A model generated the notes under the pieces. It was not told where the DNA came from. It saw only the letters and a program-made list of their open reading frames with translations, and did no database searches. Shown here piece after piece: positions 1-64,000 of a stretch of 64,000 nt of DNA. Within the stretch, counting starts at the first letter, position 1; each line of letters opens with the position of its first letter. The position numbers were made by a program, and so were the translations under genes. The stretch lies in the NCBI RefSeq assembly GCF_025787225.1, contig NZ_CP090958.1:1145856-1209855 (forward strand), in the 5' to 3' direction. Origin of the DNA: Saxibacter everestensis. Lineage in GTDB: Bacteria; Actinomycetota; Actinomycetes; Actinomycetales; Brevibacteriaceae.

Positions 1-1
1 G

Positions 2-151
2 CATGGACCGCTGACGCCGGACGTCGCGCCGACAGCGGAACTGCACCGCATCTCCCAGGATACCTTCGAGCGTGTGAAGCTCGTTGATGACCTGATCATT
101 GCGCGCAGCCTGCCTAACGCTTCACGTGAGGTCCTGGAGTTCATCAAGTGA
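2..151 (+). CDS. C-terminal end of an unidentified protein (cut by window start)
   Basis: An open frame enters from the left edge and gives 49 residues ending in EVLEFIK before TGA at 149-151. It overlaps the next reading frame by four bases (GTGA), the usual sign of translational coupling in an operon. The tail alone shows no recognisable domain. Because the next frame starts like a RecB/Cas4-type nuclease and a GHKL ATPase cassette lies opposite, a helicase or other defence-associated enzyme is possible, but that is context only. Confidence 0.5.
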   Translation, partial: HGPLTPDVAPTAELHRISQDTFERVKLVDDLIIARSLPNASREVLEFIK

Positions 152-330
152 CTGAGGAAGGTGCTCGGTTCGAGACTGACTTTCCCGGGATCCGGAGGCT
201 GTGGCCGAGGATGCCAGCACTTTGGAGCTATTCGTCCATCAAGGAGATCGAGGCATGCCCCAGCCGATATTACAACGTGAAGTATCTTGTGACGCCTTCG
301 GCAGAACGCCTCCATGAGTTGGTTCGTTGA
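148..330 (+). pseudogene. Truncated PD-(D/E)XK (RecB/Cas4-like) nuclease, N-terminal fragment
   Basis: The GTG at 148 overlaps the upstream stop. The 60-residue product contains ALWSYSSIKEIEACPSRYY (about residues 24-42), which matches the start of many PD-(D/E)XK nucleases of the RecB/Cas4 type (consensus S-Y-S-x-[IL]-x-x-[FI]-x-x-C-P-x-x-[YF]). After CPSRYY the frame reaches a stop at residue 61, long before the catalytic H, D and E/K motifs of an intact enzyme of several hundred residues. No continuation appears in other frames before 509, so this is most likely a deletion remnant. Assignment rests on one N-terminal motif. Confidence 0.5.
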
Positions 331-508
331 GACCCTCATTGGGCCACGCTCTGAGGTGCTCGTCCGCACGGTCGAGACCGACATAGCATTCTAGGCCGGT
401 CGGCGCGTTCGGTTCCCCGGAATCCGGCGAAGCCACGATCCGGACGACCCTGATCGTCTCGTGATCTCGATGGTCGCGACGACGTAATGGTACCTACTTG
501 CGTCGTAG

Positions 509-2479
509 CTAGCGTGCCTGCGCACTAGACGACTGTGGCGCTGCATCGTCTTCACTCGGCAGCGGCACGCGCGCACCATGGGTCACCGGCCGGCTCAAGC
601 GGTTGCTTCGCATCGCTTCCTGAACGTGCTGCTGGGTAGCTCGACGCAATGCCCAGCGGTTGAGCCACCACTCCGAAATGCGTGTGTCACCATCCGTCAG
701 AGACACGTCCATCAGGTAATTGGGTGTGCTGTCGATCCCGAGGGAGTAATCGCGGAGGTTGCTCACGAGCGGGACGCCGTAGAGGATGCGCTCGCGTCCG
801 TGCTTAAGGAGTTCATTCGTTGGCCAGCCGAGCGCGGCCAGGCCTAGACGCACCTTTCGGAGTCGAGGACTGACACCTTCCCCAAACAGACTGTTGACGC
901 GGACCGACGAGTCATTCAGCGTTGAGAGCCTGAGCAGTGCTTCGACGGATGTATCGGTGAAGTGTGAAGTGCCGAAGGACCGTGACCGTCCAAGTTCGAA
1001 GAATCCCACGCGTGCGTCCGGTTTCCCGCCAACCACGTCCGCCGGCCAGAACAACCGATTGTACTGGCTCGAACCGGTGCCGTAGAGGGATGTAGTCGCA
1101 ACGAGTGAGAGACGTGCTTCCCGAACGATGGCGCGCCCTGCCATCGCTGAGGCGATCTCGCTCGGCCTCGTGTACTTCTTGCTATAGGCGGCGAGAACGG
1201 TGGGCGATACCGCGAGAGCGCCTACGAGTTTCCCTGCTGCGAGCGTGTTGTAGGGCGCAATCGCACCGCACACGGTCAGGTCAGCGATTACGGTGCCGAC
1301 TCGTTCGCCACGGGCGCGACGTGCCAGTCGCCGAAGGCGGGCCCGGGTGCGGCTGTCGTCGAGCGATTGCCTGAGACCGTCGAGAGTTGGTGTTGGGAGC
1401 AGGTATGCCCCAAGCACCATTCGGATGTCCAGCGCTTCGGCTAGCGCAGCTGATCGCTTGCTACGGAAGAGGTCCGTCGTAGCTCGGGCGATCCAGGCAT
1501 CGTGCTCGATATTGCGGACTTCACGAATCGTCGCCGAACGGTGGTGGCGCTGCCGGTGACGTTCGGCATCGGCTTTGAGTCGGGCGATTGCATCCTCTGT
1601 CGGCTTGGTCAGGTCTGACGGTTGCAGTACACCGTCCGTCAGTAGGTCACCGACGTAGATTTCGGCCTGCTGTACTTGGATTCGGTGCGCAACCCAACGG
1701 GCCAGCTCTTCACTTGGCTTTGTGTGAAGATCCCGCAGGAATTGGTCTGTCTCCCAGCCCATCCAGGTATCGCGCTCGGCGATCTGCACCACAGGGCTAG
1801 AGATGGCTGCGAGACCGATGACCGCGTGGTGGGGTGTGGACGCGTCGCGTACGAGCATTGGCATCGACCGCCCCGGTACTGTGGCGTAGGCGTTCGACCA
1901 GGTGTGACGGAAGTAGCGCCAGATGTTTTGGAGCTTGAAGCCAGTGAGCTCGCAGATCGAGTCATCAGCGATCTGTACGTAGGGCCGGATAGCCTGCCGC
2001 CCCGTTGGATCCGCCTTGATCGCGTCCGATAGCTCACATCCGTCCCGCATGAGGTCGAAGATCGACACCAACTGATCGCCGTGCTGGTGTGCTCGCTCCA
2101 TGCCTTGCACGAATCTGCGGACGCTAGGCTTGCGCAACTGCTCGTCGCGGCGGAGGTGCTCCTGCGTCCGGATTCGCTCCTTCTCGGCGTCACGGTCACG
2201 ATGGGTTGCTGGTGGCGAGAACAAGGGGCCGAGACGATCAACCTTGACAGTCCATCCCTGGGCGACCAGGTCGATGGCGGCATGGGCGGCCGCGGCCAGC
2301 GTCGGCTGGGTGTAGAGATCACCAAGGTCGGCGGCGGACACCCACTGGCCGTGTGTGAATCCTGTTCGGTCGCTCCGGGTTTGCGTCGCCAGCAGCTTGC
2401 ACAGGCGCAGGTAGCCACGTCGTTCGCCACGAGGGGAACCGCTGGGAAGGTTGAGGGGAATGTACTTGGGTTCGGTCAT
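509..2479 (-). CDS. DUF4338 / Druantia DruA-like protein (candidate defence protein)
   Basis: A 656-residue protein beginning MTEPKYIPL. This start gives an ATGA overlap with the upstream ATPase stop; a longer start at 2515 is possible. Mid-protein it has IGLAAISSPVVQIAERD followed by TWMGW. A later block has LTVCGAIAPYN, LAAGKLVGALAVSP, MAGR, TTSLYGTGSSQYNR and an FGTSHF motif. From memory these match the DUF4338 family, which includes DruA of the Druantia anti-phage system. The biochemical activity of that family is unknown to me. Length is larger than a minimal DruA (about 300-400), so extra N- and C-terminal parts are present. It is the last gene of a three-gene minus-strand cassette with a GHKL ATPase, which supports a role in anti-phage or anti-plasmid defence. 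Confidence 0.6.
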   Translation of the reverse strand: MTEPKYIPLNLPSGSPRGERRGYLRLCKLLATQTRSDRTGFTHGQWVSAADLGDLYTQPTLAAAAHAAIDLVAQGWTVKVDRLGPLFSPPATHRDRDAEKERIRTQEHLRRDEQLRKPSVRRFVQGMERAHQHGDQLVSIFDLMRDGCELSDAIKADPTGRQAIRPYVQIADDSICELTGFKLQNIWRYFRHTWSNAYATVPGRSMPMLVRDASTPHHAVIGLAAISSPVVQIAERDTWMGWETDQFLRDLHTKPSEELARWVAHRIQVQQAEIYVGDLLTDGVLQPSDLTKPTEDAIARLKADAERHRQRHHRSATIREVRNIEHDAWIARATTDLFRSKRSAALAEALDIRMVLGAYLLPTPTLDGLRQSLDDSRTRARLRRLARRARGERVGTVIADLTVCGAIAPYNTLAAGKLVGALAVSPTVLAAYSKKYTRPSEIASAMAGRAIVREARLSLVATTSLYGTGSSQYNRLFWPADVVGGKPDARVGFFELGRSRSFGTSHFTDTSVEALLRLSTLNDSSVRVNSLFGEGVSPRLRKVRLGLAALGWPTNELLKHGRERILYGVPLVSNLRDYSLGIDSTPNYLMDVSLTDGDTRISEWWLNRWALRRATQQHVQEAMRSNRLSRPVTHGARVPLPSEDDAAPQSSSAQAR

Positions 2480-3927
2480 GACTTCTGCAGCATCCGCGCG
2501 TACGTCGAGCCCCACTCGGCTACCAATGGGTCGGTTGGATCTGCGCTTGCCTCGGCGCTGCGGGCGAACGCCAAGATGAGTAGTTCCACGGCTGTTCGAA
2601 GTTCGGTAGCCGCATTATCGGTAAGCGTCTGGAGCGGTTGGTAAAGTGACGTGAACGCCGGGTGGTCAACGTTAAGTTGTACGTCGAGCTTGTTCGCCGC
2701 CAAAGTTGTCTTGAACATGGCACCGGAAGATAGGCGTGTTGTGCTGATGCGGTAGCGCAACGGCCCGTGCGCACCACGACCACGGCCGTTGCGTAGCACG
2801 GGCTGGTCTGGGTCCGCTGCCTCGGCGATCCGACATGAAGCTTGAGCTTCTGCCTGGAACTTCACATCCTCGAAGGCTTTCCGTACGCGCACGTTGAGCA
2901 GACGGGCGATAGATTCGAGCTCCGGTTCTAGAGCTTCGCGTAGTTTCGCTGACGGACGGATTCCCTGCTTGTTAATTGTGATACCGAAATGCTCGTCCAG
3001 CACCGGCTCGAACTCAATCTCGCAGCGCCACCAGTCGTCGTAGTTCTCCTTGCGCTTTCCGCCCATGAGGTGCCACCCGTGCGCTATCTCTCGGCCCGCG
3101 CGGAGAATCGATACGCCACCACCACCGACGATACCTAGGCGTCGCTTCGTTGGGTTGTCGAGGCCGTGCCATCGGTGGACCGGCAGGTAGGTGAAGCGGA
3201 CTCGAACACAGGCCGAGCCGCCGTCTGCGGTGTGGAGTTCGTACTCCATTGGATCGAATGCGACGGTCGCGCTTGCCCCTTCGACCTTGGTCGCGAGCAT
3301 CAATGGGTCATCTGCCTCGATAGCCGTCCCGTTGAGGGTCAGCGTCAGACCATCGGTCAAGTATCGTCGGTACATCCTTCCAAAGTCGCGTCGTAGTGTT
3401 CGCTCGAGCCACCCAAGGCGTCGGTACTCGATCCGGTCGCAGTCTCGCCACGTCACTCGGCACCCAGAGGATGTGACGGATGACCCAACGTTACGAGCCT
3501 TGAGGGCTGGCACTTCGCCCGAGGTGATCGCATTGACATCGAGTGTTACCTCCAGCGCCGAGGCACTGTCTTGCCAAGCGACAACCTCAACGCGGCAGGC
3601 CTGGCTGAGCGACGCAGCCGGGAGACCCATGCCAAACCGGCCGAAGGACTCTCTCATGCCGAAGCGGGACGACCCTCCGAAGCGCAAGCACTGTTCAAGT
3701 TCCCGCCGATTCATTCCTGAACCGTTGTCGAGGACCCCGATCTCGGGATGCGTGGCACCCTCGGGGCGGTGGAGCGATATTGCAACGCTAGTCGCGTCCG
3801 CTTGGAGGGAGTTGTCGACCAGTTCGGCGAGTGCGGCCGACAGGCTCAGGTAGCCCAACTCGCGTACCGCTCGAATGAAGTTGGACGACACCATCAGGTT
3901 GTCGACGTCTTGGGGCTGCCAGCTCAT
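2476..3927 (-). CDS. GHKL-type ATPase (MutL/MORC/Hsp90-like), defence-associated
   Basis: A 483-residue protein with a clear GHKL nucleotide-binding domain at the N-terminus: AELVDNSLQA (E35, N39; N box), DNGSGM (residues 67-72; Bergerat G1 box) and GRFGMGL (96-102; G2 box). The rest resembles the transducer region of stand-alone MORC/MutL-like ATPases and has no histidine-kinase H box, so it is not a sensor kinase. The start at 3927 has AGGAG five bases upstream; another ATG at 4035 would add 36 residues and overlap the previous gene. The stop overlaps the DUF4338-like gene. Prokaryotic MORC-like ATPases commonly sit in restriction or defence loci, so ATP-driven DNA sensing or clamping is inferred. 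Confidence 0.75.
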   Translation of the reverse strand: MSWQPQDVDNLMVSSNFIRAVRELGYLSLSAALAELVDNSLQADATSVAISLHRPEGATHPEIGVLDNGSGMNRRELEQCLRFGGSSRFGMRESFGRFGMGLPAASLSQACRVEVVAWQDSASALEVTLDVNAITSGEVPALKARNVGSSVTSSGCRVTWRDCDRIEYRRLGWLERTLRRDFGRMYRRYLTDGLTLTLNGTAIEADDPLMLATKVEGASATVAFDPMEYELHTADGGSACVRVRFTYLPVHRWHGLDNPTKRRLGIVGGGGVSILRAGREIAHGWHLMGGKRKENYDDWWRCEIEFEPVLDEHFGITINKQGIRPSAKLREALEPELESIARLLNVRVRKAFEDVKFQAEAQASCRIAEAADPDQPVLRNGRGRGAHGPLRYRISTTRLSSGAMFKTTLAANKLDVQLNVDHPAFTSLYQPLQTLTDNAATELRTAVELLILAFARSAEASADPTDPLVAEWGSTYARMLQKS

Positions 3928-4024
3928 CGCTACTCCTGCCTCACTAGGTATGACCCTTTGGGCTCGGGGTAACTCGGCAGAGGGTCTCTCGGGGCGATCA
4001 CCGCGCAGACGACTCGCTTCATTC

Positions 4025-4396
4025 TCAGCGATCATCGACCGTCACCGTGATCCGCTTTGTCTTGGCGGGCTCGGTCAGGTCGATCGCGCCTTCCTCAGTG
4101 ATCAGTCTGGCTGTGGGCATCGATCCGGCTCCCAAGTGGAACGACTCGTTCGACCTGAGCCAGACTACCTTGCCTGTCCGCTGGAGGTCGAACCTGATGA
4201 GATGGCGGCCGGTGCGCAGGGTGAGGACGCGATCGACTGCCTCGCTTGTTTCGACGGTCTCACCAACTAGTACGTCCACCGATGGCGTGAGCGACTTCAG
4301 GGAGTTGATGCCGAGCACCTGAAGGAGAACGATCCGTTTTCCGTGCAAACGTTCAAGGGTGGTCGTGATCTCGTCTGCCGTCTGTAAGGAAGCCAC
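4025..4396 (-). CDS. Hypothetical protein, first gene of the ATPase/DUF4338 cassette
   Basis: A 123-residue protein starting with GTG at 4396. It is mostly beta-type sequence with alternating hydrophobic and charged residues (for example RIVLLQVLGI near residue 21 and LIRFDLQRTGKVVWL near 67) and has no signal peptide or membrane segment. It lies 97 bases upstream of the preferred ATPase start, or overlaps the alternative start, and points the same way, so it is probably co-transcribed. I recognise no family. A sensor, adaptor or DNA-binding accessory for the ATPase is a guess from position only. Confidence 0.5.
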   Translation of the reverse strand: MASLQTADEITTTLERLHGKRIVLLQVLGINSLKSLTPSVDVLVGETVETSEAVDRVLTLRTGRHLIRFDLQRTGKVVWLRSNESFHLGAGSMPTARLITEEGAIDLTEPAKTKRITVTVDDR

Positions 4397-4625
4397 TGCA
4401 GCAGTTTGGCGCAGACCAGGGATGACCGCAAAACAGACGTTGCAGAGTCCAACCCATCAGGCGACGGGTTGGTCTCGATCGCTTAACGTAACCGTGAGGA
4501 TTGCCGGTCGTCGCATCATGAGCCAGTAGGTGGTTGTCAGCGGCGAAGAGTTGCCCCACAGGATCCGGCAATACTCAGAGCCATGAGCCGCCTCTCAATC
4601 AGCTATGACGGAGCGCAAGCGAACT

Positions 4626-4655
4626 GCACGGTTCCCGTAAACAGGAGAACCGTGC
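4626..4655. repeat. Perfect 9-bp stem hairpin
   Basis: GCACGGTTC at 4626-4634 is the exact reverse complement of GAACCGTGC at 4647-4655, with a 12-base loop. No T-tract follows on either strand, so it may be an operator or structured RNA rather than a terminator. Confidence 0.45.
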
Positions 4656-5121
4656 GGCCACGGGAAACCGGAAATCGGCCGTGCCTCCCTCGCCTCGAAG
4701 TTCCCGAAAGCTCTCTATCCGAGGAGACCGGAGTTTCGACAGCGACCTGCCGATCGGGCTCGGAACTCAGCCGGCCTGTCAGCATGCGGTCGTCGAGCAT
4801 TAGCACCCCAAGAGATGCTCCGGGATACCGCCGCGCTCATCTGCCGCACCGCCTGGCTTAGACGCCGACGTCACTTCCCGGAGGAACGCGGCCATTCCCG
4901 GCATCCAACAAACCCCATCAGTCTCGCGCTCGCACTTACGCCGAGCCTTTGATCAGCATGAACGTGCGGCCAGCCCGTCAAACTCCTCAACACTGCGCAC
5001 CCGGCGTTTCTATGCCCACCAACCCGCAGAGGGTCCGAAAAAGATTCCGTTGACCCCTATTCATACCCTCGACGCTTTGCTACGCTCAACGAAATGTCAA
5101 CAGTAAGTAGATCGACGTCAG

Positions 5122-5139
5122 ATAATCATTGACGATTAT
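5122..5139. promoter_or_regulatory. Operator-like dyad upstream of the 879-residue gene
   Basis: ATAATC at 5122-5127 and GATTAT at 5134-5139 form an inverted repeat with a six-base spacer, centred about 20 bases before the ATG at 5151. It could be the site of a regulator such as the IclR protein encoded at 11,961, though this is only positional inference. Confidence 0.35.
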
Positions 5140-5150
5140 TCGAAAGGTGT

Positions 5151-7790
5151 ATGCGCAAGGTGGCACACAACCAGAACGCCTACTACTCCGATCCGGCGAT
5201 CGTGATGGATCCCAGGAACCTCGGCGCAATGCAGCCGACCAGGCTGTCGGCCTCCCGGAGCTTCATGTCCAAGATGATCCGGGAGAACTGGCGGATCGAA
5301 CGCGAAGTCTTCGAAATCGACCGACGCGGCAACGGGCAGGCCCGCTATTCGATCAGCACTCCGGAAGGGGCGCTCACCTTCCTCGCGTTTATGAGTGAAC
5401 CGTCGAACAAGAACCGGACCGGTCGGATCATCGGCACCAGCTGGGACATGATCGGGGCGCTGATCGACGGAGTGGCCACCGCGGAACAGGTACGTGAGAC
5501 GGAAGAAGAACTCCCGCGGCTATACGAAGGCCGTGCGACCGCCAACACCCTGATGTGGTTCCGGTCCAACCAGAGCCTGAGGATCTTCCGCGCGGTCCGG
5601 GCAGCTCTGGCACGCGGCGACCAGCCCGACATCAAAGACCTCCGGCACGTCGGCTACATCATGCGCAACACCGGCCTCGACGGCAACGGCACCTTCGGTA
5701 CGACCCCCTTCGCCGCCATCCGCAAGGACCACCCGCTGAAGTCCTCGTACCACGCACAAATGCTCTCCGCATACCTGATGCGGGAACTTTCTGTCGACCT
5801 GGTCGAAGAACTCGCCCGTCTCGACGCCCCGGACACCGCGGTCTGCATCGATCCGTCAATCAAGCGCCTGATCGGCGTCGGGAACGGCTCAGCCCTCGGG
5901 CTGGCCATGCTCTTCTACAACCGGCCGATCCTGGTCAACTCCTATATTTCCGCCTACCTCAAAGTCGTCGACCACGTCCTCCGCAGCGAGACACTGGGAA
6001 CGAAAGAAGACTTCACCACCCTGGAGGATCACCTCAACCGCACGATCCGGTACCGATCCTTCCTCACCACCTCCTACCGGTTCTTCACCAGCAACATGGA
6101 GATCGTGGCCGACCTGAGAAGGATCCGCGCGAAAGTCCGCGCCGCCGCCCGCGGAGAAGTGATTCCGGCAGCCGGTGACACCGTACTCGCGACCATCCAC
6201 CGTGAGGCGAGCGCTCAAGTGAGCAAGGAAGCACTTCACTCCTTCAACACCCTGCTGATGGAACTCGTCCCGGACTACTGCGCGCAGATATCCGAGCAGT
6301 ACCTCAACTTCGAGGAGAATCTGGCACTCGACCCTACGACTCCGCTGAACACGCTCAGGGAGGTCATCACCACCAGCTTCCAATGGGCGCTTTCCCTCCC
6401 GCTCAACGACGACGAGAACCGCGACCGGGTCTGGTACCAGTCCCGTGCCGCCGAGGAGCCGCGATCCGGCCCCCGGGAAGAAGTTCCCGAGGCGCACGAG
6501 CTCATCCAGAGTTACCCGCTGTACGTGCGCGAACTGCTGTCGGCTATCGATCACGCCGAGCACGGAACGACGCTGGGTGACCTGCTGTCGAACCATCCCG
6601 AACTCGAGTACATCACCCGGCTGGTGCTTTCACTGAAGGACAAGCCGTACGCCACGGCCTACGCCGATCCGCACGACACGGATTTCGTGCCGGTGTGGGT
6701 GATCCGATTCGTCAACTCTTTCATCCACGGCCTCGACCGCACCGAAGACCACATGGGCCGGGATGTCCGCGGTCTGATCTTCGAATCGGCCCCGTACCGG
6801 GACGAGATCGCCGAGGCGGACGACTCGACCTGGTGGTGGTCGTATGAGAAACCGGCGGTTTCCACCCGGACGGCGCACATTGCGCCAGCGGCGGGGGCAG
6901 CCAAGATGGGCGCCACCTCAACGGGAGAGATGCCAGCCGCGAAGGTGGTGCTCACGCCGATCCAGACGCCGATCACCCCACCCGAGGCGCACGACACCGA
7001 GACGATCGAGATGAAGTACCGGGAGCTCCGGCTGATGGCCGGCCGGGCGTATCAGGCACTCAACGTGCCGCAGGGATCGTGGCACGGTGGCCGGGAGTTC
7101 GTCGTCACCAGCCTGGTGGCGGACCTGCAGGCGGCAACCGCGTTCGGGGATCTGCTGATCAGCGCGATCGACCCCGATACCGGGAAGGCGCCGGCCTGGC
7201 GGGCTCCGTCGTACAGCAACGCTGACGGGATGCTGGTCATCGACAATCACGGGCAGAGCCTGCTGGCCACCGGTCATGTCCTCGTCAATCTGCTCGGTTC
7301 GCATGCCGGTGACACACCGCAGCGATTCGAAATCGTTAACGCGGTGGCCGATCACGCGCTCGCCGGCCTGCAACTGGAGCTGAGCCGGTACGGCATCAGC
7401 CTCGACCTCGCCGAGGCGGACGGAACCGGCACCGACGCGAACGGAACCGCGCCGGACCGAACCGTCACGCCCCCGACCCACACCGGAACCGTGGCGATCA
7501 GCAGCGACCCGGAAACCCTGAAGAAGGAGCACCGGCAAGCGATGTACGACTTCGTCGTCAACGGGCGCACGGTGGATTCCAGGACGTTCTGGAACATCTA
7601 CTACCGCGCCAACGCTGGCCTCGACGTCGACACCCCGATCTCTCGCCAGCACACCGGCGGGACCGTCCTCGACGTGATCAAACCGGGGGAGCGGATCACC
7701 AAACAGTTCACCAGTGAGGAACTCCATCTCCTCACCGACCCCGACGAACTCGACAACCAGAACATCACCGATTTCATCGCGGCCCACTGA
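5151..7790 (+). CDS. Unrecognised 879-residue cytoplasmic protein linked to the M19/ABC cluster
   Basis: ATG at 5151 follows a GAAAGG ribosome site. The product has no signal peptide and no membrane segment. The first 560 residues are mostly helical, with conserved-looking patches such as TGLDGNGTFGTTPFAA (about residue 174) and IGVGNGSALGLAMLFYN (about 242). An Ala/Pro/Thr-rich linker follows at about 565-620, then a C-terminal part with a low-complexity linker (DGTGTDANGTAP) near residue 760. Its size and linkers suggest a two-module, perhaps fused, protein. It is 25 bases upstream of the dipeptidase-like gene and in the same direction as an amino-acid-type ABC importer, so it probably acts on the same substrate. 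I do not recognise the family and assign no reaction. Confidence 0.8.
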   Translation: MRKVAHNQNAYYSDPAIVMDPRNLGAMQPTRLSASRSFMSKMIRENWRIEREVFEIDRRGNGQARYSISTPEGALTFLAFMSEPSNKNRTGRIIGTSWDMIGALIDGVATAEQVRETEEELPRLYEGRATANTLMWFRSNQSLRIFRAVRAALARGDQPDIKDLRHVGYIMRNTGLDGNGTFGTTPFAAIRKDHPLKSSYHAQMLSAYLMRELSVDLVEELARLDAPDTAVCIDPSIKRLIGVGNGSALGLAMLFYNRPILVNSYISAYLKVVDHVLRSETLGTKEDFTTLEDHLNRTIRYRSFLTTSYRFFTSNMEIVADLRRIRAKVRAAARGEVIPAAGDTVLATIHREASAQVSKEALHSFNTLLMELVPDYCAQISEQYLNFEENLALDPTTPLNTLREVITTSFQWALSLPLNDDENRDRVWYQSRAAEEPRSGPREEVPEAHELIQSYPLYVRELLSAIDHAEHGTTLGDLLSNHPELEYITRLVLSLKDKPYATAYADPHDTDFVPVWVIRFVNSFIHGLDRTEDHMGRDVRGLIFESAPYRDEIAEADDSTWWWSYEKPAVSTRTAHIAPAAGAAKMGATSTGEMPAAKVVLTPIQTPITPPEAHDTETIEMKYRELRLMAGRAYQALNVPQGSWHGGREFVVTSLVADLQAATAFGDLLISAIDPDTGKAPAWRAPSYSNADGMLVIDNHGQSLLATGHVLVNLLGSHAGDTPQRFEIVNAVADHALAGLQLELSRYGISLDLAEADGTGTDANGTAPDRTVTPPTHTGTVAISSDPETLKKEHRQAMYDFVVNGRTVDSRTFWNIYYRANAGLDVDTPISRQHTGGTVLDVIKPGERITKQFTSEELHLLTDPDELDNQNITDFIAAH

Positions 7791-7815
7791 AACCACCAAC
7801 CGAAGGACACGCGCA

Positions 7816-8802
7816 ATGCTGTACGTCGACAGTCTGCTCTGTACGCCGCTGGAGAAGGAGAGGCCGGACAATCGTCCCGCCCTGAAAGAGCTCGCCGCCG
7901 GAAACGTCGGTTGTGCCACGGTCACCGTCGGGTTCTGGGAGGACGCCACCGAATCGATGGATCAGATCGTCAAATGGCGGAACATGGCCGAAGACAATGC
8001 CGATGTCGTCGAGATCGCCTACACCGCCGACGACATCACCCGGATCGCCGATTCCGGCCGGTGCGCGATTCTGCTGGGATTCCAGAACGTCGCCTTCCTC
8101 CAGGGCCGGCTGGGCTACGTCGAACTCTTCGCCAGGATGGGCACCCGGGTCGGCCAGCTGACCTACAACATCCAGTCCGATGTCGGCGGGTCCTGCTACG
8201 AACCGCACGACTCCGGCCTGACCAGGTACGGCAAGTACGTTGTGCGCGAAATGAACCGCTGTGGAATGGTCGTCGACCTCTCCCACGTCGGCAACACGAC
8301 GACGATGGACGCCATCCGCCATTCGGCCGAACCAGTCGCCATCACCCACTCGAACCCGGCCGAACTCGCACCGCACCCGAGGAACAAGCCCACCGAGGTG
8401 CTCGATGCGCTCAAGGACAACGGGGGAGTGATCGGCCTGTCGGTGTACCGGAACATCGTCGGCGATTACACCACGCCGGACAAGTGGTCCGAACTCGTCG
8501 CCTGGACGGTGGACCGGATCGGGATCGAGCACGTCGGGATCGGAACCGATTTCGATCAGACAGGTGGAATGGCGTATCTCGAGTGGATGCGCCAAGGACG
8601 CTGGGCCAGGGAAACGCAGTACGGGGCCGGGTCGAAATCGAACTCCGGACCCCAGCCACGACTGGGCTGGTTCGATGATCCATCCCAGTTCCCGAACGCC
8701 GAGGCATGCCTTCGTGATCGTGGGTTCGACGACCGGGAAGTCGGACTGATCATGGGTGAGAACTGGCTGAATTTTTATCGCAGGACGTTCAAACAGCTTT
8801 GA
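7816..8802 (+). CDS. Membrane dipeptidase-like protein (peptidase family M19) with altered metal site
   Basis: A 328-residue protein starting at ATG 7816 after GAAGGAC. Family M19 features are clear: LGFQN (near residue 90), QLTYN, DLSHVG (H157), ITHSNP (H178), GGVIGLSVY and VGIGTDFDQ. M19 enzymes hydrolyse dipeptides, often with D-residues, using two zinc ions bound by an N-terminal HxD, a bridging Glu and two His. Here the N-terminus reads YVDSLLC with no HxD, and the bridging Glu position reads Q in GFQN. Only the two C-terminal His remain. This fits a divergent subgroup that may bind one metal or catalyse another reaction. Context (ABC importer) suggests processing of an imported amino-acid derivative. 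Confidence 0.8.
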   Translation: MLYVDSLLCTPLEKERPDNRPALKELAAGNVGCATVTVGFWEDATESMDQIVKWRNMAEDNADVVEIAYTADDITRIADSGRCAILLGFQNVAFLQGRLGYVELFARMGTRVGQLTYNIQSDVGGSCYEPHDSGLTRYGKYVVREMNRCGMVVDLSHVGNTTTMDAIRHSAEPVAITHSNPAELAPHPRNKPTEVLDALKDNGGVIGLSVYRNIVGDYTTPDKWSELVAWTVDRIGIEHVGIGTDFDQTGGMAYLEWMRQGRWARETQYGAGSKSNSGPQPRLGWFDDPSQFPNAEACLRDRGFDDREVGLIMGENWLNFYRRTFKQL

Positions 8803-8866
8803 GGGAATGATGAGTATGTCTCTGCCTTTGTCACAGTCCTTGACTCATGAAGAAGGATCCACGGTA

Positions 8867-9622
8867 ATGGATGGTTCATTCGTTTCAGCAACGTCACTGA
8901 CCAAACGGTTCGGCGACCACAAGGCCATCGACGACGTGTCCCTCACGGTGTCCAAGGGCGAAGTGATCTCGATCATCGGGCCCTCGGGAGCCGGGAAATC
9001 GACCTTCATCAGGTGCATCAACCTCCTGGAGGTCCCCGATAGCGGGAGTCTGCGGATCAGTGACGCGCAGATCGACTTCGGTTCCGGCCGGCCATCGAAG
9101 CCCAAGATCCGGAATGTGCGAGAGTACACCGGCATGGTGTTTCAGTCGTTCAACCTCTTCCCGCATTTCACCGCGCTGAAGAACGTGGCACTTCCGCAAA
9201 TGCGGGTGCACCGGCGCTCGCGGGCCGAGGCCGAGGCTCGGGCGATGGAAGAACTCACCCGGGTCGGCCTCGAGAACAAGGCCCATGCCTACCCGGCCCA
9301 GTGTTCGGGCGGGCAGCAACAGCGCATCGCTATCGCACGCGCCTTGGCGATGGACCCCGAGCTCATGTTGTTCGACGAACCAACCTCGGGTCTCGACCCG
9401 GAGATCGGCGCGGAAATCCTGCAGGTGATGCGCAAGCTCGCCGCCGACAACATGACGATGCTCGTTGTCACCCACGAGATGGAATTCGCCCGGCACGTGT
9501 CGAACCAGGTCGCCGTCATGGTCGACGGAGCGATCATCGAACAGGGCAGCCCGGAGCAGATCATGACCAACCCGGAACATGTCCGTACCCAGAAGTTCCT
9601 GTCCGCGGTCCTGGGGCGCTGA
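8867..9622 (+). CDS. ABC transporter ATP-binding protein, polar amino-acid uptake type
   Basis: The product has Walker A (GPSGAGKST), Q-loop (MVFQSFNLFPH), signature CSGGQQQRIAIARALA, Walker B (LMLFDEPTSGLDP) and the H-loop region (VVTHEMEFA). The pattern matches GlnQ/HisP-type ATPases that power uptake of polar amino acids or opines. The start at 8867 has AAGGA nine bases upstream; in-frame ATGs at 8807 and 8816 would add up to 20 residues. It overlaps nothing upstream and is one base from the first permease, so ATPase, two permeases and binding protein form one operon. Confidence 0.9.
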   Translation: MDGSFVSATSLTKRFGDHKAIDDVSLTVSKGEVISIIGPSGAGKSTFIRCINLLEVPDSGSLRISDAQIDFGSGRPSKPKIRNVREYTGMVFQSFNLFPHFTALKNVALPQMRVHRRSRAEAEARAMEELTRVGLENKAHAYPAQCSGGQQQRIAIARALAMDPELMLFDEPTSGLDPEIGAEILQVMRKLAADNMTMLVVTHEMEFARHVSNQVAVMVDGAIIEQGSPEQIMTNPEHVRTQKFLSAVLGR

Positions 9623-9623
9623 C

Positions 9624-10268
9624 ATGGCTGAGATATTCGGATACATCGCCCTGGGCGCCGGATGGACGGTGCTGATGACCTTCGGGTCGGCGGCGATCGG
9701 TATTGTGCTCGCCGTGCCGCTGCTGGCTCTGGCACAGAGTCGATTTGCCGCGATACGCGGAATCTACAACGGATTCGTCCACGTCGTCCGCGGTGTCCCC
9801 ACACTTGTGTGGTTGTTCATCGCCTTCTTCGGCGTCGGCGGGCTCGGGATCACCCTGAATCCCGTCACCGCATCCTTGCTCGCACTGTCGATGATCGCCA
9901 CCGCATATATGGCTGAGATCTACCGCGGCGGGATGAAAGCCATTCCGGCAGGGCAGTGGGAAGCCGCTGGCGCCTTGAATCTCGATCGGGCCTCGACGCT
10001 CAGATTCGTCGTTGGCCCCCAACTGTTCAGGGCGGTTAGCCCGTCCGTGGCCACCCAGATCATCGGCCTGCTCAAGGATTCGGCCCTGGTCTCGACCATC
10101 GGTGTCACCGACCTCGTCTTCCGCGCCGGCATCATGACCCAGTACCACGCTGAGGGCCTGTACATGTTTGGATTCGCCGGCCTGATCTACCTTCTGCTCA
10201 GTCTGCCGATCGCGGTGTTCTCCAGAAACATTCACGCCCGGATCACGAGGAGGTACGCAGTAGCATGA
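9624..10268 (+). CDS. ABC transporter permease, His/Glu/Gln/Arg/opine family (first)
   Basis: A 214-residue integral membrane protein with about five helices and the EAA-loop typical of amino-acid importers (EAAGALNLDRASTLRFVVGPQ at about residues 112-132, the motif that docks with the ATPase). The ATG at 9624 follows the ATPase stop by one base. It pairs with the second permease to make a heterodimeric channel. Confidence 0.9.
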   Translation: MAEIFGYIALGAGWTVLMTFGSAAIGIVLAVPLLALAQSRFAAIRGIYNGFVHVVRGVPTLVWLFIAFFGVGGLGITLNPVTASLLALSMIATAYMAEIYRGGMKAIPAGQWEAAGALNLDRASTLRFVVGPQLFRAVSPSVATQIIGLLKDSALVSTIGVTDLVFRAGIMTQYHAEGLYMFGFAGLIYLLLSLPIAVFSRNIHARITRRYAVA

Positions 10269-10996
10269 ACGACTTCTCCTGGCTTTACACCTGGCCACAA
10301 CATCTTCCCGAGCTGCTACCCGGCCTGTGGACGGCGATCGTGATGACCTGTCTGTCCTGCCTCGGCGGGTACATTCTGGGATTCTTTCTTGCCCTGATGG
10401 TCGAGGCTCGATCGAAGATCGTCAACTACGTTGCGCTGGTCATCGTGGAACTTGGCCGCGGCATACCAATCCTGGTGCTCTTGCTTCTCTTCTATCAGGG
10501 ACTGCCTCAACTGGGAATGCTGCTGGATCCGTTCTCGGCTGCGCTCGCAGCGTTGACGTTCTCCGCCGCCGGCTACTCCTCGGAGATGATCCGCGCCGGA
10601 CTCAATGCGGTGCCGAAAGGACAGGTCGAGGCGGCGAACTCGCTATCGATGCCCGTGCTCGACACCTACCGGTTCATCGTTATTCCGCAGGCGTCAAGAA
10701 TCTCCATTCCACCGTTGGTCAACCTCACGATCATCATTTTCCAGGCGACATCCCTGGCAACGGTGATCACGGTCCCGGAAATCATGCAGAGTGCGGGAAT
10801 CATCGGTTCGGCCACCTTCGAGTACATGTCCGTCTACACCGCAGCTGCCGTGCTCTACCTGTGCATCACGATTCCCGGCGCCATTCTCACCGGCTACCTG
10901 GAAAAGCGGATGGGAGTCCAGAAAGGGCGGTCGAAGAAACTAGCACTGAAAGCACTACTCCCGGGAGTCGCCAGGACAACTCTCAAACGGGCCTGA
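10265..10996 (+). CDS. ABC transporter permease, His/Glu/Gln/Arg/opine family (second)
   Basis: A 243-residue membrane protein whose ATG overlaps the stop of the first permease (ATGA). It carries the same EAA-type docking segment (VEAANSLSMPVLDTYRF at about residues 121-137) and ends in a basic tail (KGRSKKLALK). Two different permeases plus one ATPase is the standard polar amino-acid importer layout. Confidence 0.9.
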   Translation: MNDFSWLYTWPQHLPELLPGLWTAIVMTCLSCLGGYILGFFLALMVEARSKIVNYVALVIVELGRGIPILVLLLLFYQGLPQLGMLLDPFSAALAALTFSAAGYSSEMIRAGLNAVPKGQVEAANSLSMPVLDTYRFIVIPQASRISIPPLVNLTIIIFQATSLATVITVPEIMQSAGIIGSATFEYMSVYTAAAVLYLCITIPGAILTGYLEKRMGVQKGRSKKLALKALLPGVARTTLKRA

Positions 10997-11026
10997 CCTC
11001 ACTCACGTACTGACAAAGGAGTCATC

Positions 11027-11884
11027 ATGAAAAGGAGTCTCGCCATCACCTCGGTGGCCGTGACCGCGCTGTTCTTCCTCGGTGGATGCGGAGGTGCGCC
11101 CCCGGGTGCCCCGGACGCGGTGGCCGAGGATTGCACGCCCCGGGACGAAGGACTTGAAACTCTCGAAGAGGGAGTTCTCACCGTCGCCCAGTACGAGTAC
11201 GTACCGTTCTCGATGTCCGAAGAGCCGGGCACACTCACCGGGCTCGAGGGTGACGTCCTGACGAAGTTCGCCGAGCTCGAGTGCCTGACGCTGAAGGTGA
11301 ACAAGGGCGACTCGGCCGCAATGATCACTTCGGTGGCCACCGGTCGCGCCGACACCACGTTGGGTTCGTGGTACCGGACGAAGGAACGTGCCGAGAAGGT
11401 GCGTCTCTCGGCGCCCGTCGTGACCTCACCGTTCTCCACTGTGTCGAAGGAAGGTATCGAAACTGTCGACGGTCTCAAGGACGTCGAGGTCGGAGTGGGG
11501 CAGGGGTTGATCGGTGTCGACGATATCAAGAAGGTTATCGGGGGCAAGCTCAAGATCTATCAGAACGACGACGCCCTGTTCGAAGACATCAAGGCCGGCC
11601 GCGTGGATGCCGCTGTGCTCGGGTACATCGCCGGCGCGCAGTATTTGAAGAAGCACGAGATCGAAGGGTTCAAGGTGACTCCGCTCAAGCCCGACGACCG
11701 TCTACCGGCCACGAGGGAAGCGGGTCAGACGAACTTCCCGGTGGGCAAGGACAACGAGCAGCTCGGCAAAGCGATCGATAGCTTGATTCAGGAACTCAGA
11801 GACTCAGGCGAACTCGACAAGATCGCCGAGAAGTACGACCTGGATCCGACCGTGATGCACCCAGGCGAACCGAACCTGCTGTAA
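11027..11884 (+). CDS. ABC transporter substrate-binding lipoprotein (solute-binding family 3)
   Basis: A 285-residue protein with a lipoprotein signal peptide: positively charged start, hydrophobic core and lipobox LGGC with the lipidated Cys at residue 21. The mature part begins with a short linker and shows family 3 features, for example LTVAQYEYVPFS, GLEGDVLTKFAELE, ADTTLGSWYRTKERAEKV and a final DSLIQELRDSGELDKIAEKY. It should capture the ligand outside the membrane for the two permeases. A GGAG site (AAAGGAG) precedes the ATG. The ligand cannot be read from sequence; linkage to an M19-like protein suggests a small peptide or modified amino acid. Confidence 0.9.
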   Translation: MKRSLAITSVAVTALFFLGGCGGAPPGAPDAVAEDCTPRDEGLETLEEGVLTVAQYEYVPFSMSEEPGTLTGLEGDVLTKFAELECLTLKVNKGDSAAMITSVATGRADTTLGSWYRTKERAEKVRLSAPVVTSPFSTVSKEGIETVDGLKDVEVGVGQGLIGVDDIKKVIGGKLKIYQNDDALFEDIKAGRVDAAVLGYIAGAQYLKKHEIEGFKVTPLKPDDRLPATREAGQTNFPVGKDNEQLGKAIDSLIQELRDSGELDKIAEKYDLDPTVMHPGEPNLL

Positions 11885-11901
11885 CTTTTGACGGCCGAAA
11901 A

Positions 11902-11927
11902 GGCCCGGCGGCTGGTGCTGCCGGGCC
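11902..11927. terminator. Rho-independent-type terminator after the ABC operon
   Basis: GGCCCGGC at 11902-11909 pairs with GCCGGGCC at 11920-11927, extended by AA/TT on the flanks, followed by CTTTCC. It lies 18 bases after the binding-protein stop and just before the IclR gene. Confidence 0.6.
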
Positions 11928-11960
11928 CTTTCCGGCGATAGATGGGAATAATGAGGCACT

Positions 11961-12662
11961 ATGAGCCTGCAATCAGTGAGCAAGACGATCCTAGTCCTGG
12001 AAACGTTCCTGAAGTTTCCGGACGGCAGGTCAAGCGTGTCAGGTCTTGCCCGTCAGCTCGGCTGGTCAAGAGCGGCCACCCATCAATACGTGTCGACCCT
12101 CGCCGAGGTGGGCTGGTTGGTGCAGAACGAGAAACGTGACTACCAGCTCTCGCCCCGGGCGGCGGTGTTCGGCCGATTCGCGATCGAATACTCCGGAGTA
12201 CCTCCCGAGGTGACCCGTGCGATGGAGTCGCTGGTGGAGCAGCTCAATGAGCCGATTTCCTATGCGGTGCTGAATGGCAACGAGGCGATCATCATCGAGC
12301 GGCATGAACCCAAGCGGCCGTTCGCGATCAGCAGGGCTGCCGAGCCGCATCTGGAGTTGAAGACCTCCGCATCCGGAATGGTGTTGCTGGCCTTCGACGC
12401 GCACGTCGATGCGAGCCGCCGGGAGGGTATGCAGGACACCCTCGCCGAGGTGCGGGCGAACGGGTATGCCCAGTCCCATTCCGAATGGTTGGGCGACGTC
12501 GTCGACGTCGTGGCCGTGCCGATCATGTCGGACGGGGAGTGCTTGGGTGCGCTGAGCGTGATAGCGCCCGCAGGGCGATTCGACATCCCCACGGCGCGCG
12601 AAGCCCTGTTGACGGCGCGAGCGAAGGTGGAAGCGGAACTCGGCGGGGCCAAAGCGGGTTAA
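11961..12662 (+). CDS. IclR-family transcriptional regulator
   Basis: A 233-residue protein with an N-terminal winged helix (VSGLARQLGWSRAATHQYVSTLAEVGWL at about 28-55) and a C-terminal IclR effector domain (ISYAVLNGNEAIIIERHE, ELKTSASGMVLLAF, VVDVVAVPIMSDGECLGALSVIAP). IclR regulators control catabolic and transport operons in response to small ligands. It sits directly behind the ABC operon and terminator in the same direction and is the obvious candidate regulator of the 5.1-11.9 kb cluster. The dyad at 5122-5139 is a possible target. Confidence 0.88.
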   Translation: MSLQSVSKTILVLETFLKFPDGRSSVSGLARQLGWSRAATHQYVSTLAEVGWLVQNEKRDYQLSPRAAVFGRFAIEYSGVPPEVTRAMESLVEQLNEPISYAVLNGNEAIIIERHEPKRPFAISRAAEPHLELKTSASGMVLLAFDAHVDASRREGMQDTLAEVRANGYAQSHSEWLGDVVDVVAVPIMSDGECLGALSVIAPAGRFDIPTAREALLTARAKVEAELGGAKAG

Positions 12663-12679
12663 CATCCCCCTCCCTTGTC

Positions 12680-13729
12680 TCACCGGAGGCTGACCGCGGT
12701 CGAGCCGCGGAGGACCAGTTCCGTCTCCAGTTCATGACGGCGCGCAGGCAGGCGCTCCCCGGAGATCGCCCTCAGGAGCAAGTCGACGGCCAGCCGGCCC
12801 ATCTGATCGTACGGTTGACGCATCGTCGTGAGCTGCGGGTCCAACAGCAACGCCGCTCGCTCGTCGTCGAATCCTGCGACCGCGACGTCGTCCGGCACTG
12901 ACAGACCGTGTGCGGAGAGCGTGCGCAGCACCGGAGCCGCCAGCAGGTCGGCCAGGCAGAAAATCGCGTCGGGTTCAGCCCCCGATTCCAGCAACCGGTC
13001 GAGTTCGGGCACCGTGACGATCGACTCGTCGCCCGGCGATGACCAATCGAGCACAAGCTCCTCAGCGGGGGCCAGCCCCGCCGCGGTCACCGCATCGCGG
13101 TAGCCGGCGACCCGCTCCTCGACGAACAGGCCCTCGCCCCAATAGGGGGTGAACTCGTTCGAGGTTGCGCCGACACACGCGATTCGCTCACAGCCCTGCG
13201 AGATGAGGTGCTCGACGATGGTCCGGGCGCCGTCGCGGTTCTTGGCGCTGACGCTGGCTAGCTGGACGGAGCGCGAGGTGTCGTCAATCGCGACGACGGG
13301 GAGACCGATCCGCTCGCAGGAGTCGCGCGCCGCCGCCTGGTCGGGCACGCTCACGACGATCACCCCTTCGGTCGGCACATTCGCGAGTCCCTCGATGACC
13401 GCCTCGAGCCCGCCTTCGGTGCCGGCGATCGGATGCACGAACAGGTGGAAGCCCGCGTCCGCCGCCGCCTCCGCTGCCGACCTCAGCACCGGTTCCCACC
13501 AGCCCCACACCAGGTCCGGCACAATCGCGCTCACGGCCCGAAATGAGCCCCGACGCAGCGCACGTGCGGTGGCGGAAGGACGGAACCCGAGCTCGTCGGC
13601 GATCTTCCGGATTCGCTCTCGCGTTTTCTCGCTCACATCGGGTCGGCCGTTGAGTGCGCGAGAAACGGTAGCCGGGCCGACGCCCGCGATCCGCGCCACG
13701 TCGGCGAGGTTAGGTCTTGAGGTTGTCAT
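12680..13729 (-). CDS. LacI-family transcriptional repressor of the sugar cluster
   Basis: The preferred start MTTSRPNLADVARIAGVG gives 349 residues with the LacI helix-turn-helix (NLADVARIAGVGPATVSRALNG) and hinge helix (SATARALRRGSFRAVS region), followed by a periplasmic-binding-protein-like sensor domain (ERVAGYRDAVTAAGL, FCLADLLAAPVLR, VAVAGFDDERAALL). Longer starts at 13747 and 13795 are open. It is divergent from the MFS/GH3 operon across a perfect palindrome, so it probably represses that operon and itself until a sugar ligand is bound. Confidence 0.9.
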   Translation of the reverse strand: MTTSRPNLADVARIAGVGPATVSRALNGRPDVSEKTRERIRKIADELGFRPSATARALRRGSFRAVSAIVPDLVWGWWEPVLRSAAEAAADAGFHLFVHPIAGTEGGLEAVIEGLANVPTEGVIVVSVPDQAAARDSCERIGLPVVAIDDTSRSVQLASVSAKNRDGARTIVEHLISQGCERIACVGATSNEFTPYWGEGLFVEERVAGYRDAVTAAGLAPAEELVLDWSSPGDESIVTVPELDRLLESGAEPDAIFCLADLLAAPVLRTLSAHGLSVPDDVAVAGFDDERAALLLDPQLTTMRQPYDQMGRLAVDLLLRAISGERLPARRHELETELVLRGSTAVSLR

Positions 13730-13796
13730 TCGCTGCACGCTCTCCATTGCTTGTTGACGACTCGGGCGCCTCTCTCGTACTCTATGTGAATCCACT

Positions 13797-13824
13797 CCGG
13801 AATCGATACCGGTATCGATTCCGG
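13797..13824. promoter_or_regulatory. Perfect 28-bp palindrome, LacI-type operator
   Basis: The half-site CCGGAATCGATACC at 13797-13810 is followed immediately by its exact reverse complement at 13811-13824. LacI-family operators are palindromes with a central CG; this one centres on ACCGGT. It lies between the divergent repressor and MFS gene, 46 bases before the MFS start, where binding would block both promoters. Confidence 0.8.
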
Positions 13825-13869
13825 AAAGTCGTTCAAAGCGCGAAGCATCTGACTCGAAGGAGAGTTATC

Positions 13870-15150
13870 GTGGCCAAACTACCCGACACCACCGCGACTG
13901 GGCAGGGAGCGGCTCCTGCCGCTACCCGCCGCGTGGGCCCGCTCTTCATCACCGTCTACGCGCTTGCGCTGCTCGGTATCTGGATGTCGATCATGCTCCC
14001 GGCGTCAGTCACGATCGCGCTGCGCATTTCACAGATCGACCCCGAGGGCAAGACCGCCAGCTACTCGGTCGCCGCCGGGCTCGGCACGCTCGTCGCGCTT
14101 CTCGCCAACCCCTTCTTCGGGCGCCTGAGCGACCGGACCCGCAGCCGGTTCGGCCAGCGCCGCCCTTGGATCCTCATCGGGCTGCTCGGCACGATTGCGG
14201 GAGCGCTGGTGATCGCGCTGAGCAACTCGTTCCCAATGCTGCTGCTGGGCTGGCTGATCATGCAGGCATTCATCAATGCTTCGATCGCGGCCGCGCTCGC
14301 GATCATCGCCGACCGAGTCCCCACCGCACAGCAAGGACTCGTCGGTGCGCTGTCGGGCATGGCGTCGTCCGCCTCGCTCGTGATCGGCGTGTTCTTCGTC
14401 GAGTGGTTCCCCACGAACATGCTCGCTCAGTTCGGTCTGCCGGTCGTCGTCGCGCTCGTCTTCTGCGGCGTCCTGCTCTGGCTGCTGCGGGGCGACTCGT
14501 CGCTCGACCTCAAGCCCGAGCCGTTCGGTATCGCGGCATTCTTCGGCAGTTTCTATATCAACCCGCGCAGGTCGCCCGACTTCGCGCTGTTTCTCGTGAC
14601 GATGTTCCTCGTGTCATGCGGCGTCGCCGTCGTGTCGACCTACACCGTCTACATCCTGCAGGACCGCATCAACGTCTCTGAGGACGAGATCGGCCGCATC
14701 ATCACGCTCGCCTACGTGTTCCCGGGGCTTATCGCGACGGCGCTGTCGCCATTCGTGGGCTGGCTCAATGACAAGACGGGACGACGCAAGCTGATCATGG
14801 GCGCGGCCGCCGTCGTCAACGGCATCGGCACCTTCATGCTCGCGACCTCGACCGAGATCACTCCGTTCCTCATCGCCGTGTGCGTCGCAGCGGGACTGGG
14901 CATGGGTCTCCTGTCGGGAACCTACATCGGCTTCGCTGTGGCGACGATGAACGATCCGTCGACCTCGGCGCGCGACCTCGGCGTGACGAACATCGCCTAT
15001 ACACTGCCGTTCTCGATCATGCCGTTCGCCGCGCCACTGCTGCTCGGCATCGGCGGTGGTGACCCCAACTACCCCGCCTTGCTCATCACGGGCGGCATCC
15101 TGTCGCTGCTCGGGATCGCGCCAATGCTCTTCATCAAAGCGACCAAGTAA
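13870..15150 (+). CDS. MFS sugar transporter (glycoside/pentoside/hexuronide or SLC45-like)
   Basis: A 426-residue, about 12-helix membrane protein. The GTG at 13870 has AGGAGAG five bases upstream, which decides against the longer open frame. It has FGRLSDRTRSRFGQRRPW after helix 2, the signature cytoplasmic loop of GPH/SLC45-type sugar-cation symporters, and GWLNDKTGRRKLIM at the equivalent loop in the second half. It is followed four bases later by a GH3 glycosidase, so it should import an oligosaccharide or glycoside that the hydrolase then cleaves. Confidence 0.85.
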   Translation: MAKLPDTTATGQGAAPAATRRVGPLFITVYALALLGIWMSIMLPASVTIALRISQIDPEGKTASYSVAAGLGTLVALLANPFFGRLSDRTRSRFGQRRPWILIGLLGTIAGALVIALSNSFPMLLLGWLIMQAFINASIAAALAIIADRVPTAQQGLVGALSGMASSASLVIGVFFVEWFPTNMLAQFGLPVVVALVFCGVLLWLLRGDSSLDLKPEPFGIAAFFGSFYINPRRSPDFALFLVTMFLVSCGVAVVSTYTVYILQDRINVSEDEIGRIITLAYVFPGLIATALSPFVGWLNDKTGRRKLIMGAAAVVNGIGTFMLATSTEITPFLIAVCVAAGLGMGLLSGTYIGFAVATMNDPSTSARDLGVTNIAYTLPFSIMPFAAPLLLGIGGGDPNYPALLITGGILSLLGIAPMLFIKATK

Positions 15151-15160
15151 GGAGATGTCG

Positions 15161-16912
15161 ATGTCTGACTACCAGGACGCCGACCAGCCGATCGAGCGCC
15201 GCGTCGAGGACCTGCTCGCACGGATGACCGTGGCCGAGAAGGCCGCGCTCATGTTCCACCCAACGACCCAGCCCGGCGACGCATTGAAGGACGCGGAAGC
15301 CGTGTCCGTTGCCGAAGAGGATGTCGTCGCCCGCGGGATCTCACACTTCAACGTGCTCGGCGGAGAGGACTCCGCCGCGGTGGCCGCATGGCACAACACG
15401 ATCCAACAGATGGCCGAGAGCACCCGACTCGGTATCCCGATCACGCTCTCGTCCGACCCGCGGCACGGATTCCGCGACAACCCGTTCACGGGCCAGGCCC
15501 TGAACAGCCTTTCGCGCTGGCCAGAGACGACCGGGATCGCCGCGATTGGAACGATCGAGGCCGCTCGCGAGTACGGTGACGTGATCCGCCAGGAGTTCCT
15601 CGAGATGGGCATCCGTGTCTACCTGGGGCCGATGGCAGACATCTTCAGCGAACCGCGATGGTCGCGGGGAATCGGGACCTGGGGCGAAGACCCCCAACGC
15701 GTCGCCGAGCTGACGGTCGCCTTCATCGAGGGCCTGCGCCGTGGGCCACGCCTGTCCCCGGACTCGGTCGCCGCCGTCGTCAAACACTTCCCGGGCGGCG
15801 GGCCCCAGCTGAAGGGTGACGACGCGCATGACCCGCGCTATACCGAGCAGGTGTACCCGGGCGGTCAGCAGGAGCTGCACCTGAAGCCCTTCGTGCGCGC
15901 CTTCGCCACAGGAGTGACGCAGGTCATGACCTACTACGGCAAACCAATCGGCACCGACTGGCCGGAGGTCGGGTTCGGGTTCAACGCGCCGGTCGTCCAG
16001 GGCATCCTGCGTGAGCGGCTCGGCTTCGACGGCATCGTGGTGACCGATTGGAACCTTCTCGAGCCGACATTCATCGCCGGCGTCGACTTTGGTCCCAACG
16101 GCTGGGGACTTGAGCACCTCACGCCGATTGAGCGCGCGCGGATCGCGCTTGAGGCCGGCGTCGACCAGTTCGGCGGTGACCGCAATCCCTCGCTGATCGA
16201 GGAACTCGTCGATACCGGGCAGATCGCCGAGGCGCGGCTGGACGCATCGGTGCGGCGACTGCTGCGCGAGAAGTTCCGACTCGGCGTGTTCGAGCACCGT
16301 CGCGTGGATCCCGTTCGAACGCGTGAAGTATGCGGCTCTCCGGTCTTCTTCGAACAGGGCGCGCGTGCCCAGCGCGAGTCGCTAGTGCTCGTGTCGCAGC
16401 GGGGCGCACTGCCGATCGCGCTGGGTGCGAAGCTGTTCCTCGACGGATTGAGCGCCGACAGCATCCCGGACGAGGATCGCGTCGACGACCCCGCTGATGC
16501 CGACGCAATCGTAGTCCGACGCGACTGCCCGTTCGAGACCGGACGCGGTTCGATGGGAGACTTCTTCCGTGGCGGATCGCTCGCGTTCCCCGAAGAAGAG
16601 CTCGCACTGCTGCGCTCGTACGCTGACCACGCACCGGTCTACGTCGTCGTGTTCATGGAGCGTCCTGCGATTATCGCCCCGGTCGTCGAGTTCTCGGCGG
16701 CAGTGGTGGCCGACTTTGGTGCGAGCGACGCGGTCGTGCTAGACGCGCTGCGCGGGAATGCCCCCTTCACCGGCACGTTGCCGTTCGACATCCCGTCGTC
16801 GATGGCCGCAGTCGAGGCCTCCCGCGAAGATGTGCCTTTCGATACCGAGAACCCGTCGTTCCGCTTCGGGCACGGTCTTCGGATGGCGGCCCAAGGCGAC
16901 GCAGTCCACTAG
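15161..16912 (+). CDS. Glycoside hydrolase family 3 (beta-glucosidase-like)
   Basis: A 583-residue protein without a signal peptide, therefore probably cytoplasmic. AAGGAG overlaps the upstream stop and favours the ATG at 15161 over that at 15155. GH3 landmarks are present: GIRVYLGPMADIF, WGEDPQRVAE, VVKHFPGGG and the nucleophile segment GFDGIVVTDWN, where the Asp is the catalytic nucleophile. The C-terminal alpha/beta sandwich domain appears shortened, with no fibronectin-III tail. Likely role: hydrolysis of the imported glycoside. Specificity is not readable. Confidence 0.88.
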   Translation: MSDYQDADQPIERRVEDLLARMTVAEKAALMFHPTTQPGDALKDAEAVSVAEEDVVARGISHFNVLGGEDSAAVAAWHNTIQQMAESTRLGIPITLSSDPRHGFRDNPFTGQALNSLSRWPETTGIAAIGTIEAAREYGDVIRQEFLEMGIRVYLGPMADIFSEPRWSRGIGTWGEDPQRVAELTVAFIEGLRRGPRLSPDSVAAVVKHFPGGGPQLKGDDAHDPRYTEQVYPGGQQELHLKPFVRAFATGVTQVMTYYGKPIGTDWPEVGFGFNAPVVQGILRERLGFDGIVVTDWNLLEPTFIAGVDFGPNGWGLEHLTPIERARIALEAGVDQFGGDRNPSLIEELVDTGQIAEARLDASVRRLLREKFRLGVFEHRRVDPVRTREVCGSPVFFEQGARAQRESLVLVSQRGALPIALGAKLFLDGLSADSIPDEDRVDDPADADAIVVRRDCPFETGRGSMGDFFRGGSLAFPEEELALLRSYADHAPVYVVVFMERPAIIAPVVEFSAAVVADFGASDAVVLDALRGNAPFTGTLPFDIPSSMAAVEASREDVPFDTENPSFRFGHGLRMAAQGDAVH

Positions 16913-16965
16913 CACTCAATGTAAGCCTGGGGAGGCGGGGGACCGCCACCGCCATCCCGGCCATC

Positions 16966-17712
16966 TCAGCTGGCACCGACATCGCGAGCCCGGAAGAACC
17001 ACCAGGCAGCGCTTCCGAGTAGGAGTGCCCAAGCGATCATGACGAGCGCACCGGAAATGGGGTCGAGCAGACCGATGCCTGGGTATCGGGTCAGCAGTTG
17101 GAGTCCAGCAAGGTCGGGCAGAAACCGTAGCGCCGGGATTGCGCCGACGAGGGAGATGGTGAGTCCGAGGACCATCGGGACGAGGATCACGAGGGTCGCG
17201 ATATAGGTGCGAGTGAGCAACGTCAGGCTGGCGGCGATCAGGTTGATCAGGGTGTAGTTGATGATCACTCCAAGCAGGTTCCACGCCATGTCTGTCGTGA
17301 ACTGGCCGAGGCTCAGCCCATGGTCGCCGAGCGCGGCGTGTTTGAGGAGCACCGCAGCGGTAGTGGAGATCAAAGCAGTGATCGCGGAGAGCAGGGCGAT
17401 GACGATGAGTTTTGCACTGAAGACGCGTCCACGGGAGGGGGTCGCAGTGAGGGTGGTGCGCATTTGCGCGTTGAGGTACTCGGTGCCGGTGATGAGCGCC
17501 GCGAGCAGGATGATGATCGGTTGGCCGAACCCTGCGATCTCGAAACCGTGGGACTCAACCGGAAAGCTTGAGGAGGCGGGGTGAGAGGGATCGAAGGCGA
17601 GGCCGGAGAAGAATGCTAGCGCCGGCGGCACTATGAAGGCTGCGAGCAGGGTGAGTTGGACGCTGCGCAGGGTGAGCGCTTTGGTGAGCTCGGAACGAAA
17701 GGGATTCAACAT
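16966..17712 (-). CDS. ABC-2 type exporter permease (second copy)
   Basis: A 248-residue membrane protein with about six helices. It starts LNPFRSELTKALTLRSVQLTLLAAF and contains TEYLNAQMRTTLTATPSRGRVFSAK, which parallels EYGGGKQIRTTLTATPKRGRAF in the neighbouring permease. The two are paralogues from an old duplication. Such pairs with a single ATPase form heterodimeric ABC-2 exporters used for antimicrobial peptide or lipid resistance. Confidence 0.85.
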   Translation of the reverse strand: MLNPFRSELTKALTLRSVQLTLLAAFIVPPALAFFSGLAFDPSHPASSSFPVESHGFEIAGFGQPIIILLAALITGTEYLNAQMRTTLTATPSRGRVFSAKLIVIALLSAITALISTTAAVLLKHAALGDHGLSLGQFTTDMAWNLLGVIINYTLINLIAASLTLLTRTYIATLVILVPMVLGLTISLVGAIPALRFLPDLAGLQLLTRYPGIGLLDPISGALVMIAWALLLGSAAWWFFRARDVGAS

Positions 17713-17718
17713 CAGGTC

Positions 17719-18477
17719 TCACACATCTCTGCGACTGAAAACGATGCCGGCTGCAATCAGCAGCACCAGCGCCCAGAGTCCTTGCACGGCTCCGCCGGTG
17801 AACGGGTCGAGGTAGCTGCCAGAGCCGGGATCACTGTACATAGCCGCGCCTGCGGCCACTGGTAGGTATCGTGCACCGTCCCAGATTCCTGCCAGGAAGT
17901 CGCCGATCCCGATCACGAATGGCGTGATCAGGATTAGCGGAAGGATCGCCGTACGCGCGAGTGTGCCGACGGCGAAGGCGATCAGCGCGGTCAGTGTCCA
18001 GGCGAGGCTGACCCCGCCGATATTCGCCCAGATCGCCGGTGACAGCAGCCACGGGTTGAGGCCGGAATTGGAGACGGCGTGCGTGATGATGATCGTGCCT
18101 GCCATGGTGAGGAAGGCGATGGCCCCGACCGTCACGGCGAGCAGGATCGCCTTCGCGATGAACGCGCGGCCCCGTTTCGGGGTGGCGGTGAGGGTGGTGC
18201 GGATCTGCTTTCCGCCGCCATATTCGCTTCCAGCCCAGAGCGCGGCCAAGGCAACGACGAGGACGTAGCCGAAGCCCGCCATCTCGAAGCCTTGGAACTC
18301 CAATGGGATGGGCTCAGAAGAAAACAAACGTGGGTCATCCGCGGGCAGCTCGGCGGCTCCCGCGTTGGTGAGCGCCATCGGCCAGGTCAAGAGGATTGTC
18401 ACGCCCGCGATGATCCAGGTCGACATGCTCGTGAATAGCTTCGTTGTCTCGGAACGGAACAAGTTCAGGGCCGTCAT
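17719..18477 (-). CDS. ABC-2 type exporter permease (first copy)
   Basis: A 252-residue, about six-helix membrane protein starting MTALNLFRSETTKLF. Its start overlaps the ATPase stop by four bases, and the second permease follows after six bases, so the three genes form an operon. Shared TLTATPKRGRAF motif with the second permease identifies them as paralogues. Substrate unknown; the adjacent two-component system suggests inducible export or immunity. Confidence 0.85.
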   Translation of the reverse strand: MTALNLFRSETTKLFTSMSTWIIAGVTILLTWPMALTNAGAAELPADDPRLFSSEPIPLEFQGFEMAGFGYVLVVALAALWAGSEYGGGKQIRTTLTATPKRGRAFIAKAILLAVTVGAIAFLTMAGTIIITHAVSNSGLNPWLLSPAIWANIGGVSLAWTLTALIAFAVGTLARTAILPLILITPFVIGIGDFLAGIWDGARYLPVAAGAAMYSDPGSGSYLDPFTGGAVQGLWALVLLIAAGIVFSRRDV

Positions 18478-19214
18478 GCGTGCTCGCCACCCGTGAGGTC
18501 GCCGGAACGGTACGAGGCTTGGCCCTCGGTGAGTGCGAAGAACGCATCCTCCAGGGTTCGATGTGCGCCCCGGACTGCGTCTCCAGTGCCCTGCGCGACG
18601 ATGCTTCCTTGGGCGATGACGATGAAATCATCGGCGGTTTCTTCCATTTCGCCCATCAGGTGACTCGAGACGAGTACGGTTTTGCCATCCGCGGCGAGAG
18701 AGCGGAGGAAGCGGCGGATCCAGCGGATCCCATCGGGATCGAGCCCGTTCGTTGGCTCATCGAGTACCAGGATCTCGGGGTCGCCAAGCAGTGCTGCAGC
18801 GATGCCGAGGCGTTGCCCCATCCCGAGAGAGAATCCGCTGATCCTGGTGCGTGCCGCACCGGACAGACCCGTCATCGCGAGGACCTCGCTGATCCGGGAG
18901 AGCGGGATACCGTTGCTTTGTGCGACCCAGGTGAGATGCGCTTTCGCTGTGCGACCCCTGTTTGCGCCGGGGCCGTCGAGCATCGATCCCACCGTCAGCA
19001 GCGGATTGCGGATGCTGCGGTACGTGACTCCGTTGACGAGCGCGGATCCAGAGCTCGCCCGATCCAAACTGAGTAGGATGCGCAGCGTTGAGCTTTTGCC
19101 GGCCCCGTTCGGACCAAGGAACCCGGTGACCCGGCCTGGCTGGGCGGTGAAACTGATGTCATTGACGACAGCTCGGCTGCCATGACGTTTAACGAGGTGA
19201 CTGAATTCGATCAT
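18474..19214 (-). CDS. ABC transporter ATP-binding protein (drug/lantibiotic-type exporter)
   Basis: The product (MIEFSHLVKRHGSRAVVNDISF start, about 246 residues) has Walker A (GPNGAGKSST), signature SGFSLGMGQRLGIAAALLG, Walker B (ILVLDEPTNGLDP) and H-loop (VLVSSHLMGEM). This is the DrrA/BcrA-like class that drives ABC-2 exporters. A longer open frame to 19289 has no better start signal. It heads the operon with two permeases. Confidence 0.88.
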   Translation of the reverse strand: MIEFSHLVKRHGSRAVVNDISFTAQPGRVTGFLGPNGAGKSSTLRILLSLDRASSGSALVNGVTYRSIRNPLLTVGSMLDGPGANRGRTAKAHLTWVAQSNGIPLSRISEVLAMTGLSGAARTRISGFSLGMGQRLGIAAALLGDPEILVLDEPTNGLDPDGIRWIRRFLRSLAADGKTVLVSSHLMGEMEETADDFIVIAQGSIVAQGTGDAVRGAHRTLEDAFFALTEGQASYRSGDLTGGEHA

Positions 19215-19360
19215 GTCTACAAGCCAAGCGGGAACGCCGAGACTTCTCAGCCTGCCAATGTTGACACTCCCGGCTGGTTTCAACCACATCTAGCAGAGTC
19301 GGCGGGAATGCACAGTCCGCAAATGTTGACGGTTCGGGCTCTGTGGCCAGTGTTCCGTTG

Positions 19361-20038
19361 TCAGGCGGTGACGAATCCGGTCTCGTAAGCGATGACTACG
19401 AGCCCGGCGCGGTCGCGGGCATCGAGTTTGGCGAGGATACGGCTGACGTAGGTGCGCACTGTCATCGGGGACAGGTGGAGTTCTGCCGCGATCTCGTCGT
19501 TCGATCTGCCACGGGCGATCAGTGTAAAGGCTTCGCGTTCACGCGTGGTCAGGCGGGCCAAGCGTGCGTCCTCCAGCGGTGCGACTGTTGTTGCTGCCTG
19601 CGCATCCTGTGGTGGGGTCAGGCGTGAGATGAGTCGCTTCGTGACCTCTGGAGCGAGTAAAGCGTTGCCGTCGTGCGCGACCTTGATCGCTCGTAACAAT
19701 TCCGTGGGGGCCGAGTTCTTCAGGAGAAACCCGGATGCGCCCGCGCGAAGTGCCTCGTACACGTACTCGTCGAGGTCGAACATCGTCAATACGATCACCT
19801 TCGGCCCGCCGGTCTGAGTACACAGCACACGCGTGGCTTCCAGACCACTCATCCGAGGCATCTGCACATCCATCAACACCACGTCGGGGCGGTGCTGAGC
19901 AACCTGCGTGAGCACTTGCTCCCCGTCGGCGGCTTCCGCCACGACCTGCATGCCCGGGTCGCTATCAACCAGAAGCCGAAACGACCCTCGCAATAGTTCC
20001 TGATCATCCGCAATCAATACCCGGATCTCGTCACTCAT
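19361..20038 (-). CDS. NarL/LuxR-family response regulator
   Basis: A 225-residue protein with a receiver domain (IADDQELLRG acidic pair, phosphoacceptor in VVLMDVQMPRMSG, conserved K in FLLKNSAP) and a C-terminal LuxR helix-turn-helix (LTTREREAFTLIARGRSNDEIAAELHLSPMTVRTYVSRI). Its start overlaps the histidine kinase stop by four bases. It probably activates the neighbouring exporter operon at 16.9-19.2 kb. Confidence 0.92.
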   Translation of the reverse strand: MSDEIRVLIADDQELLRGSFRLLVDSDPGMQVVAEAADGEQVLTQVAQHRPDVVLMDVQMPRMSGLEATRVLCTQTGGPKVIVLTMFDLDEYVYEALRAGASGFLLKNSAPTELLRAIKVAHDGNALLAPEVTKRLISRLTPPQDAQAATTVAPLEDARLARLTTREREAFTLIARGRSNDEIAAELHLSPMTVRTYVSRILAKLDARDRAGLVVIAYETGFVTA

Positions 20039-21144
20039 AGCTCAGCCTTCTCCTTCGCCGGGGATAACGGCAGAACTGCGGAAACTTCGAATCCGCCATA
20101 GGGGCGATTGCTGGCGCGGAAAGTCCCGTTAAGGAGGGCCACTCGTTCCTCCATACCGGCCAGCCCGTACCCGATTCTCCGATCCGAAAGCTCACCCTGT
20201 CCGTTGTCCGCTACAACGAGCGTCAAGGACTCGCTTGTGACAGCCACATCGATGTCGCAACTGGATGCGCCGGAGTGCCGAATGGCGTTGCTGACGGCTT
20301 CTCGGACAATTCGATGCACGGTCACTCGGTGACTGATCGGCAGCGCTTCGATGCCGGACGTCGAGAGTGTCGTTCGCACACCGGCCGTGTTCGCCGTCTG
20401 GGCGGTTTCCGCGAGCAAATCCGGCAACGGTGCCGCAAGCAACGCCTCATCCGCCTCCGTTCGCGAAACAGTGAGCAACGTCCTGAGCTCGGCAATCGAT
20501 GAGCGAGAGAGCGACTCCACTTCCCGCAGAGTTGCGCGCAACTGTTCCGATTCCAGCCCGTCGATGTGCGCTGCTACGCCCGCCTGAACTCCAATCGTTC
20601 CCAGGGAATGCGAGAGCACGTCGTGCACGTCCCGCGCTAAACGCATGCGTTCCTCGATTGCCGCGTTTGTCGCGACACGGTCCTTTGCTATGCGAGTGTT
20701 CACCCCCAGAGCCCATGCCGCGATCAGAGCGATGCCGCTGAATAACACATAACGCATGAGCTCCTCGGACCCCGAAGCATCGATGAAGACCGTCACCAGA
20801 AGTATGGTCAGGACGACACTGGCGAGCCACGGAGGGAATGCCCGTCGACCGTGTGCGGCTGCGACCGAGTACAACGCGACACCGGCCAGTAGAAGAGGAT
20901 CAGCGGTGAGCCCCAACGCCGAGGCAACAACAGTGGCGACGGACGCAAGAACGAAACCGATCCTCGGGTGCCGATGACGCAAACTGACACCGATGATCGC
21001 CAACATGCCCAACCCGATCTGGGCGGCCTTCAACGCCGGGGTCGGGGTCGGAGTGGTGAGCCAGAGGGCAAGAACGACCAGCACTGAGGCTGAGACGTCT
21101 CGCGCGACCTGCAGCCACAGCTGATTGGCCCACGCACGTTTCAT
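20035..21144 (-). CDS. Sensor histidine kinase (HisKA_3/NarL-type)
   Basis: A membrane sensor kinase with several N-terminal helices (roughly residues 15-155), then the HisKA_3 dimerisation and phosphoacceptor segment LARDVHDVLSHSLGTIGVQAG and a HATPase domain (REAVSNAIRHSGAS N box, VVADNGQGEL, GYGLAGMEERV). The start at 21144 (MKRAW) is preferred by analogy with related kinases, but frames open to a TTG at 21246 and an ATG at 21183 and no ribosome site is decisive. Little extracellular sequence is present, so it likely senses membrane stress. Confidence 0.88.
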   Translation of the reverse strand: MKRAWANQLWLQVARDVSASVLVVLALWLTTPTPTPALKAAQIGLGMLAIIGVSLRHRHPRIGFVLASVATVVASALGLTADPLLLAGVALYSVAAAHGRRAFPPWLASVVLTILLVTVFIDASGSEELMRYVLFSGIALIAAWALGVNTRIAKDRVATNAAIEERMRLARDVHDVLSHSLGTIGVQAGVAAHIDGLESEQLRATLREVESLSRSSIAELRTLLTVSRTEADEALLAAPLPDLLAETAQTANTAGVRTTLSTSGIEALPISHRVTVHRIVREAVSNAIRHSGASSCDIDVAVTSESLTLVVADNGQGELSDRRIGYGLAGMEERVALLNGTFRASNRPYGGFEVSAVLPLSPAKEKAEL

Positions 21145-21372
21145 ACCGTCACCGCCCCCCTTCTTCCGCGCCAAAACTTCCATGAGCGCCGCGTCGGAGG
21201 TTTGTCGTTTCTCTCTGGCGATCCCGTGTTCCTTTCGTCTGGTCAACCATATCGAGGGGCATGCTCAACTGTTGCCGGTGGGAGACTTGCCTCGCTGGAC
21301 AAGCCTTGGCTGGTCGTTGCCAGTATCGGCGGCCGCTCGTAGTCGTGAGCGTTCTTGCGCGCGGCAGGGGTG

Positions 21373-21399
21373 AGCGGGGCGTTTCAAGGACGCCCCGCT
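21373..21399. terminator. Strong GC hairpin between convergent-side gene ends
   Basis: AGCGGGGCGT at 21373-21382 pairs with ACGCCCCGCT at 21390-21399 around a seven-base loop. It lies 22 bases downstream of the isochorismatase-like stop (minus strand) and probably terminates that transcript, although the T-tract is weak. Confidence 0.55.
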
Positions 21400-21420
21400 G
21401 TCATAGTTGCCTCCCTTGCC

Positions 21421-22011
21421 TCACCGGAGGCTGCCTGCGGTCGGCACGACGACGCCGTAAAGGTCGGCGATCGTTGCCAGTGCGCTGTTATGCAGCTGTG
21501 AGGACGTAACCGCTGCGACGCTGGTCTGCAGTGGACGGGTCGCGCAGGCGTCGGCGACAACTGTCGGCCTCTTGCCGTGTAGGAAGGATCCTTCCGCGGT
21601 GAAGGTGACGCACATGTTCGTCATGAAGCCCGCAATGACGACGTCCTCGTGCCCGGCTGCGTTGACCAGCTCGGCTAAGTTCGTGCCTACGTAACCGTTG
21701 GGAACTGTCTTCTCGACCACCTCTTCGCCGTCAACCGGTGCGACTTTCGGGTGGATCTGCCCGATTTCATCTTTGATGTCGTAGGGAGTGCCATCGCCGC
21801 CATCGTTGACGACGTGAATCACCGTCGACCCCGCTTCACGCGCCCGTGCCAGCAGGTCAGCGGCCGCGTCCAGGGCTGGCTCCCACCCCTCGAGCTCCAT
21901 CACGCCACGGGTGTAGGTGTTCTGATAGTCGACCATGATCAGCGTGGCCTCGGCCAGGGAAGCAGGGGTGTCGTCAAAGCCGTTGAGCTGGCGAAGCGTG
22001 GTGCGTGCCAT
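21421..22011 (-). CDS. Isochorismatase-like cysteine hydrolase
   Basis: A 196-residue protein with the cysteine-hydrolase triad of the isochorismatase fold: Asp in IMVDYQN (about residue 28), Lys in VEKTVPNGY, and Cys in GFMTNMCVTFTAEGS. A cis-peptide region (GFMTNMC) precedes the Cys as in nicotinamidases. It is divergent from a GlxA-type regulator that likely controls it. Substrate (isochorismate, nicotinamide, or another amide) cannot be decided. Its internal segment 21,559-21,620 is duplicated at 23,197-23,258. Confidence 0.88.
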   Translation of the reverse strand: MARTTLRQLNGFDDTPASLAEATLIMVDYQNTYTRGVMELEGWEPALDAAADLLARAREAGSTVIHVVNDGGDGTPYDIKDEIGQIHPKVAPVDGEEVVEKTVPNGYVGTNLAELVNAAGHEDVVIAGFMTNMCVTFTAEGSFLHGKRPTVVADACATRPLQTSVAAVTSSQLHNSALATIADLYGVVVPTAGSLR

Positions 22012-22168
22012 TGTTGTCCTCTATTCGGGTCAGGGTCGTAAATCCGTTAACCGCCCAGTGGGAGCGGGGATGCTTTAACGCTACGGTGCACCCGACGTGT
22101 CGGCAATGTCGTGTAACCTGCAGAAACCGACATCATCTGTTCCTGATCCTGAAGCGGAGGCACCTCGG

Positions 22169-23155
22169 ATGAACACGATCGAGCGTCTCGTTGTGGTGAT
22201 GCTGTTCGAGCGCGTCGATCTGCTCGATGTGACCGGCCCGCCCGAAGTGTTCGCGCTCCTGCAGCGCGAAATGGACGAGCCCACCGGGTATCGTGTCCTT
22301 CTCGCTTCCGCATCGATGGACCCGGTAACAACCTCGGCCGGCGTCCGGATCCTGCCAGACGCCACGTTCGACGACCTCGCCGGCCGGGCAATCGACACGC
22401 TCGTCGTTCCCGGCGCCGTCGACGTCGACGAACACCGCCACGTTGCGGCGCTGGTCGATCCCGAAATCGCCAACCAGGTCGCAGAACTCGCCACACGCAC
22501 CAGGCGGGTCACCTCCGTGTGCGTTGGCGCCCATATCCTCGCTGCCGCCGGCCTGCTTGACGGCAAGCGGGCGACCACGCATTGGTCGACGGCCCGGCAG
22601 CTGGCAGCGGAGTATCCCGAGATCACCGTCGACGCCGAGCCGATCTTCATCCGCGATGGTGATGTCTGGACCGGCGCCGGTATCAGTTCCTGCCTCGACC
22701 TCGCTCTTGCTCTGGTCGCTGACGATTTTGGTGAAGCGCTCGCCCAGAGAGTTGCCCGTCAGCTCGTCGTTTACCTGAAGCGGCCCAGCGGGCAGAGCCA
22801 GTTCAGCGTGCCGCTTGAGCCGGCCTCGACCACGCGGCGCGTCGATGACCTACGCCACTACATCACCCAGCACCTGCCCGAGCCACTCACCGTCGCCTAC
22901 CTCGCCGAGCACCTCCACATCGGTGACCGTCAGCTCACCCGGATCTTCAAGCAGGAACTCGGCACGACGCCGGCCGCCTACATCGAAGCCGCGCGCCTCG
23001 AAGTTGCCCGCAACCGGCTGGAGACCACCGATGACACGCTCGCCCGGATCGCCAAGGCGTGCGGTTTCGGTACCGTCGATACGCTTAACCGGGCGTTTCG
23101 CCGCGCCCTTAACGTCACCCCGTCGGAGTACCGCAGTAGATTTCGGATCGCCTAG
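22169..23155 (+). CDS. GlxA-type transcriptional regulator (DJ-1/PfpI + AraC)
   Basis: A 328-residue protein with an N-terminal DJ-1/PfpI-like domain (LVVVMLFERVDLLDVTGPPEVF; TSVCVGAHILAAAGLLDGKRATTHW, whose Cys is the usual nucleophile-elbow position) and a C-terminal AraC domain (LTVAYLAEHLHIGDRQLTRIFKQELGTTPAAYIE; IAKACGFGTVDTLNRAFRRALNVTPSEYR). ATG 22169 has GCGGAGG eight bases upstream; the longer frame to 22097 lacks a signal. It is divergent from the isochorismatase-like gene, a very common pairing, and probably activates it. Confidence 0.9.
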   Translation: MNTIERLVVVMLFERVDLLDVTGPPEVFALLQREMDEPTGYRVLLASASMDPVTTSAGVRILPDATFDDLAGRAIDTLVVPGAVDVDEHRHVAALVDPEIANQVAELATRTRRVTSVCVGAHILAAAGLLDGKRATTHWSTARQLAAEYPEITVDAEPIFIRDGDVWTGAGISSCLDLALALVADDFGEALAQRVARQLVVYLKRPSGQSQFSVPLEPASTTRRVDDLRHYITQHLPEPLTVAYLAEHLHIGDRQLTRIFKQELGTTPAAYIEAARLEVARNRLETTDDTLARIAKACGFGTVDTLNRAFRRALNVTPSEYRSRFRIA

Positions 23156-23196
23156 ACCCGAACCGTGTGCTCGGCGGGAGCGGCGACGCCGGTGAT

Positions 23197-23258
23197 AACA
23201 GTCGGCCTCTTCTCGTGTAGGAAGGATCCTTCCGCGGTGAAGGTGACGCACATGTTCG
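23197..23258 (-). pseudogene. Duplicated internal fragment of the isochorismatase-like gene
   Basis: This 62-base stretch matches 21,559-21,620 with only about four differences, in the same orientation. It encodes the segment around the catalytic Cys (NMCVTFTAEGSFLH) but has no gene around it. It is a scar of duplication or recombination just behind the GlxA-type gene. Confidence 0.8.
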
Positions 23259-23406
23259 GTGTTCTGGCCGACCCCCCCGAACCAGTCGGTCTTCCGCGTC
23301 ATCGAAATGATCCGAGCGTCGCGATAGGGGACCAGCGCCTCGCGGAGCGTTGCGGGCGCTTCGGTGACCGGGACCCGGTATGACGACCCGGTCTCGCCGG
23401 CGGGAA
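23259..23406 (-). pseudogene. Unidentified coding remnant next to the isochorismatase fragment
   Basis: On the minus strand this interval reads through as a plausible protein tail (TLREALVPYRDARIISMTRKTDWFGG) that fuses abruptly to the isochorismatase fragment. It has no start signal and no recognised family. I treat it as debris of the same rearrangement. Confidence 0.3.
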
Positions 23407-24243
23407 TCAGACCAGGAAGATCGGAAGCACACCCGGGTTGTGGGCGTGCACGATGGCGAGGAAGACGATGACATCGAATAGTAGGTGCACGATCAGCACG
23501 TACAGCAGCGACCCGGTCCTCGCGAAGAGCCAGCCCTGCAGTAGCGCGAACGGCGCGGTGAGAATCGGGCCCCACTCCTGGTAACCGAGCTCCCAGAGGA
23601 ACGAGACGAAGATGACCGCCTGCAGCACGTTAGCCTGCCACACGCCGAAATGTCGGCGCAACAGCGCGAAGCAGGTGCAGATGAAGAACAGCTCGTCCCA
23701 CGTGCCTACGAAGTTCACGCCTACGAAGAACCGCGCGAGCTCGCTGCCGTTCGTGATGTGCGGCCAGTTCAGGTACGCGCCGGAACTGATGAAGTAGAAC
23801 GGCAGGATCAGCCATCCCAGCACCGGGACGGCCACGATGTAGCTCTTTTCCAGCCGGCTCCACGGCTGCCCGGTGCGCCACGGGAACTGGATCGCGTCGC
23901 GGCGGTAAACGAACCGGTCCACGAGGTACGGCACGGCCACGGCGAGCAGGAGCACCGTACCGATGGTAAAGAACCGGTCCCAGCTCACTTCGGCCTTTAC
24001 CGAGGTCGCCGAGACGATGGCCACGCCGATGCCGACCAGGGACAGATCCTTCGCGAGTTCGCGCGAGACGAGGTAGGCGCCGACCAGGCTGACCGCGAGT
24101 AGCGCGTGTCCCCATCCCGCGAGCTGAAGCCCGAACAGGAGGAACGCGGACACCGACACCCCCGCCGTCGGCAGCAGCCCGATCGTCGGGGTGTCGTGCA
24201 GACGCGGATCTGTGAGGGTACGGGACGCCATGCGCACAAGCAT
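23407..24243 (-). CDS. CPBP-like intramembrane metalloprotease-type protein
   Basis: A 278-residue membrane protein with about eight helices. The region NFVGTWDELFFICTCFALLRRHFG followed by WGPILTAPFALLQGWLFARTGSLLYVLIVHLLFD resembles the CPBP (CAAX protease / bacteriocin-processing) core. The canonical EExxxR motif is replaced by WDELFFI and the final H-x-x-x-[ND] is HLLFD. Activity is therefore doubtful. ATG at 24243; a second ATG at 24231 is possible. No operon partner. Confidence 0.6.
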   Translation of the reverse strand: MLVRMASRTLTDPRLHDTPTIGLLPTAGVSVSAFLLFGLQLAGWGHALLAVSLVGAYLVSRELAKDLSLVGIGVAIVSATSVKAEVSWDRFFTIGTVLLLAVAVPYLVDRFVYRRDAIQFPWRTGQPWSRLEKSYIVAVPVLGWLILPFYFISSGAYLNWPHITNGSELARFFVGVNFVGTWDELFFICTCFALLRRHFGVWQANVLQAVIFVSFLWELGYQEWGPILTAPFALLQGWLFARTGSLLYVLIVHLLFDVIVFLAIVHAHNPGVLPIFLV

Positions 24244-24344
24244 GCCAGCTCTCGAGGCCTACAGCCCCCACCAGGTCGCCAATGTCATCAGACGGCTCAC
24301 CGGCGAACTCGTCGTGAAAGCCGTCCATCGACGGCTAACCAGCG

Positions 24345-24414
24345 CTCGGGATGACTCGTGGCTTTGGCGGTGAAACGTCGGAAATAACCGACTAATCAAC
24401 GACAAAGTCACGAT
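24345..24414. repeat. 70-bp direct repeat, left copy
   Basis: This block is 67/70 identical to 35,881-35,950 in the same orientation. It includes a short hairpin GTCGG/CCGAC (24378-24393) and, on the plus strand, a possible protein end reading RDDSWLWR before TGA at 24371-24373. The two copies bracket 11.5 kb. Confidence 0.85.
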
Positions 24415-24473
24415 CGACCCCCCGCCGCGCGAGAGATCACGCAGCAGGGAAAATCTGCTTCGCTCCTGAAATC

Positions 24474-24489
24474 TCTTGTTTATTCAAGA
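24474..24489. promoter_or_regulatory. Inverted repeat upstream of the sulfonate/nitrate-type ABC operon
   Basis: TCTTG at 24474-24478 and CAAGA at 24485-24489 form a dyad with a TTTATT spacer in AT-rich DNA 64 bases before the binding-protein start. It is a candidate operator for the PadR regulator at 28.8-29.4 kb or part of the promoter. Confidence 0.3.
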
Positions 24490-24552
24490 TTGACTATGTT
24501 AATTTGAACGAGCCATCCAACGGCGGATCAGGCTTAGGAAGGAACTACTCCC

Positions 24553-25662
24553 TTGCGAAAACTTCTTGCAATAGGCGCTTGGCGCCGCAACACACTCATT
24601 GTCGGTGCCCTCACGGCAGCGCTCACGTTGAGCGCATGCGCCGGAGGATCGGCGGCAAGCTCTGGTCAGTCGGACGCAGACGTTCTGATCGGAAAGGCCG
24701 AATGCGAACGAAACCGATCGGCCGGAACCATCACGTACGTCTCGGGATACGGCTACTCCGCGAGTGCTGGACAGATGGACGTGTTCCTGGCGAAGGAAAT
24801 GGGCTACTTCGACGCCCTCTGCCTCGATGTCGAGATTAACGCCTCCGGTGCGAACGGTCAGCAGCTCGTTTCATCGGGGCAGGCGCAGTTCACCGCGCTC
24901 GGCTCGGCATCCGACGTCATGCTGGCGGCAGCCAACAGCAAGAATCTGACAGCGGTCGCGACCTACGGCAGCGTCTCGCCGTTCTCGATCTTCGCCAATG
25001 AGGACATCAAGTCACTGAAGGACCTCGAAGGAAAGAAGCTCGGATACTTCATCAACCTCACACCCACAGCCTCTGCCATGCTCGACGCCGCGGGTGTCGA
25101 CATCGCAGAAGTTGAGCTCATCAAGATGACGAACTACGATCCGACCGTCGTCACGCGCGGGCAGGTCGACGCGATCGTGGGGTATGCCTCCAATCAGCCT
25201 CAGGCGCTAAAGGCAATGAATCTTCCGTTCAACGAGTTCCTGCCGACGGACTACGACATCGACGGCACGTACAACGTGATGGAAGCCAACTCGGCTTTCC
25301 TCGAAAAGAACCGTGAAGTTGCCTCGGACTTCATGCGCGCGAGTCTGAACGCGCTGAACTACTGCCTTGAAAATGACGACAAGTGCGTCGACATGATCAG
25401 CAAGCTCGCCGAGGAGAATAATCAAGGCTCGGCGTTCCCCAAGGATCAGCAAGAACGCACCTGGAGCGTTGAGTCGCAGTGGGTCACAAGTGAACCCGAT
25501 CTTCTTCCCGGCGTGCAGACGACCGACCAGTGGCAGCGCGAGTACGAGCTCGTAAAGAAGTACGGCAACGTCAAGAAGCTTCCTCCCATCGAAGACATGA
25601 TGGACGACTCGCTCGTCGCCGATCTTTACCAGGACGGTGAACTCGTATGGCCGGGCAAATGA
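24553..25662 (+). CDS. ABC substrate-binding lipoprotein, nitrate/sulfonate/taurine (NMT1-like) type
   Basis: A 369-residue lipoprotein starting with TTG (AGGAAGGA nine bases upstream). The signal peptide ends in LTLSAC (lipid Cys near residue 29). The mature protein has SsuA/TauA/ThiY-like features: GYFDALCLDVEINASGANGQQLVSSGQAQF, DVMLAAANSKNLTAVATYG, LKDLEGKKLGYF and GQVDAIVGY. It should deliver an organosulfur or organonitrogen compound to the permease. The adjacent monooxygenase and flavin reductase suggest a sulfonate or heterocyclic compound. Confidence 0.88.
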   Translation: MRKLLAIGAWRRNTLIVGALTAALTLSACAGGSAASSGQSDADVLIGKAECERNRSAGTITYVSGYGYSASAGQMDVFLAKEMGYFDALCLDVEINASGANGQQLVSSGQAQFTALGSASDVMLAAANSKNLTAVATYGSVSPFSIFANEDIKSLKDLEGKKLGYFINLTPTASAMLDAAGVDIAEVELIKMTNYDPTVVTRGQVDAIVGYASNQPQALKAMNLPFNEFLPTDYDIDGTYNVMEANSAFLEKNREVASDFMRASLNALNYCLENDDKCVDMISKLAEENNQGSAFPKDQQERTWSVESQWVTSEPDLLPGVQTTDQWQREYELVKKYGNVKKLPPIEDMMDDSLVADLYQDGELVWPGK

Positions 25663-26513
25663 AGATGGACACCCAGCCTGCACACGGGGACGCTGCCGAA
25701 GAGCAAGTGACGCACCCGGAAGACCGCGCGAACGCAGGCGTGCGGATCCACGGCATCTGGAAAAGCTACGGAACCGGTGACACGCGAAGCGTCGTTCTCG
25801 AAGGGATAGACCTCGCGATCCAGCGCGGTGAGTTCGTGTCGGTGATCGGACCGAGCGGATGCGGCAAATCCACGCTGCTGAAGGTCATCGCCGGCCTGAC
25901 GGATGCCAATGGGGGTGACGTGACAATCGACGGCAGCTCTGTGCGGTCCGCGGCGAAGAACAAGATGATCGGCCTCGTGCCCCAGTCGCCGGCACTGCTG
26001 CCATGGCGGACTGTGCTCGACAACGTCCGCCTCCCGATGAAGGTCAACCGCCGGGCCAACGGCGGGCGGAATCTCCGGAGCCCGGAAGATATCCTGCACT
26101 CCTTCGGGCTCGGACAGGCGATCGACAAGTATCCCGCCCAGCTGTCGGGTGGTATGCAGCAACGGGTGGCCATCGCACGCGCATTTGTGTTCGACCCGAG
26201 CGTGCTCCTGATGGATGAGCCCTTCTCGGCGCTCGATGAGATGAACCGTGACCAGCAGCGCCTCGGTCTGCTCGATTTCTGGCAGTCCAATCGCAAGACC
26301 GTCCTGTTCGTCACCCACTCGGTACCCGAGGCGATCATGCTTTCGGACCGGATAGTCGTCATGGCCGCACACCCGGGACGGATCGCGTCGATCATCGACG
26401 TCAACCTGCCTCGGCCGCGCGACGCTGACGTGTATGCGACCGACGAATTCCGGGACCTGGAAGGCGAAGTCCGCTCGACGCTCCGCGCAGTGATGGAGGA
26501 CCAGCATGTCTGA
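25659..26513 (+). CDS. ABC transporter ATP-binding protein, SsuB/TauB-like
   Basis: It has Walker A (GPSGCGKST), Q-loop (LVPQSPALLPWRTVLDNVRLP), signature LSGGMQQRVAIARAFV, Walker B (VLLMDEPFSALDEM) and H-loop (LFVTHSVPEAIMLSDRIVVM), the hallmarks of nitrate/sulfonate/taurine importers. The ATG at 25659 overlaps the binding-protein stop (ATGA); ATGs at 25647 and 25665 are also open. Confidence 0.92.
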   Translation: MKMDTQPAHGDAAEEQVTHPEDRANAGVRIHGIWKSYGTGDTRSVVLEGIDLAIQRGEFVSVIGPSGCGKSTLLKVIAGLTDANGGDVTIDGSSVRSAAKNKMIGLVPQSPALLPWRTVLDNVRLPMKVNRRANGGRNLRSPEDILHSFGLGQAIDKYPAQLSGGMQQRVAIARAFVFDPSVLLMDEPFSALDEMNRDQQRLGLLDFWQSNRKTVLFVTHSVPEAIMLSDRIVVMAAHPGRIASIIDVNLPRPRDADVYATDEFRDLEGEVRSTLRAVMEDQHV

Positions 26514-27372
26514 AGTGCGAACAGTGACCGAACCGATGTCCACAGCGCCAACGCTCGACGGGGCAGACGGCGGCGCGGGGCGGCCAGTCCATGCGACTTC
26601 TCTAGCCAGTCGGCTCGGATGGCGGGTTTGGGCTCCGCCGGCGATCACCTTCCTCGCGGTCGGCCTCCTCTGGCAGATCGTTGCGCTCGCCAACCCCTTC
26701 GTTATCCCCACGATCGACGCCATCGCCGCCAGTATTGCCGCTGACCCCCAGATGTACTGGTCAAACCTCTTGGTAACGCTGCTGGAGGTCGCGGTCGGTG
26801 CCGGTGCCGGAATCGTCGCAGGCTTCCTGCTCGCCGTTGTGATGGCCGAGTTCGAAATCATGGAGCGAGCGATGATGCCGCTCTTCGTGGTGATCATGGT
26901 TACCCCGATCGTTGCGATCGCCCCGGCCCTCGTCGTCGCCTTCGGGTTCGGTATGGCTCCGAAGTTCATCGTGACTGGGCTCGTGGTCTTTTTCCCGATG
27001 CTCGTCAACTCGCTGGCGGGGTTGAGAGACGTGGATGTGCGCGCCCTCGATGTCCTGCGGACGCTGCACGCCAGCAGGTGGGAGATCTTCAGGGACTTGA
27101 GGTTCCCGGGGTCGATGCCGTTCGTCTTTGCCGGTCTGCGCGTGTCGCTTCCGCTCGCGATCGTAGGAGCCGCTGTCGCGGAGTTCGTTGCTGCCGGCCA
27201 GCAGGCGGGCCTCGGATCGCTGGTCACGATTTCAGCAGCGCAGGCGAACCTGCCGGTCACTTGGGCGAGCATAGCGCTCCTGTGCGTCATGGGGATCGTC
27301 CTTGTGGCACTGCTGGCTCTCGTCAAGAAGCGCACCCTGTGGTGGAGCGACGAAAACACCGTCGCCCGCTAA
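26506..27372 (+). CDS. ABC transporter permease, SsuC/TauC-like
   Basis: A 288-residue membrane protein with six helices after a hydrophilic N-terminus of about 40 residues. The EAA-type loop is DVRALDVLRTLHASRWEIFRDLRFPGSMPFVFAGLRVS. It overlaps the ATPase gene by eight bases. As a homodimer it would form the channel for the cluster's substrate. Confidence 0.9.
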   Translation: MSEVRTVTEPMSTAPTLDGADGGAGRPVHATSLASRLGWRVWAPPAITFLAVGLLWQIVALANPFVIPTIDAIAASIAADPQMYWSNLLVTLLEVAVGAGAGIVAGFLLAVVMAEFEIMERAMMPLFVVIMVTPIVAIAPALVVAFGFGMAPKFIVTGLVVFFPMLVNSLAGLRDVDVRALDVLRTLHASRWEIFRDLRFPGSMPFVFAGLRVSLPLAIVGAAVAEFVAAGQQAGLGSLVTISAAQANLPVTWASIALLCVMGIVLVALLALVKKRTLWWSDENTVAR

Positions 27373-27418
27373 GCCTCCCCACACTTTGGGGAAAGTAACT
27401 GATTGAAAGGTAAGTGGC

Positions 27419-28780
27419 ATGAAACAGCTACGCTTTGGCCTGTTTGAAAACGCGCAGGCAAACGACTCGGGGACTGCGACGTGGCGGCATCCTGACAACG
27501 AACGCGACCACTTCGACTCGCTCGACTACTGGCGCAATATCGCTCGCATCTGCGAGGACGCGCAGTTCGACTTTGTCTTCCTTGCTGATGCATGGGGCTG
27601 GTCGGAGATCGACGGATCCCGTCCGGACATCTGTTCAGAGGAAGCGCTCGACCTGCCGCGTCTCGATCCTGCGGTGGTCGCGGCCGCGATGGCGGCCGAG
27701 ACCGAGAAGCTAGGCCTGGTCATCACCGGTTCAACCCTTCTTGAGCAGCCGTACGCTTTCGCCCGCCGCATGGCGACGCTGGACCACATCTCGGCCGGAC
27801 GCATCGGCTGGAATGTGGTCACGACGGGCACCGCCGAGACCGCCGCGAGCGCTTTCGGCATCCCGATGGTCGCTCATGACGAGCGCTACAACATGGCCGA
27901 TGACTTCATGGAAGTCGTCTACAAACTGTGGGAAGGAAGCTGGGAGCCCGACGCCATTGAACGGGATAAGTCCGGTCGATTCGCCGACCCCGCAAAGGTG
28001 CACCGCATTGAGCATGAGGGTCCGTACTTCCGGTCCTCCGGCTACGGGAACACGTCATATTCCCCGCAGGGGACCCCTGTCTTGTTCCAGGCAGGCACCT
28101 CCGAGCGAGGCCGTCAATTCGGTGGCCGGCACGGCGAGTGCATCTTCCTCGGTGGCTCATCCATCGAAAAGATGGCCGAGCAAGTCAAGGCGATCAGGGC
28201 CGAGGCTGTCTCCGCAGGACGCGAACCAGATTCGGTGAAGCTGATGGCGTCGTTCTCTTATGTGGTCGGCGAGACTCGCGAAGAAGCGCAGGAGAAGTTT
28301 GAAGCAATTCTGGCCGCGCAGGACCCGGGAGTCGCCGTGGCGTCCTACGCGATGTTCACCGGTCTCGACCTGTCGGCTTACGATCCGCGGACACCGATGA
28401 CGGACTTGCACACCGAGTTGTCACAGACGCAGGTCACCCGCTTCGCCGGCCTGACCGTAGGGGACGTGCTCAAGGACTGGCACGCGTTCGGCGTGCGCGG
28501 AAAGCCGGTCGTCGGCACTGCGGAAGACGTCGCCGATGCCATCGTCGATCGTGCAGAAGGTGCTGATCTCGACGGCTTCCTGATCACCCCGATCGTGCAG
28601 CCTGCCTCGACGATCGACTTCGTCGAACACGTACTCCCAATCCTTCGTGAGCGCGGAATCGCGCCCAGCGGCTACGGGCAGACTACGCTGCGTGAACGGC
28701 TGCTGGGTTCTACGTCCGCTGTGCTCCGTGACGATCATCCTGGCGCCCTGTTCCGCTCATACTCACCCGTCGTGGCATAG
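27419..28780 (+). CDS. LLM-class FMN-dependent monooxygenase (NtaA/SnaA/DszA family)
   Basis: A 453-residue luciferase-like TIM-barrel enzyme. Family features: LDYWRNIARICEDAQFDFVFLAD, TGSTLLEQPYAFARRMATLDHISAGRIGWNVVTT, AASAFG, WEPDAI, SPQGTPVLFQAGTSERGRQFG and DFVEHVLPILRERG. Members use FMNH2 from a separate reductase and O2 to oxidise compounds such as nitrilotriacetate, dibenzothiophene sulfone or alkyl sulfonates. AAAGG precedes the ATG by eight bases. The cluster supplies importer, reductase and FMN, so this is the catabolic core; its substrate is not readable. Confidence 0.92.
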   Translation: MKQLRFGLFENAQANDSGTATWRHPDNERDHFDSLDYWRNIARICEDAQFDFVFLADAWGWSEIDGSRPDICSEEALDLPRLDPAVVAAAMAAETEKLGLVITGSTLLEQPYAFARRMATLDHISAGRIGWNVVTTGTAETAASAFGIPMVAHDERYNMADDFMEVVYKLWEGSWEPDAIERDKSGRFADPAKVHRIEHEGPYFRSSGYGNTSYSPQGTPVLFQAGTSERGRQFGGRHGECIFLGGSSIEKMAEQVKAIRAEAVSAGREPDSVKLMASFSYVVGETREEAQEKFEAILAAQDPGVAVASYAMFTGLDLSAYDPRTPMTDLHTELSQTQVTRFAGLTVGDVLKDWHAFGVRGKPVVGTAEDVADAIVDRAEGADLDGFLITPIVQPASTIDFVEHVLPILRERGIAPSGYGQTTLRERLLGSTSAVLRDDHPGALFRSYSPVVA

Positions 28781-28790
28781 CGGAGGTTGC

Positions 28791-28830
28791 GACGCCTGCC
28801 TGACGCCTTGGCGCTGAGGTCTCAGGCGTC
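28791..28830. terminator. Bidirectional hairpin between convergent monooxygenase and PadR genes
   Basis: GACGCCTG at 28791-28798 pairs with CAGGCGTC at 28823-28830, starting 10 bases after the monooxygenase stop and reaching into the PadR 3' end. The loop is long and has further GC pairing. A shared terminator is likely but lacks a T-tract. Confidence 0.4.
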
Positions 28831-29397
28831 GGCTTCGCCAGCAAACGTGTACGCGCCGTCCAGTAACCTCTCGCGGAGCTCGACCGTCCATTGCTGTTCG
28901 CCACGTAACCGCCCGATCGACAACTCAAAGATCTCTCGAACGTACGAGGGCGTCGAAGCCGAGCGAGCGACGTCGACGATGTTGTACTGGTTGCTCACAA
29001 TCCGGGTATCGATCTCTCGGATTCGGTGCTCAAGCGCGTCGATGACTTCCTTGCGACTGAGCCAGTACATAAACGACGTCAGCGCCATGACCGGTTTCAG
29101 GTCGAAGGTCTCCACCGTCCACAGAGCCTTGCGCAGCAGCTTGAAGAACTCGACGTCTCCTTCCGGCGTTGTCTTGTACGTCGTGCGTTCAGGCCGGTTG
29201 CCCTCGGTCTCGGTGCCCGACTCCTGAACATAGCCGTCGTTCTTCAGCGAGCGGAGAGCGTTGTAAATCGAGCCAGGCTGGATGTTCGCCCATTCGTCGA
29301 CGTGCCAGGACAAGAGCTCACGGCGCAAGAAGTAGCCGTGCACCGGCTGGAATTGATGCACGGCGCCCAGTACGACGAGGCGAGTGGTGTTTGACAA
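28822..29397 (-). CDS. PadR-family transcriptional regulator
   Basis: A 191-residue protein with the PadR winged helix: LVVLGAVHQFQPVHGYFLRRELLSW, IQPGSIYNALRSLKNDGYVQE and the RTTYKTTPEGDVEFFKLL wing, followed by a helical C-terminal dimerisation domain (VIDALEHRIREIDTRI). It is divergent from the flavin reductase and inside the monooxygenase cluster, so it probably represses both transcription units until an aromatic or related ligand appears. Confidence 0.9.
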   Translation of the reverse strand: MSNTTRLVVLGAVHQFQPVHGYFLRRELLSWHVDEWANIQPGSIYNALRSLKNDGYVQESGTETEGNRPERTTYKTTPEGDVEFFKLLRKALWTVETFDLKPVMALTSFMYWLSRKEVIDALEHRIREIDTRIVSNQYNIVDVARSASTPSYVREIFELSIGRLRGEQQWTVELRERLLDGAYTFAGEADA

Positions 29398-29515
29398 GAT
29401 CTCCCCCTACTGACAACAACTATCGCCAAAATCTACTTGCTCCGCTTAGACAATGTCGAATATGATCGTCCCATATAATCAAACTTGAGTATTTAGCCCT
29501 TCGAGGAGACATGCC

Positions 29516-30019
29516 ATGGCAGTTCAGTTGCAGAAGCAGACAGCGGACATGCAGCTGGCCCTGCGTCAGGCGCTATCGCTCTTTCCCACCGGGGTCGTCG
29601 CTGCGTGCGCGCTCATCGACGGATCGCCGGTTGGCATGTCGATGAATTCGTTCACCTCGGTTTCCCTGGATCCGCCGCTCGTGAGCATTTGCGTCGCTCG
29701 GACGTCGACCACATGGCCGATACTCAAGACGAGCGATCGCTTGGGATTGAGCGTTCTTGGCGCGCAGCAGAGCGCGCTGTGCCGCCGTTTGGCCTCGCGC
29801 TCCCAGGAGCGTTTCGAGTCGGGGGAGTGGCAGGCACGCGAGTCCGGCGCGGTCCTCCTCAACGACGCGACGCTGTGGCTGGAGTGCGAGCAGTACGCTT
29901 CCGTCGATGGCGGAGACCATGAGGTGATTCTGCTAGAAGTCGTCGATTCGGAGCTGTTCCCCGACGTGAAGCCGCTGATCTTCCATCAGAGTAAGTTCCA
30001 TGAACTTCAAGCGCATTAG
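29516..30019 (+). CDS. Flavin reductase (FMN reductase, DIM6/NtaB family)
   Basis: A 167-residue split-barrel flavoprotein with LFPTGVVAACALIDGSPVGMSMNSFTSVSLDPPLVSICVARTSTTWPIL, FGLSVLGAQQ-like (LGLSVLGAQQSALCRRLA) and HEVILLEVVDSEL. It should reduce FMN with NAD(P)H and hand FMNH2 to the LLM monooxygenase. The ATG follows GAGGAG. Its stop codon is the first base pair of a hairpin that contains the start of the riboflavin kinase gene. Confidence 0.9.
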   Translation: MAVQLQKQTADMQLALRQALSLFPTGVVAACALIDGSPVGMSMNSFTSVSLDPPLVSICVARTSTTWPILKTSDRLGLSVLGAQQSALCRRLASRSQERFESGEWQARESGAVLLNDATLWLECEQYASVDGGDHEVILLEVVDSELFPDVKPLIFHQSKFHELQAH

Positions 30020-30048
30020 CCGGAAGAATACCGGATGATTCTTCCGGC
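30019..30048 (+). promoter_or_regulatory. Hairpin enclosing the riboflavin kinase start codon
   Basis: GCCGGAAGAAT at 30019-30029 is perfectly complementary to 30038-30048. The eight-base loop ends with the ATG (30035-30037), and the only ribosome site, GGAAG, is inside the 5' arm. The hairpin begins at the upstream stop codon. A ribosome finishing the reductase would open it, so tight translational coupling is the simplest reading. Confidence 0.65.
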
Positions 30049-30433
30049 TGGCCCCGCCTCATTTGGCGGTCTCATCGTCGGCGGCCACGGCCGGGGGCGA
30101 GGCTTAGGGTTTCCGACCGCGAACATCTACGTCATTGGCGATTCGGGCGTTCCCGTCGACGGTGTCTACTCCTGCATTGTGGCTTTGGCATCACGCGATT
30201 CCACGTTTGGCGCGACTACGAGCATAGGACGCAACCCGACGTTCAGCGATGTCCAGGAGCGGCGCATCGAAGCATACATCCATGACCTCAGCGATGACAT
30301 CTACGGCGAGCGGATCGACGTGTGGGTCATCGAGCGCTTAAGAGAAATGGACCGTTTCGATTCGGTTGATGAGCTCGTTCGGCAAACGGGACGGGACATC
30401 GAGCGCTCGCGAGTGCGACTGCGGGAGGTCTAG
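30035..30433 (+). CDS. Stand-alone riboflavin kinase (flavokinase domain of RibF)
   Basis: A 132-residue protein matching only the C-terminal kinase half of bacterial RibF: GHGRGRGLGFPTANI (riboflavin/ATP loop with PTAN), VDGVYSCIV, SIGRNPTF, RIEAYIHDLSDDIYGERIDV and the final FDSVDELVRQTGRDIERSR. The FAD-synthetase half is missing, so it would make FMN but not FAD. That fits an FMN-only pathway: kinase supplies FMN, the preceding reductase makes FMNH2, and the LLM enzyme consumes it. The housekeeping RibF is presumably elsewhere in the genome. Confidence 0.85.
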   Translation: MILPAGPASFGGLIVGGHGRGRGLGFPTANIYVIGDSGVPVDGVYSCIVALASRDSTFGATTSIGRNPTFSDVQERRIEAYIHDLSDDIYGERIDVWVIERLREMDRFDSVDELVRQTGRDIERSRVRLREV

Positions 30434-30494
30434 ATTCGCGTTGACTTCTCTGACCATGCCGGAACATGAGCCCGCGCCCGTCTGGATGCACGTC

Positions 30495-32369
30495 TTATCC
30501 GGATGCCTGCGTAGCTTCCTGGCCCAGCGCGGTGACGAGGCGGACAGCGCCCTTGTCGGCGGATTGGGCGAATGCAGCGTAGGCACGCAGCGCGTTGCTC
30601 ACTGGCCTGGTTCTGTTTTGGGGTTGGTAGCCGTTTGCCGCGACGATGGCGGCTCGGCGGGTCTCCAGGTCGTCGCTGTCGACATCGAGGGTGATGCGTC
30701 GAGCGCGGATGTCGATGGTGATGAGGTCGCCGTCTTCGACGAGCGCGATGGGTCCGCCGGCGGCTGCCTCGGGTGAGACGTGACCGATGGCGAGCCCGGA
30801 GCTGCCGCCGGAGAAGCGGCCGTCGGTGACGAGCGCGCAGACATCCCCGAGCCCGCGGCCTTTGAGGAATGACGTCGGGTACAGCATCTCCTGCATTCCC
30901 GGTCCGCCGCGTGGTCCCTCGTACCGAACGACGAGGACGTCCCCGGCCGTGATCCGGCCGCCGAGGATTGCGTCGACGGCGTCCTCCTGCGATTCCACGA
31001 CGACGGCAGGGCCGGTGAACCGCAAGCGTGCGGGGTCCACGCCTGCGGTCTTGACGACGCTCCCGTCGGGGGCGAGGTTTCCGGCGAGGATGGCGAGACC
31101 GCCGTCGGTGCTGTGTGCGTGCGGGACGGAGCGAATGCACCCGTGCTCGGCGTCCAGATCGAGCGCCTCCCATCGCTCGGATTGGGAGAATGCAGTGGCG
31201 GAGCGGCGTCCTCCGGGGGCAGCATGGAACAGCGTGATCGCCTCCCGGCTGGGCGTGGCGCCGCGCACGTCCCACCGGTTGAGCCAGCCGCGCAGGTCAG
31301 TGCTGTGCACGGAGCGGACGTCGTGGCTGAGCATCCCCGCTCGGTCGAGCTCGCCGAGAATCGCCGGGACGCCGCCGGCGCGGTGGACGTCCTCGACGAG
31401 GTAGGGACCGTTGGGTGCGACTTTGCTCAGGCACGGGGTCGCGCGGGAAATCCGGTCGATGTCGTCGACGGTGAAGTCGAGTCCCGCCTCGTGTGCGGCG
31501 GCCAGGAGGTGCAGGATCGTGTTGGTCGATCCGCCCATGGCGATGTCCATGGCCATGGCATTGCCGAAGGCGGGCCGATTCGCGATTGCGCGGGGCAGCG
31601 CTGACTCATCACCCCCGGTGTAGTAGGCGCGGATGAGGTCCATAACGGTGGCGCCGGCCTGCTGGTACAGGGAGCGGCGATCGGTGTGGGTGGCAAGGGT
31701 GGTGCCGTTGCCAGGCAGGGCCAAGCCCAGTGCCTCGGTGAGGCAGTTCATCGAGTTGGCCGTGAACATTCCCGAGCACGATCCGCAGGTCGGGCAGGCG
31801 TTCTCCTCGACGCGGAGCAGGTCCGCGTCGGAGACCTGTGGGTCGGCGGCGGCCGCCATCGGCGAGATCAGGTTCAGCCGTGCGCGCACCGTGCCGTCGA
31901 CGAGCGTCGCCGTGCCGCCCTCCATCGGTCCGCCGGAGACGAAGACGGTGGGGATGTTGAGCCGCAGGGCGGCCATGAGCATACCGGGGGTGATCTTGTC
32001 GCAGTTCGAGATGCACACCAGCGCGTCGGCGCAGTGCGCGTTCACCATGTACTCAACGGAGTCAGCGATCAGATCGCGCGAGGGCAACGAGTAGAGCATG
32101 CCGCCGTGCCCCATCGCGATTCCGTCGTCGACCGCTATCGTGTTGAACTCCCGAGGGATGCCACCGGACGCAGAGATCGCCTCCGAGACGATGCGCCCCA
32201 CGGGGGCGAGGTGAGTGTGGCCGGGGACGAACTCGGTAAAGCTGTTCGCGACGGCGACCAGAGGCTTGCCGATATCCGACCCGGCGACGCCGGCCGCACG
32301 GAGAAGCGCGCGAGCTCCTGCCATGTTTCGACCGTGGGTGACCGTCCGTGAGCGTAAGGGAATCGTCAT
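30495..32369 (-). CDS. ilvD: Dihydroxy-acid dehydratase
   Basis: A full-length (624-residue) IlvD of branched-chain amino-acid synthesis, converting dihydroxy acids to 2-keto acids. Motifs: [15 protein letters not shown] start, [55 protein letters not shown] (Fe-S cysteines), [18 protein letters not shown] and [13 protein letters not shown]. It is divergent from an XRE regulator and unrelated in function to the monooxygenase genes, although it too lies between the 70-bp repeats. Confidence 0.95.
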
Positions 32370-32417
32370 GGATCCAGTAGGCCATCATTTTGCGCACCGA
32401 GGGAGACGCCGCTTGTA

Positions 32418-32436
32418 CTAGTAGTGACGCTACTAG
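32418..32436. promoter_or_regulatory. Perfect dyad operator before the XRE regulator
   Basis: CTAGTAG at 32418-32424 and CTACTAG at 32430-32436 form a perfect inverted repeat with a five-base spacer, ending nine bases before the ATG at 32446. It overlaps the likely -10 (TACTAG), fitting autoregulation and possibly leaderless transcription. Confidence 0.6.
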
Positions 32437-32445
32437 GATGGCGTC

Positions 32446-33270
32446 ATGAGCGATGAGGCCCGTCGAACCGAGCTTGGCGATTTCCTCCGCAGCCGCCGCG
32501 GTTCCCTGGCCCGACAGGATTTCGGCCTACCGGAGCTGGCGCGGCAGCGCACGGGTGGGCTGCGCCGGGAAGAGGTCGCGACCTTCGCCGGGGTCAGCGT
32601 CACTTGGTTCACCTGGCTGGAGCAGGGCCGCGATGTCCATCCCTCACGCCAGGTGCTCACCGCGCTTGCCCGGGCGTTGCGGTTGACAGAGTCCGAGTCG
32701 AACTACCTGCTGTCGTTGGGCGGGTTTGTGCCGAGCACGCCCTCGGCGGCTGACGGTGGCGACGTCGCACCTCCTCATACGCAACGCCTGCTCGACAGCC
32801 TTTGGTATCCCGCGTTCGCGGTCGCCTCGGACTGGACGATCGCAGGCTGGAACCGCGCCTACGCGGCGCTCTACTCCCGTGTCGAGACGCTCGCACGGGA
32901 GGACCGGAACCTGCTCTGGCTAGTTTTCACCGACCCGCACCTGCGCGACATGCTGCCCAACTGGGAGGCTGACAGCAGGCACTTCGTCGCGGAGTTCCGT
33001 GCCGAATCCGGTCCGCTTCTCGGCTCGAACGCCCACTCCACCCTCATCGCACGTGTGAGCGAGGCCAGCGCCGAGTTCCGCGAGCAATGGCAAGACCTCG
33101 GCGTGGAACGCTTCGCCTCCCGCCGCCGCCGGTTCCACCACCCGCAGGCCGGGGTGCTGGAGTTCGAACACCACCGCCTCGTCCCCTCTGACCACCCCGA
33201 CTTGCACATCGTCGTTTACCTCCCTGATCACGGGAGCAGTACCGCGGACTGGTTCCAAAATCCCGGTTGA
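32446..33270 (+). CDS. XRE-family regulator with MmyB-like ligand domain
   Basis: A 274-residue protein with an N-terminal XRE helix-turn-helix (LGDFLRSRRGSL, GLRREEVATFAGVSVTWFTWLEQGRDVHPSRQVLTALARAL) and a C-terminal MmyB-like domain (YPAFAVASDWTIAGWNRAYAALY, NLLWLVFTDPHLRDMLPNWE, FRHPQAGVLEFEHHRL-type segment). MmyB domains are thought to bind fatty-acid-like or other small ligands. It typically controls a divergent or adjacent oxidoreductase; here the neighbours are ilvD and a gene-free stretch. Confidence 0.9.
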   Translation: MSDEARRTELGDFLRSRRGSLARQDFGLPELARQRTGGLRREEVATFAGVSVTWFTWLEQGRDVHPSRQVLTALARALRLTESESNYLLSLGGFVPSTPSAADGGDVAPPHTQRLLDSLWYPAFAVASDWTIAGWNRAYAALYSRVETLAREDRNLLWLVFTDPHLRDMLPNWEADSRHFVAEFRAESGPLLGSNAHSTLIARVSEASAEFREQWQDLGVERFASRRRRFHHPQAGVLEFEHHRLVPSDHPDLHIVVYLPDHGSSTADWFQNPG

Positions 33271-33764
33271 GGCTGAGAGCTAGGAGTGTCGCTTTCCGTC
33301 AGCGATCTTAACGACGACGTAACACTGGCCAACGAAACGTGTTCCGGTCGTGCTATCCCTGTGACGGTTTCTGTTGAGAGGCGACACTTTGTTTGTGTCG
33401 GCGCTCGCTCTGCATGACCTGACCGATGAGATCCCGCGCGGTAGCGATATCGCGATTCCACGCGGGGCGCACCCAATGACGGTCCACCTTGCCCCTATCA
33501 CCGGTAGGCGATCCGAGTTCCGTCCGGCGAGATCGACGCATTCGAGAACAACGGATCAGCGAAGAACCTCCTCCACGCCGATCAGCTTCGGAAGGGACGC
33601 CTGGCTCGGTACCGTGGTCAGTCATCCAGTGCTCCCATCATGAGCGGCAGTATCACGTGTTCGAGGCGAGCCTCCGCGCCGGGACGGACCGTCGCCTGAA
33701 ATCAACCAGACACCCTGCCCCTGCGGCACACTCAACCTGGAACGATGTGACTCACGTCACAAGC
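33271..33764. other. Gene-free interval before the MerR gene
   Basis: About 490 bases without a supported gene. It contains a small hairpin (CGACAC/GTGTCG near 33384-33401) and GTGAC-TCAC-GTCAC at 33747-33760. Open frames here have no ribosome sites or family resemblance. Confidence 0.4.
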
Positions 33765-33795
33765 TTGACCATGCCCCAAGGTCATGGTCTGCACT
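33765..33795 (+). promoter_or_regulatory. MerR-type promoter with 19-bp spacer and dyad
   Basis: TTGACC (33765-33770) as -35 is separated by 19 bases from TGCACT (33790-33795) as -10. The spacer region carries the dyad GACCATG (33767-33773) / CATGGTC (33783-33789). A long spacer holding the operator is the hallmark of MerR-activated promoters. The MerR gene starts at 33844. Confidence 0.6.
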
Positions 33796-33843
33796 GGTAT
33801 CAGTCGGCATTCCGCCGGCGATTGTCGAGAGAGGGGACAGGCC

Positions 33844-34581
33844 GTGCCATGGAGCACCCGTCAGATCGCTGAACTCGCCGGCACCACGGTGAAGGCGGTT
33901 CGGCACTATCACCAGGTCGGTCTACTCGAGGAGCCCGAACGCGCGGTCAATGGGTATAAGCGCTATGAAGTTGCGCATTTGATCCGGCTGCTGCGAATCA
34001 AGCGGCTGATTGATCTCGGCGTGCCGCTGTCCCAGATCGCTGCCATGGGAGCGGCGGAGGAACACCCGGAGGAGGCGCTGCGGTTACTTGATGCCGAACT
34101 CGGAGCCAGCATCGAGCGACTGCAAAGGGTCAGAGCCGAACTCGCGGTGATCCTTCGCCACCAGGCGCCGATCGACCTGCCGCCGGGATTCAGCAAGGTT
34201 GCCGGCGATCTCAGTGACGCCGACCGCGCACTCGTCCTGATCTACTCCCGGGTGTTCGAACCGACGGCGATGGACAGTCTTCACGACTTGCTGGCGTCTC
34301 CCCGAAGTTCCGCGGACGAGGATTTCGACGCACTGCGCGCCGATGCTGACGAGGCCACCCGGCAAGAGCTGGCAGAGCGTTTCGCCCCGCAGATCCGTCG
34401 CCTCACAGTGGAGCACCCCTGGCTCGAAAAACCAGCCCTTCGCGCGCAGTACGGATCGGCATCCGGCGAGAGCATCGTCGTCCAGGCGATCGCCGATCTG
34501 TACAACCCGGCTCAACTCGATGTGCTCCAGCGGGTGCATCGGATCCTGCAGGGCGAGGCGGAGAGCGATTCGGACCAGTGA
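33844..34581 (+). CDS. MerR-family transcriptional regulator
   Basis: The GTG at 33844 follows AGAGGGGAC and gives a 245-residue protein starting with the MerR HTH (STRQIAELAGTTVKAVRHYHQVGLLEEPERAVNGYKRYEVAHLIRLLRIKRLIDLGVPLSQIAAM), then a coiled coil (about residues 80-105) and an effector-like C-terminal domain. It overlaps the GPP34 gene by four bases. It likely controls itself and the two downstream genes through the promoter at 33765. Confidence 0.9.
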   Translation: MPWSTRQIAELAGTTVKAVRHYHQVGLLEEPERAVNGYKRYEVAHLIRLLRIKRLIDLGVPLSQIAAMGAAEEHPEEALRLLDAELGASIERLQRVRAELAVILRHQAPIDLPPGFSKVAGDLSDADRALVLIYSRVFEPTAMDSLHDLLASPRSSADEDFDALRADADEATRQELAERFAPQIRRLTVEHPWLEKPALRAQYGSASGESIVVQAIADLYNPAQLDVLQRVHRILQGEAESDSDQ

Positions 34582-35195
34582 ACGGCGAAACGGTGCAGGG
34601 CGAGATGTTGATCGTCGAGGACCTGATGCTGCTGTTGCTCGACGACGCCACGGGATCGATCGCCGTGGCGGGAACCCTGTTCTACACCCTCGGTGGTGCA
34701 ATGCTGGTCGACTTAGCACTCCGTGGCCAGGTCGAGTTCGATGACACCCGTGCAGGGTCGAGCGGCGCCAAGGTGCATGCAGTCGCGGGTGATCCGCCCT
34801 CGGATCCACTGTTGCAATCCGCTCTCGCGAGAGTCGCACGGCGACCCCGGGACGTCCAGACGCTGCTGCTCGAGGTCGGCGCCGGCCTCTATGACCCTGT
34901 GATCGACCGGCTCCTGGAGCGCGGCCTCATCCGTCGAGATAGCAAGCGCGCGCTGAGTGTGTTTCGGATGACGAGCCTGACGATCAACGACACGCGGCAC
35001 GAGGCCGAGCTCCTGGAGAGGGTGCGCGCCGTGCTGGAGGACGGCGAGAGCCCGGATGCCCGTACCGCGGCGATGATCGGGCTGCTGTCCTCGAGCGGCG
35101 CCCTGCCGACCCTCCACCCAGCTATCACGTGGACGACAGCAGTCCACGAGCGTGCGAAGGACTTGAGAACGGCAGCTGGTCGGCCACCGCCGTGA
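34578..35195 (+). CDS. GPP34-family (Golgi phosphoprotein 3-like) protein
   Basis: A 205-residue protein with the GPP34 pattern: LIVEDLMLLLLDDATGSIAVAG at the N-terminus, LGGAMLVDLALRGQVEFDD, a middle L-x-x-G-L-I-R (LLERGLIRRD) and C-terminal RTAAMIGLLSSSGAL. In eukaryotes the family binds phosphoinositides at the Golgi; in actinomycetes members are common but of unknown function, perhaps membrane-surface proteins. Coupled to MerR upstream and a membrane protein downstream. Confidence 0.85.
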   Translation: MNGETVQGEMLIVEDLMLLLLDDATGSIAVAGTLFYTLGGAMLVDLALRGQVEFDDTRAGSSGAKVHAVAGDPPSDPLLQSALARVARRPRDVQTLLLEVGAGLYDPVIDRLLERGLIRRDSKRALSVFRMTSLTINDTRHEAELLERVRAVLEDGESPDARTAAMIGLLSSSGALPTLHPAITWTTAVHERAKDLRTAAGRPPP

Positions 35196-35325
35196 GTACA
35201 GCGGTGTCCCGGACTATCGCGGCGACTGCAGGCGGTGGCGCAGTCACCGTGGGTGCCGTCGCCGGGAACTGAGACGACGACCGTTAGCACCACCACCACC
35301 GACCGTCCACAGAAAAGAGAGCTTG

Positions 35326-35850
35326 ATGAACGACAATCCCGTTGCAAACCTGATCATCCAATTCCAGGAGATCGTCGCTCAGGTGCCCGACCCGCTGCAG
35401 CCGCTCATCGTCGCGGCGGCCGGCGCGGTCCCCTTCATCGAGGGGGAGGGGGCGACGCTCATCGGGGTCGTTGGTGGCCTTCATCCGGTCGTCGCCGCAT
35501 TGGCGGCAGCGACGGGAAACCTGTTGTGCGTTGTCGTCGTGGTGCTTCTCGGCGCCCGCGCCCGTGGCGCAATCGTGCAGCGGGCCGGCCGAGACAAAGC
35601 CGGCCAAGACAAAAAGGAGAAGCCGCGATCCAAGGGCCGCGAGCGATTCCAGCGCTGGTTCGTCCGATTCGGCGTTCCCGGGGCTAGCCTGCTGGGCCCG
35701 CTCGCCATTCCGACCCAGTTCACTGCCGCGACTCTCGTTGCCTCCGGTGTGTCGACCGGGCGGGTCATCCTCTGGCAGGCGATCGCGATCGTGCTGTGGG
35801 CGGCCGCGGTGACCGCGGCAATCACGGGTGCCATCGCCATCGCTACCTGA
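35326..35850 (+). CDS. Small multidrug-export / DedA-like membrane protein
   Basis: A 174-residue membrane protein with about four helices. AGAGAG lies four bases before the ATG. AVPFIEGEGATLIGVVGGLHPVVAALAAATGN resembles the PF06695 small multidrug export family, with an acidic E-x-E in a re-entrant-like loop, followed by a basic cytoplasmic loop (KAGQDKKEKPRSKGRE) and FGVPGASLLGPLAIPTQ, a DedA-like G-P pattern. Function in export or lipid handling is unproven. Probably the last gene of the MerR operon. Confidence 0.75.
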   Translation: MNDNPVANLIIQFQEIVAQVPDPLQPLIVAAAGAVPFIEGEGATLIGVVGGLHPVVAALAAATGNLLCVVVVVLLGARARGAIVQRAGRDKAGQDKKEKPRSKGRERFQRWFVRFGVPGASLLGPLAIPTQFTAATLVASGVSTGRVILWQAIAIVLWAAAVTAAITGAIAIAT

Positions 35851-35880
35851 ACCGGAACTCGCTGGACGTCACGGCCGGCC

Positions 35881-35950
35881 CTCGGGATGACTCGTGGCTT
35901 TGGCAGTGAAACGTCGGAAATAACCGACTAATCAACGACAAAACCACGAT
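35881..35950. repeat. 70-bp direct repeat, right copy
   Basis: 67/70 identical to 24,345-24,414. It retains the hairpin GTCGG/CCGAC and the possible tail RDDSWLWQ before TGA. It lies 31 bases after the small membrane protein gene. Confidence 0.85.
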
Positions 35951-36006
35951 TGGCGCCGCCCTCCGCCAGCCGCGCCGCGCCGCGCCGTGCCGCCTCAGGT
36001 ACCTTT

Positions 36007-36933
36007 TCAGCCCAGCGCGCCGACCGACTGCCGCACTGCGTTCGCCAGCTGCCGCACGGCGGTCGAGGGCTCGCGACCGGGGCCTTCGCTGGGAGCGGCG
36101 ATCTGGATCGACCGGGCGAACGCCGGATCGTCGATCGGCCGCAGGGCGACGCCTGGGTGGGTGGAGCCGCTCGCGAGCCGCGGCACGAGCCCGATCACCA
36201 TGCCGGCCGCGATCATGCCGAGCATGACCGAGAAATCATCGGTGCGGATGGCGACGTCGAGGCTGTGCCCGGCATCGGCAAAAGCATCGATCACGACGGT
36301 GTCCAACGGGTCGCCGCGGGTGGCGCCGAGCAGCCAACGCTCATCGCTCAGGGTGACAAGCGTTGCGCGGTCGATGGTGTCGCGCGCGGCGAGGGGGTGC
36401 GACTCTGGCAGCGCGAGTTGCAATGGGTCGCGCAGCACCTCGGTGGTGGTTACGTCGCCGCGGAACGGCAGCTCGTAGCCAGGCACCGAGTAGACCAGCA
36501 CGGCGTCGAGTTCTCGATGGTTGACGTGAGTAACGAGCAGCCCGACCTCTTCGAGCGTGGCATCGATCTCGATGCCGAGTTCTGCGAGCTTCGACACGAT
36601 CGAGGGCAGCAGGCGCGCTGCTGCTGTGGGGAATGTGCCGAAGCGCAGCCGTACGTGTCCCATCTCGGCCAGGTCTCGGACGTCGACCACAGCCCGCTCG
36701 GCCAGGGTGAGGATCTCATTTGCTCGTTCGAGCATCAGCGACCCGGCCGACGTCAGCGTGCTGCCGCGGGTTGAGCGTCGCAGTAGCGAGGTGCCGACCA
36801 GGCGGTCCAGGTTCTTCAAGTGGTAGTCGACGGTAGGCTGGCTCCAGCCGAGATGGGTTGCCGCCCGGGCGACGGAGCCCTCGAGACTGACCGCGCGAAG
36901 CGCCTCGAGCTGGCGCAGATCTAGCATGCTCAC
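36007..36933 (-). CDS. LysR-family transcriptional regulator
   Basis: A 308-residue protein with the LysR HTH (LDLRQLEALRAVSLEGSVARAATHLGWSQPTVDYHLKNLDRLVGTSLLRRSTRGSTLTSAG) and a LysR substrate-binding domain. It is divergent from the decarboxylase-like gene and probably regulates the 37.0-42.7 kb cluster. Confidence 0.92.
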   Translation of the reverse strand: MSMLDLRQLEALRAVSLEGSVARAATHLGWSQPTVDYHLKNLDRLVGTSLLRRSTRGSTLTSAGSLMLERANEILTLAERAVVDVRDLAEMGHVRLRFGTFPTAAARLLPSIVSKLAELGIEIDATLEEVGLLVTHVNHRELDAVLVYSVPGYELPFRGDVTTTEVLRDPLQLALPESHPLAARDTIDRATLVTLSDERWLLGATRGDPLDTVVIDAFADAGHSLDVAIRTDDFSVMLGMIAAGMVIGLVPRLASGSTHPGVALRPIDDPAFARSIQIAAPSEGPGREPSTAVRQLANAVRQSVGALG

Positions 36934-37050
36934 AGCCTACCCCGTATGCCGCCAAGCGGCGCCTACGCTGGCTGGCTCTATAGCCTGTATGGAACGGGGG
37001 GAGACAAGTCAGGGATTCCGTCCCGCGGACGGCTGCGAAACGATGGAACT

Positions 37051-38718
37051 ATGCCGCACGCCGACACTTCCACCGACGACCGTACGTTCCACGCCCCCGC
37101 TGAGGGAGCCAGCAATGCTCCCGCTGAGGGAGCCAGACCTGCCCGCGCCGAGGGAGCCAGCGATACCCCCGCTGAGGCAGCCGACCCTGCCCGCGCCGAG
37201 GGAGCCGGCCCAGCGTCGAGCAGCGGCACGACACAGCAGGCAACTCCCTATGCCGACGCGCTCCGGCGCTACGCGGCAGGGCGCCCGCTCCAGCTCATGG
37301 TGCCCGGCCACGGCGGGACAGACGCGGGGATCAGCGGCCGGCTCGCCGACTTCATCGGCGAAAAGGCTTTGCACCTCGACATCCCGATGCTGCTGGACGG
37401 CATCGACCTCGGCCCAGGCTCGCCATTCAGCCAGTCGCTCGCTCTGGCCGCCGAGGCCTGGGGAGCGCGTCGTACCTGGTTCCTGACCAACGGGGCATCG
37501 CAGGCCAATCGGATCGCGGCGCTCGCCGCGCGCGGCCTCGGCCAGCACGTCGTGTCGCAGCGCAGTGCGCACTCGAGCTTCAGCGACGGAGTGCTGCTCG
37601 CCGGGCTGAGCCCATCGTTCGTACTGCCCACGGTGGATGCGCGAAACGGGATCGCCCATGGCGTCTCGCCCCAGGTGCTCGACGAAGCGCTCGTCGCGGC
37701 GGCTCAGGCTGGCCAACCGGCCTCGGCTGTCTACGTCGTCTCGCCGAGCTACTTCGGCTCGGTCTCCGACATTCGCGGGCTCTCGGAGGTCGCACACGCC
37801 CATGGCGCTCCGCTTATCGTCGATGGCGCCTGGGGCCCGCACTTCGGCTTCCATCCGGATCTGCCGGAGTCGCCCGCGCGTCTCGGCGCCGACCTGGTGG
37901 TCTCCAGCACCCACAAACTCGCCGGATCGCTGACCCAGTCGGCGATGCTGCATCTCGGCGAGGGGCCATTCGCCGACGTGCTGGAACCGCTCGTCGAGCG
38001 CGCGTTCACCATGACCGCCTCGACGTCGTCGAGCGCACTTCTGATGGGGTCGCTCGACATTGCGCGCCAGGGGCTCGCGACCGGCAAGGACGCAATCGGG
38101 CAGTCGATCGAGGCCACCCAGCGCTTCCGGGAGATCCTTCGAGCGGATCCGCGTTTCGGCGTAGTCAGCGACACCTTCGACCGGTATCCCGATATCGCCG
38201 GCATCGACCTGCTGCGCGTTCCGATCGACCTGTCGGCCAACGGGGTCAGCGGTCACTGGGTGCGAAATCAGCTGATCGACGTGCACGGGATCTACTTTGA
38301 GATGTCGACGGCGACCACGCTCGTCGCGGTCGTCGGCCCAGGTAAAACCCCTGACTTCGATCGGGCGTACCGAGCACTGGTCGAGGTGGTCGAGTCGGCG
38401 GAGGCCGAGGCGGAACGGGTGGCTCATCGCGGCGAGGAAACCTTCCCCGCGCTGCCCGATCCCGGTCTGCTGCGGATGCGGCCCCGTGACAGCTTCTTCG
38501 CCGAGACCGACGTTGTACCCGCGGCCGAGGCCGTGGGGCGGGTTTCAGCTGACGCGCTGGCCGCCTACCCGCCCGGAATCCCCAATGTCATGCCCGGCGA
38601 GGAGATCACGGCCCAGGCGGTCGCGTTCCTCGAAGCGGTCGCTGCGTCACCCACCGGCTATGTGCGCGGGGCTGTCGATCCGCTCGTCACCCGCTTCCGG
38701 GTGGTGCGCGAGAGTTAA
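37051..38718 (+). CDS. Orn/Lys/Arg decarboxylase-like PLP enzyme (fold I) with repeat-rich N-terminus
   Basis: The preferred start is MPHADTSTDD (ATG 37051), giving 555 residues; the frame is open to 36946. After an Ala/Glu/Gly-rich N-terminal tail (about 75 residues with five 8-residue repeats) comes a fold-I PLP domain: VPGHGGTDAGISGRLADF, NGASQANRIAALA, SPSYFGSVSDIRGLSEVAHAHGAPLIVDGAWGPHFGFHP and the PLP Lys in LVVSSTHKLAGSLTQSAMLHL. This matches Orn/Lys/Arg decarboxylase major-domain proteins (AdiA/SpeA-class, short form). It should decarboxylate a basic amino acid; an APC permease follows, suggesting acid resistance or polyamine formation. Confidence 0.85.
   Translation: MPHADTSTDDRTFHAPAEGASNAPAEGARPARAEGASDTPAEAADPARAEGAGPASSSGTTQQATPYADALRRYAAGRPLQLMVPGHGGTDAGISGRLADFIGEKALHLDIPMLLDGIDLGPGSPFSQSLALAAEAWGARRTWFLTNGASQANRIAALAARGLGQHVVSQRSAHSSFSDGVLLAGLSPSFVLPTVDARNGIAHGVSPQVLDEALVAAAQAGQPASAVYVVSPSYFGSVSDIRGLSEVAHAHGAPLIVDGAWGPHFGFHPDLPESPARLGADLVVSSTHKLAGSLTQSAMLHLGEGPFADVLEPLVERAFTMTASTSSSALLMGSLDIARQGLATGKDAIGQSIEATQRFREILRADPRFGVVSDTFDRYPDIAGIDLLRVPIDLSANGVSGHWVRNQLIDVHGIYFEMSTATTLVAVVGPGKTPDFDRAYRALVEVVESAEAEAERVAHRGEETFPALPDPGLLRMRPRDSFFAETDVVPAAEAVGRVSADALAAYPPGIPNVMPGEEITAQAVAFLEAVAASPTGYVRGAVDPLVTRFRVVRES
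37093..37212 (+). repeat. Five tandem 24-bp repeats in the decarboxylase-like gene
   Basis: Five imperfect units encode APAEGASN, APAEGARP, ARAEGASD, TPAEAADP and ARAEGAGP. They form a flexible acidic/Ala-rich linker ahead of the PLP domain and are likely to vary in number between strains. Confidence 0.8.
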
Positions 38719-38872
38719 GAATTCGCGGCTTCGACCGCGATAGCCGCGCACTGCGGAGCGATTCCGGAGTGCGGCCCTTCCCCGCTTTCCAAATCAGCGG
38801 GGTGCCCGAGCGAAAAGATCCATTTCCGTCCGCCCCAGTGGACGGTGAGACAACGAAGTCTGGAGATCACAC
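38719..38872 (+). promoter_or_regulatory. Structured leader before the APC permease (candidate attenuator or riboswitch)
   Basis: Four hairpins are packed in 154 bases: CGCGGCT 38724-38730 / AGCCGCG 38742-38748; CGCACT 38747-38752 / AGTGCG 38768-38773 with inner CGGA/TCCG; CCCCGCT 38780-38786 / AGCGGGG 38796-38802; CCGTCC 38826-38831 / GGACGG 38840-38845. The first two share bases and cannot form together. No known riboswitch consensus was recognised. Confidence 0.4.
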
Positions 38873-40294
38873 ATGGCGACACTGCGACAACAGCTCTTTC
38901 GGGTGAAACCCGTCCCGAGAGACGGGGGCGAGAGCGGCAGCCAGCTGAAGCGGAGCATCGGCCTGTTTCAGCTCACACTGATCGGAGTCGGCGGCACCAT
39001 CGGCACCGGAATCTTCTTCATCCTCTCCGAGGCAGTGCCGATCGCGGGTCCCGCCGTGATCTGGTCGTTCCTGATCGCGGGTCTTGTCGCCGGCCTGGCG
39101 GTGCTGTGCTACGCGGAGCTTGCGGGCAGTGTTCCGGTATCGGGATCGTCCTACTCGTACGCCTACAGCACGCTTGGCGAGATGCCGGCGATGGGCGTCG
39201 CCGCCTGCCTGTTGCTCGAGTACGGAGTGTCCACTGCCGCGGTTGCCGTCGGGTGGTCGCAGTACGTGAATCAGCTGTTCAACAACGTTTTCGGCTTCCG
39301 GCTGCCCGATGCGTTTTCCTTCGCTCCGGAAGAGGGCGGAATCATCAACCTTCCGGCCATCATCCTGATTGCGCTCTGCGCACTGTTGCTGATTCGCGGC
39401 ACGGCCCACTCTGCGGTCACGAACACTGTGATGGTCATCATCAAGGTAGTCGTGCTGATCTTCTTCGCTGCGGTAGGGTTCACCGGCTGGAACGCGGATC
39501 ACTTTGCCAACTTCGCGCCATTCGGCCTCGCCGGAGTGATGACCGGCGCCGGTGTCATCTTCTTCTCGTTCGTCGGACTCGACGCAGTCGCGACCGCCGG
39601 CGACGAGGCGAAGGACCCGCGTCGCAACCTTCCGATCGCCCTGATCGCCGCGCTCATCACGGTGACCGGCGTGTACGTGCTCGTCGCCATCGCCGCCCTT
39701 GGTGCGCAGGCCTCCGGCGAGTTCGAGGGGCAGTCGGCCGGCCTGTCCGCGATCCTCGAGAACATTGTCGGCGCGTCCTGGCCGGGCACCGTGGTCGCTG
39801 CCGGTGCTGTGATCTCGATCTTCAGCGTCACCCTCGTCACGTTGTACGGACAGACCCGCATCCTGTTCGCGATGTCCCGCGATGGGATGGCGCCGAAGGT
39901 CTTTCAGAAGGTTAATCCGCGCACCATGACCCCGGTCGCGAACACCGTGATCGTGTCGATCGTTGTCGCGATTCTCGCTGGCCTGATCCCGATCAACTTC
40001 CTTGCCGAGATGACGAGCATCGGCACCCTCGCCGCATTCCTCGTGGTCTCGATCGCGGTGATCGTGCTCCGCCGCCGCGAACCGGACCTGGAACGCAAGT
40101 TCAAGGTTCCCGGCTATCCGGTGGTCCCGATCCTGTCCATCATCGGCTGCCTCTGGATCATCAAGGACCTGCGTCCGATCACGATCATCGTCTTCGTGAT
40201 CTGGACTGCGCTCGTGCTGGTCTGGTACTTCTTCACCGGACGCAAGAATTCGGTGCTCGGGCAGCAGCAGGCGGCCCTCGAGGTGTCGCGATGA
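38873..40294 (+). CDS. APC-family amino-acid permease
   Basis: A 473-residue, 12-helix amino acid/polyamine/organocation transporter: LKRSIGLFQLTLIGVGGTIGTGIFFILSEA (substrate-binding GxGIGTGIF loop), FFSFVGLDAVATAGDEAKDPRRNLP and PRTMTPVANTVIVSIVV. It resembles cationic amino-acid transporters (CAT/YfnA-like). Its stop overlaps the universal stress gene (ATGA). Next to a basic-amino-acid decarboxylase it could import the substrate or exchange substrate and product. Confidence 0.92.
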   Translation: MATLRQQLFRVKPVPRDGGESGSQLKRSIGLFQLTLIGVGGTIGTGIFFILSEAVPIAGPAVIWSFLIAGLVAGLAVLCYAELAGSVPVSGSSYSYAYSTLGEMPAMGVAACLLLEYGVSTAAVAVGWSQYVNQLFNNVFGFRLPDAFSFAPEEGGIINLPAIILIALCALLLIRGTAHSAVTNTVMVIIKVVVLIFFAAVGFTGWNADHFANFAPFGLAGVMTGAGVIFFSFVGLDAVATAGDEAKDPRRNLPIALIAALITVTGVYVLVAIAALGAQASGEFEGQSAGLSAILENIVGASWPGTVVAAGAVISIFSVTLVTLYGQTRILFAMSRDGMAPKVFQKVNPRTMTPVANTVIVSIVVAILAGLIPINFLAEMTSIGTLAAFLVVSIAVIVLRRREPDLERKFKVPGYPVVPILSIIGCLWIIKDLRPITIIVFVIWTALVLVWYFFTGRKNSVLGQQQAALEVSR

Positions 40295-41226
40295 GCATCG
40301 TCGTCGGCGTCGCACCCGGGCACTGCTCCCGCTCGGCGGTGCGGCTCGGCGTGCTGCTGGCCCGGTCGTACGAGCAGGATCTGGTGCTCGTCTCCGTCAA
40401 CTCCGCCGCGTGGCCGCCGGTCGACAGCAAGGTGGATGCCGAGTACCAGGCATTCCTCGTCGGGAAAGCGCAGGCCGCACTTGACGAAGCCAAGGCGCTG
40501 GTTCCGGACGATCTGAACTCGAGCTACCTGGTGCGTGGCGCCTCCTCCGCCCGCCGCGGGCTGCTCGAGGTGTGCCGCGAGCTAGATGCGATGCGCCTGG
40601 TGGTGGGATCCGCCCCCGGGGGTGGCGATGGGCGGATCACTCTCGGATCGGTGTCCACCGGGCTGCTGCAGAGTGCCGGCCTCCCGGTCGCGCTCGCGCC
40701 GCACGGCTTCGATGTTCCCGATGGGGCGCGGCTGGAAAGGGTGACCGCCGCGTACAACGGGTCCGAGACCTCGGCCGAGCTGATGCTCGGAGCGGCCGCG
40801 ATCGCCGCACATGCGCGTGCCGGCATCCGGATCGCCTCGTTCGCACCCCGGCCGCGCTCCGACGCGACCGCCCGAGTTGGGTTGAACGCCGAGTCCGACG
40901 TGATCGCAGAGTGGGGCGCCGTGATCCGCATGCACACCGATGAACTTCTCGGCGACATCGCGCAGTTCACGGTACAGCCAACCTCGGTCGAGGTGGCGGT
41001 CGGGGCAGGGAAGGATTGGGGTGCCGCAATGCGCAGCGTCGACTGGAAGCCTGCCGAGGTGTTGCTCGTCGGGTCGAGCAGCCTCGGTCCGCTCGCACGG
41101 GTGTCGCTCGGCTCGCACGCGGCGAAGATTGTCCGCAACTCGCCGGTACCGGTGGTGCTCGTGCCGCGACGGGCCAGCGAGGCCTACGCGGCACAAGTCG
41201 AACCCTTGACGGGGCCCCGGCTGTAG
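40291..41226 (+). CDS. Universal stress protein with two UspA domains
   Basis: A 311-residue protein with tandem UspA folds: IVVGVAPGHCSRSAVRLGVLLA ... LVVGSAPGGGDGRITLGSVSTGLLQSAGLPVALAP in the first half and VTAAYNGSETSAELMLGAAAIA ... VLLVGSSSLGPLARVSLGSHAAKIVRNSPVPVVLVPR in the second. The G-x-x-x-x-x-x-x-G-S phosphate loop is recognisable in the second half. Translationally coupled to the permease; it may bind ATP and modulate transport under stress. Confidence 0.9.
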   Translation: MSIVVGVAPGHCSRSAVRLGVLLARSYEQDLVLVSVNSAAWPPVDSKVDAEYQAFLVGKAQAALDEAKALVPDDLNSSYLVRGASSARRGLLEVCRELDAMRLVVGSAPGGGDGRITLGSVSTGLLQSAGLPVALAPHGFDVPDGARLERVTAAYNGSETSAELMLGAAAIAAHARAGIRIASFAPRPRSDATARVGLNAESDVIAEWGAVIRMHTDELLGDIAQFTVQPTSVEVAVGAGKDWGAAMRSVDWKPAEVLLVGSSSLGPLARVSLGSHAAKIVRNSPVPVVLVPRRASEAYAAQVEPLTGPRL

Positions 41227-41276
41227 GCTGTCTCGGCTGGACCGGGATTAGGGCGAGTGCGCTCGAGCGGGGTGTT

Positions 41277-41312
41277 GGTGATTTCGTCCGAGAAGGTGAT
41301 TTCGCCCGAGAA
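41277..41312 (+). repeat. Two tandem 18-bp repeats in the leader of the fold-III decarboxylase gene
   Basis: GGTGATTTCGTCCGAGAA at 41277-41294 is followed directly by GGTGATTTCGCCCGAGAA at 41295-41312 (one difference). Placed 15-50 bases before the start codon, they could be a regulator site or RNA element. Confidence 0.55.
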
Positions 41313-41326
41313 TATGGAGAGAAATA

Positions 41327-42664
41327 TTGAGCACGATGAGTGACGAACACGCCGGCACAACGGTCGATGACGCGCGGCCCAATCCGGAGGGCACCCGTCT
41401 CGGCGAGCTGTGGTCGATCCTGCCGGAGGAATCAAGCGTCGGCCCGGACGGTGTGCTCCAGATCGGCGGGGCTCCGGTGACCGAGCTGGCGCAACGCTTC
41501 GGCACCCCGCTCTACGTCTATGACGAGACGGGGCTGCGCCGCCAGATCCGTCGCTTCGTAGACGGCCTGCGTGAACGCTGGCCGAACTCCGAGGTGCTGT
41601 TCGCATCGAAGTCGTTCCCCGCGGTCGGCATGTACCGCCTGGCTCAGGAGGAAGGGCTGTCCGTCGACATCGCCGGTGGCGGTGAGCTGCGGCTGGCGCT
41701 TGCCGCCGGCGTGGATCCGGCCAGGCTGCACTTCCACGGAAATGCCAAGTCGGACGCGGAGCTGTCGATGGCGCTTGCGGCCGGAGTCGACACGATCATC
41801 GTCGACAACGAGGACGAGCTGGATCGGCTCGAGCGCTTGCTTGAGCGTCCGCAGAAGCTCCTGCTGCGGGTAATCCCGGGCGTCGAGGCGAAGACTCATG
41901 CCTCGCAGGCAACCGGCGGCCTCGACTCCAAGTTCGGCCTGCCGATGGACCAGGCCCGGCGGGCGATCGAGCGAATGCGAGCGCACCCGCTGATGGAGTT
42001 CGAGGGCGTCCACCTGCACATCGGCTCGCAGATTCTGGACACGGCGCAGTTCGCCGAGGCGGTTGCAAAGATCTCATCGGCCGGCAGCTTCTCCAGCTAT
42101 GACGTGGGCGGCGGCCTCGGCGTGAAGTACACCTACGACGAGGTGGCGCCGGGCGTGGATGAGTACCTGGACGCAATCGTCACCGCCGCCAAGGCACACC
42201 TGCCCGAGGGTGCGCGGCTGCTGATCGAACCGGGTCGGTCGATCGTGGCCCGAGCGGGCGTGACTCTCTACGAGGTGACGACGGTGAAGCGGACCGGGCG
42301 GGTATTCGTGGCCGTCAACGGCGGGCTGGCCGACCAGCTGGACGCGGCTCTGACCGGTCAGCGCTTCGAAGCCGTGCTCGGCAATCGCGTGCTCGATCCG
42401 TGGACGGAGACCGCCCAGCTGGTGGGGCGGCAGTGCGAGTCCGGCGACCTGCTCGTGGATCAGGCGCCGCTTCCCGCCGCCCGGGTGGGCGATCTAGCGG
42501 TGCTGGCGACCACGGGAGCATACGGGTACACGCTCGCGAACAACTACAACGGCGCGTTGAAGCCGGCAATCGTCTTCGTCCGCAATGGCGAGGCGCGACT
42601 GGTCGTCCGGCGGGAAACCTACGACGACCTGCTTTCGACGCACGCCCCGGCGATCGAGGGGTAG
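41327..42664 (+). CDS. Diaminopimelate decarboxylase-like PLP enzyme (fold III)
   Basis: A 445-residue protein; TTG 41327 has GGAG seven bases upstream, with an ATG at 41336 as alternative. Fold-III (alanine-racemase/ODC) motifs: VLFASKSFPAV with the PLP Lys, [69 protein letters not shown] and the closing YGYTLANNYN. It resembles LysA but lies in an amino-acid decarboxylation/transport cluster with a LysR regulator, so a catabolic or polyamine-related substrate is as likely as meso-diaminopimelate. Confidence 0.85.
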   Translation: MSTMSDEHAGTTVDDARPNPEGTRLGELWSILPEESSVGPDGVLQIGGAPVTELAQRFGTPLYVYDETGLRRQIRRFVDGLRERWPNSEVLFASKSFPAVGMYRLAQEEGLSVDIAGGGELRLALAAGVDPARLHFHGNAKSDAELSMALAAGVDTIIVDNEDELDRLERLLERPQKLLLRVIPGVEAKTHASQATGGLDSKFGLPMDQARRAIERMRAHPLMEFEGVHLHIGSQILDTAQFAEAVAKISSAGSFSSYDVGGGLGVKYTYDEVAPGVDEYLDAIVTAAKAHLPEGARLLIEPGRSIVARAGVTLYEVTTVKRTGRVFVAVNGGLADQLDAALTGQRFEAVLGNRVLDPWTETAQLVGRQCESGDLLVDQAPLPAARVGDLAVLATTGAYGYTLANNYNGALKPAIVFVRNGEARLVVRRETYDDLLSTHAPAIEG

Positions 42665-42684
42665 GCCCGCGGCCAACGGCCGTC

Positions 42685-42870
42685 GGCACGGATCGTCTCG
42701 CGAAGGTCGAGGCGTACGACGATCCTGTTGAAAGAGTTCGCCGCGCAGGCGATCTTTTTGCCTCGGAGGATGTGCACCGGCTTGAACTCGCGGTCCGCGA
42801 ATGGGCTCGCCATGACCCGTCGGTCGCGTCGCGCCTGCGGCGGATCGACAAGGTTGGCCACGGTACGGCC
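42685..42870 (+). pseudogene. C-terminal remnant of a TetR-family regulator
   Basis: The plus strand encodes YDDPVERVRRAGDLFASEDVHRLELAVREWARHDPSVASRLRRIDKV, which matches the TetR effector-domain pattern L-E-x-A-[IV]-R-x-W-A-x-x-D-x-x-V-A. No HTH, start codon or ribosome site precedes it. It is a deletion remnant. Confidence 0.6.
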
Positions 42871-42902
42871 GGCGCGCTGGATGACGAGCGGGGGAGCGGA
42901 CC

Positions 42903-44423
42903 CTACAATCTGCGTAGTCGGCGCCTCAGCAGGAACAGGAGTCCGGCCACAACTCCCATCGCTGTTGCGAAGGCGCTGAACAGATTTCCTGATGTTGTCA
43001 GCGACACGATTGCCGCTCCCGCGATCGTCGCGCTAAGCAGCGCATCAGTTTGCCAAGCGAGAATTACCAACCCGGAGAGGTCTCCTGCGGAGCTGGGAAT
43101 GGGAGTCATCAGGATTGGTGGAAGCGGGCCTTTGGCGCTGTCATAAGCGCGAAGTATCACCAGCACAACCGCTACCGCCAACACAGCACTAGGGTGGCCG
43201 GGCGGCACGTTCAACAGGAACAGGGCAGCGGCGCCGGCGATCACCGCGACCAGCGCGAAAGTTGCGGGAAGAACTGCATGCAGTGAATACAGCAGCGAAG
43301 TGCCGTACCCGTAGAGAGCCGGTTTTCCGGTTGCTTCGGCTGCATGTCGGAACCCGTCGCTGAAGACACCAAGAGCGAGATAGCCAGCTGCGGAACCGAT
43401 CCCGGCCAGCAACCACGAGGGGATGCCGGCCACAGCCGAGCCAAGGTGGCAGACCGAGCAGGCGACGATCAGGACCAATGTTCCGATGACGAATCTGCCG
43501 GGTGTGCGTAGCGTGCCGATAAGGTCTCGGAGCAGAAACCTGGTCAACACGTTGCTGCCCGTCACGGCGGTCCAGCTACGTCCGAGCGCTGGTCTCGCCC
43601 GGAAACCGCCGAGGGCGGCGGCGAAATCGCCGCTCATGGCCGAGATTCCTGCCGATCGCCATCTCGTTGCCTGCTCGAGCAGCGCCGAGCTGTCAAGGAG
43701 GTTCAGTAGGCGCGGCACCCAGAACAGCGAAGCGGCTGCGGCGAGCACGAGAAGTAGCGCCGCCCACGTTCCAGAAGCAGAAGTCCCCGGCCAGAGTATG
43801 CCATCCCATCCCCAGGGCAGGATGACTCGAAGCGGTTCAATAACCACCGTCAGCAGGGTTGCGCCAATAATGCTTGACGGCAGAATCCAGGGACGCCGGG
43901 ATGTGCGTTGTCCAGCGAGCCAAACCGCGCAAGCAATGAAGGCAACGCTCGCGCACCCAATCACGAACCCCACTGCATCCAGCGGTGACGCCGCTCCGGC
44001 AGAAACCAGGACGCAGCTCACCAGTACGCCAAAAGCCATAAATACAGTCACGACAATGGAGGTCGAGATCGTGAACGGTCGCAGAAGTGTTCGGCTTCTT
44101 GCGAGGTCGGTGCTCGCCAACAGGGTGACGAAGAATGGCGACAGCGATACCGGTCCGCGTAGCTGCCCGAGGCTGGCGAAGCCGGCAAGGATCAGGCCGA
44201 CCACGACACTGACCGCGGAACTCGAAGCAGGTGACTGCAGAAGGGACAGGACCGGCGGTTCGGTCAGGAGGATGATGATCGCGCGGATCAGGGGAATCCC
44301 GACGACCAGCACAATTATCCCTACCGCGTATGACGCAAAGCCGAGGTCTGCGATCCTCCTTGCGTCCTTCCGGTGGCGGTAACCGTGACGGACGGCGGCA
44401 AGACGGTCAGCCGCGGTTGCCAT
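42903..44423 (-). CDS. Large ABC exporter membrane protein
   Basis: A membrane protein of about 506 residues with roughly 14 hydrophobic helices. GAAGG five bases before the ATG at 44423 (MATAADRL) favours this start over that at 44456. It overlaps the ATPase gene by 17 bases. The helices do not match a named ABC-2 subfamily I recognise, but the tight coupling to an ATPase shows it is the transport subunit. Confidence 0.75.
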   Translation of the reverse strand: MATAADRLAAVRHGYRHRKDARRIADLGFASYAVGIIVLVVGIPLIRAIIILLTEPPVLSLLQSPASSSAVSVVVGLILAGFASLGQLRGPVSLSPFFVTLLASTDLARSRTLLRPFTISTSIVVTVFMAFGVLVSCVLVSAGAASPLDAVGFVIGCASVAFIACAVWLAGQRTSRRPWILPSSIIGATLLTVVIEPLRVILPWGWDGILWPGTSASGTWAALLLVLAAAASLFWVPRLLNLLDSSALLEQATRWRSAGISAMSGDFAAALGGFRARPALGRSWTAVTGSNVLTRFLLRDLIGTLRTPGRFVIGTLVLIVACSVCHLGSAVAGIPSWLLAGIGSAAGYLALGVFSDGFRHAAEATGKPALYGYGTSLLYSLHAVLPATFALVAVIAGAAALFLLNVPPGHPSAVLAVAVVLVILRAYDSAKGPLPPILMTPIPSSAGDLSGLVILAWQTDALLSATIAGAAIVSLTTSGNLFSAFATAMGVVAGLLFLLRRRLRRL

Positions 44424-45060
44424 ATACGCCTTCTGTGATGGACAGCACCTGGTCACTGACCGCGTCCACCAGCTGCTGGTTATGACTTGCCATCACAATG
44501 GTGGTGCCATTGTCGGCCAGGCCGCGCAACAGATCACTGACCATGTTCAGTCTCTCGCTGTCCAGACGCTGTTCCGGCTCATCGAGCAGGAGTACCTCGA
44601 ATGACCGCGAGAGTGTCAGGGCCAAGGCAAACAACTGAGTTTGACCCGACGAGAGCTCGTGCGGGAACCGGGCGCCGAGCCGGGCGATTCCGAAATCGTG
44701 TAGGAGGCCGTCTACGCGCTCGTCAGCGACATCGAAATTCTGTCCCCAGGACGCTGCCACAAGTAGCATGTGTTCGCGCAATGTCAGGTTTCGCGCGAAA
44801 GCAGGCAGGCCAAGGAGTGCGGCCAGGCGGCCACGAAACTCGGGGATCCGCTCGTTCGGTGCGTTGCCGGCCACGGTAACCGTGCCCTCAGACGGCCGGC
44901 TGAGCCCGGTCAGCACCCGTAACAGCGTGGTCTTCCCTGCGCCATTCGAACCAGTCACCGCGAGCACCTGTCCGGCATCGATATCGAAGCTCACCGGCGC
45001 AAGAAGCACATGTCCGTCGATGGAGACACCCAGGCCGCTCGCTGAGATCAACGCGGTCAT
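44407..45060 (-). CDS. ABC transporter ATP-binding protein
   Basis: A 217-residue short ATPase (MTALISASG start) with Walker A (GSNGAGKTTL), signature ELSSGQTQLFALALTL, Walker B (VLLLDEPEQRLDSE) and H-loop (IVMASHNQQ). The signature reads SSGQ instead of LSGGQ. The start overlaps the ArsR stop (ATGA), so regulator, ATPase and permease form one operon. Similar short ATPases occur in CcmA-like and peptide exporters. Confidence 0.88.
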   Translation of the reverse strand: MTALISASGLGVSIDGHVLLAPVSFDIDAGQVLAVTGSNGAGKTTLLRVLTGLSRPSEGTVTVAGNAPNERIPEFRGRLAALLGLPAFARNLTLREHMLLVAASWGQNFDVADERVDGLLHDFGIARLGARFPHELSSGQTQLFALALTLSRSFEVLLLDEPEQRLDSERLNMVSDLLRGLADNGTTIVMASHNQQLVDAVSDQVLSITEGVYGNRG

Positions 45061-45575
45061 GCCGACGGGGTTCCGGCGGCAAGCAGAACCGCCAGCAACG
45101 GCACCACACGAGAGGCAGGGACCTCGAAATGCCCCCGTTTCGGAGAGGATAGCCATCCAGCTGCTGTCAGCTCTTTGAGATGGTGATAAACCTGTCCGCT
45201 CGTTCCCACTTCGACTTCTTCGGCGATCCGGGCGGCGCTGTTGGCGCCGTGCATGACGGCGTGCAGAATCCGTAATCGAACCGGGTTACCCAAAGCTGCC
45301 AGCCGACCGGCCTGCTCGGACCAATCGTCGGCGAGCAAGTCCGGTGCGGTCTGTGCGTACTGCCAGCGCACGACACTTCCGGCCGGCGTCGTCACGCTAC
45401 CCGTGTACAACACGGCTCCCTTAGGCGCTCGGGCCTCCAGTCCGTCCAAAGCCCAGAACAGTTCGCCTTGCGTCGGCTGGGGGAGCGTCGCCTGACCGAC
45501 GGCCTCCTGAGCGCTCAAACGGGCTACTGCTTCCTCAAGCGCCGAGAGTCGGGCCTCCAGATCAGTATCAGACAT
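45057..45575 (-). CDS. ArsR-type winged-helix regulator with N-terminal coiled coil
   Basis: A 172-residue protein: an N-terminal coiled coil (about residues 3-25, LEARLSALEEAVARLSAQEAV), a middle domain, then an ArsR-like HTH (RLAALGNPVRLRILHAVMHGANSAARIAEEVEVGTSGQVYHHLKELTAAGWL). No metal-binding Cys pair is visible. It heads the ABC operon and probably regulates it. Confidence 0.85.
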   Translation of the reverse strand: MSDTDLEARLSALEEAVARLSAQEAVGQATLPQPTQGELFWALDGLEARAPKGAVLYTGSVTTPAGSVVRWQYAQTAPDLLADDWSEQAGRLAALGNPVRLRILHAVMHGANSAARIAEEVEVGTSGQVYHHLKELTAAGWLSSPKRGHFEVPASRVVPLLAVLLAAGTPSA

Positions 45576-45768
45576 GGAAGCAAATCTACGCTATTCCGTT
45601 CTTTTATGAAGAGGATGTCGACACGGCCGCCACGGGTTTGTACCGGACGCCTTCGGTTCGCACCGAACGCTGCTCGCTGGCCTGATGCTTTTCAGAAGTG
45701 GAGTCGCTGAGAGTGTGGGTGAGCCGCCGACTGAGAAGCCCGCAATGGCGCCCGTGACGCGAGTGCGA

Positions 45769-45776
45769 CGCAATCT
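45769..45776. repeat. Target-site duplication, left copy (CGCAATCT)
   Basis: Identical to 47807-47814. Eight-base direct repeats immediately outside both inverted repeats show that the unit inserted by transposition. Confidence 0.85.
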
Positions 45777-45777
45777 A

Positions 45778-45802
45778 GCTCTTCACAAAGTGGGGTGTAG
45801 TT
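45778..45802 (+). repeat. Left terminal inverted repeat of the ISL3-type element
   Basis: 25 bases beginning GCTCTTCACAAAG and ending GTAGTT, the exact reverse complement of 47781-47805. Similarity continues imperfectly for some ten further bases. Confidence 0.85.
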
Positions 45803-46111
45803 GCGGCCTGAAGCCTCCTCGGCGACCCGGGCCACGGTCAGGTGCTGGCACACGATCGCCTCGAGTGCCCACCGCAGCCCGCGACGCTCCCGGGTCACGG
45901 TGTCGCGCGGTACGCCTTCGCGACCACAGCGGCGGCACCACTGGTCCGGCTCGACGACCCGGCATGCCAGCACCGCACGGTCGGGCCTGAGTCGTTGGCC
46001 GGTGACGGCCAGGCCGAGCCCATCGAGCCGGCAGAACCTGGTCAGGTCAGGGCTGGCGAACGTAGCGTCAGACAAGTCGAGGTCCGCCGATCTGGAGACC
46101 TCGACTTCCAT
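45803..46111 (-). pseudogene. Decayed ISL3-family transposase (N-terminal and partial DNA-binding parts)
   Basis: The minus strand encodes CRVVEPDQWCRRCGREGVPRDTVTR, the zinc-ribbon-like start of ISL3 transposases, joined directly to RGLRWALEAIVCQHLTVARVAEE, which is normally about 50 residues further on. The DDE catalytic domain is absent and the frame runs into the terminal repeat (NYTPLCEE). It cannot encode an active transposase. Confidence 0.75.
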
Positions 46112-46198
46112 CCCGGGATAGCGATGCACAAACGCAGCCGGAGGCCCCATCTCGTGTCACCGTCGCAGTCGACTTCTTCGCGTACCCACTCAGATCGG

Positions 46199-46780
46199 TC
46201 AACGGCGCACCCGATAGCGCAGGTGAAGCACCCGGTTGCCCTGAACAACTACGTCTGGGTCTTCCAGCAGGTGCTGCGAGTCGACGGAGCCGAAGTAGCG
46301 CTTGCCGCACCCGAGCACGACGGGTGCGACGTCCATGCGTACCTCGTCGACCAAACCTGCGGCGAGCACCTGGCCGCCGACGTCGCCAGCAGCGACCTCC
46401 ACAGCGCGGTCACCCGCGAGCTCCTTCGCCTTGGTCACGGCCGCCTCGATGTCGTGGACGAAGTGAAACGGCGCGTTGGGGTCCCAGCCCTCGGGCGGCG
46501 GCCGGTGCGTCACGACGACCACGTGGTCGACACCGCTCGGCGGCGTGCCGTCCCAACCGTCCGTCATGTCGAAGACGTGGCGTCCGGCGATCGTCACCCC
46601 GATCTGGTCCCAGTAGGGCCGGATGTGGTCGTAGGACGCTTGCGACACGTTCAGTACGCCGCTGTCGTCCAGCGGCACGTCACCGCTGACCAGCCATTCG
46701 AACAGCGGACCGGGATCGTCGTTCTCAGCCGCGATGAAGCCATCCACCGAGACCGACGCATTCATGACTACTTTCCCCAT
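46199..46780 (-). CDS. Dihydrofolate reductase-family (RibD C-terminal-like) protein, element cargo
   Basis: The ATG at 46780 has GAGGAGG six bases upstream. The 193-residue product starts MGKVVMNASVSVDGFIA, the typical start of YciB/YyaP-type RibD-C proteins, and has TIAGRHVFDMTDGWDG, VVVVTHRPP and AGDVGGQVLAAGLVDEVRMDVAPVVLGCGKRYF. Members bind NADPH; most are uncharacterised reductases. Carried inside the ISL3-type element with an AraC regulator. Confidence 0.85.
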   Translation of the reverse strand: MGKVVMNASVSVDGFIAAENDDPGPLFEWLVSGDVPLDDSGVLNVSQASYDHIRPYWDQIGVTIAGRHVFDMTDGWDGTPPSGVDHVVVVTHRPPPEGWDPNAPFHFVHDIEAAVTKAKELAGDRAVEVAAGDVGGQVLAAGLVDEVRMDVAPVVLGCGKRYFGSVDSQHLLEDPDVVVQGNRVLHLRYRVRR

Positions 46781-46843
46781 TGGTTCCTCCTCTGTGTAGA
46801 GTCCCAAGTCTCGTGTGCCGTGAGAGGTCGCTCTTGTAAGAAA

Positions 46844-47683
46844 TCAATCGGCCGGCAGCGGCCAGCCCTCCAGTGCGTGGTCTGGATGCTCGCGTAGGAA
46901 GCGTTGCCGGACTTCGACATATCGGGTCGGAGTGAGCCCGGTGTACTCCCGGAACTCGTGGACGAAGTGGGCCTGGTCGAAGTAGCCCGCGCGGGCGGCA
47001 ACGTCGCCCCAGTCGATCAGTGCAGCGACGTCGATCGCTAACACGGTGGAGGTGAAACGGTAGCTGCGTGCCAGCCGCTTTGGCGTGACGCCGATGACCT
47101 CCTTGAACCGCTTCGCCAAGTAGGTGCTGCTGACGCGGGCTGCCATGCCGAGTTCGCTGATCGGCACCGCTCCGCCGGTTGCCGCGATGGCGCTGCTCAT
47201 GTGGCGGACGATGTCCAGGCCGTCGATCGCGCGCAGCCGTCGCACCAGTTCCTCCTCGAGCACCATCAGCATTTCGTGCGGTGCGTCCGCCAAGGTCAGT
47301 CGACGGCGCAACTCAGCGATAGCGGGCCGGCCCCAGATCTGCTCCACAGTCGCCGGTCGATCGCACAACTCGGCAGCAGACAGCGGAAGGAACGGTGCCA
47401 GCCCCCACGGCTTGAAGTGGACGCCAACGGACCGGGTCGGGGTTGGGTAGCCGAACTCCCACGCACGGGTGGGCGTGGTGACCGCGCAGCCGTCGGTGTA
47501 TTCCACGGGTTCTACGTCGGTGCCTGCGCGGATGAGAAACGGCGCCCCGAGGTTGACGATGAGCAAAGGCGCGGGGGCTGCCGGCAGTATCAACCGGGAG
47601 TACGGCGGGGCGCCCTCCAGGTAGTAGAGGTCGTCGATCAGCCCGTCGAGCGGCGGACCGGGCACCCTGGACACATACTCCAT
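46844..47683 (-). CDS. AraC-family transcriptional regulator, element cargo
   Basis: The preferred ATG at 47683 (MEYVSRVPGP) gives 279 residues; the frame is open to 47770. N-terminal DUF6597-like sensing domain (LDGLIDDLYYLEGAPP, VGVHFKPWGLAPFLPLSAAEL) and C-terminal AraC HTH pair (VPISELGMAARVSSTYLAKRFKEVIGVTPKRLARSYRF; DWGDVAARAGYFDQAHFVHEFREYTGLTPTRY). It lies 63 bases upstream of the reductase gene in the same direction and likely controls it. Confidence 0.88.
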   Translation of the reverse strand: MEYVSRVPGPPLDGLIDDLYYLEGAPPYSRLILPAAPAPLLIVNLGAPFLIRAGTDVEPVEYTDGCAVTTPTRAWEFGYPTPTRSVGVHFKPWGLAPFLPLSAAELCDRPATVEQIWGRPAIAELRRRLTLADAPHEMLMVLEEELVRRLRAIDGLDIVRHMSSAIAATGGAVPISELGMAARVSSTYLAKRFKEVIGVTPKRLARSYRFTSTVLAIDVAALIDWGDVAARAGYFDQAHFVHEFREYTGLTPTRYVEVRQRFLREHPDHALEGWPLPAD

Positions 47684-47780
47684 GCTTACATCATCGCCGA
47701 CGTCCCATCTGGCATCACGCACCGCCGCAAGCATCGAGCAGGCGCCGATCCCGGACGGGCGCCCCGGCATTTCGGGCCCG

Positions 47781-47805
47781 AACTACACCCCACTTTGTGA
47801 AGAGC
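47781..47805 (-). repeat. Right terminal inverted repeat of the ISL3-type element
   Basis: Exact reverse complement of 45778-45802; the outermost bases (47806-47807, CC) give GGCTCTTC when read inward. CGCAATCT follows at 47807-47814 as the right target duplication. Confidence 0.85.
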
Positions 47806-47823
47806 CCGCAATCTGCGCAAATA

Positions 47824-47867
47824 AGCAACCCAGGTTGCTATTTGATCATTGGCAATGTAGGTTGCTA
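47824..47867. promoter_or_regulatory. Operator cluster before the HTH/Clp-N gene pair
   Basis: AGCAACC (47824-47830) and GGTTGCT (47833-47839) form an inverted repeat with a CA centre. The half-site GGTTGCTA recurs at 47860-47867, four bases before the start codon, opposite an imperfect GGCAAT arm. Spacing and position suggest two sites for the small HTH protein encoded immediately downstream. Confidence 0.55.
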
Positions 47868-47870
47868 AGC

Positions 47871-48119
47871 ATGGAGTCGCAGGAGGTCGCTGTCGCAGCA
47901 TCCGACACGTCCGACCCCCGGGCGGGTCTGAGGGCGGTGTCATCATTGCGGATGCTGGCCGAGTCTTTGGAGTTCCGGCAGGTCGAGGCCGCGCTGCGAG
48001 CGGGTATGAGCTGGCTCGAGGTCGCCGAAGCGCTTGGGGTGTCTCGTCAGGCGGTCCACAAGAAGTACGCCAAGCGGATCGACCCATCCATCGTTGTGCC
48101 GAGGAGGAACCGGTCATGA
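47871..48119 (+). CDS. Small helix-turn-helix protein paired with a Clp-N protein
   Basis: An 82-residue protein from the ATG at 47871. The C-terminal half is a helix-turn-helix (EAALRAGMSWLEVAEALGVSRQAVHKKYAKRI). It overlaps the next gene by four bases. No effector domain, so it is probably a DNA-binding partner whose activity is sensed by the coupled Clp-N protein. It likely binds the operator cluster just upstream. Confidence 0.85.
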   Translation: MESQEVAVAASDTSDPRAGLRAVSSLRMLAESLEFRQVEAALRAGMSWLEVAEALGVSRQAVHKKYAKRIDPSIVVPRRNRS

Positions 48120-49084
48120 GTAAGCTATCCAGGGCATTCGAACTGAGCCAGCAGGTGTCGATCGCCGCGAACGAGGAAGCGTCGCGCTGGGGACAGCCGC
48201 AGATCGATATCGACCACGTATTCCTCGCCCTGTTAGTCACTGGCGGACGAGCGGGGCATATCCTGCGCGGACAAGACGTGAGTCTTGACGAGGCGCGGAC
48301 GGCAGTACAGGCCCTGCATGCCGAACAGGTGGCCAGTTTGGGTATCTCGGTCCCCGAAATGGAACCAGTCCCAATTGCCGACCCGTCGATCGGGAACATC
48401 GACTGGTCGCCGCGCGGACTTGCGGTGATGCGCGATTCCTCGGACTACAGCGACGACCTGGACCTGCTTGTCGCATTGATCGATGAGCCGTCAGGGTTTA
48501 TCTCGGCGGTGCTCAAGCGCCTCCGGCTCGATCCCAACGAGGTCCGCCGCGCGGTAGGCGAGGCTCGGGCGACGCCGGACACCGACCGCGTGGCTGACCC
48601 AGGCAACTCGGGGTGGTGTTCGGTCAGCAATACCGGGTTTATCCCCGCGTCGTTGGCCCAAGTCTGGGCGCTGCTGGCTGACGTATCGCGACGACCAGAG
48701 TGGGACAGTTGCGTCGGCCGGGTCGAGCGCGTGGACGCGGAGAGCTGGGACCTATGGGTTGCCACCCGGCGGTCTGACGGCAAGCCGGTCAGGATTCGGC
48801 GGGACTTTCGGCGCTCCCGGATTCGCCAGATCGCTATCGAACCGCAGCACAGAGTGGTCTGGGAGATCACCCAACCTGACCGCGGGCGCCGGACCATCAC
48901 ACAGCGCTTCGCGGTGACGCTGGCCGAAACAACAGGTGGGACCTCGATCGACTCCAGCTTTCAGTGGCGCCGGACCGGTGGGTGGCGCGGTATCGCCCAG
49001 CGTCCGTTGGCTCCGCTGTACCGGTTTGTCATGCGCCAGCGGCTGTTCGCTACGGTCGGAGGGATTTCACGCACCTTCCGCTGA
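48116..49084 (+). CDS. Clp N-domain protein fused to an SRPBCC (polyketide cyclase-like) domain
   Basis: A 322-residue protein. Residues 1 to about 145 form a double Clp-N repeat like the substrate-adaptor region of ClpC/ClpA (FELSQQVSIAANEEASRWGQPQIDIDHVFLALLVTGG ... LLVALIDEPSGFISAVLKRLRLDPNEVRRAV). Residues about 165-322 look like an SRPBCC ligand-binding domain (GFIPASLAQVWALLADVSRRPEWDSCVGRVERVD, SSFQWRRTGGWRGI). There is no ATPase domain. Coupling with an HTH protein suggests a sensor that gates the regulator, or a link to Clp proteolysis. Confidence 0.8.
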   Translation: MSKLSRAFELSQQVSIAANEEASRWGQPQIDIDHVFLALLVTGGRAGHILRGQDVSLDEARTAVQALHAEQVASLGISVPEMEPVPIADPSIGNIDWSPRGLAVMRDSSDYSDDLDLLVALIDEPSGFISAVLKRLRLDPNEVRRAVGEARATPDTDRVADPGNSGWCSVSNTGFIPASLAQVWALLADVSRRPEWDSCVGRVERVDAESWDLWVATRRSDGKPVRIRRDFRRSRIRQIAIEPQHRVVWEITQPDRGRRTITQRFAVTLAETTGGTSIDSSFQWRRTGGWRGIAQRPLAPLYRFVMRQRLFATVGGISRTFR

Positions 49085-49100
49085 TATTTGTCTCCGGGCG

Positions 49101-49142
49101 GTGCACGTTCGTGCACTTTGGATATAGTGCATGTACGTGCAC
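49101..49142. promoter_or_regulatory. Two quasi-palindromic operators before the HipB-like gene
   Basis: GTGCACGTTCGTGCAC (49101-49116) and GTGCATGTACGTGCAC (49127-49142) share GTGCA...TGCAC arms and are 26 bases apart, flanking a -10-like TATAGT (49123-49128). This paired arrangement is typical of XRE antitoxin autoregulation. Confidence 0.65.
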
Positions 49143-49165
49143 TCTCACGGCCGGGCGGAGAAAGT

Positions 49166-49372
49166 ATGTTCAGGACACCTCGTGATGCAGGGATGCTCTT
49201 GCGGCGGCTGCGTGAAGATGCTGGTTGGTCGCAAGCCGTGCTGGCCGAGCGCGCAGGGGTGTCTAAACGATGGCTGGTCAACTTTGAGAACGGCAAACCC
49301 TCAGTGGATATGTCCATGGTGATGGATTGTTTCGCCGTGCTGGGCGCCGGCTTTGAGGTCGTGCGGGAATAG
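49166..49372 (+). CDS. HipB-like XRE regulator without a HipA partner
   Basis: A 68-residue protein from ATG 49166 (GGAG eight bases upstream). It is a single XRE domain: LLRRLREDAGWSQAVLAERAGVSKRWLVNFENGKPSVDMSMVMDCFAVLGAGFEVV, the HipB signature ending in a C-terminal strand. HipB proteins normally neutralise a HipA kinase encoded directly downstream; here the DUF881 gene follows instead, so this is an orphan. Confidence 0.85.
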   Translation: MFRTPRDAGMLLRRLREDAGWSQAVLAERAGVSKRWLVNFENGKPSVDMSMVMDCFAVLGAGFEVVRE

Positions 49373-49496
49373 TCTGCAGAGAAGGTCAGGCGTCCGACGG
49401 TGCGTCACCATGGGAAGCAATAGGCTTGTACCGGCAAACGTCGCGATCGGTAGCAGTGACAACCACAGAGAGAGCTGCAGGGAAGGGAGGAATGAC

Positions 49497-50486
49497 GTGA
49501 GTTCGAGTCCCAGGCATGGCCGGCACGCCGGTGCTCCCGAAGCGGTCGTGAGCGGCGCCTCCGAGGCGGTCGCGAGCGGCGCTCCCGCCGAGAAGCCTTC
49601 TCCCGCCGCGTCCGCCTCCCATCGTTCCGATGACTCCGGTGGCCGGGCGCCGACCCGGAACAGTTACACGATGAGCCTGCTCCAGTCGCTGTGGGAGGAC
49701 ACCCCTGAGCCGGATTACGACCGAGTTGCCGGAGAGCCGCGTCGCAAGCTGTCGCCGTCCCGGGCGCTGTTCACCGTGGTGATCGCGCTCGTTCTCGGCT
49801 TCGCGATCTCCATCGCCACCATCCAGCTGCGCACGCCGACCCCCGAGGGTGACCGTGCCCGCGACTACCTGCTGACCGAGATCGACAACCGCACGGAGTC
49901 CGCCGCCGAACTCGGCAGGTCCAACGCACAGCTTTCCAGCGAGATACAGGGCATTCAGGACAAGGCACTCGCCGCCGGTGACGATGAGCTCCTGGAGCGA
50001 ACCCGCAGGCTCGAGGAGCTGTCTGGCGCTACCGAAGTCAAGGGCGCCGGCGTCACCATCACTATTGACGACGCACGTGGATCGTCATTCGATGGCAGTG
50101 GACCTCGCGAAGGCTCCAGTGCCGTGAACACCGTCCGGGACAGCGACCTGCAAACCGCCGTGAATGGACTCTGGGCAGCCGGCGCCCAAGGTATTTCGAT
50201 CAACGGCCAGCGATTGACCGGCCTGACCTCGATCCGCAATGCCGGTGAGGCGATTCTGGTCGACTACACGCCGCTGAGACCGCCCTATGTCATTTCAGCT
50301 ATCGGCGACCCGGTAAAACTTCAATCGTCATTCGCCCGGTTACCGGCGGCGAGTTACCTGCAGAGTCTCAAATCTAATTATGGAATCCGGGTCGAGATCG
50401 CGCCTCAGGACGATCTCACCCTGCCGGCCTCCGGCACGCTCCGTTTGGATTCCGCAAGGCCCAAAAATCTTAAGGGGAGTTTGTGA
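49497..50486 (+). CDS. DUF881 membrane-anchored protein (first)
   Basis: GTG at 49497 has GGAGG seven bases upstream. The 329-residue protein has an Ala/Ser/Pro-rich N-terminus, one membrane helix (LFTVVIALVLGFAISIATIQL, about residues 90-110), a coiled coil (about 125-165) and the DUF881 domain (GAGVTITIDDA, VRDSDLQTAVNGLWAAGAQGISINGQRLTGLTSIRNAGEAILVDY, PPYVISAIGDPVKLQ). It starts the conserved DUF881-sbp-DUF881 operon of Gram-positive bacteria; function is unknown, likely envelope-associated. Confidence 0.9.
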   Translation: MSSSPRHGRHAGAPEAVVSGASEAVASGAPAEKPSPAASASHRSDDSGGRAPTRNSYTMSLLQSLWEDTPEPDYDRVAGEPRRKLSPSRALFTVVIALVLGFAISIATIQLRTPTPEGDRARDYLLTEIDNRTESAAELGRSNAQLSSEIQGIQDKALAAGDDELLERTRRLEELSGATEVKGAGVTITIDDARGSSFDGSGPREGSSAVNTVRDSDLQTAVNGLWAAGAQGISINGQRLTGLTSIRNAGEAILVDYTPLRPPYVISAIGDPVKLQSSFARLPAASYLQSLKSNYGIRVEIAPQDDLTLPASGTLRLDSARPKNLKGSL

Positions 50487-50815
50487 TAGCCATTCTTGGG
50501 CTCGTCGTCGGAGTTGTGCTCGGACTCTGGCTCGATCCGGCCGTGCCGGCGATTATTCAGCCGTACCTGCCGATCGCCGTCGTCGCCGCACTCGATGCGC
50601 TCGCCGGCGCATTGCGCGCTGTTCTGGCCGGCACTTTCAATGACCGGGTCTTCACAGTCTCATTCCTTTCGAATGTTGTCGTCGCCGCCCTGATTGTCTT
50701 CCTTGGCGATCAGCTCGGGGTCGGTTCCCAGCTGTCCACCGGCGTTGTCGTCGTCCTCGGCATTCGAATCTTCACTAACGCCGCGGCCATCCGCAGACAG
50801 CTGTTCAAGGCATGA
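50483..50815 (+). CDS. sbp: Small basic protein (DUF1290, Sbp)
   Basis: A 110-residue membrane protein with three helices, starting GTG and overlapping the preceding stop by four bases. GLVVGVVLGLWLDPAVPAIIQPYLPIAVVAALDALAGALRAVLAGTFNDRVF matches the DUF1290 family. It is flanked on both sides by DUF881 genes with four-base overlaps, a fixed arrangement in actinobacteria and firmicutes. Confidence 0.9.
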   Translation: MIAILGLVVGVVLGLWLDPAVPAIIQPYLPIAVVAALDALAGALRAVLAGTFNDRVFTVSFLSNVVVAALIVFLGDQLGVGSQLSTGVVVVLGIRIFTNAAAIRRQLFKA

Positions 50816-51726
50816 GTGCGAAGCACGCCGACAATCCGGCCCAGCGTGACGACGATCCGGCCCAGCACGCCGACAATCCGGCCCAGCGTGACGACGATCC
50901 GGCCCAGCCGGAACGCGATTTCGCCAGCGCGCAGGATGCCGCAGTCGAGCGGGAGCGGCCAGAAACCGAGGCCGCCGGGTCGGAGACGCTGCCGAGCAGG
51001 GGAGCCGGCAATGACGGGCCGCCGAGGACCCGCGACGGCAGGTCACCCTGGCAGCGACTGCGCTATGCCGCCTCGATGAAGACCGTACGCTCCCAAATTC
51101 TGGCCGCGATTCTGCTTGCGATTTTGGGATTCGGGGTAGTTGCCCAGGTTAAACAGACCGATGAAAGCGGTTTGAGTTCGCTGTCGGAATCCGATCTGGT
51201 CCGGGTCCTCGACGATGTGACGGAACGAAATGACCGGCTGCAGGCCGAAATGGAAGAGCTCGAACAAACCCGGCGTGAACTGGAATCCGGCTCGAACCAG
51301 CAGGCTCTGGCGGAGGAACAAGCCAAAGAACGGGCCGACACTCTCGCCATCCTGGCCGGAACGGCGCCAGCCACCGGGCCTGGAGTAATCCTGACCATCA
51401 CCGACCCGGATGCCGCTGTCACGGCCGGCGACTTCGTCAACCTGATCCAGGAGCTGCGCGACGCCGGTGCCGAGGCGATTCAGGTCAACGGCTCCCGCGT
51501 GGTTGCCAACACCGCGTTTCTGCCCGCTGAGGACGGCGGCGTCGCGATCGGAAATGCCAACCTGACCCGGCCGTACACGATCGCGGTGATCGGTGATCCT
51601 GACACGATTTCGACCGCACTACGGATTCCGGGAGGCGTCGAGGATGCCGTGAATCAGCGTGGCGGCAGCCTCGCGATTAAAGCCCAGGAATCTGTTGACG
51701 TATCCGCCGTGATTGCTTCAGGATGA
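50812..51726 (+). CDS. DUF881 membrane-anchored protein (second)
   Basis: A 304-residue protein overlapping sbp by four bases. Its first 80 residues are hydrophilic and begin with an exact tandem repeat. A membrane helix (ILAAILLAILGFGVVAQVK, about residues 96-114) and coiled coil (about 128-170) lead to the DUF881 domain (GPGVILTITDPDA, DFVNLIQELRDAGAEAIQVNGSRVVANTAFL, RPYTIAVIGDPDTISTAL). Paralogue of the first DUF881 protein. Confidence 0.9.
   Translation: MSAKHADNPAQRDDDPAQHADNPAQRDDDPAQPERDFASAQDAAVERERPETEAAGSETLPSRGAGNDGPPRTRDGRSPWQRLRYAASMKTVRSQILAAILLAILGFGVVAQVKQTDESGLSSLSESDLVRVLDDVTERNDRLQAEMEELEQTRRELESGSNQQALAEEQAKERADTLAILAGTAPATGPGVILTITDPDAAVTAGDFVNLIQELRDAGAEAIQVNGSRVVANTAFLPAEDGGVAIGNANLTRPYTIAVIGDPDTISTALRIPGGVEDAVNQRGGSLAIKAQESVDVSAVIASG
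50824..50907 (+). repeat. Exact 42-bp tandem duplication in the second DUF881 gene
   Basis: 50824-50865 and 50866-50907 are identical and encode HADNPAQRDDDPAQ twice. Each unit is itself built from two related 7-residue halves. Perfect identity suggests a recent slippage event. Confidence 0.9.
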
Positions 51727-51839
51727 TCTGGACACCGCAACGCCGTAATGGGATTGTTAACTTTTCGACGAATAATTACCCCAATAACGGCGGGGACCGT
51801 TACCGTAGGTAAACCACTTGTTCGAAAAGGAGAAGCCCA

Positions 51840-52229
51840 ATGGCCGAATTGCAGTACCCGGAAGGTCTTCAGTACACGGCCGAACACGAATGGGTGGCAG
51901 GAACCGACTCCGAATCGGTAGTGCGGGTCGGGATCACCGCATTTGCCCAGGACGCCCTTGGCGACGTGGTTTTTGTCGACCTTCCGGCCGTTGGGGACCA
52001 GATCGCCGGCGGGTCCACCTGCGGCGAAGTGGAATCGACCAAGAGCGTGAGCGATATCTTCGCGCCGCTCTCGGGCACTGTTTCGGCGATCAATGAAACG
52101 CTGGAAGCGACCCCCGAACTGATTAACAGTGATCCATACGGACAGGGCTGGCTTTTCGAAATCGATGTCGACGACATATCGACGTCTGCATCACTGCTGT
52201 CGGCAGCCGACTACCGGCAGCTCGTCTGA
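51840..52229 (+). CDS. gcvH: Glycine cleavage system H protein
   Basis: A 129-residue lipoyl carrier: YTAEHEWV, VRVGITAFAQDALGDVVFVDLP, GEVESTKSVSDIFAPLSGTV with the lipoylated Lys in ESTK, and DPYGQGWLFEI. AAGGAG lies eight bases before the ATG. It carries the aminomethyl intermediate in glycine cleavage. P, T and L subunits are not in the window; the position between DUF881 and garA is conserved in actinobacteria. Confidence 0.95.
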   Translation: MAELQYPEGLQYTAEHEWVAGTDSESVVRVGITAFAQDALGDVVFVDLPAVGDQIAGGSTCGEVESTKSVSDIFAPLSGTVSAINETLEATPELINSDPYGQGWLFEIDVDDISTSASLLSAADYRQLV

Positions 52230-52245
52230 GGCGAAGGAACACATC

Positions 52246-52773
52246 ATGAGTCACGAGAATCATTCCGACGAATCCTCCGACTACACGACGTCGCAGCCGA
52301 GAGTGGATGCCGGGCAGGGCCAGGAAGAGCACACGGACGAGCGCCCTGCTGACGACCGGAACGGCGTTTCGTCCACTCTGGGAGCCCCGACGTCGCCAGC
52401 GGACATCACCGATCCGCGCACCGGCGAGATCCTGACACCCGAAGATGCCGCAACCTTCGAGTCGCTGCCGGCTGGCTCTGCCCTGCTGTTCGTGGTCAGC
52501 GGTCCCGACCAGGGATCGCGTATCCTGCTCGACCAGGACACCGTCAGCGTCGGTCGCAGCACCGGAGCCGACATATTTCTGGATGACGTCACCGTCTCCC
52601 GCAAGCACGCCCAGTTCATCCGCACCGCCGATGGCTACCAGCTACGCGACACCGGCTCGCTGAACGGCACCTACGTCGGCAAGGAGCGGGTCGACGTGCA
52701 TCAGCTGAAGGCCGGCGACGAAGTGCAGATCGGCAAGTTCCGGATGATCTACCACACCAGCCCGCGTTCCTAG
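52246..52773 (+). CDS. garA: FHA-domain regulator GarA/OdhI-like
   Basis: A 175-residue protein with a hydrophilic N-terminal tail and a C-terminal FHA domain (VSVGRSTGADIFLDDVTVSRKHAQF, LRDTGSLNGTYVGKERVD). GarA/OdhI proteins, when unphosphorylated, inhibit 2-oxoglutarate dehydrogenase and related enzymes; phosphorylation of an N-terminal Thr pair by PknB/PknG-type kinases releases them. The tail contains YTTS (Thr14, Thr15), a plausible equivalent. GAAGGA precedes the ATG. Confidence 0.9.
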   Translation: MSHENHSDESSDYTTSQPRVDAGQGQEEHTDERPADDRNGVSSTLGAPTSPADITDPRTGEILTPEDAATFESLPAGSALLFVVSGPDQGSRILLDQDTVSVGRSTGADIFLDDVTVSRKHAQFIRTADGYQLRDTGSLNGTYVGKERVDVHQLKAGDEVQIGKFRMIYHTSPRS

Positions 52774-52793
52774 CCCGGCCTGGCAGGGTAGCT

Positions 52794-53501
52794 GTGCCGG
52801 CATTAACCATCGGCGGCGTCCTGGCTGCCCTGGCGGACGAGTTCGACGGCATCACCAGTTCGAAGGTCCGTTTCTGGGAAAGTCAGGGCCTGATCCAACC
52901 GAGGAGGACGGCGTCCGGCTACCGGCAGTACTTCGCCGCCGATGTCGAGCGGATCCGGCTGATCTGCAGGTTGCAGCAGACCCGGCATCTTCCGCTTGAC
53001 GCGATCCGGTCCTACCTCGATGACCTCGACCGTGGCCTGGAGGTGGAGCTGCCCAGCAACCAGCCACCGCGGGTCCCGCAGTTTTCGCTTGAGACGGAAC
53101 ATCCTGCGGGCCGGGCGATGCTTGCCGCCAAGCGGCTTCGACTCAGCCGCAATGAGCTATGTCAGGCGGCGCAGATCAGCGCACGATTCCTCACCGAGCT
53201 CGGCGAGTTCTCGCTCGTCGACAGCTCCAAGGAACAGTACGACGAGGACGACGTCGTCATCGCCGGCACCGCGCGCGTGCTCGCCGGGCACGGGATTGAG
53301 CCGCGCCATCTGAAGCGATTCAAGACGGTTGCCGAGACCGATGCCGGTCTGATCGAGGGTGCCGTCGGCTCGCTGCTGGCCCGGAAGACAGCAGCGGCGC
53401 AGGCCGAAGCCGGATCCCGGAGCAGCGAGATCGCGGCCGCGTGCGCCCAGCTGCACGGCGTGCTGCTCAACGCCCGTCTCGATCGTCTGCTGAGGTCTTA
53501 A
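52794..53501 (+). CDS. MerR-type regulator, FtsR-like
   Basis: A 235-residue protein starting GTG (GGCAGGG five bases upstream). MerR HTH: LTIGGVLAALADEFDGITSSKVRFWESQGLIQPRRTASGYRQYFAADVERIRLICRLQ. A second part (ELCQAAQISARFLTELGEFSLVD) completes the FtsR-like layout. In corynebacteria FtsR at this same place activates ftsZ. Placement after garA supports that identity. Confidence 0.85.
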   Translation: MPALTIGGVLAALADEFDGITSSKVRFWESQGLIQPRRTASGYRQYFAADVERIRLICRLQQTRHLPLDAIRSYLDDLDRGLEVELPSNQPPRVPQFSLETEHPAGRAMLAAKRLRLSRNELCQAAQISARFLTELGEFSLVDSSKEQYDEDDVVIAGTARVLAGHGIEPRHLKRFKTVAETDAGLIEGAVGSLLARKTAAAQAEAGSRSSEIAAACAQLHGVLLNARLDRLLRS

Positions 53502-53533
53502 GCTGACGTAGCCGGCGGGGTACGGTTAGAGGT

Positions 53534-54007
53534 ATGCAGGAACTAGAGGTTGTCGGCGTAAGAATCGAAATGCCCGCAAATCAGCCCGTGCTGTTGTTGC
53601 GCGCAAAGGGCACGCCTCGATACCTGCCGGTCTGGATCGGCGCTCCCGAAGCCAATGCGATTGCCCTGGCGCAACAAGGATTGACGCCGCCACGGCCGCT
53701 GACCCACGATCTGTTACTGAATGTTGCCGAGGAACTCGGCGCCCAGCTCGAGTCTGTGCGCGTGGTCTCGATGCAGGACAAGGTCTACTTCGCGGAACTC
53801 GTCTTCAGCGGCGATCACACCGTCAGCTCCCGCACCTCGGACGCGATCGCGCTGGCGCTGCGGGCGGGCTGCACCGTGTACGGCTCGGACGAGGTCCTCG
53901 AGGCTGGCGGCATCGAAATGCCCGAGGAGGACGAGGATGAGGTTTCGAAGTTCCGCGACTTCCTTGACCACGTTTCGGCCGACGATTTTGAGTCTCCGGA
54001 TGATTGA
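53534..54007 (+). CDS. Bifunctional nuclease family protein (DUF151)
   Basis: A 157-residue protein: PANQPVLLLRAKGTPRYLPVWIGAPEANAIALAQQGLTPPRPLTHDLLLNVAEELG and SSRTSDAIALALRAGCTVYGSDEVLEAGGI, the DUF151 core, with an acidic tail. Family members have been reported with DNase/RNase activity, though the role in actinobacteria is unclear. It follows the FtsR-like gene as in mycobacteria. Confidence 0.9.
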   Translation: MQELEVVGVRIEMPANQPVLLLRAKGTPRYLPVWIGAPEANAIALAQQGLTPPRPLTHDLLLNVAEELGAQLESVRVVSMQDKVYFAELVFSGDHTVSSRTSDAIALALRAGCTVYGSDEVLEAGGIEMPEEDEDEVSKFRDFLDHVSADDFESPDD

Positions 54008-54020
54008 CTACTCTTAGTTT

Positions 54021-55412
54021 GTGACTCTTAGCACCGAAGCGCATTTCAGCACCTCCGGCCATATGTCGGGCGACCCCGCGGTTATTGCAGGACTCGACGC
54101 CTGGCGTGACCTCAACCCGCTCCAGCAGCCGACATATCTGGATCAGGATGCGCTGGAAAAGGCGACCGCCGAGCTCGCGGCACTCCCGCCACTGATCTTT
54201 GCCGGCGAAGCGGACGTGCTGAAGGCCAAGCTTGCCGCAGCCTCCCGTGGCGAGGCATTCCTGTTACAGGGCGGCGACTGTGCCGAGGTGTTCGCCGACG
54301 CGACCGCGGACAAGATCCGCAACCGGGTGCGCACAGTGCTGCAGATGTCGGCCGTCCTCACCTACGGCGGTTCGCTGCCCGTGGTCAAGGTGGGCCGGAT
54401 GGCGGGCCAGTTCGCCAAGCCCCGCTCTTCCGACACCGAAACCCGCGATGACGTCGCGCTACCCGCCTACCGGGGCGACATCGTCAACGGCCACGACTTC
54501 AGCGAGGCATCGCGTCGCCACGATCCGCAGCGCCTGTTGCGCGGTTACCACGTCGCCGCCGCGACGCTTAACCTGATCCGGGCGTTCACAACCGGCGGGT
54601 TCGCCGATCTGCGGTTGGTGCACGAATGGAACCGCGGCTTCCTGGCGAATAACGCCAACTACCACCGCTACGAGGCGCTGGCAGCCGAGATCGACCGGGC
54701 GATCAGGTTCATGAACGCCTGCGGCGCCGACTTCGACGCACTGCGGTCGGTCGAATTCTTCTCCAGCCATGAGGCGCTGCTGCTCGATTACGAGCGCGCA
54801 TTGACCCGGATCGACTCCCGCACCGGCGATCCATACGACGTCTCAGCGCACTTCCTCTGGATCGGTGAGCGGACCAGGGACATCGACGGCGCCCACGTCG
54901 ATTTCCTTTCCCGGGTCAGGAACCCGATCGGCGTCAAGCTCGGACCCAGCACCACTGCGGAGGACGCACTGGCTCTGGCGGCCAAGCTCGACCCGGACAA
55001 CGAGCCCGGCCGGCTGACATTCGTCACCCGGATGGGTGCCGGCGTCATCCGGGACAAGCTGCCCGATCTGTTGCGTAAGATAAGCGCCGAGGCGCCGAAC
55101 GCCCTCTGGGTCTGCGACCCGATGCACGGCAACACCATCACCTCGCAGACCGGATACAAGACCCGGCGCTTCGACGATGTGATGAACGAAGTGACCGGCT
55201 TCTTCGAATCGCATTACGAGGTCGGTACAGTACCCGGCGGCCTGCATGTCGAGCTCACCGGCGACGACGTCACCGAGGTGCTCGGCGGCGCTGCCGAGAT
55301 CGACGACGAGGGACTCGCGATCCGCTACGAGTCGCTGGTCGACCCGAGGCTCAACCACGAACAGTCGCTTGAGCTGGCCTTCCAGGTCGCGGAGTTGCTC
55401 AAGCAGCGATGA
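54021..55412 (+). CDS. aroG: Class II DAHP synthase (3-deoxy-7-phosphoheptulonate synthase)
   Basis: A 463-residue enzyme for the first step of the shikimate pathway (PEP + erythrose 4-phosphate). Class II motifs: LLQGGDCAEVF (metal Cys), KVGRMAGQFAKPRS, PAYRGDIVNG, EALLLDYE, HFLWIGERTRDIDGAHVDFLSRVRNPIGVKLGPS, VTRMGAG, VWVCDPMHGNT-type segment and PGGLHVELTGDDVTE. GTG at 54021 has no Shine-Dalgarno site; an ATG at 54063 is an alternative. It overlaps the aldolase gene by four bases. Confidence 0.95.
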   Translation: MTLSTEAHFSTSGHMSGDPAVIAGLDAWRDLNPLQQPTYLDQDALEKATAELAALPPLIFAGEADVLKAKLAAASRGEAFLLQGGDCAEVFADATADKIRNRVRTVLQMSAVLTYGGSLPVVKVGRMAGQFAKPRSSDTETRDDVALPAYRGDIVNGHDFSEASRRHDPQRLLRGYHVAAATLNLIRAFTTGGFADLRLVHEWNRGFLANNANYHRYEALAAEIDRAIRFMNACGADFDALRSVEFFSSHEALLLDYERALTRIDSRTGDPYDVSAHFLWIGERTRDIDGAHVDFLSRVRNPIGVKLGPSTTAEDALALAAKLDPDNEPGRLTFVTRMGAGVIRDKLPDLLRKISAEAPNALWVCDPMHGNTITSQTGYKTRRFDDVMNEVTGFFESHYEVGTVPGGLHVELTGDDVTEVLGGAAEIDDEGLAIRYESLVDPRLNHEQSLELAFQVAELLKQR

Positions 55413-56443
55413 CGGTTGATCTTCGCTCCGACACGGTTACCCGTCCGAGTGCCGCGATGCGGTCGGCGATGGCCGAAGCCGAGGTCGGCGACGATGTCTA
55501 CGGCGAGGATCCAACGGTCAACGCGCTGGAATCCCGCGTCGCCGCTATGCTCGGCCACGATGCCGGTCTGTTCACGCCGACCGGAAGCCTGGCGAACCTG
55601 CTCGGCGTCCGCACCCTGGTCGAACCAGGGGATGAGATTCTTGCCGATTCCCTGGCCCACATCCTGCGGGCGGAACTCGGTGGCCATGCCGTCCTTGGCG
55701 GGGTGACCACGCGGACCTGGGTCAGTCCGGACGGCACGTTCCGCGCTGCCGATCCGCTGCGGATGATGGTGCCGGACGGTGGGGACTACCAGGTCTCCAC
55801 CGCGGCGGTCGCCGTCGAGAACACGCATAACTTCTCCGGCGGCCGGATTGCCGACCTCGCCGAGCTCGAGCGGCTGCGGGCGGGTACCAGCGCGGCGGGC
55901 GTGTTCGTGCACCTGGATGGCGCGCGGCTCGCTAACGCGCACGTCGCCACTGGGATCGGTATGGACACGTACGGGAGGCTGGCCGACAGCGTCTCGCTCT
56001 GCCTGTCGAAGGGGCTCGGGGCTCCGGTCGGCTCGGTTCTGGTTGGTTCGCACCCCCGGATCGCCCATGCCAGGGTGCTGCGAAAGCGCTACGGCGCGGG
56101 GATGCGGCAAGCCGGGATTCTGGCCGCGGCGGGGCTATGGGCACTGGACAACAATGTTGCCCGGCTAGCTGACGACCACAAGCGGGCGGCGGAACTGGCA
56201 TCGGCCCTCGCCGCAGTCCGGCCGGAAATCGTCGACCCCGCTGCTGTGCAGACGAACATCATCGTGCTCGACTTGTCCACGCTGGAAATCGATGCGGCGA
56301 CCTTCGCCGGTCAGGCGGCCGAACGCGGCGTCCTGCTCTCGGTGCTGTCTCCGGTCACGGCGAGACTCGTCACCCATCTCGATGTTGACGATGCCGGAGC
56401 CGAACGCGCCGCCGAGGTGCTGAGCGGACTGCTCAGGAAATAG
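55409..56443 (+). CDS. ltaE: Low-specificity L-threonine aldolase
   Basis: A 344-residue fold-I PLP enzyme: DLRSDTVTRPSAAMRSAMAEAEVGDDVYGEDPTVNALESRVAAMLGHDAGLFTPTGSLANLL, HLDGARLANA and the PLP Lys in SLCLSKGLGAPVGSVLVG. It splits L-threonine or allo-threonine to glycine and acetaldehyde. Translationally coupled (ATGA) to the DAHP synthase gene and convergent with the kinase gene five bases away. Confidence 0.92.
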   Translation: MTVDLRSDTVTRPSAAMRSAMAEAEVGDDVYGEDPTVNALESRVAAMLGHDAGLFTPTGSLANLLGVRTLVEPGDEILADSLAHILRAELGGHAVLGGVTTRTWVSPDGTFRAADPLRMMVPDGGDYQVSTAAVAVENTHNFSGGRIADLAELERLRAGTSAAGVFVHLDGARLANAHVATGIGMDTYGRLADSVSLCLSKGLGAPVGSVLVGSHPRIAHARVLRKRYGAGMRQAGILAAAGLWALDNNVARLADDHKRAAELASALAAVRPEIVDPAAVQTNIIVLDLSTLEIDAATFAGQAAERGVLLSVLSPVTARLVTHLDVDDAGAERAAEVLSGLLRK

Positions 56444-56447
56444 CCCG

Positions 56448-58358
56448 CTATACAACCGTGATTGTCACGGTGCTTCCCGACTTGGCCTTCCCGCCGCCGG
56501 CCGGATCCTGACTGCGCACAGTCTTGAAGTAGCCTTCGAGGATCTTCTCAACCTTGACCTTGAAGCCGGCCTCCTCAAGAGTTTTCCTGGCTTGGTCTTC
56601 CTGCTGGCCGACGACATCGGGCACATCGATCATCTCCGGACCCTTGGAGACCGCGATGTTCACCGTGTCACCCCGGTACAGGGTGGAAGTGGCGGCAGGT
56701 TCCTGGCTGATCACTGTGCCTTTTGCGACACTATCGCTGAATTCCTCGGTCACCTTCGGCTTGAGTCCGGCGTCGTCGATCGCCTGCTCCGCCTCCTGGC
56801 GTGACTTGCCGGCAAGGTCCGGGACGGCGATCGGCTCGCGCCCCTTGGAAACCTCAAGGTCGACCTTGGTGCCTCGTCGTTCCTCGCTGCCCTCCTTGAC
56901 CGACTGCTTGATCACTAGGCCGGCTTCGACCTTTTCGCTGTATGTCTCGCTGGTTTTTCCTACCGCCAGGTTCGCGCCGGCGATGTCGTCCTTCGCGTCA
57001 TCCAACGACTTCCCGGTGACGTCCGGCATTGCGAAAAGCTCCGGGCCCTTTGACACCATCAGGGTCACCGAGCCGTCTTTCGGCACCCTGCTGCCTTCCT
57101 CCGGCGACGTGTCTACGACTATTCCCTTCCGGATGTCGTCGTCATAAACTTCGCGGGTCTGGGCTTCCAGCCCGGTCGCGCTGAGCGTGGTCTCGGCGTC
57201 GTCGGCGGTTTCACTGATCAGGTTTGCCGGGACCGCGACGGTAGCGCCCGGACCGGCCATGAAGTACCAGCCGGTTGTTCCGCCAAGCAGCAGAACGACC
57301 AGCAGGGCGGCAAGCGCGACGATCTTTTTCCGGGACTTCCTGCCGGCCGCTTTCGAAGTCCCGATCGTTGCCGTCGCGGTCAGGGGTATGTTCCGCGCGT
57401 CGTCCGGGCCGGGATGGGCAGCAGATGCCGTCCTCTCACGCCTTGCCGGACGTTGCACCGCCTGGGTCGGCGCGAGCTCAAGGGACCGGCTTCCGGTCGG
57501 GTCGAAGTCCAGTTCGGCGTCGCTCAGCGTCGACCGGACCTGCCTCAGCTCGCCGAGCAGCGCCTCAGCATCGACCGGCCGGTTCTCCGGATCCCGGGCG
57601 GTCGCCCAGAGCACGAGCTCGTCGAGGTCCCGCGCCAGACCCGGAACCAGCTTGGACGGCGCCGGCACGTCATCGTGGACGTGGCGGTAAGCAACCTGAA
57701 TCGGCATCGTATCGCGATAGGGCTGCTCACCGGTCAGCAGTTCGTAGAACATGATGCCGACGGCGTAAATATCGCTGCGCGCGTCCGTCGCGCCGCGGGT
57801 GACGAGTTCAGGGGAGACGTAGCCGACGGTGCCGATCAGCGTGTTCGTTGTCGTCGAGGTGCTGACCGCTCGGGCCAGGCCGAAGTCACTGAGTTTGACC
57901 TGACCGTTGTGGCCGAGCAGTACGTTTTCCGGCTTGACGTCGCGGTGGATCACGTAGGCGTTGTGCGCGGCAGCAAGCCCCTGGAGCATTCCGTCCAGTA
58001 CGGTGATCGCGTCCCGCGGGGTAAGCGCGCCACCGGAGCGCAGCCTGTCCCGCAGAGTGATGCTCGGCAGGTACTCCATCGCCAGATAGACGATGTCGCC
58101 GTCCTGGCCCTGGTCGTACACAGTGATGAGATGCGGATGGGACAGCCCCGCGGCGTGTTTGGCCTCGCGGCGGAACCGGCTGACGAACTCCCCATCCGAA
58201 CTCAGGTGGGAGTGCATCACCTTGAGCGCGACGCTGCGATCGAGACGGGTGTCCTCGGCGAGATAGACCATCGCCATCCCACCTCGTGCGATGATTTCTG
58301 CCACCAGGTAGCGCTGGTCGATCAGTTTCCCGATCAGGGGGTCGGCAGAGTTGGTCAT
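56448..58358 (-). CDS. pknL: Ser/Thr protein kinase with four PASTA domains (PknL/PknB-like)
   Basis: About 636 residues from MTNSADPLIG. The N-terminal kinase domain has ARGGMAMVYLA (P-loop), VALKVM, YVIHRDVKPENVLL, DFGLARAV and a regulatory activation loop with STSTTTNTLIGT. One membrane helix (VALAALLVVLLLGGTTGWYFM) separates it from four extracellular PASTA domains (starting near VAVPANLIS, FAMPDVTGK, IAVPDLAGK, IDVPDVVGQ), which bind muropeptide or lipid II. Neighbours (aroG before, Rv2175c-like and idsA-like after) match mycobacterial pknL, whose product lacks PASTA domains, whereas corynebacterial PknL has them. Confidence 0.92.
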   Translation of the reverse strand: MTNSADPLIGKLIDQRYLVAEIIARGGMAMVYLAEDTRLDRSVALKVMHSHLSSDGEFVSRFRREAKHAAGLSHPHLITVYDQGQDGDIVYLAMEYLPSITLRDRLRSGGALTPRDAITVLDGMLQGLAAAHNAYVIHRDVKPENVLLGHNGQVKLSDFGLARAVSTSTTTNTLIGTVGYVSPELVTRGATDARSDIYAVGIMFYELLTGEQPYRDTMPIQVAYRHVHDDVPAPSKLVPGLARDLDELVLWATARDPENRPVDAEALLGELRQVRSTLSDAELDFDPTGSRSLELAPTQAVQRPARRERTASAAHPGPDDARNIPLTATATIGTSKAAGRKSRKKIVALAALLVVLLLGGTTGWYFMAGPGATVAVPANLISETADDAETTLSATGLEAQTREVYDDDIRKGIVVDTSPEEGSRVPKDGSVTLMVSKGPELFAMPDVTGKSLDDAKDDIAGANLAVGKTSETYSEKVEAGLVIKQSVKEGSEERRGTKVDLEVSKGREPIAVPDLAGKSRQEAEQAIDDAGLKPKVTEEFSDSVAKGTVISQEPAATSTLYRGDTVNIAVSKGPEMIDVPDVVGQQEDQARKTLEEAGFKVKVEKILEGYFKTVRSQDPAGGGKAKSGSTVTITVV

Positions 58359-58371
58359 TCGAATAATTCTA
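58359..58371 (-). promoter_or_regulatory. Leaderless-type promoter for the kinase gene
   Basis: On the minus strand a -10 hexamer TAGAAT (58366-58371) lies seven bases before the ATG, and no Shine-Dalgarno sequence is present. That spacing puts the transcription start at the start codon, typical of actinobacterial leaderless mRNAs. Confidence 0.55.
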
Positions 58372-58455
58372 CGCAACGCACGACGTTGAACCTTACTCCG
58401 CCGAGCTGACCGCCCGGGGGTTTTGCGCAGTTCCCCATCACGCGGCACAGCATGG

Positions 58456-59652
58456 TCAGTATCTCGACTTCAGTGTCCGGACCGAGTTCACGTACCGGCG
58501 GGTGTCGTCGTACATCCCGTTCTCACGCACCGAGGTAAGACCCTGATAATAGCTTGCGATCGCCTGGGGCTCGTCCTCGCTTTCGGCCAGGAGTTTCTTA
58601 AGAATAACCACTCCGGCAGTGACGTTGTCTTTGGGGATCAGCAGGTTCAGCTTGCGCCCCGAAAGGTCGGAAGCCCAGCGGCCGGAAGCCGGAATGACCT
58701 GCATCGTGCCGATGGCGTTCGCGGGGGATACAGCGGCCATGTTGAACCCCGATTCCTGTTCGGCAACGGCCAGTGCCAGTGCCGGGTCGACTCCGTTGGC
58801 GCGGGCAGTGGAGGCGACCAGGCTTTTCATCTCGCTCCTGCTGGGCAAATCCTGGGAGAGCAGTATCTTCTTATTGATCCGGGCTGCGTTGACGGTTTCG
58901 TCCGGGTAGCTGCGGCCGGCAAACTTCTTCGGCACGTGCGGAAGGTCGTCCGGCGCCTTGGTACGTGGCGAATCGCTGACCGACCCCTTGCCGCTGAGCT
59001 TGATGGACTGGCCAATCGTGATCAGCGTCGAGGTCCCCATCCCGTTGGCTTTCTGCAACGCCGGCACCGTCGTGCGGTGGCGCAGGGCAATTCCGAGCAA
59101 CGTGTCTCCGGCCTCGACCTGATAGCTGTCTTTCGCGGGCCGGGCCGAGTCGGACGTTCCCGAAGCGTTCTGCGACGAGGACGGCACGGTGAGTTCCCTG
59201 CCGGGGTGGACCACGGTGCGTGATGACAGCCGGTTGGCCCGCAGCAGGTCCTGGGTCGAGACTCCGAGCCGCAGGGCGATAGCGGAGACAGTCTCCCCGT
59301 CGCGCACCGTGTAGGTCGAGGCGCCACCGGCCTGAGCCGCGCCGGCCTGAGCCGCGCCGGCCTGAGCCGCGCCGCCCGACTGGGTCGACCCCGTACCGGT
59401 CGTAGCCGTGCCGTGTGCGGTATCCGTGGTGGAAGCGCCTGCCCGGAGCGATGTCCATCGGGAGACGGCGCCGGTTGTCTCGGCCGCCGTTTCATCCGGG
59501 AGCGGCTGCGTTTCGGCGGCTGCGGCTGTCGCGGAACCGGAACCAAGCATGGCTGCCACCATGAGCGGCGTCGAGGCGAACGCCGTCCTCCTCAAGCCTT
59601 TCCGGGGCGAATCTGGCGTGGTCGGGGCACTGTTTGATCCTGAATTCATCAC
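58456..59652 (-). CDS. Secreted LysM peptidoglycan lytic transglycosylase
   Basis: A 398-residue protein with a signal peptide (STPLMVAAMLGSGSATAAAA), a Thr/Gly/Ala-rich region with three GAAQA repeats, two LysM domains (TYTVRDGETVSAIALRLGVSTQDLLRANRL; SYQVEAGDTLLGIALRHRTTVPALQKANGM) and a C-terminal SLT domain. The catalytic Glu is in VAEQESGFN (about residue 299), followed by AIGTMQVIP. It should bind and cleave glycan strands. Located upstream of the PASTA kinase on the same strand, linking wall sensing and turnover. Confidence 0.9.
   Translation of the reverse strand: MMNSGSNSAPTTPDSPRKGLRRTAFASTPLMVAAMLGSGSATAAAAETQPLPDETAAETTGAVSRWTSLRAGASTTDTAHGTATTGTGSTQSGGAAQAGAAQAGAAQAGGASTYTVRDGETVSAIALRLGVSTQDLLRANRLSSRTVVHPGRELTVPSSSQNASGTSDSARPAKDSYQVEAGDTLLGIALRHRTTVPALQKANGMGTSTLITIGQSIKLSGKGSVSDSPRTKAPDDLPHVPKKFAGRSYPDETVNAARINKKILLSQDLPSRSEMKSLVASTARANGVDPALALAVAEQESGFNMAAVSPANAIGTMQVIPASGRWASDLSGRKLNLLIPKDNVTAGVVILKKLLAESEDEPQAIASYYQGLTSVRENGMYDDTRRYVNSVRTLKSRY
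59327..59371 (-). repeat. Three exact 15-bp tandem repeats in the transglycosylase gene
   Basis: CCGGCCTGAGCCGCG occurs three times in a row (plus strand), encoding GAAQA repeats in the linker before the first LysM domain. Copy number is likely variable. Confidence 0.85.
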
Positions 59653-59787
59653 TGACCTTAATGCTGGGGAAGGATGGTAGTGGTGAGTACATCCACTGCG
59701 AATCTAACGCATTCCCGTACGGCATCCCCGGCTATCCGCGCGCTCGGGGTGTCGGCAGCACCATCGGCGTGTGGCAGGCTTGATGTC

Positions 59788-60141
59788 GTGACTGAGATAG
59801 AAAACCTGGTACCAGAATGGCTGCCCCTGCCGGATGCCGCGGAGCGGCTCGGCCTCGACATTGTGCGAGTTCGACGGCTGCTGGAGGACGGCGAGCTACT
59901 CGCCTCCCGGGTGGGCGAACGAAACATCCTGAAGATTCCAGCGGCATTCCTGACCGATGAAGGCGTGTTGCCCTCACTCAAGGGAACCGCGGTGGTGCTC
60001 TCGGATGCCGGTTTCGGCAACGACGAAATCATCAGGTGGCTGTTCACCCCGGATGAGTCGCTGCCCGGTACCCCGATCGACGCGCTGCGAGCCGGACACA
60101 AAACCGAGGTACGACGCCGGGCCCAGGCGCTGGCGTTCTAG
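59788..60141 (+). CDS. Rv2175c-like DNA-binding protein
   Basis: A 117-residue protein from GTG 59788 (VTEIENLV); the frame extends upstream to 59674 without a better start. It has a winged-helix/excisionase-like fold (WLPLPDAAERLGLDIVRVRRLLEDGELLASRVGERNILKIPAAFL) and the C-terminal PGTPIDALRAGHKTEVRRRAQALAF typical of Rv2175c, a substrate of PknL in M. tuberculosis. The mycobacterial phosphosite is an N-terminal Thr; Thr2 here is a candidate. Confidence 0.88.
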   Translation: MTEIENLVPEWLPLPDAAERLGLDIVRVRRLLEDGELLASRVGERNILKIPAAFLTDEGVLPSLKGTAVVLSDAGFGNDEIIRWLFTPDESLPGTPIDALRAGHKTEVRRRAQALAF

Positions 60142-60148
60142 CCGCAGG

Positions 60149-61324
60149 TTAGCTGGTTCGGTCCGTCACGGTGTCGATGAATCCCGCCAGGGTGCCAAGT
60201 ACCTCTGCCGCGGCCGGGCGTTCTGTGACGTTCTCACCGTTTCCGGCAGCGCCCGTACTGGTGCCGAGGGCAATATCGTCCAGCGCGGCCTGGCTTTGCT
60301 CGGCAAGGGCATTGATCAGCTCCTCGGTGCGGCGTAGTGCCCCGGTTTCCTGCAGGATGCCGCGCAGCGTTTCCACGCCTGCAGCATCCAGCGACGGATC
60401 TCCGAGCAGACGCTCGATCACTGCGGCCCCACGGGCGTCCGCCTTTTCCAGCGCGAAGGCGACCAACAGCGTCCGCTTGCCCTCCCGCAGGTCATCGCCG
60501 GCGGGCTTCCCGGTCTGGTCCGGATCGCCGAAAACGCCGAGCACGTCATCGCGAAGCTGAAACGCCTCGCCCAACGGGAGCCCGAAACCGGAGAGCCTGG
60601 CCAGCAGTTCTTCCGGCGCGCCGGCCAGGGCAGCACCCAGAAGCAATGGGTGTTCCACCGAGTACTTGGCTGACTTGTAGCGCAGAACTTTTTTCGCTGC
60701 CAGCTGGGCGGCGGGGCCCTGCTGCGGATCGACCTGGCCAAGAATGTCGAGGTATTGGCCAACCATGACGTCGGCCCGCATCCGGTCACGGACGGCGAGC
60801 ACGTTCGGGGTGAATGCCGTCGGGATGCCGCACGAGCCGTACAGCTCCTCGCTCCAACCCAGGCATAGGTCGCCGACGATCAGCGCTCCGGCCTGGCCGA
60901 ACGCTTCGGCATCGCCGGCAAGTCGCTGCCTGAGGTGCGTCGCCTCGAACCAGCGGTGGGTCGCAGGCAGGCCCCGTCGGGTATCGGAGTTGTCCATCAG
61001 GTCGTCGTGCACCAGGGCAGCGGCGTGCAGCAACTCAAGTGATGCCGCGGCCTGGTTGATTCCAACCGTGGACGGCACTGGGTCAGCGGCGATGCCCGAC
61101 CGGTCAGAGTCGTCTGCCGTAGCGGAGAGAGCCGAGGCGGCCTCGAACCCCCAGACGCACAGGGCGGCACGGATCCGCTTCCCGCGCCCGAGCAGGGGTT
61201 CAACCGAGTCGATCAGCGAAAGCGCAGCCGGCGAGATCTGCTCAAGCTGTGTGCGCTGGCGGGTCAGGAAATCCTGCAGGATGTCGTCTATCGTGCGCCG
61301 AATCTCGGCGAGGGAGCTGGCCAT
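60149..61324 (-). CDS. Polyprenyl (geranylgeranyl-type) diphosphate synthase
   Basis: A 391-residue trans-isoprenyl diphosphate synthase. First Asp-rich motif: ALVHDDLMDNSDTRRG; second: FQLRDDVLGVFGDPDQTGKPAGDDLREGKRT, both needed for Mg-diphosphate binding. GRGKRIRAALC is the usual N-terminal substrate segment. It would extend isoprenoid chains for quinones, carotenoids or lipid carriers. Convergent with the Rv2175c-like gene and syntenic with idsA2. Confidence 0.92.
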   Translation of the reverse strand: MASSLAEIRRTIDDILQDFLTRQRTQLEQISPAALSLIDSVEPLLGRGKRIRAALCVWGFEAASALSATADDSDRSGIAADPVPSTVGINQAAASLELLHAAALVHDDLMDNSDTRRGLPATHRWFEATHLRQRLAGDAEAFGQAGALIVGDLCLGWSEELYGSCGIPTAFTPNVLAVRDRMRADVMVGQYLDILGQVDPQQGPAAQLAAKKVLRYKSAKYSVEHPLLLGAALAGAPEELLARLSGFGLPLGEAFQLRDDVLGVFGDPDQTGKPAGDDLREGKRTLLVAFALEKADARGAAVIERLLGDPSLDAAGVETLRGILQETGALRRTEELINALAEQSQAALDDIALGTSTGAAGNGENVTERPAAAEVLGTLAGFIDTVTDRTS

Positions 61325-61333
61325 GGCGGAAGG

Positions 61334-61849
61334 CTACTTGTCGGCTTTGATTTCGCCGCCCACGGTGAAAACCAGCATCTTGTCGTCGTCAGGGTGCGGC
61401 GCGGTCGTCACGGTCAGCAGTTCGACGCCGTCAGACCGCGAATACACGGTGGTAGCAGTCTTATCTTCCTCGGTCGAGCTGACCTTCTTGAATCCGGCGT
61501 CTTCCAGCTTTCCGGCGTAGAAGTCGACGACATCCTTGGCACTCTTGTCGGTTGTGCCTGACAGGCTGAGCTTGCGAATGTCGCCTTCGGCGGTGTCAGC
61601 CGTCGAGGTGGTCTTCGACCCAGGGAATTCCGGAATCAGATCGGTGGGGAAGCCTTCGATCACACCGTCGACCATTGAATCCGTCGGCGCGGCTTCGCTT
61701 TCGGCAGGTGCGCTCGGCGCAGCACTTTCGGATCCGGCCGATTCGGTGCCGGGGCTGGGCTGCTCGTCGCTGCCGGAATTGCCGCATCCGGTCAGCGCGA
61801 GTCCTACGGCAAGGCAGCAGGCAACGGTAAGGCGTCGTGCGTATGTCAT
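61334..61849 (-). CDS. Small lipoprotein of unknown function
   Basis: A 171-residue protein with a lipoprotein signal (MTYARRLTVACCLAVGLALTGC; lipid Cys near residue 22), a Ser/Pro/Glu-rich linker (about 25-55) and a compact domain (DFYAGKLEDAGFKKVSSTEEDKTATTVYSRSDGVELLTVT). The domain recalls small secreted proteins with an alpha-beta fold but I recognise no family. It lies nine bases upstream of the synthase gene. Confidence 0.75.
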   Translation of the reverse strand: MTYARRLTVACCLAVGLALTGCGNSGSDEQPSPGTESAGSESAAPSAPAESEAAPTDSMVDGVIEGFPTDLIPEFPGSKTTSTADTAEGDIRKLSLSGTTDKSAKDVVDFYAGKLEDAGFKKVSSTEEDKTATTVYSRSDGVELLTVTTAPHPDDDKMLVFTVGGEIKADK

Positions 61850-61853
61850 CCCT

Positions 61854-62432
61854 TTAGCCTACAAGCCCGCGCAGCAGTAGCTGGGACACGCTCTTGTGCA
61901 GCTCGTCCACGGGGGTCGACGGATGGTAAGCGAGCCAGTCCAGGATGGCGATCGCCAGCGCGCCCATTGCGGCAGCCGAGGCCGTTTCCGGATCGACAGA
62001 AGGGTCGAACTCGCCGCTCTCCTTGCCTTCGGCAATCACGTTCCGGATCACGCCAAGCACGTTCTCCCGGACGAACAGCAGGGTGTCCTGCCAGGCCCGG
62101 CCGGTTCGGTACATTTCGGTGAAGAGCAGCTGCATGAACGCCGGTGTTTTCGACGCCCGCTGCAGTACCTCAGTGAAAATGGCGTCAAGCGCCGCCGTGC
62201 CCTTAAGTCCCTTGCTGACCTCGGTCATCCGGCTGGTCAGCAGGTCGACGCCGTACCCCAGCAGCTGACGGAATAGTTCCTCCTTGGAGCCGAAGTTGTA
62301 GTACACCGTGCCCTTGGCGACTTCGGCCTTGGCGGCTATCTCGTCGATAGTGGTTGCCGCATACCCGTGCTCGGCGATCAGCACCACCGCCGACTCGTAG
62401 ATCTTCTCGCGGGTCGTCATTGACTTTCCCAT
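61854..62432 (-). CDS. TetR-family transcriptional regulator
   Basis: The ATG at 62432 overlaps the stop of the upstream membrane protein gene (TGATG), giving 192 residues. TetR HTH: REKIYESAVVLIAEHGYAATTIDEIAAKAEVAKGTVYYNFGSKEELFRQLL. The C-terminal domain resembles the type found with Pip/YhgE transporters. It is co-transcribed with that gene and likely represses the operon. Confidence 0.92.
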   Translation of the reverse strand: MGKSMTTREKIYESAVVLIAEHGYAATTIDEIAAKAEVAKGTVYYNFGSKEELFRQLLGYGVDLLTSRMTEVSKGLKGTAALDAIFTEVLQRASKTPAFMQLLFTEMYRTGRAWQDTLLFVRENVLGVIRNVIAEGKESGEFDPSVDPETASAAAMGALAIAILDWLAYHPSTPVDELHKSVSQLLLRGLVG

Positions 62433-64000
62433 CACACCTCCAGGACCGGATACAGACGCTTCATTGTCACCATCCGCTGTTTCCGGGCGGTCAGGGCGGT
62501 GAGAGCCAGCGCGCCGAGAGCGACGCCGGCAAGGACCAGGACGTCCAGGCTGATTCTGGACATGTCGCCGCCGGAGATCAGCACCCGCAGGCCCGAGACC
62601 AGGTACGTCATCGGCAGGTAGGGGTGCAGCGCCTGGAACAGACCCGGCGAGGTCTGGATCGGATAGGTTCCGCCGGCGGACGTCAGCTGCAGCATCAGGA
62701 TCGCCAGGGCCAGCAGCCGGCCCGGGGTGCCGAGTGCGGCATTGAACAACTGCATCAGTGCGGTGAACGCAAGGCTGCCGAGCCAGGTCATCGCAAAAGC
62801 CCCCAGCGGATGTTCGGGCGTTATTCCGAGGCCGAAATGCAGGACGAGCCACATCAGGATTGTCTGGCCGAGCGACAACAGCGCGGCCGGAGCGTAGTTC
62901 GCCCACATCACCCGGACCGGATTGGTGGCAGATGCGATAAGGCGGGGCGACAACGGCTTGAGCACCATGTACGTCACCAGAGCGCCCACCCACATGGCCA
63001 GCGCGATGAAGTACGGCGCGAAGCCTATCCCGTATGTGTTCGCCTTGTTCTCATTCGAATCGGTCTGGCCAACCGGATTGGCGACCACATCGGACCGCTG
63101 ATCCTTGTCGGCGTAGTCCGGTATCTTTTTCGCGCCGTCGGCCAGGGAGTCGGCTAGCTTGTGCGAGCCGTCGCTGAGCTTGGCTAGGCCTTCCTCAAGT
63201 GAACCGGAACCGTCGGTCGCCTTCTCCGCCCCGTCGGCAAGTTTCGTGCTGCCGTCGGCAAGTTTCGCCGATCCGGTCTTGGCCTCGGCCGCGCCATCAG
63301 AGAGCGCCGAAGCGCCAGCGGACGCCGAGTGGATGCCGGACGACAGTTGATCGGCGCCGTTCGAGGCACTCTTGATGCCCTGGTGCAGCGCTGGCGCGGC
63401 CTCGGCGAGTTTCTCCGCGCCATCGGCCACCTTGTTGGCGCCGGCTGCAAGCTTCTTCGTGCTCGCCGCGGCCTCGTCGAGGTCCGAATCGATGCCTTGC
63501 AGTTTCGGATCGACCCTGTCGGCAACCGACTCCGCTTTTGCGATCGCCTTGTCCAGTGCCTCCACGGTCGTCTGGTCGCCGGCATTCTTCGCGTCGTCAC
63601 GTTGCGTCTTCAGGTCGGCGATGAGGTCGTCCCGCAGTTGCTGCCTGGCTTCGGCGATGTCGTCACTGGCCTTGTTGATCTTGGTCGCCACGTCGTTGAC
63701 CTGCTCGGTTCCCTCGGCCACCTGCTGCGCGCCGTCGGCGAGTTGCCGGCTCTGCTCGGGCAGGCTGGCCGTCTTGTCGTCGAGGGTTGACAGCCCCTGC
63801 GCCAGAGTTTTTCCTCCGGAGTCAAGCTTCGCCAGGCCGGCCTCCAGGTCATTCGCTCCGGTATCGAGCTTCCCGATGCCGGTGTCCAGCTCGCTCGCGC
63901 CGTTCGCCAGCTGGTGTGAGCTCGACGACAGCGTTTTGAGCCCTTCGCGCAGCTCGCGGGCTCCGTTGTCGGCTGAATCGACGCCATCGGCGACGTCGTT
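62432..64000 (-). CDS. YhgE/Pip-type membrane protein (5' end beyond the window)
   Basis: The frame is open to the window end; 522 residues are visible. The left-hand (N-terminal) part is a long coiled region with many heptad-like repeats (KLADGSTKLADGAEKA, GAxxLxxG motifs), typical of the extracellular X-x-x-L-x-x-G repeats of YhgE/Pip proteins. About six membrane helices follow (from FAPYFIALAMWVGALVTYMVL), ending VTMKRLYPVLEV. Members include phage infection protein and ESX-linked or drug-export ABC-2-like proteins. The N-terminal helix is missing here. Confidence 0.9.
   Translation of the reverse strand, partial: NDVADGVDSADNGARELREGLKTLSSSSHQLANGASELDTGIGKLDTGANDLEAGLAKLDSGGKTLAQGLSTLDDKTASLPEQSRQLADGAQQVAEGTEQVNDVATKINKASDDIAEARQQLRDDLIADLKTQRDDAKNAGDQTTVEALDKAIAKAESVADRVDPKLQGIDSDLDEAAASTKKLAAGANKVADGAEKLAEAAPALHQGIKSASNGADQLSSGIHSASAGASALSDGAAEAKTGSAKLADGSTKLADGAEKATDGSGSLEEGLAKLSDGSHKLADSLADGAKKIPDYADKDQRSDVVANPVGQTDSNENKANTYGIGFAPYFIALAMWVGALVTYMVLKPLSPRLIASATNPVRVMWANYAPAALLSLGQTILMWLVLHFGLGITPEHPLGAFAMTWLGSLAFTALMQLFNAALGTPGRLLALAILMLQLTSAGGTYPIQTSPGLFQALHPYLPMTYLVSGLRVLISGGDMSRISLDVLVLAGVALGALALTALTARKQRMVTMKRLYPVLEV

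Follow-up and report, generated by a model that had tools for sequence, protein, structure and literature searches.

Introduction

Among solved structures, human DPEP1 (1itq), an S. coelicolor protein (3id7) and GliJ (5lwz) have the same M19 fold as the protein described here (Z 37.8, 38.4 and 38.8, respectively), and share with it two His, an Arg and an Asp. The two-zinc site of these three proteins includes the HxD motif and a bridging Glu, and our protein has neither. Its nearest solved relative is 2i5g, an 'amidohydrolase' from Pseudomonas aeruginosa; no literature on 2I5G, or on PA5396 as a dipeptidase, was found. Outside M19, the closest fold is that of N-acetylglucosamine-6-phosphate deacetylase (NagA), which belongs to a different family. 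The Escherichia coli enzyme works with one metal at the second site and keeps a Glu ligand, and it offers a one-metal precedent for the mechanism proposed below.

Regarding gene context, a predicted dipeptidase gene, 'pepD', lies beside dgcAB in the dimethylglycine catabolic cluster of Vibrio natriegens and P. aeruginosa (PMC12093977). That cluster resembles the present locus in its gene context, and the accessible part of its description names no genes of the two families here called A and B. The locus studied lies in a window of 64,000 nucleotides from Saxibacter everestensis, by which the whole stretch of DNA analysed is meant. A literature search of incomplete coverage found no description of a module made of A, B and an M19 gene, nor a metal content, activity or substrate for any member.

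The M19-like protein

An intact ORF on the forward strand, running from the ATG at 7816 to the last stop base at 8802, encodes 328 amino acids. The protein scored 238.4 bits against the Peptidase_M19 profile (PF01244; curated cut-off 26), and no NCBIfam model matched it at E 0.001. The gene and its site positions are as follows.

7816..8802, + strand: M19-fold (PF01244) dipeptidase-like protein with remodelled metal site, 328 aa
7834..7842, + strand: Leu7-Leu8-Cys9, in place of the canonical HxD metal motif (lost, by alignment)
8083..8085, + strand: Gln90 (LGFQN), metal-bridging Glu position; Gln in 70/70
8164..8166, + strand: Tyr117, catalytic-His position; Tyr in 69/69 sequences reaching that far
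8284..8286, + strand: His157 (SHVG), second-site metal ligand position, kept; 69/69
8347..8349, + strand: His178 (THSN), second-site metal ligand position, kept; 69/69
8380..8382, + strand: Arg189, kept; 69/69
8548..8550, + strand: Asp245 in GTDF, kept; 69/69

The first barrel strand is the very start of the protein, where MLYVDSLLCTPLE (VDSLLC) stands at the place of the M19 (V/I)DGHND. In the alignment to M19 relatives, the His of HxD is replaced by Leu7 and its Asp by Cys9. Tyr117 stands where M19 enzymes have the catalytic His (His152 in human DPEP1). Arg189 corresponds to the substrate-carboxylate Arg of M19, and Asp245 to its catalytic Asp. The original prediction had stated that HxD is missing, that Gln stands for the bridging Glu and that the His residues of SHVG and THSN are both present, and on all three points it was right. 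An upstream start that would restore HxD was ruled out, as the frame extends only to a GTG at 7714, gains no HxD and overlaps the ORF that ends at 7790. Since the His, Asp and bridging Glu positions are all replaced, the usual two-zinc site is unlikely; that it could not form, as had been claimed, is something we infer from these three positions rather than observe. Beyond that prediction, the analysis revealed the change at Tyr117, the conserved partner genes and the same changes in the solved structure 2i5g.

The predicted model of the protein had a pLDDT of 84. Its top 17 structure matches were all M19-type chains (Z 35.8-43.9), followed by NagA at Z 18.0, and as the former outscore the latter to this extent, the M19 fold is intact in the model. 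The nearest structure was 2i5g (Z 43.9, rmsd 1.9, 314 residues, 33% identity), which was also the best solved relative by sequence (E 1.4e-55); the other 16 chains scored Z 35.8-38.9. The P. aeruginosa protein reads IDGLIIA for DGHND and has GFQN, the Tyr of CYN, both His, the Arg and GTDF. The altered site itself is therefore not new. A difference lies in the profile score: with the A-linked profile 2i5g scored 323 bits, within the range of the group that does not lie beside A (316-352 bits).

Conservation of the altered site

Residues were counted in 70 clade sequences, namely the window and 69 of the 73 loci examined. Positions after Gln90 were counted in 69, as the sequence of L105 breaks off shortly past that residue; two others (L015 and L020) are loci where A was not found. 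The count was made without L044 and the short duplicate loci L026-L030 and L049-L086. Among the loci found through the M19 gene, L019, L022 and L025 were left out, and L021, L023 and L024 served as controls. The controls comprised 11 M19 proteins, including the canonical paralogue L091. Genes in the loci were found by six-frame profile searches, longest-ORF calling having missed or mislabelled genes in GC-rich loci.

Neither His at position 7 nor Asp at position 9 occurred in any of the 70 clade sequences. Position 7 was Leu in 66, Val in 2, Ala in 1 and Asn in 1, and position 9 was Tyr (43), Cys (19), Ile (4), Met (2), Phe (1) or Thr (1); in the controls, the HxD His was found in 11/11 and the Asp in 10/11. 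Gln90 was present throughout the clade, against Glu in 11/11 controls. Tyr117, His157, His178, Arg189 and Asp245 were invariant in the 69 sequences, and position 117 of the controls was occupied by Trp (7/11), His (3/11) or Tyr (1/11). Trp54, Asn91, Gln114, Asp132, Lys191 and Trp317 were fixed or nearly so in the clade and rare in the controls. A clade segment with Trp257, Arg259 and Trp263 aligned to a gap in most controls. It is tempting to think of an aromatic pocket for a cationic group, inferred in a region where the model is weak (pLDDT <50 at 248-278). The same residue pattern spans phyla, goes far beyond what chance would give and, judged from the sequences, the altered metal site is a trait of the clade.

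These counts bear on the view that the protein is an ordinary dipeptidase that binds zinc via substitute ligands. The conserved fold and substrate Arg agree with it, as does the amino-acid-type importer adjoining the gene in the window. We nevertheless consider it improbable, given that the HxD pair has not given way to any conserved Asp, Glu or His: position 7 is nearly always Leu and position 9 mostly Tyr or Cys, so that the substitute ligands that the original prediction had left room for were not found there. Moreover, the same genome has a separate M19 protein (G000:C1:874236-874871, L091) with the canonical DGHND and Glu motifs, and the annotated neighbours of the module are catabolic, transport and regulatory genes, not further peptidases.

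The missing motifs, taken alone, could also be read as decay, a frameshift or an annotation artefact. Decay is refuted by conservation, and this whole group of explanations retains a negligible probability: the 328-aa ORF is intact, it is 84-92% identical to the copies in other Brevibacterium and in Sediminivirga, and the residue pattern is the same across phyla.

A tree was built with the columns of the trait itself left out and without 2i5g. The position 7 of the control rows was misaligned in this alignment, and the control residues were taken from the residue-count alignment. A group of 27 rows was recovered with a support of 100/99, and 22 of them adjoin A or come from A-bearing genomes. 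The altered residues are fixed across this well-supported group, in agreement with the earlier view of a specialised subgroup rather than decay. Its neighbour was a group of 13 Gln-bearing proteins, none of them beside A, from Azospirillum, Agrobacterium, Thioclava and other genomes. Among the deeper rows, some proteins keep Glu and others have their Gln within a different motif, and 2 Gln/Glu changes were needed on the tree; the order of the deep branches is unsure because some of them are long.

Five M19 relatives (L142, L145, L146, L148 and L021) keep the bridging Glu, in FDLEG or FDLED, and have Tyr at the His152 position. HxD reads HxC in L021 and L142, the two where it was readable. Judged by their motifs, these proteins resemble intermediate stages on the way to losing one metal position.

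The partner ORF

The gene directly upstream of the M19 gene encodes a protein of two parts.

5151..7790, + strand: 879-aa partner, fusion of families A and B, directly upstream of the M19 gene
5151..6854, + strand: family A domain, residues 1-568; no match to a known fold
6987..7745, + strand: family B domain, about residues 613-865; linked via rhizobial-type B to DUF3726 (PF12525)

No Pfam (at E 0.001), NCBIfam or PDB sequence match was obtained for the 879-aa ORF. A (~570 aa) and B (~240 aa) are encoded separately, with an adjoining M19 gene, in rhizobia, Variovorax and Alloyangia, whose A is 36-40% identical to that of the window. The roseobacter-type A is 25-29% identical, and the B gene there is DUF3726: two roseobacter-type B proteins match PF12525. 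Profile comparisons linked the fused B domain to the rhizobial-type B (E 1.2e-16) and the latter to DUF3726 proteins (E 4.1e-8). The direct comparison of the fused B domain with DUF3726 gave no match (E 0.26), the two being too far apart. Nucleoporin matches for B (E 0.19) were treated as chance. The fusion suggests that A and B work together.

The model of family A, predicted from 16 sequences, comprised 575 residues (pLDDT 77, pTM 0.83); its N-terminal half was alpha/beta and its C-terminal half helical. A Foldseek search of the PDB with this model gave no match at E 0.001 or better, and the best VIA-align Z was 4.5. A new fold is possible for A from this model, in which, at 575 residues, single domains can be missed. 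Matches of the A profile to V-ATPase subunit C and pentalenene synthase (E 0.065-0.31), and of its fold to uricase and argininosuccinate lyase (Z 4.5 or less), were regarded as chance. Among 59 sequences of family A, 23 columns were invariant, 5 of them Arg. No literature on DUF3726 was found, and the accessible parts of PMC12093977, PMC13390433, PMC12817926, PMC9723723, PMC10041152 and PMC3691474 describe neither A nor DUF3726.

Distribution of the module

Family A was detected in 47 of the 337 alphaproteobacterial genomes sampled (14%), some of them of only 1.2-1.6 Mb, and in 5 of the 296 genomes of the window's phylum, its own genome included. Of the 44 loci found through A, 4 were actinobacterial; the other 40 came from 38 of the 47 alphaproteobacterial genomes that bear A. 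This set excludes G332 (already represented as L017), G507 and the genomes whose A match was split or partial (G398, G408, G411, G418, G422, G533 and G603). An M19 gene was present at 40 of the 44 loci, less than 150 bp from A in 34 of these 40 and on the same strand in 39. At the remaining four the M19 gene lies elsewhere in the genome, in G586 beside a second copy of A.

An M19 match of at least 400 bits was found in 45/47 alphaproteobacterial genomes with A vs 5/290 without it (Fisher p about 1e-47; related genomes do not count as independent). Most of the sequences behind the profile were A-linked, and the cut was chosen after the scores had shown a gap (408 to 352). At looser cuts the figures were 46/47 vs 15/290 (at least 316 bits) and 46/47 vs 41/290 (E 1e-50). 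As five alphaproteobacterial genomes have a close M19 protein (at least 400 bits) and no detected A, A is not strictly needed.

DUF3726 was found in 35 of 40 A-bearing genomes, in all 35 directly beside A, and in 0/14 control genomes; for these counts, as for those of transporters below, the seven genomes of the 47 with split or partial A were left out. In the actinobacterial loci L001-L013, which were found via the M19 gene and include two near-copies (L012 and L013), the 879-aa-type ORF, M19, ABC ATPase, permeases and IclR gene occur together in 13/13. The solute-binding protein was seen in 12/13, the contig of L009 ending first. By their gene order and co-occurrence, A, B and M19 form a conserved gene module. 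The module may have moved into Brevibacterium and other actinobacteria, in many of which A and B are fused.

In four alphaproteobacterial loci from genomes of about 1.2-1.4 Mb (L123, L125, L126 and L128), an M19 gene was seen with A and a B/DUF3726 gene. By eye, L123 and L128 have GcvT/DmdA-like proteins as neighbours, and L128 also an MTHFR-like and a Rieske-like protein.

So tight a partnership of M19 with A and B is what would be expected if the M19-like protein were a pseudoenzyme, one that leaves the chemistry to A and B and serves to bind substrate or metal or to keep these two together. That three metal-ligand positions and the catalytic-His position are lost points the same way, as do the invariant residues that A has of its own (the 23 columns and five Arg mentioned above). 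We regard this as rather unlikely. His157, His178, Arg189 and Asp245, retained in 69/69, would be superfluous for a mere scaffold, which is thereby disfavoured, and close M19 relatives exist in genomes without detected A.

Transporters and neighbouring genes

Downstream of the M19 gene, the window holds an importer and a regulator.

8807..9622, + strand: ATPase of an ABC transporter of the polar amino-acid type; possibly starting at 8867
9624..10268, + strand: ABC permease 1
10265..10996, + strand: ABC permease 2
11027..11884, + strand: solute-binding protein, family 3 (SBP_bac_3)
11961..12662, + strand: IclR-family regulator, near the module in 13/13 of L001-L013 and in six plasmid loci (L038-L043)

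A LacI-family regulator (12680-13795, - strand) is convergent with the IclR gene. It had no match in the module loci searched, which places it outside the conserved module. At the other end of the window, three ORFs of the - strand (509-2515, 2476-4035 and 4025-4396) encode a DruA1-type Druantia protein (PADLOC, 895.7 bits), a GHKL ATPase (HATPase_c_3, with a weaker MzaB match of 63 bits) and a small product without match. From these matches, they are probably a compact anti-phage defence locus.

In two roseobacter clusters (Phaeobacter and Ruegeria TM1040), A and DUF3726 are found with M19, LysR, ALDH, an Ldh_2 oxidoreductase and a transporter of the BCCT type; genes for an AraC-type regulator and for sarcosine-oxidase-like subunits adjoin them. 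In a Shinella cluster, ProXWV-type genes take the place of BCCT. The closest models for the ALDH are those of 2,5-dioxovalerate dehydrogenase, whose cut-offs it does not reach, and a dimethylglycine-dehydrogenase-like flavoprotein is also among the module neighbours. Of 40 A-bearing genomes, 12 have a betaine-type transporter gene (BCCT or OpuAC) no more than 8 kb away from A, vs about 0.7 expected; these 12 include relatives and are not independent. The other 28 A-bearing alphaproteobacterial genomes have neither within that distance.

The importer of rhizobial-type loci comprises a solute-binding protein, two permeases and an ATPase, often with RidA, and some of these loci have an aminotransferase, a semialdehyde dehydrogenase or a thiamine-diphosphate enzyme. 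This gene content points to small imported nitrogen compounds as likely substrates, betaine-like in part of the family, and does not fix a single one. Because rhizobial-type and actinobacterial loci carry other importer types, no one common substrate is established.

Gln-type M19 genes that lie away from A (L134-L136 by annotation, L166-L167 by eye) were observed near FAD-dependent oxidoreductases. These neighbours suggest a wider role of the Gln-type clade in amine catabolism.

Discussion

A conserved homarine pathway is reportedly the subject of a study in Nat Microbiol in 2026, in which homABCDER is said to stand for five genes plus a regulator, with N-methylglutamate as an intermediate. 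The gene count of the roseobacter cluster (LysR with ALDH, M19, A, DUF3726 and Ldh_2) fits homABCDER, and the roseobacter module may, by this analogy, be the core of that pathway; we offer it as a lead. PMC13390433 cites the pathway and has N-methylglutamate dehydrogenase taking part in it. The Brevibacterium module differs from the roseobacter cluster in having no adjacent ALDH and Ldh_2 genes.

The subunits beside the roseobacter cluster may be those of an ordinary sarcosine oxidase. Two of them exceed the soxB and soxA subfamily cut-offs, with models that may not separate N-methylglutamate dehydrogenase from sarcosine oxidase. Relatives of these soxB/soxA-type subunits adjoin purU, folD or GlxA-type regulators, and the regulator of the roseobacter cluster L133 is GbdR-like, below the cut-off. 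These neighbours fit sarcosine oxidase at least as well, which speaks against the homarine lead.

For the M19-like protein itself, a working half-site enzyme appears the most likely reading. More specifically, we hold with about as much belief as doubt that, as a member of a specialised M19 clade, it is an enzyme of the amidohydrolase fold which has lost one of its two metal positions and works with A-B. In the mechanism proposed, the ligands of a single metal, if there is one, would be His157, His178 and perhaps also Gln90 and Asp245; the alternative to one metal would be a metal-free acid-base pair. Arg189 would hold the carboxylate of the substrate, and the enzyme would break a C-N bond or perform a related hydrolytic step. 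The substrate may be a small imported zwitterion, or the product of A-B. In roseobacters and in some of the small alphaproteobacterial genomes it could be a betaine or an N-methyl amino acid, and the Brevibacterium version, with its polar amino-acid-type importer, may use a related compound. It is conceivable, at somewhat less than an even chance, that A, B and the remodelled M19 protein together make up a catabolic enzyme of a new kind, one that acts on betaine-like or N-methylated nitrogen compounds by opening or deaminating them and is widespread in alphaproteobacteria.

Public records call the genes of this clade 'dipeptidase' or 'membrane dipeptidase', names that are probably wrong. The M19-like gene, its two partners, to which no function is assigned, and the importer suggest a little-known use of small nitrogen compounds, not a broken enzyme. 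The clade would represent a natural series of an amidohydrolase barrel losing one metal position. The substrate, once found, would give functions to three families at once, and it may explain the bacterial use of a common osmolyte.

Follow-up and report, generated by a model that had tools for sequence, protein, structure and literature searches.

A probable non-autonomous ISL3-derived transposon carrying an AraC regulator and a RibD_C-domain gene in Saxibacter everestensis

A 2030-bp segment (45777-47806) of the window, by which we mean the whole 64,000-nucleotide stretch of Saxibacter everestensis DNA that was analysed, is very probably an internally deleted, non-autonomous ISL3 transposon of the ISPfr2-like actinobacterial subgroup, and its cargo is an AraC-type regulator and a RibD_C domain protein encoded by what is probably one operon. 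We consider the unit to be derived from ISL3 because its ends, its target-site duplication and its transposase remnant all agree, and, because the DDE transposase is gone, we describe it as an ISL3-derived non-autonomous element and not as an insertion sequence (IS) in the strict sense. The more interesting part of our results is, in our opinion, not this single unit but the AraC-RibD_C module itself, which is found across bacterial orders and is repeatedly tied to ISL3 ends.

Ends and target-site duplication

The left terminal inverted repeat of the element (AGCTCTTCACAAAGTGGGGTGTAGTT; 45777..45802, plus strand) and the right one (GGCTCTTCACAAAGTGGGGTGTAGTT, read inward; 47781..47806, minus strand) are identical at 25 of 26 positions, the sole mismatch being the outermost base on the left, and the similarity between the ends continues as far as 45812, extending to 35 bp at 91%. 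The earlier note on this DNA had described perfect 25-bp inverted repeats, which is accurate once the outermost base is excluded but not for the full 26 bp. Immediately outside these repeats, CGCAATCT is found as an exact 8-bp duplication on the left (45769..45776) and on the right (47807..47814), and, for DNA of this base composition, one such exact match would arise by chance with a probability of about 3e-5. Both the duplication and a size of 2.03 kb had been reported in the earlier note, whose limits (45769-47814) take in the two copies of the duplication, and both are borne out by our measurements. The insertion may also be recent, as was proposed there, a suggestion that has the intact duplication and the matching ends as its sole basis.

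The rule that we used for recognising such elements, calibrated on related loci, consists of ends of the form GGCTC[A/T]TC...GGGTGTAG together with a matching 8-bp duplication. Twelve other complete elements in the related loci obey it, with sizes of 1.38-1.72 kb (mostly ~1.43 kb), and a 13th is located on a Streptomyces plasmid; given that 13 further elements obey the rule, we conclude that it picks out real ISL3 elements. The duplications that flank these relatives mostly have GC edges and an AT middle (for instance, TGTTAAGC, GGATTAGC, CCTAAACG and GGCAATCT). The last of these is only one base away from the duplication in the window, and a small model built from the relatives' duplications ranks CGCAATCT among the best-scoring 1.7% of the octamers in the window. 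Regarding the features that define the ISL3 family, the unit has terminal repeats of the GGCTCTTC type that are identical over 25/26 bp (~15-40 bp in the family) and the 8-bp duplication on both sides, and what it lacks is a DDE_Tnp_ISL3 transposase. The assignment to ISL3 made in the earlier note is therefore upheld by the ends, by the duplication and by a remnant that aligns to an ISPfr2-like transposase.

To the right of the unit, a small HTH gene (~47871-48119) with GCAACC..GGTTGCTA repeats upstream (47825-47867) precedes a plus-strand gene (48116-49084) that codes for a Clp_N domain fused to a polyketide-cyclase/SRPBCC-like domain.

A broken transposase and an absent helper

A broken transposase gene sits between the reductase gene and the left end. 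Its N-terminal remnant (45818..46075, minus strand) corresponds, when aligned, to the first 134 residues of an intact ISPfr2-like transposase, apart from an in-frame gap of 44 residues, and gives no Pfam match. The last 11 codons and the stop (GGFRPQLHPTL and stop; 45783..45818, minus strand), recognised by comparing the translation with the intact transposases P0001 and P0002, are in a different frame from the N-terminal remnant and overlap the left end. The DDE domain, which comprises residues 168-421 of the intact protein, is wholly absent from the unit, so that the transposase was rightly described as gutted.

No match to DDE_Tnp_ISL3 or to the intact ISL3 transposase sequence was found in the host genome, and no other copies of the unit's ends were found in its complete 4.05-Mb sequence with up to 3 mismatches. 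As the element has no DDE domain and the host has neither other end copies nor an intact ISL3 transposase, we consider it to be non-autonomous, in agreement with the earlier note, and its helper to be absent today. The full-length ISL3 copy with matching ends that the same note had suggested looking for in the host was not found there; for this reason, mobilisation in trans is something that we infer, and it would not be possible now from a resident copy. With no functional ISL3 transposase in the unit or in the host, the mover would have come in and left, or would have been lost.

ISL3 transposases of the needed kind are common around the host: the intact ISL3 transposase has a strong match in 37 of 390 class genomes, and, within the host's order, 137 of 396 genomes match the segment of the window that contains the reductase tail and the transposase. 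Many of the latter are matches to the transposase or to the reductase, and, among the matches listed for these 396 genomes, only the window spans the junction between the two, so that no intact parent was identified. The end itself, when searched with up to 3 mismatches in 395 class genomes, was found in one further genome only, where it is an ISL3 end lying at the edge of a contig that shows no cargo. An autonomous copy combining both matching ends, the AraC-RibD_C pair and an intact transposase was likewise not found.

The passenger genes

The two passenger genes are both on the minus strand, with the regulator first and a gap of 63 bp between them, and from this proximity and common strand it is probable that they form one operon. 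The first (46844..47683, with its ATG at 47683) codes for a 279-aa AraC-type regulator with DUF6597 and HTH domains, and the second (46199..46780) for a 193-aa RibD_C domain protein (PF01872, E=3.6e-10) with a dihydrofolate-reductase-like fold. RibD_C is a reductase domain akin in fold to dihydrofolate reductase. The protein matches PF01872 and not DHFR_1, and its nearest solved structures are PDB 3kgy, a deaminase-reductase domain protein, and PDB 2xw7, a dihydrofolate reductase to which it has a weak sequence match (E=4e-6); no NCBIfam name applies to it. The leader between the right end and araC (47684..47780, minus strand) is conserved with the copies in Geodermatophilus, Nonomuraea and Actinomadura and probably holds the promoter of the cargo.

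The dN/dS values of the pair against its nearest relatives are 0.13-0.27 (0.17-0.27 for the regulator and 0.13-0.22 for the RibD_C protein), and we conclude from them that the cargo is under purifying selection. As for its role, family membership leads us to guess that the pair might sense and reduce a small molecule, acting as a stress or detoxification module.

The pair in other actinobacteria

The earlier note had considered this cargo pair unfamiliar, but it is in fact common and present across many actinobacterial families. In all 80 of the 80 best actinobacterial loci from named genomes, the AraC and RibD_C genes are adjacent, and the sites that they occupy are unrelated. The noncoding flanks of the pair are conserved along with it, being 94-97% identical between orders; for instance, the identity is 96% over 223 nt between a Nocardia copy (L043) and a Dactylosporangium copy (L061), two genera of different orders, and a downstream block of ~200 nt is common to roughly a dozen genera carrying the pair. 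A quick protein tree mixes families, grouping the window with Agromyces, Microbacterium and Geodermatophilus, and the Micromonospora copies with those of Kribbella, Nocardia and Frankia. The nearest carriers have no flanking DNA in common with the window and, except for one 52-bp match, no neighbouring DNA in common with each other. Given that the flanks are conserved across orders, that the tree mixes families and that the neighbouring DNA differs, we conclude that the pair is a horizontally moving module, and the 2-kb unit looks like one of the copies of this module, which passes from species to species.

According to the earlier note, the finding that relatives devoid of the repeats have the cargo genes conserved at the same place in the chromosome would speak against a mobile unit, and no carrier was found to have the same flanking DNA. 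When an empty site was sought with the right flank as query, the sole matches were fragments of the adjacent HTH gene in two same-family genomes (L088 and L089), with no cassette nearby, and synteny there is too weak for the claim of an empty site. Comparison of the window flanks with the carriers by tblastx yielded matches of low identity, scattered over GC-rich DNA, which we judged to be noise because blastn gave no flank homology. No match was found in viral contigs.

Association of the pair with ISL3 ends

The end that lies upstream of araC in the window is also found upstream of araC in other genera, at distances of ~50-140 bp. It is conserved at 26/26 positions in Geodermatophilus sabuli (L006), at 24/26 in Nonomuraea indica (L010) and at 23/26 in Actinomadura madurae (L026), and diverged forms of it occur in Hoyosella (L012) and in Streptomyces zagrosensis (L044); L039 and L059 have weaker ends. 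The DNA identity with the window element is 90% over 1.6 kb in L006, covering the end and the cargo, and 84% over 1.9 kb in L010, covering the end, the cargo and the transposase; in both L010 and L026, the reductase gene is immediately followed by a decayed ISL3 transposase that is oriented as it is in the window. The search for the same ends with the same cargo at other sites, which the earlier note had recommended, was thus successful for one end only, as in L006, L010 and L026 just the araC-side end is recognised, the far end being lost or unrecognised. Automatic pairing of ends over the 80 loci gave no second complete AraC-RibD_C unit, and the short facing ends in Hoyosella, 1605 bp apart, have no matching duplication. 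In 7 of the 80 loci, a match to the transposase of the subgroup lies no more than 500 bp from the pair, and the other 624 kb of these 80 loci contain none (binomial p=2e-7); it follows from this that the link between ISL3 and the pair is not due to chance.

Other arrangements of the pair and ISL3 sequences were also observed. In copies from Micromonospora and Dactylosporangium, the downstream block directly adjoins an ISL3 end and a piece of transposase in convergent orientation. At L048:6680-6690, and also in L061 and L059, ~100-200 bp past the RibD_C gene, GAAGAGC and GGCTCTTC meet head to head where the conserved downstream block ends, and beyond this junction comes a fragment of an ISL3 transposase in convergent orientation. 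At L124:1489-1953, the C-terminus of an ISL3 transposase and a left end are located just upstream of araC (366-1208), which is outside the IS end; this left end is followed by CGCAATCA, one base away from the duplication in the window, and then by the araC leader.

Roughly 70 of the 80 carriers have no ISL3 trace, from which it follows that ISL3 is not required for the module to persist or to move. It could be asked whether the module is mobile by another route, such as recombination or integrative elements, with ISL3 often inserting nearby and the copy in the window captured secondarily. We regard this explanation as somewhat doubtful, although it would account for the conserved flanks that reach across orders without an ISL3 end at their upstream limit, and for the coexistence of several ISL3 arrangements (same-direction downstream, convergent downstream, and upstream outside an IS end). 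The distribution of ISL3 on the quick tree is also compatible with it, as ISL3 status is scattered, changing 10 times among 11 rows, which is no better than in shuffled data, and, since the ISL3-bearing rows do not cluster beyond chance, we do not claim a single ISL3 origin. What speaks against it is that the arrangement of end and araC is common at the DNA level to the window, L006, L010 and L026, from which we conclude that at least this lineage either travelled as an ISL3 unit itself or has such a unit as its ancestor. ISL3 elements may spread the module generally, or they may have captured it in a few lineages.

The abundance of carriers of the pair without ISL3 traces could also be taken to mean that a native chromosomal AraC-RibD_C pair is flanked by ISL3 ends by chance, or through two separate insertions, so that the ends do not delimit one mobile unit. 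This is very improbable, given that a single exact 8-bp duplication flanks facing ends that are 25/26 identical, that the same end recurs close upstream of araC in other genera, and that a single transposase has left both its remnant and its C-terminal codons within the ends. Finally, there is hardly any chance that the unit is autonomous and that its transposase was missed elsewhere inside it, because all frames of at least 50 aa were listed and only the N-terminal remnant, without a DDE domain, is transposase-like.

Proposed origin and wider meaning

On our preferred reading, that of an internally deleted ISL3 transposon, the passenger pair would have been drawn from a wider pool of a two-gene module that moves between actinobacterial orders and is repeatedly found beside ISL3 ends. 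The GGCTCTTC-type ends of the unit would have been recognised by an ISL3 transposase that came from a plasmid entering the cell, from other DNA or from a since-lost IS, and the unit would then have inserted between an ArsR-type regulator/ABC operon and the HTH/Clp_N operon, making the CGCAATCT duplication; the uninterrupted site would read ...GCGACGCAATCTGCGCAAAT... The description of the unit as a cargo-bearing insertion, already made in the earlier note, is upheld, with the passengers and the remnant located inside matched ends flanked by CGCAATCT.

A regulator and an enzyme are also associated with ISL3 sequences elsewhere in our loci. For instance, a plasmid of Streptomyces sp. NBC_01483 contains a complete 2377-bp ISL3 element (L094:2932-5308) with perfect ends and the duplication GGCAAAGG, in which an intact transposase gene is accompanied by genes for a MarR regulator and an enzyme of the glyoxalase family. 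It resembles the unit in the window in its order (end, regulator, small enzyme, transposase, end), in the kind of ends and in its perfect 8-bp duplication, but its transposase is intact and its cargo is a MarR regulator and a glyoxalase/VOC enzyme in divergent orientation. In Rhodococcus (L084:1581-5291) and Dietzia (L095:586-3960), the order is ISPfr2-like transposase, degenerate inner end, monooxygenase, AraC/DJ-1 regulator and good outer end. No duplication flanks this layout, which would fit the capture of neighbouring genes via an end further out.

We suggest, tentatively and with a little less than even confidence, that ISPfr2-like ISL3 elements may be general carriers of interchangeable modules made of a sensor and a small enzyme (AraC with RibD_C, MarR with glyoxalase, AraC/DJ-1 with monooxygenase), and that AraC-RibD_C may be among the most widely dispersed of them, across many families and orders of Actinomycetota, via both autonomous and deleted units. 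L006, L010, L026, L012, L044, L094 and L084/L095 are concrete loci that bear on whether such carriage is systematic. On our preferred reading, the unit in the window illustrates how simple transposon ends can suffice for an enzyme module of small size, with its own regulator, to pass from one actinobacterium to a distant one, even with the transposase lost. Moreover, as one ordinary-looking gene pair is repeatedly linked to ISL3 ends in several families, such pairs, which are usually annotated as chromosomal, may be mobile cargo.

Comparison with known systems

The closest known elements are the ISPfr2-like ISL3 insertion sequences of Actinomycetota, found, for example, on Rhodococcus plasmids, which have ends of the same form and produce an 8-bp duplication. 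The N-terminus of their transposase is 53-56% identical to the remnant in the window in a gapped alignment, and the DNA is 75-84% identical in pieces. In contrast to the unit in the window, which has 2.03 kb, cargo and no functional transposase, these sequences are 1.38-1.72 kb long and have a full transposase. That ISL3 elements with passenger genes exist, as the earlier note had stated, is already in the literature: ISPst2, an ISL3 element of 2985 bp found in Pseudomonas and Arthrobacter plasmids, carries an ArsR regulator and a permease (PMC6305408). It has in common with our unit the ISL3 family, the 8-bp duplication and the combination of a regulator with one further passenger gene, and it differs in that it keeps its transposase, has ends of the form GGGTATCC... 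and carries a different cargo (PMC6305408).

An IS with passenger genes (tIS) has genes unrelated to transposition inside its ends, together with an active transposase, and the unit in the window, with AraC and RibD_C inside its ends, has a broken one. Mobile insertion cassettes (MICs) are transposase-less cassettes between IS ends, with passenger genes inside. MICs are like our unit in having IS-type ends around passengers and no functional transposase, so that they would be movable only in trans. Among them are the qnrD and qnrS2 cassettes (PMC3913671, PMC5444012). The unit in the window stands apart in belonging to the ISL3 family and in keeping a visible transposase remnant.
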